Assembly: GCF_028692895.1 (NCBI RefSeq)
Contig: NZ_JAQUWN010000036.1
Coordinates: 1-34,061 of the forward strand
DNA from: Pseudodesulfovibrio sp.
GTDB taxonomy: Bacteria; Desulfobacterota; Desulfovibrionia; Desulfovibrionales; Desulfovibrionaceae
Length of the DNA stretch: 34,061 nucleotides
Direction of reading: 5' to 3'
In this document: one piece after another, positions 1-34,061 of the stretch
Layout: the number at the start of each line of letters is the position of its first letter
Numbering within the stretch: the stretch's first letter is position 1
The notes under the pieces: generated by a model
Told to the model about the DNA's origin: nothing
The model's database searches: none
Seen by the model: the letters and a program-made list of their open reading frames with translations, nothing else
Program-made: the position numbers and the translations under genes

Positions 1-1
1 C

Positions 2-1870
2 GGGTGCGCCCACCGGGACTGGCGCAGCCTCGTCGCCCGGGGCGTCGCCGTGGACGGCGTGCCCATGGTGACGAATAACGACGGGTACTCCCCCCTGTCC
101 GAGGCCCGCCGAATCGTCCGGGAGGGGGGCCATCCCTCCGAATTTTTCGTTTCGCTCCATCGCTCGCTGCTGCTCCCGGCCCTGCTGGCGGCCGTCGGCG
201 GCGAGGGCGACCTCGACCTGCTTTCCGTCTCGATATGGGTCGGGCCCGTCCTCGGGATGACCATGGTCCTGGCTGTGCTGCCCTGGGCCTGGCGGACGCG
301 CTCCAGGCTCATGGTGTTCGCCGCGCCCCTCCTGGCCTACCTTGCCCCGGCCTGGATGATCCGCACGCACCTGGGGTCCTTGGACACGGATGCTCTGGTC
401 CCCTGCGCCCTTTACTTCGCGCTCTTCGCCTTGGAGCGGTTCACGGCCGGGGAACGGGGGCGGGCGCGCTGGCTTGCCGGATGGGCGGCCATGATCGTGC
501 TGCTCTGGCTCTGGTGGAAGCCAGGCGTCTTCCTGTGCCTTTCTCTTGTCCCGCTCTCCTTTGCCTATGCGCCGCGCCTGCGCGAGGGGGTTTTGCTCAA
601 GATCGGGGTTCTTGCCCTCGTCGCGGCGGCCCTGCTTCTCGGCCTGGCCGGAGTGACCCCGTTTGCCGCCGGTTGGGAGTACGTGCGCGAGCATTTGCGC
701 CTGGCCTTCGGGCTCGGGGGCGATACCCTGGTCCGCCATGCCATCATCGAGTTGAAGGGGCTGACCCTGGCCCGGCTGGGCGTCAAGTGCCTGGGCGCAT
801 GGCCGCTCCTGCCCGTTACGCTGGTCGGCGTCGTGCTGTATGGCCGGGATCGCCGTTGGGACGGGCTGTTCCTGATCGCTTTCGGGCTCGGCGGCGGGGT
901 GGCCGGACTTGTCTCCAACCGTTTTGCCTCATTGTTCATTCCGGCGGCGGCGTTTTTCACGGCCTATGGCCTGATACGGGGCGGGGAGCTGGCTCTCGAC
1001 GCCCTTGGGAGGCGTTGGAACGCCGGGGATGCGCGGCTCAGGGGGGTCGCCGGTGTGCTGGCCGTGGCCGTCCTGCTCGGCCCGTCGGCCCTGAAGGCGG
1101 CCGACTACACGCCCAACGCGTATTTCACCGGCGACGACTATGCGCTGAGCCGGACCATAAAAGCGTCGTTCCCGGCCGGGACCACGGTCTGGACATGGTG
1201 GGATTTCGGATACTTCTTTGAGTTCTTTAGCGGTATGCGGCCGTTTTTCGATGGCGGGTCGCAGACGGACCGCTCCTGCTTTGTCGCGGCGTATCCCCTG
1301 ATGCAGGGGGACCTTGCCCGCGCGGCGGCCTGGATGCGCCATTTTTCGCGCCATTCCATCAATGCGCTGCCAGCGGGGCCAAAGGGCGACGCGTGGGAAG
1401 GGGCGGTGGCGAAGCTGGTCGACGTCGACGCGGACAGGGGAACGCCGGTGGCCCTGTGTCTGCCCGCCCGTGTCTTTGCGACCATCGGGTACCTCTATTC
1501 CTTTGCGCACGTCTACGACGCCACGGTGCCCCCGGTGGTCAACCGGCTCGACCTCTTCACTCGCGAGGGCTTTCGGTTCGACCCCGCCACCGGCGTGCTG
1601 GAGGCGCCGCAGGCGATGCTGGACAAGGGCTACACGGGATTCGGCGCTGTGGTGGACGCCACGGGCAGAACGCCGGGGCAGATTGATTTCGACGCCATGC
1701 CCGATCCCTACCTCGTCCACTCCGCCCGCGCCGGTTTCCTGGCCGTCACCGACCGGCCGGTGGTTCGTTCCGTGCTCTTCCGCCTGCTCGGGCTGTTCGA
1801 GCGGGACGGCGCCGCGTTCGAGACACTGCGCTTTGACTGGCGGAAGGGGGGCGTCTGGCGTGTGCGCTAG
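2..1870 (+). CDS. pglB: PglB/STT3-type oligosaccharyltransferase, 5' end outside window
   Basis: Membrane glycosyltransferase that moves a lipid-linked oligosaccharide onto Asn of exported proteins. The frame is open to the window edge, so the N-terminus is missing; the GTG at 50 is probably internal. Motifs match PglB in order: NDGY (77-88), the first-loop Asp region; SLDTDAL (377-397), equivalent to the metal-binding DTD; about ten hydrophobic segments; the signature WWDFGY (1196-1213), a Phe variant of WWDYG, followed by DGG; and a soluble tail containing LPAR. About 620 residues are visible, near the roughly 710 of Campylobacter PglB. The next gene starts 25 bp downstream on the same strand. 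The family call is strong; the glycan and targets cannot be told. Confidence 0.88.
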   Translation, partial: GCAHRDWRSLVARGVAVDGVPMVTNNDGYSPLSEARRIVREGGHPSEFFVSLHRSLLLPALLAAVGGEGDLDLLSVSIWVGPVLGMTMVLAVLPWAWRTRSRLMVFAAPLLAYLAPAWMIRTHLGSLDTDALVPCALYFALFALERFTAGERGRARWLAGWAAMIVLLWLWWKPGVFLCLSLVPLSFAYAPRLREGVLLKIGVLALVAAALLLGLAGVTPFAAGWEYVREHLRLAFGLGGDTLVRHAIIELKGLTLARLGVKCLGAWPLLPVTLVGVVLYGRDRRWDGLFLIAFGLGGGVAGLVSNRFASLFIPAAAFFTAYGLIRGGELALDALGRRWNAGDARLRGVAGVLAVAVLLGPSALKAADYTPNAYFTGDDYALSRTIKASFPAGTTVWTWWDFGYFFEFFSGMRPFFDGGSQTDRSCFVAAYPLMQGDLARAAAWMRHFSRHSINALPAGPKGDAWEGAVAKLVDVDADRGTPVALCLPARVFATIGYLYSFAHVYDATVPPVVNRLDLFTREGFRFDPATGVLEAPQAMLDKGYTGFGAVVDATGRTPGQIDFDAMPDPYLVHSARAGFLAVTDRPVVRSVLFRLLGLFERDGAAFETLRFDWRKGGVWRVR

Positions 1871-1895
1871 CCGAAGGGGGCGGCGTTGTCCCGGG

Positions 1896-2771
1896 ATGGC
1901 CCGGATGAAGGCGGCGCACCCGTGGGTCGGGATATGGCTGGTGTTGTGCCTGGCGGCGTCGGCGGCCGGTCCGGCTCCGGCGTCCGGGGCCGACTACCGG
2001 GCCCGGCGGGCGGAACGCATCACGGTGGACGGCGTTCCGGATGAGCCCGAATGGCGTCATGCCCGGAAATCCCCGCGTTTTTCCGATCTGGTCACCGGCC
2101 GTCCGGGGTGGCTCGACTCCAGGGCCGCCATCCTATGGGACGACCGGTTCCTTTATGTGGCCTTCTGGGTGGAGGAGCCGGATGTCCGGGCCGGCGTGGT
2201 GGAGCGGGACGACAAGGTCTATCGCGACAACGACGTGGAGCTGTTCATCGATGGCGGCGACGCCTATTACGAGCTGGAGGTCAATGCGCTCGGCACCCTT
2301 TATGAAGCCTTTTGGGTCTGGGACGACGCCATCGGACGCGGCGCGCTCGCGGGGTTCGCGCCCGGAGGCCGGACGATGAAGCTGGACGGCATCGGGGACC
2401 ACAAACATCCGCGCGGTATGCGCACGGGATACCTGGACTGGGACATGCCCGGCCTGCGCGCGGCTGTGGCCGTTGACGGGACGGTCAACGAGCCCGGTGC
2501 GCCGGATCGGGGGTGGACCGTGGAGCTGGCCATCCCCTGGACGGGGCTGGCGCTCCTGGCGAACGGACGTTCCCTGCCCCCCGCCGATGGCGACATCTGG
2601 CGCATGGATTGTTCCCGCTTCCAGCAATACGGCCCCGACGGCCGGAAGCTGGACCCGTACCGTCCCGCCGGATGGGCATGGAAACCCCACGGCGCGTTCG
2701 ATTCCCACATGCCGGAAACGTTCCCCGTCATCGAATTCTCCCGGAAGCCCGTTTCTGAGGCGCGGCCGTGA
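1896..2771 (+). CDS. Exported carbohydrate-binding family 9-like protein
   Basis: A 291-residue protein beginning with a signal peptide (basic start, then a hydrophobic Leu/Ala stretch ending near ASGA). The mature part opens with ITVDGVPDEPEW, the typical start of CBM9-like (DOMON-fold) domains, followed by an ILWDDRFLYVAF strand and an NDVELFIDGG block, where these domains bind sugar or metal. It is a single domain with no catalytic module. ATG 1896 follows a GGGGGCGG stretch; ATG 1905 is an alternative start. Its stop overlaps the next start (GTGA), and it lies 25 bp after pglB, so the three genes probably form an operon. A role in binding or presenting a surface glycan is inference. Confidence 0.72.
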   Translation: MARMKAAHPWVGIWLVLCLAASAAGPAPASGADYRARRAERITVDGVPDEPEWRHARKSPRFSDLVTGRPGWLDSRAAILWDDRFLYVAFWVEEPDVRAGVVERDDKVYRDNDVELFIDGGDAYYELEVNALGTLYEAFWVWDDAIGRGALAGFAPGGRTMKLDGIGDHKHPRGMRTGYLDWDMPGLRAAVAVDGTVNEPGAPDRGWTVELAIPWTGLALLANGRSLPPADGDIWRMDCSRFQQYGPDGRKLDPYRPAGWAWKPHGAFDSHMPETFPVIEFSRKPVSEARP

Positions 2772-3655
2772 GCGGCGATGCGGACCGCTTCCGCACCTGG
2801 GCGTATCCGTTGGCCGTTGCCGGGTACTGCGCCCTGTTCATCTACGGGCACGATCACGTCAGCCAGTTTTACGCCAAGGCCATCGAGGGGCTCGACCGCG
2901 CGAGCGTAGAGCGGGCGCTGCACTGGGGCTCGCTGCTGCCCGGCCTGGGGGCATTCGCCGCATTTCTCTGGTTCCGGCGGGTGGCGTGGAAGCGCCTGCT
3001 GGCGGAGGGGCTTGTCCTGGCGGGCCTGCTCTGGGCCTCGAACACCTTCCTGATCTGCACCAACGTGGAACGCATCCACTATCCGCAGTACGCCATCCTG
3101 GGGCTGCTGCTGCGCGGCCTCATCGGGGGCGACGCCTGGGCGCTGCTGGCCTGCAATCTGGTGGGCATGACGGATGAACTGCTGCAATACGCCCTGTATC
3201 CGCAGTACACGAAGTACCTCGATTTCAACGACATGATCCTGAACATGGTGGGGGCGCAGGCCGGGATCAGCCTGTGGAACTGGCTGCGCCCGGCCCGGGC
3301 GGGGGGCGGCGCGCTATGGCGTGGCGGGCGCGGCGCGGTGGCCGTGGCCTGCGGGGCCCTGGCCGCCCTGATAGGCTGGGCCGCGTCCACCGGAAGGATC
3401 GTTTCCCTCCTGGCCGTGGGCCAGGTTCCGGCGACGGTGTTTGCGGAATCGGGCGGTCGGCTGGCCCTGGTCCTCTCCTACGTGGACACGTCGGCGTTCT
3501 ACCTGGTCACGGGGCTGGGCCGACGCTACCACGTCATGGGCGCGGGCGTCTGGATCGGTTGCACGCTGTTCCTCCTGGCGCTCTCCGTGGCGCTGGAGCG
3601 GATGCGGTTCGGGATCAGTGCAACAATTCGGTCTTCACGAACTCGTCGACCCTGA
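2768..3655 (+). CDS. VanZ-like family integral membrane protein
   Basis: A 295-residue polytopic membrane protein with about seven hydrophobic segments. The central block has the VanZ-like pattern: an Arg/His-containing helix (ERIHYPQY), then DELLQ, then LDFNDMILNMVGAQAG, matching the family's conserved DE..Q and D..D...N..G residues. The GTG start overlaps the previous stop by 4 bp, indicating translational coupling. The 3' end runs 41 bp into the convergent gene on the other strand. Biochemical function of this family is poorly known; here it travels with protein-glycosylation genes. Confidence 0.68.
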   Translation: MSGDADRFRTWAYPLAVAGYCALFIYGHDHVSQFYAKAIEGLDRASVERALHWGSLLPGLGAFAAFLWFRRVAWKRLLAEGLVLAGLLWASNTFLICTNVERIHYPQYAILGLLLRGLIGGDAWALLACNLVGMTDELLQYALYPQYTKYLDFNDMILNMVGAQAGISLWNWLRPARAGGGALWRGGRGAVAVACGALAALIGWAASTGRIVSLLAVGQVPATVFAESGGRLALVLSYVDTSAFYLVTGLGRRYHVMGAGVWIGCTLFLLALSVALERMRFGISATIRSSRTRRP

Positions 3656-4145
3656 CGATCTGCTTCTTGACCAGATCCTTGTCCCGGTAGCCCTCCTGGA
3701 TCGAGCCGGCCAGCTCCATGCCGTCCTTGGTGTAGCGGTAGAGGTAGAGGCTGGGCACGGTCTGGATGGTGCCGCCGGTGTAGCGGCCCGCCCTGTCCAG
3801 TTCCCTTTGGGTCAGTTCCGGGATTTCATAGGCTATGAACCGCACCTGGGGATAACGGTTGATGACGCAGGTGGCCACCGCGGCCAGGCCTTTGGAGAAA
3901 TCCTGGTCGTTGTTGTAGAACAGCAGCATCATCGGCCGGTCCGACTGGGCGGCCAACCGGCGGAAGTTGACCTCCGCCGCATAGATGACCTTGGTGTTGC
4001 CCAGGGTTTTTTCAACGGGCTGCTGCAGATACTGGTCGATGGTCGCGTCGGGGCAAAGGCCGCTTGCGGACGCGGAGGAGGCGGAGAGGCCGAACGCGAC
4101 CGGCATCACGATCAGGAGAATGCAGGCGATTTTCAAAAGGCGCAT
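3615..4145 (-). CDS. Exported thioredoxin-fold protein lacking CXXC
   Basis: A 176-residue protein with a cleavable signal peptide (MRLLKIACILLIVMP..., Ala/Ser-rich cleavage zone). The mature part has a thioredoxin-like layout: a PMMLLFYNNDQDF strand-turn, a VRFIAYEIP strand and TVPSLYLY with the cis-Pro typical of the fold. The position where CXXC would sit reads NNDQ, so it is unlikely to be a dithiol oxidoreductase; single Cys residues remain elsewhere. ATG 4145 is preferred over the in-frame TTG at 4148 because AGGA lies 8 nt upstream. It follows the small lipoprotein gene by 46 bp on the same strand. Function unknown. Confidence 0.72.
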   Translation of the reverse strand: MRLLKIACILLIVMPVAFGLSASSASASGLCPDATIDQYLQQPVEKTLGNTKVIYAAEVNFRRLAAQSDRPMMLLFYNNDQDFSKGLAAVATCVINRYPQVRFIAYEIPELTQRELDRAGRYTGGTIQTVPSLYLYRYTKDGMELAGSIQEGYRDKDLVKKQIVRVDEFVKTELLH

Positions 4146-4191
4146 CAATAGAATCCTGCCGAATTAGAAGGAAGGAGGAAAGGGGAACCCG

Positions 4192-4350
4192 TTAGGGGCG
4201 TTGGGTGGTCGGCTGGGTCGCTCGCGAGCCGATGTCCTTGACCACTTCGGCGTCCCTGGCGCGCTTTTGCTCGTCGGTTTCCGTAGTGGTCTTGGATGCA
4301 CAACCGACCAGAAACGCCAGCAACATTGCGACAAGAATGAAGTTTTTCAT
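4192..4350 (-). CDS. Small lipoprotein, 52 residues
   Basis: A short exported lipoprotein: MKNFILVAMLLAFLVGC gives a basic start, hydrophobic core and lipobox LVGC with the lipidated Cys at residue 17. The mature part is only 36 residues, hydrophilic, rich in Thr, Lys and Glu, and ends TTQRP. A GAGG ribosome-binding site lies 6-7 nt upstream of ATG 4350. The long in-frame extension upstream lacks coding character and was rejected. It is probably co-transcribed with the thioredoxin-fold gene. No family recognised. Confidence 0.7.
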   Translation of the reverse strand: MKNFILVAMLLAFLVGCASKTTTETDEQKRARDAEVVKDIGSRATQPTTQRP

Positions 4351-4659
4351 AAAATCCTCACTGCTGTTGGTCTTTGCGATACTTAAGGCTATCCAATGAC
4401 GCCGCAAAAGACAACGTGATATCCTTTTCGGCTGAAGTTCTTCGGCTCCATTATACTCCACGGCCGCCGAGCGAATGCCCGAAATCGCGCCGGGCGGGAG
4501 GCCCGGTCCGGGCTTTCGCGCGGTCCGAAAAATCCCTTCGGCTGCACCGGGTTGGGAATAACGGAAACAGGATTCCCTTTCAAAAACGCGTGTTGTGTCG
4601 TAGCCTGCCATCAAAGGACCGTGAACTGTGATCGCTGTATGCGACAAGGAGCATGTGCA
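4351..4659. other. Divergent intergenic region, no gene
   Basis: 309 bp between the divergent lipoprotein gene and the Tat-exported PLP enzyme gene. It is less GC-rich than its surroundings. A TATAAT hexamer is present on the minus strand near 4450, but no convincing -35 partner is seen. Short frames here lack ribosome-binding sites and family resemblance. Confidence 0.5.
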
Positions 4660-6282
4660 ATGAAATTTTCCCGTCGTGAATTTCTTGGGGCCGGTTTCGC
4701 CGTCGGGGGCGTGATGTTCATTCCGGAGATGGCCCTGGCCGCTTCCGGCAAGGCCGAGGACGGCCTTTCAAGCGGAAGGGGGCGGGTTCACGCCATGGCG
4801 GAAATCAAGGCCCTCATCGAGCGCTTCCGGAAGGACGGCGCGCGTTTCGGGGCCGACACGCTGGCCGCGGACAGCGAAGGCCAGTGGGAAACCCTGGTCA
4901 ACCACTACTTCGACCGCGACAGGTACACCTGCGTCTCGGTCAATTCCGCCAACCTTTGCCCGTCCCTGAAGCCCGTCCAGGCGGGCGTGGACCTGGTCCA
5001 GGACCTGCTGGCCAAGGACATCTCGTTTCCCATGCGCGGCGAGCTGGCCGAGGCGAGCCTGGGACACGGGCTCGGCGCGGTCAAGAAATGGTTCGGCCTG
5101 GACGGCGAGAAGTACGGGGCGGACCACCTCATGGCCCTGGTGGCCAACAGCACCCAGGGGAACAACTTCATCAACAACGGCCTGGTGACCTCGGGATTCT
5201 TCAACCCGGCCAAGGACAACGTGGTCGTCTGGGACGTCAACCATCCCACCAATTACAACGCCTGGGAATACCGCCGGGCCACCCAGGGCTGGCCCGAGGG
5301 CTCGGTGCGGGTGATGCGGACCCGGATGTTCGCCAACGCCGTGACCCGGGACGAGGCCGCCAAGGGCGTGGTCCCGTCCGACCCCAAGGGCGAGGACGAG
5401 ATCGTCGCGGCCCTGCTGGCCATGGTGGACAAGAACACCAAGGTGGTCACCCTGTCCTGGCAGTCCAACGAGTGCGGCATGCTGCTGCCCATGGCGCGGA
5501 TCGTCCACGAGCTGCGCAAGGTCAATCCTGACATGCACATCCATGCGGACAGCGCCCAGACCATGGGCGTCCTGGACCTCCGGCTGGCCGACCTGGGCGT
5601 GGACAGCATCACCGGCAGCTTCCACAAGTGGCCGTGCGGGCCCAAGATGGTCGGGATGCTCTACATGAACAACAAGACCAAGGCCGCCGAGCGGTTCACC
5701 CCGAGCATATGGGGATACGACGAGCACATCATGACCCCCGAGGACTACGGCTACGATGCGGCAAAGGGGGCGATGGACCCCAGCGCCAAGCGGTTCTCCT
5801 ATCTCGGCCAGCAGAATGACGCCACCCTGGTCTCCGTCTGGCTGGCCGCGCTGTTCCACACGGGCGCGTTCCATCCCCACGCGACCCCGGCCACGATCGA
5901 GGCGCGCATCCATCACCTGGGCACCAAGGCCAAGGAGGCCCTGTTCCGGCGGCTCCCGGCGATCTATCCGGACTTCACCCCGGCCAGGGCCTACCAGTGG
6001 ATATCCACTCCCACCACCAACGACGCGCTGCGCAGCTCCGTGTTCCTGTTCCGGGTTCCGGACGGCGTGCAGGCCGGGGACGTGGTCAAGAATGTCTACG
6101 AGCGGCACGGGATGGCCATCGCCAACCTGCGCGTGCTGGGGCACGACCTGGTCCGCATCTCCCCCACCTTCTGCAACACGGCGCGGGACGTCGAGGACGT
6201 GGTCGAGGCGACGGTGGACGTCATCATGGACATGCGGCAGGGGAAGCTGGCGAACAACACCGTCACGCGGGCCTATGCCTGA
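4660..6282 (+). CDS. Tat-exported class V aminotransferase-fold PLP enzyme
   Basis: A 540-residue protein with a Tat signal (SRREFLGAGF, then a hydrophobic stretch ending MALAAS), so it is exported folded with cofactor. The mature part is a fold-type I, class V PLP enzyme related to isopenicillin-N epimerase and cysteine desulfurase-like proteins: STQGNNF near the phosphate-binding loop, HADSAQTMG with the Asp that binds the pyridine nitrogen, and GSFHKWPCGPK carrying the Schiff-base Lys. ATG 4660 has AAGGAG 8 nt upstream, which decides the start over the in-frame ATG at 4639. It is a single-gene unit ending at a strong terminator. The substrate (amino-acid epimerase, lyase or desulfurase) cannot be read from sequence. 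Confidence 0.82.
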   Translation: MKFSRREFLGAGFAVGGVMFIPEMALAASGKAEDGLSSGRGRVHAMAEIKALIERFRKDGARFGADTLAADSEGQWETLVNHYFDRDRYTCVSVNSANLCPSLKPVQAGVDLVQDLLAKDISFPMRGELAEASLGHGLGAVKKWFGLDGEKYGADHLMALVANSTQGNNFINNGLVTSGFFNPAKDNVVVWDVNHPTNYNAWEYRRATQGWPEGSVRVMRTRMFANAVTRDEAAKGVVPSDPKGEDEIVAALLAMVDKNTKVVTLSWQSNECGMLLPMARIVHELRKVNPDMHIHADSAQTMGVLDLRLADLGVDSITGSFHKWPCGPKMVGMLYMNNKTKAAERFTPSIWGYDEHIMTPEDYGYDAAKGAMDPSAKRFSYLGQQNDATLVSVWLAALFHTGAFHPHATPATIEARIHHLGTKAKEALFRRLPAIYPDFTPARAYQWISTPTTNDALRSSVFLFRVPDGVQAGDVVKNVYERHGMAIANLRVLGHDLVRISPTFCNTARDVEDVVEATVDVIMDMRQGKLANNTVTRAYA

Positions 6283-6324
6283 TGACGGACGGCCGGGGCC
6301 CGGCCCCGGCAGGCGAGAACGACG

Positions 6325-6354
6325 ACGCCCCGGAGCGGATGCTCCGGGGCGTTT
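6325..6354 (+). terminator. Rho-independent terminator after the PLP enzyme gene
   Basis: An 11-bp perfect stem, CGCCCCGGAGC (6326-6336) with GCTCCGGGGCG (6341-6351), loop GGAT, then a short T run. It lies 43 bp after the stop. Confidence 0.85.
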
Positions 6355-6389
6355 GCGCTCCAGGCGTTCCGCGGCGGATGCGCGGGACT

Positions 6390-6431
6390 GGAAAAGGAGG
6401 ATGCCGCACCCTCGGCGAGGGTGCGGCATCC
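6390..6431 (-). terminator. Rho-independent terminator of the RRM protein gene
   Basis: A perfect 15-bp stem (6399-6413 with 6417-6431) and a 3-nt loop; on the minus strand it is followed by TCCTTTTCC. It lies 26 bp past the RRM gene's stop. Confidence 0.85.
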
Positions 6432-6457
6432 GGAGCAATCGATGTCGGCGGCGGTTG

Positions 6458-6724
6458 TTACCAGCGCGGACGCTCGGTGCGGGGCTTGGCCTCGTTGACC
6501 TTGATGGTGCGGCCGCCCAGGGGCTTGCCGTCCAGGGCCTCGATGGCGTCCAGGGCGGCGGAGTCGTCGCTCATCTCCACAAAGCCGAAGCCGCGCGGGC
6601 GGCCGGTCTCGCGGTCTTCGACGAGCTTCACGGAGCTGACGGCGCCGTAAGCCTCGAAGGCGGCGCGGAGTTCATCTTCAGTGGTGGCCCAGGCCAGATT
6701 GCCGACGTATAAGTTCTTGGACAT
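6458..6724 (-). CDS. Single-RRM RNA-binding protein
   Basis: An 88-residue protein made of one RNA recognition motif. RNP2 is LYVGNL (residues 5-10) and RNP1 is RGFGFVEM (44-51), both with aromatic residues for base stacking; the tail PRTERPRW is short and basic. Bacterial proteins of this type are often cold-inducible and probably bind single-stranded RNA. ATG 6724 is set by AGGAGA followed by an A-run directly upstream. It lies 143 bp downstream of the DEAD-box helicase on the same strand, a natural partner in RNA remodelling, though its leader may hold its own promoter. Confidence 0.9.
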   Translation of the reverse strand: MSKNLYVGNLAWATTEDELRAAFEAYGAVSSVKLVEDRETGRPRGFGFVEMSDDSAALDAIEALDGKPLGGRTIKVNEAKPRTERPRW

Positions 6725-6867
6725 TTTTTTTCTCCTGATCGGGGATGGGTTGTGCCGTTTCACATTCCAGGAATGGTCCCGGCGTTGGTTGCGTTGCTGT
6801 TGCTTGTTGACGTTGACGGTATGGACATCCGGACGCGGACGCCCGGAGAATGACATGGCCCGCCGGA
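6725..6867 (-). promoter_or_regulatory. CAAC-rich leader of the RRM gene
   Basis: 143 bp between the helicase stop and the RRM start. On the minus strand, 6782-6818 carries six CAAC tetramers in 37 nt, giving an unstructured, G-poor stretch. Nearer the gene there is a short palindrome, CATTCC-A-GGAATG. Such unstructured leaders can aid ribosome entry or serve as RNA-protein binding sites; this role is inferred. Confidence 0.35.
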
Positions 6868-8139
6868 TCAGGCCGAGGGTTGCCGGGGCCTGCCGGACCT
6901 GCGCCGCCCGCCTTTGGACGGGGCCGGCTGCGCGGCCTTGGGCCTGGCGTCCCGCGGCTGCCTGCGGGGGGCGCGAGGGGCGCGGGGCTCGCGCGTCTCG
7001 CGGGTTTCGCGGGGCTCGCGCGGTTCGACGCCGTCGGCGTCCCGCCGCTCGATGGTGACGTCCACGACCCGTTCGATGGCCCGCATCTGGAGGGCGTCCT
7101 CTTGGGTCACCAGGCTGATGGCGCTGCCGGTGCGGCCCGCCCGGCCGGTGCGGCCGATGCGGTGGGTGTAGGTCTCGACGGTGTCCGGCATGTCGTAGTT
7201 GACGACGTGGGTGATGCGGTCGCAGTCGATGCCGCGCGCGGCGATGTCGGTGGCCACCATGATGGAGAAGCGGCCGTCGCGGAATCCGCTCAGGGCCTTT
7301 TCGCGTTGGTTCTGGCTCATGTTGCCCTGCAGGAGGGTGGCGTCGTAGCCGCAGCTTGCCAGCTTGCGCGACAGGCTCTTGGCCTTGTGCTTGGTGCGGG
7401 TGAAGATCAGCATGCTCTGGTGCTCGGACCGGCCGAGCAGCTCTTCCAGCAGGGCGGTCTTTGCGCCGGGCTGGGTCCGGTAGAAGGTGTGCTTGACGCT
7501 GGTCACCGGGGTGGCCGCGTCGACCCGCACCGTCCTGGGGTTGACCAGGATGCGGTTCGCGAAGGCCAGGATGTCCTTGGGCATGGTGGCGGAGAAGAGC
7601 AGGTTCTGGCGCTTTTCCGGGAGCTCGGCGATGACGCGCCTGATGTCCGGCATGAAGCCCATGTCGAGCATCCGGTCGGCCTCGTCGAGGACCAGGGTGT
7701 CGATGTTGCGGAGGTTGACGGCCCGCCTGCCGATGAGACGGACCAGGCGGCCGGGGCAGGCCACGATGATGTCGGCCGTGGCGAAGGCCCGGATCTGCGG
7801 CTCCATGCCGACGCCGCCGATGACCACGGCGTTGCGGATGCCGGTCCCGCGCGAGAGGTCGGTGACGTTTTCGCCGATCTGGAGGGCGAGCTCGCGAGTG
7901 GGGGCCAGGACGAGGACGCGGGGGGCGCGGCGCGCGGCCCGGTCGGTCAGCAGTCGCTGCAGGATGGGCAGCGCGAAGGCGGCGGTCTTGCCCGTGCCCG
8001 TCTGGGCCAGGCCCATGACGTCGCCCCCCTGCATGATCAGCGGGATGGCCTCGCGCTGGATGGGGGTGGGCGACGCATAGCCGCAGGATTTGATGCAGGC
8101 TTCGAGTCGCCTGTCGAGGGAGAAGTTCGAAAAACTCAT
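6868..8139 (-). CDS. DEAD-box ATP-dependent RNA helicase (RhlE-like)
   Basis: A 423-residue RNA helicase that unwinds short RNA duplexes with ATP. All family motifs are present: an upstream Phe and Q motif (GYASPTPIQ), Walker A AQTGTGKT, the DEAD box in LVLDEADRML, SAT in LFSATMP, and HRIGRTGRAGR. The C-terminal tail from about residue 370 is Arg/Pro-rich with repeated PRE/TRE units and probably binds RNA non-specifically, as in RhlE-type helicases. ATG 8139 begins MSFSNFSL with AAGG 5 nt upstream; the frame is open further upstream but without coding character. The RRM protein follows on the same strand, suggesting a cold- or stress-related RNA-remodelling pair. Confidence 0.93.
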   Translation of the reverse strand: MSFSNFSLDRRLEACIKSCGYASPTPIQREAIPLIMQGGDVMGLAQTGTGKTAAFALPILQRLLTDRAARRAPRVLVLAPTRELALQIGENVTDLSRGTGIRNAVVIGGVGMEPQIRAFATADIIVACPGRLVRLIGRRAVNLRNIDTLVLDEADRMLDMGFMPDIRRVIAELPEKRQNLLFSATMPKDILAFANRILVNPRTVRVDAATPVTSVKHTFYRTQPGAKTALLEELLGRSEHQSMLIFTRTKHKAKSLSRKLASCGYDATLLQGNMSQNQREKALSGFRDGRFSIMVATDIAARGIDCDRITHVVNYDMPDTVETYTHRIGRTGRAGRTGSAISLVTQEDALQMRAIERVVDVTIERRDADGVEPREPRETRETREPRAPRAPRRQPRDARPKAAQPAPSKGGRRRSGRPRQPSA

Positions 8140-8340
8140 GTATGCCTTGGGTGAGAGTGCTATGGACGACGGCGCGCGACAGCGGTCGTTACTGGATGTA
8201 TCCAGGTGGAATCGGTTGGCTCTGGTACGGAGAATAAATCTTTTCGACTGACGTGGAACGTTAGTTGCCCGATGGGGCCAAGAAGTAGTCGTGCGTCCAG
8301 TCACGCTGAGTAAGAGGCTTTTCACCCATTTCTCCGGAGA
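8140..8340 (-). promoter_or_regulatory. Upstream region of the DEAD-box helicase gene
   Basis: About 200 bp without a gene upstream of the helicase. It includes a perfect short palindrome, CTGGAT-GT-ATCCAG (8192-8205), and AT-richer stretches around 8230-8245. A long structured leader is common for cold-shock helicases, but no specific element can be named. Confidence 0.3.
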
Positions 8341-8362
8341 AGTAAAGCGTTATTTTGGGGTA

Positions 8363-8434
8363 GTCCGCCCGCATGGCGCCGGAGAGGGGCGGGGTGTAGC
8401 TCCTCTCCGGACTCCATGCGGACGTTGGGTATGG
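8363..8434. repeat. Palindromic repeat, copy A
   Basis: An imperfect hairpin: the left arm has CCGCATGG then CCGGAGAGG, the right arm CCTCTCCGG then CCATGCGG, followed by GGGTATGG. It is related to copy B at 8494-8564, with a 130-131 bp period. Confidence 0.65.
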
Positions 8435-8493
8435 CGGTGTGATATTTCTTTGCCGTTTCCTGTTCGCCGATGGTTTGGCGGCTCGGCGTCCCG

Positions 8494-8564
8494 GGCCGCC
8501 CGCATGGGCCGGAGGACTTCGGGGGGCTGATTCCCTCCGGACGCCATGCGGGCGCAGGGTATGG
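8494..8564. repeat. Palindromic repeat, copy B
   Basis: A hairpin built like copy A: left arm CCCGCATGG and CCGGAGG, right arm CCTCCGG and CCATGCGGG, then GGGTATGG. It ends 21 bp beyond the rnfB stop, so it may also act as a transcript end or stabiliser for the rnf operon. Confidence 0.65.
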
Positions 8565-8585
8565 TTGCGAGATCTTGGGCCGCCG

Positions 8586-10700
8586 TTATTCGGAGCCCGG
8601 CCGGTCGATGGGCCGGACGTCGTCGTCCTGGGTGTATTCCGCCCCGGCGTCCGCGTCGTAGCAGGTCAGGCCGCAGCGCAGGCAGCGGCTCGCCTCCTTG
8701 CGGGCGACGTCGTATGAGATGGAGCAGGCCACCTCCTCCTTGAAGGATATCCGGCGCTCCTCCAGGGGCGTGAGCGGCACCTGCACGCGCGGGATGGTGT
8801 AGGTCACATGCATGTTCTTGAGGATGGTCTCCGGGATGACCTGGACCTGCTGGTTGTCGGGTTCGGGCACTGCGCCCCGGGTGACGTGGAAGTGGATGGC
8901 GCGGGCCGCCCGGCGGCCGTCGGCCACCGCCTGGATCAGGATGTTCCGGCCGGTGTGGACCTCGCCGCCCACGAACACGTTGGGAATGTCGGTCTGGAGC
9001 GTGGTCGGGTTGGCGCTGACGCCGCCGGTCTTCTTGTCCCTCTTGAACAGCGGGTTGCCGTCCGCGTCCGTGAACAGGCTGTGGTCCACCACGCGGTCCG
9101 AGGCGGCCACGACCAGGTCGGCCTCGATGAAGGCCTTGGTCCCGGACACGGGCTTGGGCTCGCCGGCGGCCTTTCCCGGATCGTCGTAGGCCAGGTCGCA
9201 GTATGTCACGCCGCTCACGGCCCCGTTCTCCACGTGGAGGGCCAGGGGCGCGGTCAGGAAACGCAGGTCGGCCCCGATCTCCAGGGCGCGTTCGACCTCG
9301 TCCTTGTTGGCGGTCATCTTGCGCTGGATGGCCGGGACCAGGACCGTGACCAAGGCATTTTGGCGCCTGGCGCTGCGGGCCACGTCGATGGCGGTGTTGC
9401 TGCCGCCCACCACGACCACGCGGACGCCGCTCATGTCGGGACCCTCGCGGCCGAAGCGCTCCAGGAAGGAGATGGCGTCCACCACGCCCTCGGCGTCGTC
9501 GTTCTCGATGCCCAGCGGGGGCACCTTCCACGCGCCGGTGGCGATGAGCACGGCCTCGAAACCTTCGCGCTCCAGGTCCTTGAGGGTCACGTCGCGGCCG
9601 AAGGCCACGCCGGTGCGGGTCTCGACGCCGAGGTTCAGAATGGTTTGGACCTCCCAGTCCACCACCTTCTTGGGCAGGCGGTATTCCGGGATGACGCCGC
9701 GCATCATGCCGCCGATGTGCTCGCGCCGCTCGAAGATGGTGGGCTCGTGCCCGACGCGGCGAAGGAAGTAGGCGCAGGACAGGCCGGTGGGTCCGCCGCC
9801 GATGATGGCGACCTTGTGGCCGCTCGGCGGGTTGCAGTAGAGCGGCACGCGGATGCCGGACTGCATTTCCCAGTCCGCCACGAACCGTTGCAGGGTGTGG
9901 ATGGCCACGCCCTCGTCAACGATCTTGCGGCGGCAGATGTTTTCGCACGGGGCCGGGCAGATGCGGCCGGCGATGAGCGGCAGGGGGTTGTGCTCCTTGA
10001 TGGTCAGGAGCGCGCCGCGCAGGTCCTTCTGCTTGATCTGCTGGATGTAGCGGCGGACGTTGATCTGGGCCGGGCACTTCTGCATGCAGGGCGCGAGGCA
10101 GTCGTCGGTCTGGTTCAGGTGGAGCAGGACGCTGGTCACGCTGGAGATGCGGATGGCCCCGGTGGGGCAGGCCTCGGCGCACTTGCCGCAGGACCGGCAG
10201 GCGTTCCAGTCCACCACGGGCACCCCGGCCTCGGAGAGCCGGAGGGCGTTGAATGGGCAGACCTTGACGCAGGTGCCGAGCCCGATGCAGCCGATGCCGC
10301 ATGACTTCTCGCCGCCGTAGAGCAGGGCCTCGGCCCGGCAGTCCTCCACGCCCTTGTAGTCGAAGATCAGGTTGGCGCGGTCGCCGCCGCTACAGATGTT
10401 GGTGGCCACCCGGGGCTCCTTGAAGTGGACCTCGGCCCCCATGATGGCGGCGATGCGCTGGGAGGTCTCGATGTTGCCCACGATGCAAACCTCGGCCGGG
10501 GCCGTGCCGTCCACCACGGCCGCCGCGGCGGCCGAGCAGCCGGGATAGCCGCACCCGCCGCAGTTGGCGCCGGGCAGGCAGGCCTCGACGCGCGCCACGC
10601 GGGGGTCCTCCGCGACGTGGAGAAGCCGGGAGGCCACGGCCAGGATGGCGGCCGCCGTCAGTCCCAGCAGGAACAGTACCAATATGGAAGAAGCTACCAT
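8586..10700 (-). CDS. rnfB: RnfB fused to a GltD/NfnB-like FAD-NAD(P)H oxidoreductase
   Basis: A 704-residue protein, far longer than usual RnfB (roughly 180-330). Residues 1-25 form a membrane anchor; 41-55 hold the RnfB Fe-S motif (CLPGANCGGCGYPGC); 134-180 hold two ferredoxin clusters (CIGLGTCVKVCP, CRSCGKCAEACP). From about 201 the protein continues as a GltD/NfnB-type module: Cys pairs CLAPCMQKCP and CPAPCENIC, FAD motif GGGPTGL (301-307), NAD(P)H motif VGGSNTAIDVA (431-441), and a terminal RCLRCGLTC. RnfB normally takes electrons from ferredoxin on the cytoplasmic side; the added module should bind FAD and a pyridine nucleotide. Last gene of the rnf operon, 24 bp after rnfA. AAGGA lies 8 nt before ATG 10700. 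Confidence 0.93.
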   Translation of the reverse strand: MVASSILVLFLLGLTAAAILAVASRLLHVAEDPRVARVEACLPGANCGGCGYPGCSAAAAAVVDGTAPAEVCIVGNIETSQRIAAIMGAEVHFKEPRVATNICSGGDRANLIFDYKGVEDCRAEALLYGGEKSCGIGCIGLGTCVKVCPFNALRLSEAGVPVVDWNACRSCGKCAEACPTGAIRISSVTSVLLHLNQTDDCLAPCMQKCPAQINVRRYIQQIKQKDLRGALLTIKEHNPLPLIAGRICPAPCENICRRKIVDEGVAIHTLQRFVADWEMQSGIRVPLYCNPPSGHKVAIIGGGPTGLSCAYFLRRVGHEPTIFERREHIGGMMRGVIPEYRLPKKVVDWEVQTILNLGVETRTGVAFGRDVTLKDLEREGFEAVLIATGAWKVPPLGIENDDAEGVVDAISFLERFGREGPDMSGVRVVVVGGSNTAIDVARSARRQNALVTVLVPAIQRKMTANKDEVERALEIGADLRFLTAPLALHVENGAVSGVTYCDLAYDDPGKAAGEPKPVSGTKAFIEADLVVAASDRVVDHSLFTDADGNPLFKRDKKTGGVSANPTTLQTDIPNVFVGGEVHTGRNILIQAVADGRRAARAIHFHVTRGAVPEPDNQQVQVIPETILKNMHVTYTIPRVQVPLTPLEERRISFKEEVACSISYDVARKEASRCLRCGLTCYDADAGAEYTQDDDVRPIDRPGSE

Positions 10701-10724
10701 GTTCGCATCCTTCGTCTTGTTCGG

Positions 10725-11300
10725 TTATGCGGCCATGCCCTGGAAGGCCAGGAAGACCAGGGACATGACGCCCGCGGTGATCAGCGCCACCGGGATGCCC
10801 CGGAAGACCGCCGGCACCGGCGAGATGTCCAGCCGCTCGCGGATCGAGGAGATGATGACCAGGGCGATGAGGAAGCCCAGGCCGGTCGCCAGCGAGAAGA
10901 GCAGGGCCTTGAAGAACGGGTATTCGCCGCGCTGGACCATGATGGCCACGCCCATGACCGCGCAGTTGGTGGTGATGAGCGGCAGGAACAACCCCAGGGA
11001 GGCGTGCAGGGGCGGAATGACCTTCTTGAGGAAGAGCTCCACGAACTGGACCAGCGAGGCGATGACCAGAATGAAGACGATGGTCTGCAGGTAGCCGATG
11101 CCGTAGGGCGTCAGCACGTAGTGCTGCAGGGGCCAGGTGAAGGCCACGGCCATGAGCATGACGAAGATGACCGCCGCGCCCATGCCGATGGCCACGTCCG
11201 TGGACTTGGACGTGCCCATGAACGGGCAGGTGCCCAGGTATTGGACCAGGACGATGTTGTTGATGAATATCGCCGAGATGAACAGCATCAGGTATTCCAT
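10725..11300 (-). CDS. rnfA: Rnf electron transport complex subunit A
   Basis: A 191-residue membrane protein with six hydrophobic helices, normal length for RnfA. It carries the conserved LGTCPFMG (Cys25) and a second Cys in TTNCAVMG; with the matching pair in RnfE these are known to hold an intramembrane [2Fe-2S] cluster that passes electrons across the membrane. Starts 1 bp after the rnfE stop, so expression is coupled. Confidence 0.95.
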   Translation of the reverse strand: MEYLMLFISAIFINNIVLVQYLGTCPFMGTSKSTDVAIGMGAAVIFVMLMAVAFTWPLQHYVLTPYGIGYLQTIVFILVIASLVQFVELFLKKVIPPLHASLGLFLPLITTNCAVMGVAIMVQRGEYPFFKALLFSLATGLGFLIALVIISSIRERLDISPVPAVFRGIPVALITAGVMSLVFLAFQGMAA

Positions 11301-11301
11301 G

Positions 11302-11991
11302 CTAGTTCTCCTTCCTGGCCGTGGCGCACAGGTTGCAGGCCGCGCAGGAGGCGCAGGCCGCGTTCTTGGGCTCCGTGGGAATCTCGCCCTTCCTGCGGCT
11401 CATGTGCCGGTTGAAGGCGTTCATGCCGGCCAGTATCAGCCCCAGGCAGATGAACGCGCCGGGGGCCATGACCATCAAATGGGCGGGGCGGAAGGCCTCC
11501 CACGGCACCGGAATGCCGAAAACGGTGCCGTTGCCCAGCGTTTCGCGCAGTGCGCCCAGGAACGTGAGCGACATGGTGAACCCGAGTCCCATGCCGAGGC
11601 CGTCGGCGATGGACGGGATGACGCCGTTCCTGGAGGCGAAGGCCTCCGCCCTGCCCAGGATGATGCAGTTGACCACGATCAGCGGGACGAAGATGCCGAG
11701 CCGCTGGTAGAGGGAATAGGTATATGCCTGCATGAGCAGCTCCACGGCGACCACGAGGGAGGCCGCGATGACGATGAAGCAGGCGATGCGGACCTTGCCG
11801 GGAATGATCTTGCGCAAGGCCGAGATGATGGCGTTGGACAGGGTCAGGACGAAGAGGACCGCCGCGCCCATGCCCAGGCCGTTCTCCGCCGTGGAGGTGA
11901 CGGCCAGGGTGGGGCACAGGCCGAGCACCACGCGAAACGGCGGCAGCTCGTCCCAGAGGCCCTTGGTGAATTCCTTTATGACGGAAGGCAT
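11302..11991 (-). CDS. rnfE: Rnf electron transport complex subunit E, Cys-rich tail
   Basis: A 229-residue paralogue of RnfA with six membrane helices. GLCPTLAVT places Cys26 at the position of RnfA Cys25, and VNCIILGRAEAF carries the second cluster Cys. The C-terminal tail adds four extra Cys (CASCAACNLC) on the cytoplasmic side, an extension that could bind metal. Lies 10 bp after rnfG. Confidence 0.94.
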   Translation of the reverse strand: MPSVIKEFTKGLWDELPPFRVVLGLCPTLAVTSTAENGLGMGAAVLFVLTLSNAIISALRKIIPGKVRIACFIVIAASLVVAVELLMQAYTYSLYQRLGIFVPLIVVNCIILGRAEAFASRNGVIPSIADGLGMGLGFTMSLTFLGALRETLGNGTVFGIPVPWEAFRPAHLMVMAPGAFICLGLILAGMNAFNRHMSRRKGEIPTEPKNAACASCAACNLCATARKEN

Positions 11992-12001
11992 GCGTTGCTC
12001 C

Positions 12002-12568
12002 TTAGGATGCCCACAGGGTGGCGATTTGCGGCTTGATGCGCCGGTAGGTCTCCAGGGCCTTGCGCACGGCGTCCACCGCGCCCGTGGACGAGTAGGTCGC
12101 TCCGGACACGGAGTCGATGTCGCCCCCGCGCGAGGAGAGGTCCAGGCCGTCCAGGGAATGGCCGCGGAACTGCTTGAGGAAGCCCTGCTGCATGATCCTG
12201 GTGCCCACGCCCGGCGTTTCGGTCTGGGTGGTCACGCCGATGCCGATGAGCTTGTCTTCGTTCACGTCGAAGCCGACGATGACGCCGATGTCGCCGGAAT
12301 AACCCGCCGCAAAGGCCTCCAGGGCCACGCCCGAGAGCTTGCCGTCCTTGCGGGCCGGGAAGAGGGTGACGTCCCCGACCTTCTTGCGGTCGGCGATGGG
12401 GTCGTTGTCGCATCCCTTGAGCACGGCCATGAGGGTCGGGCCCTGGACGTTGAGCAGGACCTGTTGCTCGATGCGGGCCTTGGTGGCCTGCTTGAGGTTG
12501 ACCAGCAGGGTGCCGGACGCGGCGCAGATGAGCGAGAGGACGACGATCATGTTGATTATTTCACGCAT
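12002..12568 (-). CDS. rnfG: Rnf electron transport complex subunit G (FMN-binding)
   Basis: A 188-residue protein: an N-terminal membrane anchor, then a periplasmic FMN-binding domain. DSVSGATYSS contains the SGAT flavinylation motif whose Thr is covalently linked to FMN by ApbE. No apbE gene is present in this window, so the flavin transferase must lie elsewhere. Starts 3 bp after rnfD; GGAG lies upstream within rnfD. Confidence 0.95.
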   Translation of the reverse strand: MREIINMIVVLSLICAASGTLLVNLKQATKARIEQQVLLNVQGPTLMAVLKGCDNDPIADRKKVGDVTLFPARKDGKLSGVALEAFAAGYSGDIGVIVGFDVNEDKLIGIGVTTQTETPGVGTRIMQQGFLKQFRGHSLDGLDLSSRGGDIDSVSGATYSSTGAVDAVRKALETYRRIKPQIATLWAS

Positions 12569-12571
12569 GGC

Positions 12572-13543
12572 TTATCTGACTCCGAAGAACTTGGGGCGCA
12601 GGCGGTCCAGCAGCGGGCTGAGCAGGCTCGCGACCATGATGGCGAAGGGGACGCCGTCGGGATACACGCCGTAGACGCGGATGACGATGACCATGGTCCC
12701 GGCGAGCAGGCCGAAGACGGTCTGCGGCAGTCTGCCCACCGGGCTGGACGCGGTGTCGGTGGCCAGGAAGAAGGCGCCGAATACAGTGCTGCCAGCCAGC
12801 AGGTGGAAGATCGGGTCGGCGTAGGCCGTGGGATCGATGAACCAGAACAGGGCGGCCGCGCCCGCCACCCCGGCCAGGAAGGACACGGGGATGAACAGTC
12901 GGGTCCAGCGGGAGGCGATCAGGTAGACGCCGCCCGCGGCCAGCGCCAGGACCTGGGACGAGCCCAGGCCGCCGATCTGGTGGCCGGTCAGCAGGTCCAT
13001 GTACTCGAATTGCGAAAGGCTCTGGACCCCGAAGTACTTGAGCTGGTCCACGGGGCTGTTGGCCATGAAGTGCGCCAGGTTGAGGTCGATGTCCATGGCG
13101 TCGGGCCAGGAGAACCGGCATACGGCCCAGGCCACCAGCGGGGCGCAGACCGGGTTGCAGCCGAATCCGCCGAACACGGTGCGGCCCAGGGCGATGGTGA
13201 CCACGCCGCCGATGGCGGCCAGCCACCACGGCGCGGTGGCCGGGAGGAGGAAGGCGAACAGCACGCCCGCGTAGAAGGCGGAGAAGTTGTCCACGTTCAC
13301 GTCCCGGTGCTGGAGGCGGAGGCAGACCACCTCGGCGGCGACCGCCGCGGTCCCGGCCATGCCGATGACCGCTGCGGCTTGCACGCCGTATATCGCCACC
13401 GCCATGATGGCGGCGGGGACGAGCGCCAGCAGGTGGGCCCGCATCATGCCCTGGATGGTGCGCCCGCTGCGCCAGTGCGGCGGGGGCGACACCACCAGCC
13501 GGACCGGGTTGTCGGACATTGCCTTTATGATGGGATGGATCAT
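12572..13543 (-). CDS. rnfD: Rnf electron transport complex subunit D
   Basis: A 323-residue membrane protein with about nine helices and the RnfD/NqrB pattern (FGGFGCNPVCAP, LLAGSTVFGAFFLATD, GVYPDGVPFA). At the region where RnfD normally has a covalent FMN site (SGAT or SQAT followed by PLD), the sequence reads ANSPVDQLK (161-169): Ser163 takes the place of the flavinylated Thr and the preceding residues are not conserved. Covalent FMN is therefore uncertain here. ATG 13543 is preceded by two AAAGGA sequences; ATG 13519 is an alternative. Confidence 0.94.
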   Translation of the reverse strand: MIHPIIKAMSDNPVRLVVSPPPHWRSGRTIQGMMRAHLLALVPAAIMAVAIYGVQAAAVIGMAGTAAVAAEVVCLRLQHRDVNVDNFSAFYAGVLFAFLLPATAPWWLAAIGGVVTIALGRTVFGGFGCNPVCAPLVAWAVCRFSWPDAMDIDLNLAHFMANSPVDQLKYFGVQSLSQFEYMDLLTGHQIGGLGSSQVLALAAGGVYLIASRWTRLFIPVSFLAGVAGAAALFWFIDPTAYADPIFHLLAGSTVFGAFFLATDTASSPVGRLPQTVFGLLAGTMVIVIRVYGVYPDGVPFAIMVASLLSPLLDRLRPKFFGVR

Positions 13544-13589
13544 TTCCTTTGTCGTCCTTTGTCGTCTGAGTCGGTGAATCCCCGGGGCG

Positions 13590-14735
13590 TTATGCCTGCG
13601 TCGCCTCGGCCTTGGTCCGGAGCTGGGTCTTGGCGAAGCGTATGTACTGGAGCAGCGGCCGCCTGGCGAAGCAGTTGAACGCGCACAGCCCGCACTCGAA
13701 GCAACTGTTCAGGCCGTATTTTTCGGCCTGGTCGAAGAGCTCGTACTCGACGCAACGGCTGATGAGATGCGGCTGGACCCTGGCCGGGCACTGGAGGACG
13801 CACTCGCCGCAGTTGATGCAGGCGGCGTCCTGCACGGCGGGGATTGCCTTGGACGAGGTCACGAACAGGCCGTAGTCTCCCTTCTTGACACCGTCGTACA
13901 GGCTGTAGATGGCCTCGCCCCTGAACGGCCCGCCCAGTACCACGGTGTCGCCCGACTCGACCTTGATGTTCAGGACATTCAGGAGGTGGTTGATCGTGGT
14001 GCCGATGGGAACGCGGTAGTTGCGCCCGGAGATGGTCATGATGGTGTCGGTGACGGGCAGGCCGGTCAGGGCCACCCGGCCGAGGGCGTAGAGGGCCATG
14101 ACGTCGATCACTCGGGTGTGCTCGGGAAACTCCTTGCCGGTGACGGCGCGGACGACCAGGGGGTCGAGGGAGTACGGGTAGCGCGCCCTGAGGCCCACGG
14201 TCTCCGCGCCGGGCAGGGTGATGGTTTCGCCTTGGGACACGGCCAGGAAAGTGCGGGCCGGGGAGATGAGCTCGCGGGCCAGGCAGAGCCCCTCATGCAG
14301 TTCTTCCCGCCCGTCTCGCAGGATTTGCTGAGCCACGGAGACGCCGGGCTCGGGGTTCAGTCCATTGATGACCAGGGTCTCGGCCTTGCCCGAGAGCTGG
14401 GAGACGTCCACGCCCAGGCCGCGCAGGGTGCGGAGAAGTTCCGCGCCCGCGTTCATGGACCGGACGTCCACGGGCTCGACCGTGTCCTCCTCGCCGGAGC
14501 ACTTTACGGTCAGGCTGTGATAGTTGACGGCCGTGACCTTGCCGCAGGACGCCACATGGTGCGCCCCCAGCATGGAGGACGGGTGCTCGGCGACGATGTC
14601 GCCCTTTGTCAGCACGCCGCCCTTCTTGGCCTTGAGCACGAGGTTGCGTACCTGGACGTTCAGCTCCTGCGGCGGCTTGATGTCGGTGATGCCGTTATCC
14701 AGTTCGCAGTCGAGCGAATAGCGAATCTTGAACAT
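13590..14735 (-). CDS. rnfC: Rnf electron transport complex subunit C, degenerate nucleotide site
   Basis: A 381-residue peripheral subunit, shorter than the roughly 435 or more of typical RnfC. The N-terminal barrel domain, a VVLGGPFRG motif and two C-terminal Fe-S motifs (CINCGECVLQCP, CFECGLCAFNC) are present. The region that normally reads GLGGAGFPT, then INGAECEPY, which binds FMN and NADH, here reads GLGVDVSQL, then INGLNPEPG (residues 106-131), so the Gly-rich loop is lost. ATG 14735 begins MFKIRYSL, 4 bp after the cytochrome stop. Loss of NADH oxidation by this subunit is inference. Confidence 0.93.
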   Translation of the reverse strand: MFKIRYSLDCELDNGITDIKPPQELNVQVRNLVLKAKKGGVLTKGDIVAEHPSSMLGAHHVASCGKVTAVNYHSLTVKCSGEEDTVEPVDVRSMNAGAELLRTLRGLGVDVSQLSGKAETLVINGLNPEPGVSVAQQILRDGREELHEGLCLARELISPARTFLAVSQGETITLPGAETVGLRARYPYSLDPLVVRAVTGKEFPEHTRVIDVMALYALGRVALTGLPVTDTIMTISGRNYRVPIGTTINHLLNVLNIKVESGDTVVLGGPFRGEAIYSLYDGVKKGDYGLFVTSSKAIPAVQDAACINCGECVLQCPARVQPHLISRCVEYELFDQAEKYGLNSCFECGLCAFNCFARRPLLQYIRFAKTQLRTKAEATQA

Positions 14736-14739
14736 GCCC

Positions 14740-15216
14740 TTACCTCTCGTGACACTGGTAGCAGGCGTCCGCGCCGAACGGGCCGCCGCCTTGTTCGTGA
14801 CATCCCTGGCACATCGTGTGGAACGCGTCGCCCCGGGTCGGGATGGACTCGATGTCCGGCCGCTCGCCCTCCGCCAGGGGACCGGTGGGCGCCTCGTCGT
14901 GGCAGCGCAGGCAGGCCGCCTTGTCCGGGAAGGCCTTCTGATGGTTGAGGCGGAATTCATCGTTGAACTCCGGCGGATGGCAGGCGCCGCAGGGCAGGGA
15001 TGTCCCGCCCTCCAGGCCGTAGTGGTGGCAGTCGGCGCAGTCCGTGTGGTACTCCTCGGCATGGGTCCTGTGGGAAAACAGGACGCGCCCGCCGGTGTTG
15101 TCCAGCACGACGCGCGCGGGGACCTTTTCCTTCTCGGGCGGGATAGCGTACCCGATGACGGCGACCAGAAACGACAGCCCGACGATCAGCGAAATGAGGA
15201 AATATCGGCGTTGCAA
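14740..15216 (-). CDS. Membrane-anchored pentahaem cytochrome c of the Rnf operon
   Basis: A 158-residue periplasmic cytochrome with an N-terminal signal anchor (RRYFLISLIVG...). Five CXXCH motifs are visible in order: CADCH, CGACH, CLRCH, CQGCH, CYQCH, plus several distal His, with the FSHRTHAEEYH start typical of cytochrome c3/c7-like proteins. It heads the rnf operon, 4 bp before rnfC, and probably exchanges electrons between periplasmic carriers and RnfG/RnfD. TTG 15216 is chosen because GAGG lies about 8-9 nt upstream and it starts at the anchor; ATG 15279 in the same frame has AAAGGA touching the start codon and would add 21 residues. Confidence 0.88.
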   Translation of the reverse strand: MQRRYFLISLIVGLSFLVAVIGYAIPPEKEKVPARVVLDNTGGRVLFSHRTHAEEYHTDCADCHHYGLEGGTSLPCGACHPPEFNDEFRLNHQKAFPDKAACLRCHDEAPTGPLAEGERPDIESIPTRGDAFHTMCQGCHEQGGGPFGADACYQCHER

Positions 15217-15335
15217 CTGGTCATCCCTCGTTCTGGAAGTTGATTGCGACAGGCAAAACACGGGGTTCCATTGGCTCATTCCTTTAAAATCAGTCTATTA
15301 CTCTCTAGATTGAACGATCAATCAAATCCGGGGTT

Positions 15336-15351
15336 AGCAGGAGTCATGCCA
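15336..15351 (-). promoter_or_regulatory. Predicted sigma-54 promoter of the rnf operon
   Basis: Minus strand TGGCATGACTCCTGCT matches the sigma-54 consensus TGGCACG-N4-TTGC: GG at -24 (15350-15349) and GC at -12 (15338-15337), 10 nt between. Predicted transcription start is near 15325, 46 nt before ATG 15279 and 109 nt before TTG 15216. Confidence 0.65.
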
Positions 15352-15420
15352 TCCTGTCCGAGGTGGGCGGGAAATTTTTATCTTCATAACACCATGAAAT
15401 AACTGGATGGACATTTTACT

Positions 15421-15470
15421 ATCTGGCAAAAAATGGTGAGATCAAATCGTGCAATGCCGACTTGCCAGAT
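15421..15470. promoter_or_regulatory. Inverted repeat upstream of the rnf promoter
   Basis: Perfect 9-bp arms ATCTGGCAA (15421-15429) and TTGCCAGAT (15462-15470), with centres 41 bp apart, about four helical turns. They lie 96-145 bp upstream of the predicted start, where sigma-54 activators bind. The activator is not identified. Confidence 0.4.
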
Positions 15471-16230
15471 CGGAATACAAGGTGGGTGACTTTTGTCCCC
15501 AAAAGGTGGCTACGTGTCGGTTGCGTGGCGGCGCAGTGGGAATAATATAAAAAAATATTCTTTAATTTAAGTAAAGTATACACCATCTGAAAGTTTGAAG
15601 ATCCCTGAAGACGGCCCCCCGGCCCTTTTGGCTGGCCGGTATTATCGCGCAATCGGTGTCGAAATGCGGGAAAGTTCGGGCGAAGCAGTTCTTGTGCGGG
15701 TTGAGGAGGAGCGGCGGAGCGGCTCGAACTCGGACGGGAGTGCGGAGAAATCCGTTTTTAGGGGCGGAAAACGTCCGAGGGGCGGGGTTGGATGCGGATT
15801 TTGACGATTTTGCCCAGTGCGATGGGGCCTTGGGGGGGCGTTGCGGTGCGCAATGCCATTTTGCCGGGCATGGGGCGGGAGGACGATTGTGTCGCCTTTG
15901 ACGGCCGGCCACTCGCCGCGCCTGGGGCGCGTTGGCCCAGGAGCATGGGAAATCTGCGGCAAATGGCGGGATACCTGTCTCGCGCGGCAATATTCCGAAT
16001 CCGTGCAATACTTCCGAAGTTTCGGCATCCGTCTATGGAAGGGGCAACCCGGCATCGGCAAGGCGTTCGGCGCGCCGACGCAAGGCCGGTGTGCGCTGGG
16101 GCGGAGAACCGGGATCGGGAAGCCGCGTTGCCCGAGCCGGGAGAAACGCCCGGAGCGGGTGCGGCGGGGCCGCCCGGCCGTGGCCGTCAGCGGGGCCGGG
16201 ACGGCAAGGCGAAGCGCGGGCCGCGCAGCC

Positions 16231-16327
16231 GCGTCATCGCGCCCCTGCGCGAGGAGCGGGCCTGCCTCGCCATGACTTAGGCCTCCTTGCTCACGTCGCG
16301 TCATCGCGCCCCTGCGCGTGGAGCGGG
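16231..16327. repeat. 30-bp direct repeat pair
   Basis: 16231-16260 and 16298-16327 are identical except for one base (core GCGTCATCGCGCCCCTGCGC), with a 67-bp period. Possibly copies of a dispersed intergenic repeat. Confidence 0.7.
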
Positions 16328-16505
16328 AACAGCCGGGCTTTCGGGGCGACGGCTGCGGGCTCTGCCGGCCAGGGGGGGGACTGCGTATTCAGCAACTCCT
16401 TCGGGCGGTTGAGTGGGGCGTTGTCTTCCGTATTGATCTGCCGGTCCCTTGGGCGTAGGAGAGCGGGAAACCCGAGTCGGGCGCGCCGCGCCGGAGGAGA
16501 CCCGC

Positions 16506-17540
16506 ATGACGTCCTTGAGAGCCTGCCTGCTGGGCCTGTTGACCATCCTGATTTTCGTTTCGGGCTGCGGCAGCGCGCCCGCCCCCGCCGACGAGGAGAC
16601 CTTCGGCTCCGACAAGCTGCTCCACGGCCTCTGGTTCGACGGCCAGCTCGCCGGGGCGGACAGCGACACGGCCAGGGCCGTCCTGCCCGAGCCGGACCTG
16701 CGCCCGCCCCTGCGGACCATGCCTTTGCGCGCGCTGCCTCCGGTGCCGCCCGAGCTGCAACGGATCATCACCAGCGTCGAGCCGCGCGGCGGGCGCAAGG
16801 TCGTCGCCCTGACCTTCGACCTCTGCGAGCGCGCGCCGCACCTGGCGGGCTACCGCCGTGAGATTTTCAACTTTCTGCGGGCTAACGGGGTGAAGGCGTC
16901 CTTCTTCGCGGGAGGCAAGTGGATGCGCTCCCACCCGGAAAAGGCCATGCAGCTCATGGCCGATCCCCTCTTCGAGCTTGGCAACCACGCCTGGACCCAC
17001 GGCAACCTCGCCCTGATGGACGAGGCCGAGGTCCGGCGGCAGGTGGACTGGACCCAGGCCGAGTACGAACTGCTCTACGAGGAGCTTGGCTATCGCGCCC
17101 GGCAGCGCGGCCTGGGCGCGGAGATGGTTCGGGTGCCGCCCTCGCTCGGGCTGATGCGGTTGCCCTATGGTCGCAACAACGCGCAGACCGCCCCCCTCCT
17201 CGCCTCCATGGGGCTGCCGCTGATCCAGTGGTCCATCGAGGGCGAGCGGGACGAACTGGACCACACCGTGGACGAGCTGGTGGCCTGGAACCTGAAAAAT
17301 GTGAAGCCGGGGGCCATCATCCTGATGCACGCCAACGCCGTGCCGCACAAGACGCACCTGCTGGTGCCCCGCCTGGTGGCGGCGCTCCGGGAGCGCGGCT
17401 ACGGGTTCGTCACCGTGAGCGAGCTGCTGCGATTCGGCCCGGCCGTGACCGTGGACGAGGGGTACTTCACCATGCCGGGCGACAATCTCTACCTGGACCA
17501 CCTTTTCGGCGGCAAGGGCACCTTGGGCCGGGTCAGGTAG
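16506..17540 (+). CDS. Polysaccharide deacetylase (NodB-fold) lipoprotein
   Basis: A 344-residue exported protein with a lipoprotein signal (lipobox VSGC). The NodB homology domain removes N-acetyl groups from glycans: motif 1 ALTFDLCE, motif 2 GNHAWTHGNL with the H-x3-H metal ligands, motif 3 RLPYGRNN, then WSIEGERDEL and a final ILMHAN with the catalytic His. In motif 1 the usual second, metal-binding Asp of TFDDG is Leu. ATG 16506 is set by GGAGGAG 8-9 nt upstream; the longer frame from 16449 is unlikely. Probably acts on peptidoglycan or a surface glycan at the membrane; substrate unknown. Confidence 0.85.
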   Translation: MTSLRACLLGLLTILIFVSGCGSAPAPADEETFGSDKLLHGLWFDGQLAGADSDTARAVLPEPDLRPPLRTMPLRALPPVPPELQRIITSVEPRGGRKVVALTFDLCERAPHLAGYRREIFNFLRANGVKASFFAGGKWMRSHPEKAMQLMADPLFELGNHAWTHGNLALMDEAEVRRQVDWTQAEYELLYEELGYRARQRGLGAEMVRVPPSLGLMRLPYGRNNAQTAPLLASMGLPLIQWSIEGERDELDHTVDELVAWNLKNVKPGAIILMHANAVPHKTHLLVPRLVAALRERGYGFVTVSELLRFGPAVTVDEGYFTMPGDNLYLDHLFGGKGTLGRVR

Positions 17541-17615
17541 CCCGGCCGGGCGGCGCGGCGCATTGACGCGACCGGCCGTTTGCGGCACACCTTTCGCTTA
17601 CCCAGGGAGGAGACC

Positions 17616-18263
17616 ATGCGCGACATCCAACGGTTCATCGCCGGATTCCGGAGCTTCCGGAACGAGTATTTCTGTCGGGAGGACTCGCCCTTCTGCAAGC
17701 TGCGCGAAGGACAGAACCCCGGCACCATGGTCGTCGCGTGCAGCGACTCGCGCACCGATCCGTCCATCATCATGCAGTGCGAGCCCGGCGAGATATTCGT
17801 GGTGCGCAACGTGGCCAACATCGTGCCGCCCTACGAGTCCGACACCGGCTTCCACGGCGTGTCCTCGGCCATAGAATACGGCGTGAAGCACCTGAGGGTC
17901 GCCAACATCATCGTCCTGGGCCACAGCAGTTGCGGCGGCGTCGACGCCCTGATGCACGCAGACCCGGCAGCGGCCGGTGAGTTCATCGGCCGCTGGCTGT
18001 CCGTGATGAAGCCCGTGCGCGACGAGGTGCTGGCCCACTTCGGCAGCCCGGACAAGAAGGCGTGCACCGCCTGCGAGATGGCGGGGGCCCTGCGCTCCGT
18101 GCGCAACCTGATGACCTTCCCCTGGATCGCCGAGCGCGTGAATGCGGGCGAGTTGACCCTGCATGCCTGGTATTTCGACATGGAGACCGGCCGGCTCCTG
18201 AGCTACCTGCCCCAGACCAAGTCCTTCGAGCCCCTGGCCTCGCCCTGTCCCAAGGAGGAGTAG
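17616..18263 (+). CDS. Beta-class carbonic anhydrase
   Basis: A 215-residue cytoplasmic enzyme that interconverts CO2 and bicarbonate. Zinc ligands and catalytic residues are clear: VACSDSRTD supplies Cys, Asp and Arg, and LGHSSCGGV supplies His and Cys about 55 residues later; FVVRNVANIVPP is also typical. The length is normal. ATG 17616 follows GGGAGGAG closely. The gene ends at a bidirectional terminator shared with the convergent gene. Confidence 0.93.
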   Translation: MRDIQRFIAGFRSFRNEYFCREDSPFCKLREGQNPGTMVVACSDSRTDPSIIMQCEPGEIFVVRNVANIVPPYESDTGFHGVSSAIEYGVKHLRVANIIVLGHSSCGGVDALMHADPAAAGEFIGRWLSVMKPVRDEVLAHFGSPDKKACTACEMAGALRSVRNLMTFPWIAERVNAGELTLHAWYFDMETGRLLSYLPQTKSFEPLASPCPKEE

Positions 18264-18290
18264 GGGCCGCAGGCCTTTTCAGAGCAGACG

Positions 18291-18320
18291 AAAAAGCCGG
18301 GCGATCACCCGGCTTTTTTT
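18291..18320. terminator. Bidirectional terminator
   Basis: Stem AAAAAGCCGGG (18291-18301) with CCCGGCTTTTT, followed by T7 on + and T5 on -. It serves the carbonic anhydrase gene and the convergent phosphatidyltransferase gene, whose stop codon lies inside the loop. Confidence 0.9.
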
Positions 18321-18970
18321 GCGCCCTTGGGGGGCGGCGTCGTTCTCCCGTTTTCGGCCTTCCGGCCGGTTCCGGCCCTGTCGTCGTGAAAGCGGTAGAT
18401 GCGCCGCAGCGCCGCGACGCTCTCCACCGAGTAGTAGAGGGCGAATGCGCCGCAGAAATAGGTCACCAGGTCCCGTCGCAGGAACAGGGAGCCGAGGTAG
18501 AGCAGGAAGAAGAGGTACTTGGAGCGGACGAACTTGCGCAGCTCCACCCCCAGGCCGTTGGCGTAGACCGCCAGGCCGATGAAGATGAGGTAGGAGCAGG
18601 CGAAGAGGACCATGGCCGGGCCCCAGGCGGCGAAGTGGTCGATGGCCGCCGCCGAGAGGAAGACCACCCCGAGCTGGTCCGCCACGATGTCGATGAGCGA
18701 GCCCCCGGCGTGGGCCTGGCCCAGGCGGCGGGCCAGGGGGCCGTCCAGCCCGTCGCAGAGCACGTACAGGGCCATGCACCCCGTGGCCCACAGGGCCATG
18801 GACGGGGGAAAGAGGCAGACCAGGAGCAGGAAGAGGATGCCCGCGATGGAAACGTGGTTGGGCGTGGCCCCCGCGGCCATGAGCACCGTGACCACCGGCG
18901 AGAAGAGACGGTCCCTCGCGGCGGTGAAGGCCCGTTGTTCGGCGCGTTCTTCCTTGTTGAAATAATCCAT
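18305..18970 (-). CDS. CDP-alcohol phosphatidyltransferase family protein
   Basis: A 221-residue membrane enzyme of phospholipid synthesis. The signature D-x2-DG-x2-AR-x8-G-x3-D-x3-D is complete (from CDGLDGPLAR through GSLIDIVAD), with about six membrane helices around it. These enzymes replace CMP of a CDP-alcohol with another alcohol; the acceptor (glycerophosphate, inositol, serine or other) cannot be told. ATG 18970 begins MDYFNKEER; upstream in-frame residues are Pro/Arg-rich and non-coding in character, and the ribosome-binding site is weak. The Lys-rich C-terminus ends within the shared terminator. Confidence 0.85.
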   Translation of the reverse strand: MDYFNKEERAEQRAFTAARDRLFSPVVTVLMAAGATPNHVSIAGILFLLLVCLFPPSMALWATGCMALYVLCDGLDGPLARRLGQAHAGGSLIDIVADQLGVVFLSAAAIDHFAAWGPAMVLFACSYLIFIGLAVYANGLGVELRKFVRSKYLFFLLYLGSLFLRRDLVTYFCGAFALYYSVESVAALRRIYRFHDDRAGTGRKAENGRTTPPPKGAKKAG

Positions 18971-19137
18971 GTCGATCCGGTCCGTTGGAAATGGCGGCCC
19001 CGGCTGTTTCGGGACCGCGTCGGGCCCGTCCGGTCGAGGCCGTACCAATTTCCGTGAATCCGGGGGCCGTGTCAACCCGGCGGCGGGATATGCGGCGCGA
19101 AAATATCGCCTTTTATATAGGGAGGGCGGCGTCCGGG

Positions 19138-23000
<3,863 letters not shown>

Positions 23001-23013
23001 ACTTTCTGGGGCC

Positions 23014-23081
23014 AGTATCCCGGATGGGGGGGGCGTCCGTCAAGGGCGGCCTTGACGGCATGGAGGCGCGGCCCGTATGGT
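23014..23081. promoter_or_regulatory. Symmetric divergent promoter pair on a palindrome
   Basis: A perfect dyad with arms CCGTCAAGG (23037-23045) and CCTTGACGG (23050-23058) puts a TTGACG -35 on each strand. Each has an 18-nt spacer to a plausible -10: TATGGT (23076-23081) on + and GATACT (23014-23019) on -. The plus one gives about 30-35 nt of leader to the small membrane protein; the minus one would leave the kinase nearly leaderless. Confidence 0.45.
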
Positions 23082-23123
23082 GCCAGTATCGGGAAAAGCG
23101 GGATTCGCGAGGGAGGCATGGGC

Positions 23124-23489
23124 ATGGACGGCATGGGCGGGGTGGTATTGTTCGGCGCGGCGGCCTTTGTGGGCGTGGCCACGGCGGACATGTTCGTCCG
23201 GGCCTGGACCGGCGTCATGCGCACGGTCGCTCTGCTGGTGCTGTACTTTCGTCGTCGGATCTCGGGCGAGACCCTCTTTCTTCGGCTCAATACCGCCATT
23301 CCGCTGGCCATCCTTTGCGGCCTGACCCTCTACATCTGCTTCCTGCTCTACTTCCGCACCTACGGCCTGGGCCGCAGCGAGTCGGAGCAGGTGGGCTACT
23401 TCCTGGGGGCCGTGGGCCGCACCTTCTTCTATCTCATCGGGGTGAACCGGCTCATCGAGGCCATGTTCGACCCCCGCGACGGCGGGTAG
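23124..23489 (+). CDS. Small integral membrane protein of unknown function
   Basis: A 121-residue protein with three likely membrane helices (residues about 5-25, 50-75, 90-110), Arg-rich loops (YFRRRIS, YFRTYGLGRS) and no recognised family. ATG 23124 has GGAGG 7 nt upstream; ATG 23118 is only 1 nt from the same GGAGG and is less likely. It is transcribed away from the haem kinase from a shared 120-bp region, which hints at a functional link. Confidence 0.65.
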   Translation: MDGMGGVVLFGAAAFVGVATADMFVRAWTGVMRTVALLVLYFRRRISGETLFLRLNTAIPLAILCGLTLYICFLLYFRTYGLGRSESEQVGYFLGAVGRTFFYLIGVNRLIEAMFDPRDGG

Positions 23490-23515
23490 CCTCCCGCCGC
23501 GCCCGGTTCCCGGCC

Positions 23516-23806
23516 TTACTCTGCCGGCGCGCCCGTCGCCGAGCCCACCGCGGGCGTGGGGCCGGGGCCGTGGGGCATGTACTCCATGGTCGAGCGCGAG
23601 TTGTGGTCGGCGTGGCCGACGATCTCCAGGTCGGTGTAGTAGAACATGCCGGTGTCGATGTTTTCCGCCACGATGAAGTCGCCGAGCGTCCGGAAGTCGT
23701 CGGACGCGTTGACCAGCATGGGCCCGGCCACATAGGTCAGGACCCAGATCATTGCGCAGGCCGCAAGGAAGGCGGCGAGGCGTTGGGGCAGGCTGCGATG
23801 TTGCAT
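23516..23806 (-). CDS. Small membrane-anchored protein downstream of the transporter
   Basis: A 96-residue protein: one N-terminal membrane helix (about 9-31), then a short acidic, His- and Met-containing extracytoplasmic part and a Pro/Gly/Ala-rich tail. A good ribosome-binding site (AAAGGAG, about 7 nt before ATG 23806). It follows the YeiH-like transporter by 76 bp on the same strand with a hairpin between them, so it is probably a lower-expressed member of that operon, perhaps an accessory subunit. No family recognised. Confidence 0.68.
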   Translation of the reverse strand: MQHRSLPQRLAAFLAACAMIWVLTYVAGPMLVNASDDFRTLGDFIVAENIDTGMFYYTDLEIVGHADHNSRSTMEYMPHGPGPTPAVGSATGAPAE

Positions 23807-23830
23807 GATGTTTCTCCTTTGGAAGGGGGC

Positions 23831-23850
23831 GGGGGGCCTTTCGGCCCCCC
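23831..23850. other. Stem-loop between transporter and small-protein genes
   Basis: Perfect 8-bp GC stem GGGGGGCC (23831-23838) with GGCCCCCC (23843-23850). On the minus (coding) strand no T run follows, so it is more likely a transcript stabiliser or partial terminator than a full stop; on + it is followed by TTT. Confidence 0.6.
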
Positions 23851-23882
23851 TTTGCGTATGGGAGTGAGGTTGGTATTGGGGG

Positions 23883-25634
23883 CTAGATCTTTGCCGTGAT
23901 GTCCGGGAAGACCACGTAGAACATCAGGTAGGCCATGAGCAGGGTCAGGGCCAGGTTGAACGACTGGCCGCACACGTACAGGATGAGCGGCTTGCCGCCC
24001 TTGAAGTAGTGCTTGAGCTCGCGGAAGTTGGTGGCGAGTCCGATGGCCGCGAAGGACAGGCAGAAGAACCAGCCACGGAAGAGGCGGGAGAAGCCCCGGA
24101 GCACGCCCTGGTCGATCATGGTGAACCCGGCGTCGGAGCCGAGCATGGAGTATGCCACGGAGAAGATGACCGAGGCGGTCAGGAAGCCCAGCACGAACTT
24201 GGGGAAGCGGTACCAGATTTCCATGGCGCTGACGCTCTGGCCCTCGACGCATTCGACCTTGGTGCACCAGTAGATGGCCACGCCGAAGGCGGTGACGCCG
24301 ATCATGACGTTCTGGATCATCTTGATGGTGGCGGCCACGTACAGGGCCTTTTCGGACAGGAACGCGCCCGCGGCGGCCACGGCGCCGGTGGCGTCGATGG
24401 TGCCGCCCATCCAGGCGCCGCCAAGGATGTAGGGCATTCCGGTGGCCTTGATGACGGCGGGCATGAGCACCATCATGATGGAGGTGAAGACCAGGGACAG
24501 GCCGATGGACAGGGTCAGCTCCTCCTTCTTGGCCTTGCAGGCCGCGGCCGTGGCGATGGCCGCCGAGGTGCCGCAGACCGACATGTCGGCCGAGATGACC
24601 ATGTTCAGCGTCTTGGACGGCATCTTGATGACCTTCTGGCCGAAGATGAAGGTGGTGATGAGCACCACCGGGGTGACCACCCAGGCCACGAAGATGCCGG
24701 GAATGCCGATGGCCACGATCTTGTTGAACAGCACTTCCGCGCCGAGCAGGACCAGGCCGGTCTTGATGAAGAATTCCACCTGGAGGGCCTTCTTGGCCCA
24801 GTTGGGGGTGCCGATGGTGTTGGAGATGAGCAGGCCGATGGCGATGGCCCAGGCCGCGTCGCCCACGCCGTACTTCTTCATGGTCGCCTGGCTGGCCATC
24901 AGGTAGGCCAGCACGGCCACGGCGAAGACCAGGCCGAAGCCCTTGATAAACTTCTTCGAGCTGCCGTCGATGAAATGCATTCCGAAGGCGAAGATCGCGC
25001 CGAACCCGACCAGCAGCAGGGCCAGGCCCGGGAACAGGTTGTAGGGCTTGTGGTGGACCTTCTTCTTGACCGAGGACTCCTTGGACCGCAGCTTGAGCCA
25101 GCTCTCGATGGCCGACGAGGCGTCGGCGTTCAGCTTGGCGTCCAGGAAGCCCGCCTGCTCGGCCACGGCCTGGGCCGCCAGGGCGTCGGTCTTGGCCTGG
25201 GCCGCGGCCGCCTTGGCCGCCTCATAGGCGGGCATGGCCTTGGCGTTCTTGGCGTCGGCCTGGGCCTTGGTCTGGATGAAGGCGTTAAGCGGGTTGGCGG
25301 TCCAGGACTTGGGGTGGGCCATCAGGCCCGCAATGGTCTTGCCGATGGACTGGTCCTTGGCCTTGACCTTCTCCTTGGCTGTCTGGGCTTCGTACCAGGC
25401 CACGGTCTTGAACGGGGCTCGGTTCGCCTCGGCGGCCATGACGGCGTTGGCCTTGGTGAAGGTCTCGTCCATCCCGGCGGGCTTGTTGTTGAAAAAGATC
25501 AGCGCCCCGATGACCAGGATCACGAACCCCAGCCAGATGGCCCAGTAATCCTCCAGCTTCCAGAGGTCGGACCAGGAGCTCTTCCCCTTGTCCACGACCA
25601 CTTCGTTCGTCTGCTGCACGGTGTTTTCAGCCAT
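23883..25634 (-). CDS. YeiH-family (putative sulfate exporter) transporter with long soluble insert
   Basis: A 583-residue membrane protein. The C-terminal 390 residues match the YeiH/UPF0324 family of putative sulfate exporters: TGLVLLGAEVLF, SADMSVCGTSAAIA and GTIDATGAVAAA, with about ten helices. The N-terminus is unusual: TM1 at 31-48, then a 145-residue Ala/Lys-rich, mostly helical hydrophilic segment (50-195) before the core; standard family members are about 340 residues. ATG 25634 has GGAG upstream. It heads an operon with the 96-residue protein behind a sigma-54 promoter. Export of sulfate, sulfite or another small anion is family-based inference. Confidence 0.85.
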   Translation of the reverse strand: MAENTVQQTNEVVVDKGKSSWSDLWKLEDYWAIWLGFVILVIGALIFFNNKPAGMDETFTKANAVMAAEANRAPFKTVAWYEAQTAKEKVKAKDQSIGKTIAGLMAHPKSWTANPLNAFIQTKAQADAKNAKAMPAYEAAKAAAAQAKTDALAAQAVAEQAGFLDAKLNADASSAIESWLKLRSKESSVKKKVHHKPYNLFPGLALLLVGFGAIFAFGMHFIDGSSKKFIKGFGLVFAVAVLAYLMASQATMKKYGVGDAAWAIAIGLLISNTIGTPNWAKKALQVEFFIKTGLVLLGAEVLFNKIVAIGIPGIFVAWVVTPVVLITTFIFGQKVIKMPSKTLNMVISADMSVCGTSAAIATAAACKAKKEELTLSIGLSLVFTSIMMVLMPAVIKATGMPYILGGAWMGGTIDATGAVAAAGAFLSEKALYVAATIKMIQNVMIGVTAFGVAIYWCTKVECVEGQSVSAMEIWYRFPKFVLGFLTASVIFSVAYSMLGSDAGFTMIDQGVLRGFSRLFRGWFFCLSFAAIGLATNFRELKHYFKGGKPLILYVCGQSFNLALTLLMAYLMFYVVFPDITAKI

Positions 25635-25713
25635 TCGTTTATCTCCTCACAGTGTTCTTTCGATGGGGGACCGGCAACCATAGGCGGCCCCGACAACTTC
25701 CTCGCCTTTTCAT

Positions 25714-25731
25714 AAGCAAGGGGCGGGCCAA
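25714..25731 (-). promoter_or_regulatory. Predicted sigma-54 promoter of the transporter operon
   Basis: Minus strand TTGGCCCGCCCCTTGCTT closely matches the sigma-54 consensus: GG at -24 (25729-25728), GC at -12 (25717-25716), 10 nt between, and TTGCT intact. Predicted start is near 25704, giving a 70-nt leader to ATG 25634. Confidence 0.75.
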
Positions 25732-25794
25732 GTCCTGCACGACGTTACATCCACTTGAATTTACTAGACTAACATTTTGAGGGCCCGCGAAAAA

Positions 25795-25830
25795 TGCAAA
25801 GTCGGCTTTGCAGTCGCGAAAGCGCGCTTT
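25795..25830. promoter_or_regulatory. Paired AAAG-N4-CTTT dyads, candidate activator sites
   Basis: TGCAAAGTCGGCTTTGCA (25795-25812) is a perfect dyad with 7-bp arms; AAAGCGCGCTTT (25819-25830) is a second. Both share AAAG-N4-CTTT and their centres are 21 bp apart, two helical turns. They sit at about -100 and -121 of the predicted sigma-54 start, where an NtrC-type hexamer would bind. Confidence 0.6.
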
Positions 25831-25866
25831 TCAGCTTCGCGCATGTCGCCGCGTCGAATCTGCGGG

Positions 25867-25901
25867 ATATCGGATGCACAAAAATAATATCGGTGCACAA
25901 A
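25867..25901. repeat. Tandem direct repeat near the chemoreceptor gene
   Basis: ATATCGGATGCACAAA (from 25867) and ATATCGGTGCACAAA (from 25887) differ by one inserted base and repeat about every 20 bp. They lie about 75-105 bp before the chemoreceptor start and 160 bp from the transporter promoter; a protein-binding role is inferred. Confidence 0.5.
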
Positions 25902-25973
25902 TGAACGGGTATGCTGAAAAGTAGCCGCCGCAACCAAACCGGCGGGAGCATGGCGATGTTTTGGAGGGAAATC

Positions 25974-28025
25974 ATGGATTTACGGTTAAAGCTGTATACG
26001 TCGGTCACCTTGCTGCTGCTCATCGGCATGGGCATGTTCGGGGCGACCTTGGTCATCACGGCGGCCCAGGAGTCGGACGGGCTGGTCATCAACCTGGCCG
26101 GGCGGCAGCGCATGCTCGGCCAGAAGGTCGCCAAGGAGGCGCTGTTCGCCATGCGCCGGGAGCGCGGAGGCGCGGACGCCGCGTCCATGCGCGCCCAGGC
26201 GGAGCGCTCGGCACTGGTCTTCGAGAGGACCCTGGCCGCGCTGACGGGCGGCGGCGCCGCCCCGACCACGCTGGACCCGGCGGGCCCGGCGGCGGCCATC
26301 CCGGCCCCGTCGGACGCGGTCCATACTCAACTGCTCGCGGTGGGCGGGGACTGGGAAGCGTTTCGCCGCGACCTTGCGGCTCTGATGGCCCGGGGCGAGG
26401 GCGACGACCAGTTCCTGGCCCGGAGCCAGGCCGTGCTCGGCTCCATGAACAAGGCGGTGAGCATGATGCAGGCCGAGTCCGAGGCGCGGGTTGACGTCCT
26501 GCTGGTCAGCCAACTGGTGGGCGTTGCGGTGATGATACTCATCGCCCTGTTCGTGGCGCGCATGATGCACCGCGACGTGATCCGGCCCCTGGGCGGGTTT
26601 CAGCGCGTGGCCGAGGGCATGCGCGAGGGCGACCTGCGTCTGGCCGGGACCCTGGCCAATGGCCGCAATGACGAGATCGGACGGGTCTCCCGAAGCCTCG
26701 GGGCCATGGCCGACCGGCTGGCCCAGGTCATCGGCAACGCCAAGCACTCGGCCGACGCCGTGGCCTCGGGCAGCGCCGAGATAGCCACCGGGGCACAGAC
26801 CCTGGCCCGGTGCTCGGCGCAGCAGTCCGGGGCCATCGACCACATCTCGACCCTCACGGAGAGCATCCGGACCTCCATCGGCAACGCCACGGACAACTCC
26901 CGCAAGACCTACGACATCGCGGTCCAGGCTGCGGCCGAGGCCCGCAGGGGCGGCCAGTCGGTCACCGCCGCGCTGGAGGCGGTCAAGACCATTGCCGAGA
27001 AGATCACCATCATCGGGGAGATCGCCCGCCAGACCAACCTCCTGGCCCTCAACGCGGCCATCGAGGCCGCGCGGGCGGGCGAGCACGGCAAGGGCTTCGC
27101 CGTGGTGGCGGCCGAGGTCCGCAAGCTGGCCGAACGAAGCGGTCACGCGGCGGGCGAGATCGGCGAGCTTTCGGCCAGCACGGCGCGCATTTCGGACGAG
27201 GCCGGGGCCGTGCTGGAGCGGCTGGTGCCCGAGATCGAGCGCACGGCCGAGATGGTGGAGGAGATCACCGCCCTGGGCGCGGAGCAGCGCGAGGGCGTGG
27301 AGATGGTCACCTCCGAGGTGGCCGGGCTTGACCGCATCATCCACGACAACACCGCGCTGGCGGACCGGCTCTCGTCCACGGCCGAGGACCTGGCCGGGCA
27401 GGCCGCCACCCTGGACGGCGACATGCGGTTTTTCCGGACCGGCGGGGAGCACGACAGCTCCGGCCGCAGACCCGCCCGGCGCTCGTCCGGAACCCCGCGG
27501 GAGACGGGCCGCCGTCTGCCCGAAAACAAGGTCGTCCGGACCGTCCAGGCGCGCCCGGCCGCGCGTCCGGCCCTGGCGCGCCCGGCGTCCGCCCCGGTCG
27601 CACTCTCGTCCGAACACCGCGACCTCATCCATTGGGACGACTCCTTCCTGCTCGGCATCGACCGTATCGACGGGCAGCACCGGCGACTTGTGGACATGGT
27701 CAACCGGCTGGCCGCCGCCATGGGCGGGGGCAAGGGCGCGGACGTGCTCGGCGATATCTTCGACGGGCTGAAGGCCTACACCGTGGAGCATTTCAGCGCC
27801 GAGGAGGAGCTCTTCGACCGGTACGGCTATTCCGGCGGGGAACAGCACAAGCGGGTCCATGCCGATCTGCTGGCCAAGGTCGTGGAGTTCGAAACCGAGT
27901 TCAAGGCCGGGCGGACCTCCCTGAGCCGCGAACTGCTCCTGTTCCTCAAGGACTGGCTCGTCAGCCACATCAAGGGAACGGACGCGGCCTACGCCCCGTT
28001 CCTGCGCGAGGCCATGGGGGCGTGA
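25974..28025 (+). CDS. Methyl-accepting chemotaxis protein with C-terminal hemerythrin domain (DcrH-like)
   Basis: A 683-residue transducer. TM1 (10-30); periplasmic domain opening with [17 protein letters not shown] (39-55), the PilJ/NarX-type sensor start; TM2 (about 175-197); HAMP (198-255); signalling tip [22 protein letters not shown]; a disordered Pro/Arg linker (about 490-545); then a bacteriohemerythrin domain (552-680) with all di-iron ligands in pattern: QH, HFSAE, HKRVH, HIKGTD. Hemerythrin binds O2 or NO at a di-iron site, as in Desulfovibrio DcrH, so this protein may combine an external signal with internal oxygen sensing. GGAGG lies 6 nt before ATG 25974; the frame from 25911 is too long. 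Confidence 0.93.
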
Positions 28026-28529
28026 TCCGGGGCGGCTTCGGCCGCCTCGCGCTTTCGCCGTGCGAGGACGGCCGGTCGGGTATCCCGGAGCGGGCATGTC
28101 CCGCCGGATTCGGGCCCGGCCCGATGCGGTCCGTCGTCGCCTCCTCATTCCCAGGCCCGGCGGCGCACACGCTCCGCCCCGGTCTCGAACGCCCATCCCT
28201 TCGGTCCGCTCTGGGCCACCTTCGTCCTCGGCGACCTGATCGGCGCGCCCTTGGCCCCCGCAGCCAGGCTCTGCTCCTCCGCGGCGAGTTCAACGCCTTC
28301 CCGCCCGATGACGCGGCCGGGCTGTCGGCCCGCTTCCGCAACACCCTTGCGGCCGGTAGCGTGACCGAAACGGCCGTCCGGCGATGAAACCATTGCGGGT
28401 CCAGCGCCATCCTCACCGGAGAACCGCGGTTTGACTTTGGCGGACTCCGCCCCTACCGTGCGAGAATCGGAACAGGCGGAGCGGTGGACGACAACGCGCC
28501 CGATGCGGCGCACAGCGCGAGGAGAACGG
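28026..28529. other. Intergenic region, possible gene debris
   Basis: 504 bp between chemoreceptor and hydrolase. A GGCGGC-TTCG-GCCGCC hairpin (28031-28046) follows the chemoreceptor stop but has no T run. From 28188 to about 28262 the frame encodes a membrane-like stretch (NAHPFGPLWATFVLGDLIG) without a start codon. Confidence 0.4.
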
Positions 28530-29792
28530 ATGAAACGGTCGGCGCGATGGATGTGGCTGGCCCTGGCCCTGTGCCTGGGGCTCGGGATGGGCGGGAGCGC
28601 CCTGGCCGAGGAGGCGGAGTTCGACGCGCACGCCTCCAGCTACCGCTATTTCTTCAAGGACGGGGACATGGATTTCCATTTCGGCAACCTGATCCTGGGC
28701 GCGGCGGTCAACGGCGGCGCGTCCACGGGCGAGGCGTTCTACGCCGCCTCGCGGATCAAGGACGGCGACGCGCTGACCTGGGCCAACCAGTGGAACGGTC
28801 TGGCCGGGCGCGTGCTGGCGCGGGGCGAGGCGTCCCTGGCCGCCGGACGCGCGGTCAGCGCGCGGGCGCAGTTCCTGCGCGCGGCCTATTACTACAGGGT
28901 ATCGGTCCTCTCCCTGTCCCCGGCCGACCCCGGCTTCCTGGACCGGGGCAACCGCTGCCGCGCGCTGATGCAACGGGCCGGAGCGCTGATGAGCCCGAAG
29001 CTGGAATATTTCGAGCTGCCCTTCGAGGGCGGGGCGCTGCCCGGCTATTTCCGCGCGGCGCGGGCGGACGGCGGGGCCGCGCCGACCCTGCTCATGATCG
29101 GCGGGGGCGAGACCTTTATCGAGGACCTCTATTTCTACATCGCGGACCAGGCCCATGCGCGCGGCTGGAACTTCCTGACCGTGGACCTGCCCGGACAGGG
29201 GCTCATGCCCTTTTTCGGCCAGGTCTTCCGCACGGACAGCCATGTGCCGCTCAAGCTGGCGGTGGACTACGCCCTGTCCCGGCCCGAGGTGGACCCGGCG
29301 CGGCTGGCCGCCTACGGTATCAGCGGCGGCGGCCTCTTCGCGCCCCAACTGGCGGAGCACGACCCGCGCGTTCGGGCCGTGGCCATGAACTCGGCCGTGG
29401 TGGACGCACACGCCCTGTTCGCCACCATGCCCGCCGCCCTGGCGGACGAGGCGGAGATGGCGGGCTGGACGCCGTTCCACGCGGCCGTGGTCTCGAACAT
29501 CTGCTGGCGCTACGGGGTGGACCACCCCGCAGGGCTGGTGGAGGCCAACCGGGGCAACACCTTCGACCCGGCCAAGATCCTGGTCCCTGCCCTCATCATG
29601 GTGGGGGAGGGCGAATACGCCAGCGCCGAGGTGAAGCGCCAGCAGCGTCTGGCCCTGGACGGCTTCCCCAATCCGGCCAGGCGGATGGTCGTCACCCCCA
29701 CGGACGAGGGGGCGACCAACCACTGCGTCATGGAGAACCGGGCCCTGGTGGGCCAGGTCCTCTTCGACTGGCTGGACGAGGTCCTGCCCTAG
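28530..29792 (+). CDS. Exported alpha/beta hydrolase (FrsA/DUF1100-like)
   Basis: A 420-residue protein with a signal peptide (1 to about 27, ending SALAEE). A helical N-terminal region (30-160) precedes a hydrolase core: strand LLMIGGGETF, a DLPGQG loop, nucleophile elbow GISGGG (Ser at the centre), VGEGEY near the acid position and TNHC with the probable catalytic His. The layout of helical cap plus core resembles FrsA-like esterases and C-C bond hydrolases. ATG 28530 follows GAGGAG 5-6 nt upstream; the frame from 28431 is rejected because the signal peptide starts at 28530. Substrate unknown; single-gene unit. Confidence 0.8.
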   Translation: MKRSARWMWLALALCLGLGMGGSALAEEAEFDAHASSYRYFFKDGDMDFHFGNLILGAAVNGGASTGEAFYAASRIKDGDALTWANQWNGLAGRVLARGEASLAAGRAVSARAQFLRAAYYYRVSVLSLSPADPGFLDRGNRCRALMQRAGALMSPKLEYFELPFEGGALPGYFRAARADGGAAPTLLMIGGGETFIEDLYFYIADQAHARGWNFLTVDLPGQGLMPFFGQVFRTDSHVPLKLAVDYALSRPEVDPARLAAYGISGGGLFAPQLAEHDPRVRAVAMNSAVVDAHALFATMPAALADEAEMAGWTPFHAAVVSNICWRYGVDHPAGLVEANRGNTFDPAKILVPALIMVGEGEYASAEVKRQQRLALDGFPNPARRMVVTPTDEGATNHCVMENRALVGQVLFDWLDEVLP

Positions 29793-29828
29793 GCGGGCCG
29801 ACCCGCAACGGCGTTCGACGCGCCATGG

Positions 29829-29858
29829 CAAAAAACAGGCCCTTTTCCGAAAGGGGCC
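29829..29858 (-). terminator. Terminator of the MarR operon, possibly bidirectional
   Basis: Stem 29838-29846 with 29850-29858 (one G-T pair), followed on the minus strand by TGTTTTTT. It separates the convergent hydrolase and MarR genes. Confidence 0.8.
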
Positions 29859-29876
29859 GGTCGGCTTTTCCTGATG

Positions 29877-30458
29877 CTAGCCGCGTCGGCCGCGTCCCAT
29901 GCCCCGGCCCTTGCCCATGCCGCGCCCCTTGCCCCGGCCGTGGCCAGGGCCCATGCCCCGGCCGCGCCCGCGCCCGCCGGGGCCGAAGCCGGGCTCCCCG
30001 GCCAGGGAGGCCTCGCTCAGGGAGGCCGCCACCTTGGCCAGGATGTCGCGCAGGGCGCTCCGTTCCCCGTCGTCCAGGCAGGCGAAGACGTCGGCTGGCC
30101 CGTTCGTCCCGTCGTCGGGCGGAGCGTCGTCACTCGTCTCGCCGGAGGCCAGGGCCCGGTCCGTGGCGGAGATGACGAAGCCCCGCCGGTCCTCGGGATT
30201 GCGCTCCCGGCTGATCCATCCGCCCAGCTCCAGCTTGCGCAGGACCTCGCTCAGAGAGGAGGAGCGCACGTCCAGCTCCTCCAGCAGGTCGCGCTGGCTG
30301 ACCGGGCCGCGCTCGCGCAGCAGGCCAAGGACGTGGGACTGGGCGTGGCTGGCGCTGTCCAGCCGGTGATGGACTCTGGCCATGAGGCGCGATGTCCGGC
30401 GGAACAGGTCGGCCAACTCGGCGTCGGCCACCGGGGCGGTCTTTTCCGGATCGCTCAT
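29877..30458 (-). CDS. MarR-family regulator with Gly/Arg-rich tail
   Basis: A 193-residue DNA-binding protein. Residues 15-110 form a winged helix of MarR type (VLGLLRERGPVSQRDLLEEL, recognition helix SSLSEVLRKLELGGW, wing NPEDRRGFVISAT). The last 30 or so residues are a repetitive Gly-Arg-Lys-Met tail (units like GRGMG, GRGKGRGMG) that could bind nucleic acid or metal. ATG 30458 overlaps the stop of the upstream gene (ATGA) and has GGAGG 7 nt before it. Probably the auto-repressor of the operon, acting on the two AGGTACCT sites at 31442 and 31499; that is inference. Confidence 0.83.
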   Translation of the reverse strand: MSDPEKTAPVADAELADLFRRTSRLMARVHHRLDSASHAQSHVLGLLRERGPVSQRDLLEELDVRSSSLSEVLRKLELGGWISRERNPEDRRGFVISATDRALASGETSDDAPPDDGTNGPADVFACLDDGERSALRDILAKVAASLSEASLAGEPGFGPGGRGRGRGMGPGHGRGKGRGMGKGRGMGRGRRG

Positions 30459-31405
30459 CGCCGCGCCTCCGCGAGCAGGGCCCGCCCGTAGGCCGCGCCC
30501 TTGGGGCAGCCGGGATTGCCCAGCGGGCAGTGGTTGTCGCACAGGGGGCAGGTCCCGGCCGCCGCCGGAACGGCCCGGCGCATCGAGTTGGCCCACGCCT
30601 CGCCGTTGCGGCCGGGCATGGCCCGGGGTTGCGCGTCGGCGGGCCGGACCATGGATACTGGGCCGACATACGTCCGGTCGGCGGAAAAACCACCTCCGGC
30701 CCGGCCCATGCCGCGCCCGCAGTTTTGTCGGCCGCGCCCGAAATTGTTTTCATCCGCGCTGCGGCCGCCGAAGCTGTCGCCAACATCGGCCCCGGCCCCG
30801 GTTCGGCCGAACCCGCCGAACATCCGGCCCAGGAACCGGCGCATCCGGCCGCCGCGCCGGGGCAGCCCGGTCATACCGTCCGGCCCTGCGCCATATCCGG
30901 CCGCGCGCGGTCCGAATCCGGGGCCTGCCACGTCGCGAGGTCGGCCGAATATCGGTCCACGGACCGCGCCGTACCCGGCGGCCCGGCGTCCGTAGCCCAT
31001 GCCGAAGCCTCCGGCCCCGTTTCCGTTCTTTCGCCCGAAGCCGTGCGCCCCCTTCCTGTCTTCGGGGCCGAAGCCGCGTGACCCCTTCCCCCAGCCAGGG
31101 CCGGAAACGTACTGACCTTTCCTGCCGATCCGGCCGAAATCTTGCTGCTCGGCCCCAATCTTGTGACCGAAACCACGCGTTACAGCTTCGTTGCCGGGGA
31201 AAGCTCCGGACGGACCGAACCCGCGCCCAGGGCCGCCGGTGCGTGCCGCCGTCTCGCGGTCGTTCGCAGCAAAACCGTCCGCGCGCCTGCCGCGTCCATT
31301 CCCGTCGAAACCATTGGCGCGCATCCCCCGCCCGCCGCCAGAGCCGAATCCGGGACCGGAACCGCGTCTGTTTCGTCCCATCTCTTCCTTTTCCCAAAAT
31401 CTCAT
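30455..31405 (-). CDS. Gly/Arg/Phe-rich low-complexity protein with C-terminal Cys motif
   Basis: A 316-residue protein of unknown function. Residues 1-240 are low complexity with repeated GFG, RGFG, GRG and GYG units, predicted disordered. The C-terminus carries CPLCDNHCPLGNPGCPKG, four Cys with His that could bind a metal or Fe-S cluster. No signal peptide or membrane segment is seen. AAGGAG lies 7-8 nt before ATG 31405, and a good sigma-70 promoter lies upstream, so it is expressed rather than an artefact of GC-rich DNA. It is translationally coupled to the MarR regulator, whose tail has similar repeats. Confidence 0.72.
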   Translation of the reverse strand: MRFWEKEEMGRNRRGSGPGFGSGGGRGMRANGFDGNGRGRRADGFAANDRETAARTGGPGRGFGPSGAFPGNEAVTRGFGHKIGAEQQDFGRIGRKGQYVSGPGWGKGSRGFGPEDRKGAHGFGRKNGNGAGGFGMGYGRRAAGYGAVRGPIFGRPRDVAGPGFGPRAAGYGAGPDGMTGLPRRGGRMRRFLGRMFGGFGRTGAGADVGDSFGGRSADENNFGRGRQNCGRGMGRAGGGFSADRTYVGPVSMVRPADAQPRAMPGRNGEAWANSMRRAVPAAAGTCPLCDNHCPLGNPGCPKGAAYGRALLAEARR

Positions 31406-31441
31406 GTTGTGCTCCTTGCAATCGGATGTCGTTTTTTATGT

Positions 31442-31449
31442 AGGTACCT
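31442..31449. promoter_or_regulatory. AGGTACCT operator candidate, proximal
   Basis: Perfect 8-bp palindrome just downstream of the predicted start. It shares AGGTACCTTC with the second site 57 bp away; the two bracket the promoter, as expected for repression by a dimeric MarR protein. Confidence 0.55.
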
Positions 31450-31463
31450 TCGTTTCAATGACC

Positions 31464-31491
31464 CATATATGATCGAATCCTCCTGTGTCAA
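31464..31491 (-). promoter_or_regulatory. Sigma-70 promoter of the MarR operon
   Basis: Minus strand TTGACA (31486-31491), 16-nt spacer, TATATG (31464-31469). Predicted start about 31457, leaving a leader of about 50 nt to ATG 31405. Confidence 0.7.
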
Positions 31492-31497
31492 CTTAAA

Positions 31498-31507
31498 AAG
31501 GTACCTT
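31498..31507. promoter_or_regulatory. AAGGTACCTT operator candidate, distal
   Basis: A 10-bp perfect palindrome placed 6 bp upstream of the TTGACA -35 box. Paired with the proximal site at 31442-31449. Confidence 0.55.
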
Positions 31508-31819
31508 CACATTTTCACCGACGGCCGGATCGTCTGGAGTGCGCTTCGTTTCATCTGCCAGGCCTTTCCCGGCCCGGTAACATCCTGGCCCAGGCCTGGC
31601 GGATCGCCTCATCCGGCCTGATCGCCTCGCCCCGCCGAGGAGGCGGAAAGGGCGGAACCAGGCCTTTTTGACGACGTTACGGGAGCATTGCAGAATTGTT
31701 GCAATCAGCAAAATACGGGAATGTGTCCCCCGAGAGGCCGACAACCCGGCCAGCTCGGCCGGTGCGGCGGCGCGGCGGCGAGCTATGGCCGGGAATTATG
31801 GGTAGTTGAATGATTCGAA
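31508..31819. other. Intergenic region before the truncated permease
   Basis: 312 bp with no supported gene. It contains a 19-bp dyad ATTGCA-N7-TGCAAT (31687-31705) and a GATCGCCTC direct repeat near 31603-31628. The missing N-terminal half of the downstream permease is not encoded here in any frame. Confidence 0.5.
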
Positions 31820-32581
31820 GTGAATAGATGGAGCAATGCGGTTGCCTGGATGGACGCATCCTTTGTTGCGTGGCACTACGACTTCGGGTCCATGGGCGGC
31901 GGGGGCTACGCCTCCTTCTTCAACAGCCTGCGCATGGCCGTCTACACCGCGTTCTGCGGCTGCGTCACCGCCTTCTTTTCGGCCTACGTGCTGGAGAAGT
32001 TTCGCGAGTTCCCCAGGATGCGCCAGATCTGCGGCCAGCTCTCGCTGCTGCCCATGGCCCTGCCCGGCCTGGTCATCGGCCTGGCCCACATCCTCTTCAA
32101 CAAGCCGGGCTGGGAGGTCCTCGGGCTGTTCATCCCCAACCCCCTGACCAGCCTCTACGGCACCATGGGCATCCTGGTGCTCAGCAACCTGATCTACTTC
32201 CACACCGTCAGCTTTCTCACGGCCAGCACGGCCCTCAGGCAGCTCGACCACCAGTTCGAGTCCGTGTCCGAGTCGCTGTCCGCGCCGTTCACCCGGCTGT
32301 TCCTCAAGGTCACGGTGCCGGTCTGCCTGCCCGCCATCCTGGAGATCGGCTACTACTTCTTCGTTCGGGCCATGACGACCCTGTCGGCGGTTATCTTCCT
32401 CTACTCGGCGGCCCTGCCCATCGCGGTGGTGGCCGTGGCCAACATGGGCGACGCCGGCGACACCGCCCCGGCGCTGGCCATGTGCGTGCTCATCGTGGCC
32501 ACCAACCTGGCGGCGCGCCTGCTCTACGGCGCGCTCACCTCGGGCCTCAAGAAGCGGACCAGCGCCTGGGCGCGGCGGTAG
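31820..32581 (+). pseudogene. C-terminal half of a 2-aminoethylphosphonate-type ABC permease
   Basis: 253 codons encode one MetI-type permease domain (five to six helices) with the EAA-loop pattern in SESLSAPFTRLFLKVTVP and FVRAMTTLSAVIFLYS. It resembles the second half of the two-domain permease (about 550 residues) of putative aminoethylphosphonate importers. Upstream an in-frame stop at 31811 closes the frame, the GTG at 31820 has no ribosome-binding site, and no ATPase or binding protein is nearby. It is therefore best read as a 5'-truncated remnant, although a half-size permease cannot be excluded. Confidence 0.65.
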
Positions 32582-32728
32582 GGGGGCGCATGAACATCGC
32601 CCGCCGGGACCACATGGCCGTTGACGCGGCCGGGAAAACCGTGTTCTTCAAGCTGTCAATCACGGGCGCGCCGCACTCCGCCGATGCACCGGCGCCGGCC
32701 GGGCGCGCGCCGCAAAGCGGGGCATCCC

Positions 32729-33604
32729 ATGACGCCGTTGGTCTTTTCGCTGGTGCTGGCATCGGCGCTGCTGCACATCATCTGGAACTCGGTGGTCAAG
32801 GCCAGCCCGGACAAGGCGTCCTTCGCCTGGCTGACCTCGGCGGGGGCCGTGCTCTTCCTGTGCCTGATCTGGCCTCTGGGACGCTGGCTGGAGCCGGGGG
32901 CCTCGCTGACGCCCGAGGTGCTGGCCTGGGCCGGGCTCTCGGGCTGCTTTCAGACGGCCTATGTCATCCTGCTCTTCGCGGCCTACGAGGCCGTGGACCT
33001 CTCGGTGGTCTACCCGGTGAACCGGGGCGGCGCGCCGATCATGGTCATGGCGGCGGCCGGGTTCCTGGTGGGCGACACGGTCTCGCCCATGCAGGGCGCG
33101 GGCGTGGCCCTGACCGCCCTGGGCGCGCTGGCCGTCGGCCTGACCAACCGCAACGCGGCCGGGCGCATCAGCCTGAAGGGACTGGCCCTGTGCCTGCTCA
33201 CCTCGGCGGCCACGGCGGGCTACATCATCACGGACCGCAAGGTCATGTCCTCCATGGGGCCGGTCCGGCCCATGGACTACCTGCTGGCCTGCACGGTGTT
33301 CCAGACCGTGGGCATCACCCTGTGGATGGCGGCGCGCCGCTTCCGCTTCGCGACGCTTTACGAGGTCTTCGCGGCACATCGGCGCAGCGTGATCCTGGCC
33401 TCGATCTTCATTCCGCTCTCCTACCTGCTGATCGTCGCGGCCCTGCGCTACGGCAACGTGACCCTGATCTCGGCCGGACGCAACGTGAGCATCCTGCTCT
33501 CTGCCCTGGCCGGACGGCTCATCCTGCACGAGAACGTCTCGCCGCGCCGCGCTCTGGGCACGGTGGGAATCTTCATCGGGCTGGTGCTCATCGCCTTCCG
33601 GTAA
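32729..33604 (+). CDS. EamA/DMT-family membrane transporter, phosphonate-associated type
   Basis: A 291-residue protein with ten hydrophobic helices in two EamA repeats (first from about residue 3, second from about 150). It resembles the DMT-type membrane protein that accompanies aminoethylphosphonate uptake genes (the TIGR03340 kind), in line with the permease remnant 147 bp upstream. ATG 32729 begins MTPLVFSLVLA with only a weak AAGCGGGG upstream; the longer frame from 32621 is non-coding in character. The frame is intact, but its operon partners are damaged, so its present role is unclear. Confidence 0.75.
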   Translation: MTPLVFSLVLASALLHIIWNSVVKASPDKASFAWLTSAGAVLFLCLIWPLGRWLEPGASLTPEVLAWAGLSGCFQTAYVILLFAAYEAVDLSVVYPVNRGGAPIMVMAAAGFLVGDTVSPMQGAGVALTALGALAVGLTNRNAAGRISLKGLALCLLTSAATAGYIITDRKVMSSMGPVRPMDYLLACTVFQTVGITLWMAARRFRFATLYEVFAAHRRSVILASIFIPLSYLLIVAALRYGNVTLISAGRNVSILLSALAGRLILHENVSPRRALGTVGIFIGLVLIAFR

Positions 33605-33638
33605 GTGTCCGGTCACTGACGGAAAACGGGGGACGGGC

Positions 33639-33832
33639 ATGAGCGCGTACTCCATCTCCCTCGGCCCGCGCCGTACGCCTTCAAGGGCCTGAGCGACCTG
33701 ATGGCCAAGGCCTCGCCGCGCCGCTCCGGCGACGAACTGGCGGGCGTGGCCTTCGTCATGGGCGTGTCCGGCGTCAATCTCAAGGATGAGCGGGAGATTG
33801 CGCCCGCGCGCACGATCAAGGGCGTCTCGTGA
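33639..33832 (+). pseudogene. eutB: Frameshifted N-terminal fragment of ethanolamine ammonia-lyase large subunit
   Basis: The frame beginning at ATG 33639 reads MSAYSISLGPRR; a shift at about 33672 then continues as YAFKGLSDLMAKASPRRSGD and ELAGVA, which matches the EutB N-terminus (FKDLKE-LAKA---RSGDELAGIA). After ELAGVA the similarity ends, and the frame stops at 33830-33832. The full enzyme has about 450-460 residues, so this is a short remnant with one frameshift and a deletion. It would have cleaved ethanolamine to acetaldehyde and ammonia with adenosylcobalamin. Confidence 0.68.
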
Positions 33833-33891
33833 TTTTGGAAGAGGCATTACCGGGCAAGAGAGAACAGTACTCCCGCCTGGGAGAGAGGGTC

Positions 33892-33912
33892 GGGGGGAGC
33901 GGTGTTCCCCCC
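33892..33912. other. Strong GC hairpin
   Basis: GGGGGGA (33892-33898) pairs with TCCCCCC (33906-33912) around a 7-nt loop. No clear T run follows; possibly a decayed terminator. Confidence 0.4.
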
Positions 33913-33935
33913 CTCGCCGCCCCGTCCACGGGGCA

Positions 33936-34034
33936 AGAAGCTGATCCAAACGGCCTCCACTCCCGCAGCCAAGTCGCAAAAAATAAAAAGCTCCAGGGCT
34001 GCGAAAAACCGCTCCGGCCGTTTGGTCAGCTTCT
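33936..34034. repeat. 99-bp element with 19-20 bp terminal inverted repeats
   Basis: AGAAGCTGATCCAAACGGCC (33936-33955) is the inverse of 34016-34034 with one inserted base. Inside, GCAGCC and GGCTGC form a second inverted pair around an A-rich centre near 33978-33989. No coding content. The layout resembles a small non-autonomous inverted-repeat element (MITE-like). Confidence 0.5.
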
Positions 34035-34061
34035 AAGCCGCCTGGCCGAAGGGCTGCACTG

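What the first reader, a model, noticed from the sequence alone, without database searches (positions are those of the whole stretch)
8586..14735. Nucleotide site apparently moved from RnfC to an RnfB-NfnB-like fusion
RnfC (13590-14735) reads GLGVDVSQL and INGLNPEPG where the NADH/FMN loop GLGGAGFPT and INGAECEPY are expected, while RnfB carries an added GltD/NfnB-type module with complete FAD (GGGPTGL) and NAD(P)H (VGGSNTAIDVA) motifs. Together these suggest an Rnf that reaches the nucleotide through RnfB, perhaps with NADPH instead of NADH, next to the ferredoxin clusters. The motif loss and fusion are seen; the functional swap is inference.
Basis: partly seen in the sequence, partly recalled or inferred. 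Interest (0 to 1): 0.78.

Follow-up and report, generated by a model that had tools for sequence, protein, structure and literature searches.

The report
Rnf pump without its NADH site
A sulfate-reducing bacterium carries an ion pump of the Rnf family whose usual NADH-binding part is gone and whose ferredoxin-receiving end has been swapped for a flavoprotein module; a published variant, but this copy has also lost the marks of nucleotide binding in the new module, so what feeds the pump is open.

Summary
RnfC lacks the FMN/NADH elements but keeps both [4Fe-4S] clusters; RnfB carries an NfnB/StnC-like module where its distal ferredoxin domain should be. Among 146 rnf loci of the window's phylum, 0 of 36 canonical RnfC but 63 of 110 loop-less RnfC had a fused RnfB in the operon. 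Loop loss is wider than fusion and goes with a multihaem cytochrome c nearby (88 of 110 against 0 of 36). The pairing is in print: the Desulfobacula toluolica-type or 'Rnf2' complex (PMC5109826, PMC11887813). It belongs to a subgroup (16 of 77 fused RnfB) without the second glycine of GxGxxA, the arginine pair, Lys271 and the GD aspartate, with a less conserved NAD half; FAD glycines, N5-arginine and cluster cysteines stay. Two sister operons in the same genome have the intact site. Best reading: the nucleotide site did move to RnfB in the family, but this copy probably binds no NAD(P)H at either end and runs as a ferredoxin-fed, cytochrome-linked pump. Function is inferred.

The parts
14740..15279 (-). 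Pentahaem c-type cytochrome, 179 aa, first gene of the operon (five CxxCH, N-terminal hydrophobic stretch)
   Evidence: Cytochrom_CIII 38.4 bits, cut-off 22.9; five CxxCH
13590..14735 (-). RnfC, 381 aa, loop-less type: RnfC fold without the FMN/NADH elements, both [4Fe-4S] clusters kept
14385..14417 (-). RnfC residues 107-117, where GxGGAxFPTxVK should be; loop deleted
   Evidence: alignments
14343..14366 (-). RnfC residues 124-131, NGLNPEPG in place of NGAECEPY
13671..13820 (-). RnfC residues 306-355, ligands of two [4Fe-4S] clusters
   Evidence: eight cysteines in 145 of 146 RnfC, the exception being a short frame, L176
12572..13543 (-). RnfD
   Evidence: TIGR01946 220 bits, over cut-off
12002..12568 (-). 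RnfG with SGAT flavinylation motif
   Evidence: NF045876 RnfG_DVU2794 272 bits, over cut-off; SGAT
11302..11991 (-). RnfE with a cysteine-rich C-terminal tail
   Evidence: TIGR01948 247 bits; tail
10725..11300 (-). RnfA with both cluster cysteines
   Evidence: TIGR01943 245 bits; Cys25 and Cys113 conserved in 140 of 140 RnfA
8586..10700 (-). RnfB fusion, 704 aa
   Evidence: model pLDDT 85.7, best PDB matches NfnABC, StnABC and NfnI
10140..10700 (-). RnfB residues 1-187: N-terminal helix, PF04060 FeS domain and first ferredoxin domain
8610..10127 (-). RnfB residues 192-697: NfnB/StnC-like module (Fer4_20 clusters, FAD half, NAD half, C-terminal CxxCxxxC), where unfused RnfB have a further ferredoxin domain
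9084..9431 (-). RnfB residues 424-539: NAD(P)-binding half with broken signature (Ser434 for Gly, Pro-Ala for RR at 456-457, SDR for IGQ at 534-536)

Best explanation
An Rnf pump of the Desulfobacula toluolica or 'Rnf2' type. RnfC can hardly hold FMN or NADH any more, so electrons arriving over RnfD cannot be handed to NAD+ there. RnfB has exchanged its distal ferredoxin domain for an NfnB/StnC-derived flavoprotein head. In sister copies that head should oxidise NADPH and feed electrons through FAD and clusters into RnfB, RnfA/E and RnfG. In this copy the NAD(P)H half has lost its dinucleotide signature while the FAD glycines and cluster cysteines are kept, so the pump most likely uses no pyridine nucleotide: a one-electron protein donor (ferredoxin is likeliest) enters at the clusters of the head or of RnfB, electrons cross by RnfA/E to RnfG with ion transport, and leave to the pentahaem cytochrome c of the operon and/or over RnfD and the RnfC clusters to an unknown cytoplasmic partner; it may run in reverse. 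Shown: motif loss, domain swap, conservation, co-occurrence. Inferred: donor, acceptors, direction, ion.
Against: No biochemistry on any such complex was found in the calls made. The subgroup is conserved, not decayed: the third residue of IGQ is Arg in 16 of 16 (DR in 14), GE in 16, and the first Gly and the Ala of GxGxxA stay, which also fits a changed ligand. Residue 271 is His in 9 and Glu in 4 of 16, which could still bind the cluster (Glu does so in NfnB); only the window and two others have Gln or Leu. L157 keeps one arginine (RH) and L167 has KH. The FAD half is less conserved too (0.66 against 0.77 at matched identity). dhcA was not important for fitness in D. alaskensis in nearly all conditions (PMC4215793, passages). 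[ST]GA[ST] was found in only 80 of 109 loop-less RnfG (32 of 36 canonical). RnfC clusters kept without a known acceptor are unexplained.
Confidence: 0.42

Rival explanations
1. One reading: the nucleotide site moved; NAD(P)H is oxidised at the RnfB module of this very complex, which works as an NAD(P)H-driven pump, much as Na+-NQR gained NqrF while NqrA lost its cofactors.
For: Fusion and RnfC loss co-occur (63 of 63 fused, 0 of 36 canonical). The module keeps the FAD glycines and the N5 arginine in 16 of 16 window-type copies, and His or Glu at 271 in 13 of 16. Sister copies have the intact signature with the StnC-type lysine, and StnC passes electrons linearly from NADPH over FAD to clusters (PMC10482914, passages). 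The NQR parallel is in PMC11889175 and PMC4014512, passages.
Against: In this copy and its subgroup the GxGxxA glycine and the RR pair are gone and the NAD half is less conserved. Loop-less RnfC occurs with unfused RnfB in 31 loci.
Confidence: 0.24
2. The window-type module has switched to NADH or another dinucleotide-like ligand in a remodelled pocket.
For: Substituted residues are conserved in their own way: Arg at the third residue of IGQ in 16 of 16, GE in 16 of 16; the NAD half is predicted to fold with block pLDDT of 84 or more.
Against: The two positions of the arginine pair are variable in the subgroup (entropy 2.06 and 1.97 bits, 89th and 85th percentile of module sites), with no conserved acid of the kind expected for NADH (recalled rule).
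Confidence: 0.15
3. Cytochrome-linked Rnf as in Methanosarcina acetivorans: ferredoxin to multihaem cytochrome c, with RnfC and the RnfB head only structural.
For: Multihaem cytochrome gene near 88 of 110 loop-less against 0 of 36 canonical loci, 60 of 60 in the window's family. M. acetivorans Rnf has such a subunit (PMC12174285, passages). 'Ferredoxin:cyt c3 oxidoreductase' is one published guess for D. vulgaris (PMC10920352, passages).
Against: All eight RnfC cluster cysteines are conserved, unlike NqrA, so RnfC is probably redox-active; dhcA mutants of D. alaskensis had no clear phenotype in nearly all conditions.
Confidence: 0.13
4. Ordinary ferredoxin:NAD+ Rnf with diverged RnfC loops that still bind FMN.
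For: Fold kept; N, E and P of NGxxPEP and GGPxRG are largely conserved at the old pocket.
Against: GGxxFP, ECE, ExNK and PQGxEK are lost together in 110 loci while their named letters stand in 36 of 36 canonical RnfC.
Confidence: 0.05

Closest known systems
Desulfobacula toluolica-type Rnf, 'Rnf2' of Desulfobacteraceae (PMC5109826, PMC11887813)
   Same: RnfB of about 700 aa with an added nucleotide-type module; RnfC without the NADH domain; conserved membrane core
   Different: This copy has lost the NAD(P)H signature reported for the large RnfB, and lies in Desulfovibrionaceae, to which PMC11887813 assigns Rnf1; it has a pentahaem cytochrome gene and a Cys-tailed RnfE
Canonical Rnf (Acetobacterium woodii 9eri, Clostridium tetanomorphum 7zc6, Azotobacter vinelandii 8ahx)
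   Same: Six homologous subunits, RnfC fold and its two [4Fe-4S] clusters
   Different: No FMN/NADH elements in RnfC; distal RnfB ferredoxin domain replaced
Na+-NQR
   Same: The RnfC homologue lost its nucleotide site and the donor subunit has a flavoprotein module
   Different: Module of another family (NfnB/StnC, not NqrF); RnfC keeps its clusters while NqrA lost them
StnC and NfnB NADPH modules (8oh5, 9bov, 9n5u, 5jca, 4ylf)
   Same: Fold, FAD glycines, N5 arginine, cluster cysteines
   Different: Fused behind RnfB; GxGxxA and RR broken and Gln at the proximal Lys or Glu ligand in this copy
Methanosarcina acetivorans Rnf with MmcA
   Same: Multihaem cytochrome c tied to Rnf; electrons expected to go to methanophenazine or outside acceptors
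   Different: Its sequences were not compared here; no RnfB fusion known there (recalled)

Membership tests
Rnf complex (homology) | RnfCDGEAB set | tested here: met
   RnfA, B, D, E and G each pass at least one NCBIfam cut-off; RnfC hits TIGR01945 below its cut-off but has the RnfC fold
Canonical ferredoxin:NAD+ Rnf | RnfC FMN/NADH elements GGxxFP, NGxECEP, ExNK, PQGxEK | tested here: not met
Canonical ferredoxin:NAD+ Rnf | RnfB with a further ferredoxin domain after the first | tested here: not met
   replaced by the module from about residue 190 on
Canonical ferredoxin:NAD+ Rnf | ferredoxin-dependent NAD+ reduction | not testable with these tools
   needs enzyme assays
D. toluolica-type Rnf ('Rnf2') | RnfB of about 700 aa fused to a nucleotide-type module | tested here: met
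   704 aa, residues 192-697
D. toluolica-type Rnf ('Rnf2') | RnfC without the NADH domain | tested here: met
D. toluolica-type Rnf ('Rnf2') | NAD-binding sites in RnfB | tested here: not met
   by motif: GxGxxA and RR broken in this copy; met in sister copies L012 and L013; binding itself not testable
NfnB/StnC module | FAD GxGxxG, N5 arginine, cluster cysteines | tested here: met
   16 of 16 window-type copies; R341 aligns with StnC R239 and NfnI R201
NfnB/StnC module | proximal cluster ligand Lys (StnC) or Glu (NfnB) | tested here: not met
   Gln271 in the window
Na+-NQR | RnfC homologue without Fe-S clusters; NqrF-type donor | tested here: not met
   eight RnfC cysteines kept; module is NfnB/StnC-like
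Cytochrome-linked Rnf | multihaem cytochrome c gene in the operon | tested here: met
   five CxxCH at 14740-15279
Cytochrome-linked Rnf | electron transfer between Rnf and the cytochrome | not testable with these tools
   needs biochemistry

The most novel reading that the evidence does not exclude
A redox-driven ion pump of the Rnf family that uses no pyridine nucleotide at either end, in which an NfnB-derived FAD with its N5-arginine kept serves as a splitting or gating flavin between two one-electron carriers in the cytoplasm, while the membrane part exports to or imports from a periplasmic multihaem cytochrome. It arose after a first swap of the nucleotide site from RnfC to RnfB, by a second loss in this subgroup, and the signature seems to have been lost at least once more elsewhere.
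Probability: 0.15. Interest if true: 0.8.

Novelty: new variant of a known kind. Interest (0 to 1): 0.52.

Why it matters
Two of the papers whose passages were read (PMC4215793, PMC4841214) build the energy budget of a Desulfovibrio on Rnf as ferredoxin:NAD+ oxidoreductase; a third leaves the acceptor open (PMC10920352). In the window's family 60 of 62 rnf loci examined lack the RnfC elements that do this, so such budgets rest on an untested reaction. The one genome with three operons, two with an intact NADPH-type site and one without, makes the question directly testable by comparison. It also looks like a second case beside Na+-NQR of an Rnf core given a new electron input module.

Tried and rejected
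Rejected: that the module is simply 'added' to RnfB. That operons without rnfB have lost RnfB altogether: of 7 stretches that run at least 5 kb past rnfA without a full rnfB (L031, L033, L110, L127, L129, L134, L142), 6 lie in genomes that encode a fused RnfB elsewhere (G203 none). Four more genomes asked had stretches cut by contig ends; 3 of these have a fused RnfB on another contig, G001 none. That the loop loss follows from the fusion: the core tree needs 3 changes for either trait and gives no direction. That a bifurcating NfnB-type site is likely in intact copies: they carry Lys271 as in non-bifurcating StnC in 49 of 49. A pseudogene operon: frames are open and the subgroup spans several genus codes.

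Led nowhere: finding the D. alaskensis genome by published primers (no match) or by an Oleidesulfovibrio RnfC (nothing at 1e-150 in 288 genomes), so the form of its RnfB stays unknown; that RnfC (P0112) is loop-less. Searches for prior work on the NAD(P)H-less subgroup gave none in the listings and passages seen. The original D. toluolica paper was not read; it is known here only through PMC5109826.

Limits: 160 stretches were picked by hand from the places listed (one search's list was itself cut), plus own-genome and named loci; not all listed places were fetched. Of 167 RnfD rows, one duplicate locus and 19 rows without a qualifying RnfC were dropped, leaving 147 rows, 146 loci. Fisher tests ignore relatedness. 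'Loop-less' was set by the GGxFP motif, 'intact' by GxGxxA plus RR, and the window-type group was drawn by eye from the motif table; the core tree then held its 13 sampled members as one clade (SH-aLRT 100). Trees are quick searches without bootstrap. The models used 68 and 63 of the 120 homologues listed by each. No complex was modelled.

Full report
What is there. On the minus strand the window holds an operon of a pentahaem cytochrome c, RnfC, D, G, E, A and a 704-aa RnfB. RnfB residues 1-187 are RnfB; about 192-697 match NfnABC, StnABC and NfnI chains by sequence and by predicted fold. Downstream on the same strand lies a frame that reads like a DEAD-box helicase (by eye). The genome (3.69 Mb, 132 contigs) has three rnf operons, on C85 (window), C129 and C99, all with fused RnfB and loop-less RnfC; these were the only three RnfC matches at E 0.001. 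It also has a separate NfnAB-like pair (L014). Names of close relatives point to Pseudodesulfovibrio.

Co-occurrence. RnfD was sought in 297 genomes of the phylum (111 with a match) and 199 of the order (122 with a match); 160 stretches were fetched by choice. Of 146 loci, 63 of 110 loop-less and 0 of 36 canonical have a fused RnfB in the operon (Fisher p 2.5e-11, relatedness ignored). A frame with four or more CxxCH lies on the same strand within about 4.5 kb of RnfC in 88 of 110 loop-less and 0 of 36 canonical loci. Of the loop-less, 31 have an unfused RnfB of over 150 aa and 16 none or a fragment nearby; many of these 16 stretches are cut, and of the 7 that run 5 kb past rnfA, 6 lie in genomes with a fused RnfB elsewhere. 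In the window's family 60 of 62 loci are loop-less, 45 of them fused, and 60 of 60 have the multihaem frame.

Trees. A tree of the membrane core puts 88 loop-less rows of 127 in one clade without canonical rows (SH-aLRT 100); four other loop-less rows (L093, L111, L131, L097) lie among the canonical ones; 3 changes for the loop, 3 for the fusion. The fused modules form a clade of 77 with one long-branched stranger among 97 rows (SH-aLRT 96, 20 non-fused rows in the set), which fits a single origin of the fusion.

Domain swap. The 16 unfused RnfB read have a second ferredoxin domain after the first; fused RnfB have the module there. In A. woodii ferredoxin is thought to dock at the distal clusters B1-B2 of RnfB (PMC11889175). 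So the module stands where ferredoxin would be received. This is my inference from the sequences, and it parallels the recruitment of NqrF in Na+-NQR (PMC4014512, passages).

The NAD(P)H site. 77 fused RnfB were compared. 49 are intact, set by GxGxxA and RR; all 49 also have Lys271, IGQ, GD, the N5 arginine and the FAD glycines. 16 are window-type: the second Gly of GxGxxA is Thr or Ser in 16; RR is absent in 16 (RH in L157, KH in L167); IGQ becomes xxR in 16 and xDR in 14; GD becomes GE in 16; Lys271 is His in 9, Glu in 4, Gln in 2 (the window and L057) and Leu in 1. FAD glycines, N5 arginine and the cluster cysteines stay in 16. 12 are degenerate in other ways and keep Lys271 and the N5 arginine in 12. 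StnC K170 and R239 and NfnI R201 fall on residues 271, 341 and 341 when the alignments are counted with the numbers of PMC10482914. There K170A and K170C lost most activity, and the arginine of StnC does not bond N5; its FAD does not bifurcate. That two arginines hold the extra phosphate of NADP+ in NfnB is from PMC6405883; that they are those of YRR is my reading, with recall of the adrenodoxin reductase family.

Relaxed constraint. At matched RnfB-domain identity of 0.7-0.8 the NAD half is 0.77 identical among intact and 0.58 among window-type pairs; the FAD half 0.77 against 0.66; the Fer4_20 cluster part 0.83 against 0.79. The NAD half is the less conserved part in 120 of 120 window-type, 66 of 66 degenerate and 159 of 1176 intact pairs. 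So the cluster conduit is held, the FAD half somewhat less, the dinucleotide half least. The change between intact and not intact needs 2 to 4 steps on three trees.

Mechanism. Shown: an Rnf core with the RnfA/E cysteines and the RnfG motif in the window (across loci the RnfG motif was found in 80 of 109 loop-less and 32 of 36 canonical). Inferred for the family: NADPH, FAD, clusters, RnfB, RnfA/E, RnfG, then cytochrome c and/or RnfD and RnfC clusters. Inferred for this copy: the same path without nucleotide, ferredoxin being the likeliest donor. Genome G385, whose contig length equals that given for Desulfovibrio ferrophilus, has only this type among its strong RnfC matches, so it can serve as the sole Rnf. 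Against a simple cytochrome outlet stand the dhcA fitness data in D. alaskensis (PMC4215793).

Prior work. PMC5109826 (passages) describes, citing the D. toluolica genome, a large RnfB of about 700 aa with NAD-binding sites and an RnfC without the NADH domain, needing another partner. PMC11887813 (passages) calls it Rnf2 and puts Rnf1 in Desulfovibrionaceae, which does not fit 60 of 62 loci here. [quoted passage not shown] in the fused loci read here that place holds the fused RnfB, which NCBI often names the same way. The NAD(P)H-less subgroup was not met in the listings and passages.

Verdict. A real, coherent and widespread variant, known in outline from the D. toluolica work; the part that looks new is that this copy seems to have lost the transferred site as well.

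Noticed in passing
window 11302-11991 (-), C-terminus of RnfE: RnfE ends in a cysteine-rich tail (CxxCxxCxxC here). A CxxCx(1-3)C tail is present in 62 of 106 loop-less and 0 of 36 canonical RnfE; it may hold a further cluster or touch RnfC.
   Followed up: partly
L012 (C129) and L013 (C99), same genome: Two further rnf operons with fused RnfB, intact NADPH signature and cytochrome genes with ten or more CxxCH as counted; with the window this makes three.
   Followed up: yes
L031, L033, L110, L127, L134, L142: rnfCDGEA stretches without a full rnfB in the 5 kb past rnfA, in genomes that encode a fused RnfB elsewhere; G034, G224 and G265 have two fused RnfB each, one intact and one degenerate.
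   Followed up: partly
L093, L111, L131: Three loop-less RnfC inside the canonical core clade, with unfused RnfB and no multihaem frame nearby: apparently a separate loss of the RnfC site.
   Followed up: no
L167 (G385): Genome with contig length equal to that listed for Desulfovibrio ferrophilus; its only strong RnfC match is of the window type.
   Followed up: partly
L133, L146, L118, L103 and other degenerate fused RnfB: 12 fused RnfB with a poorly kept NAD half (mean pairwise identity 0.30) but the N5 arginine kept in 12 and the conserved cluster cysteines in the 7 tabulated.
   Followed up: partly
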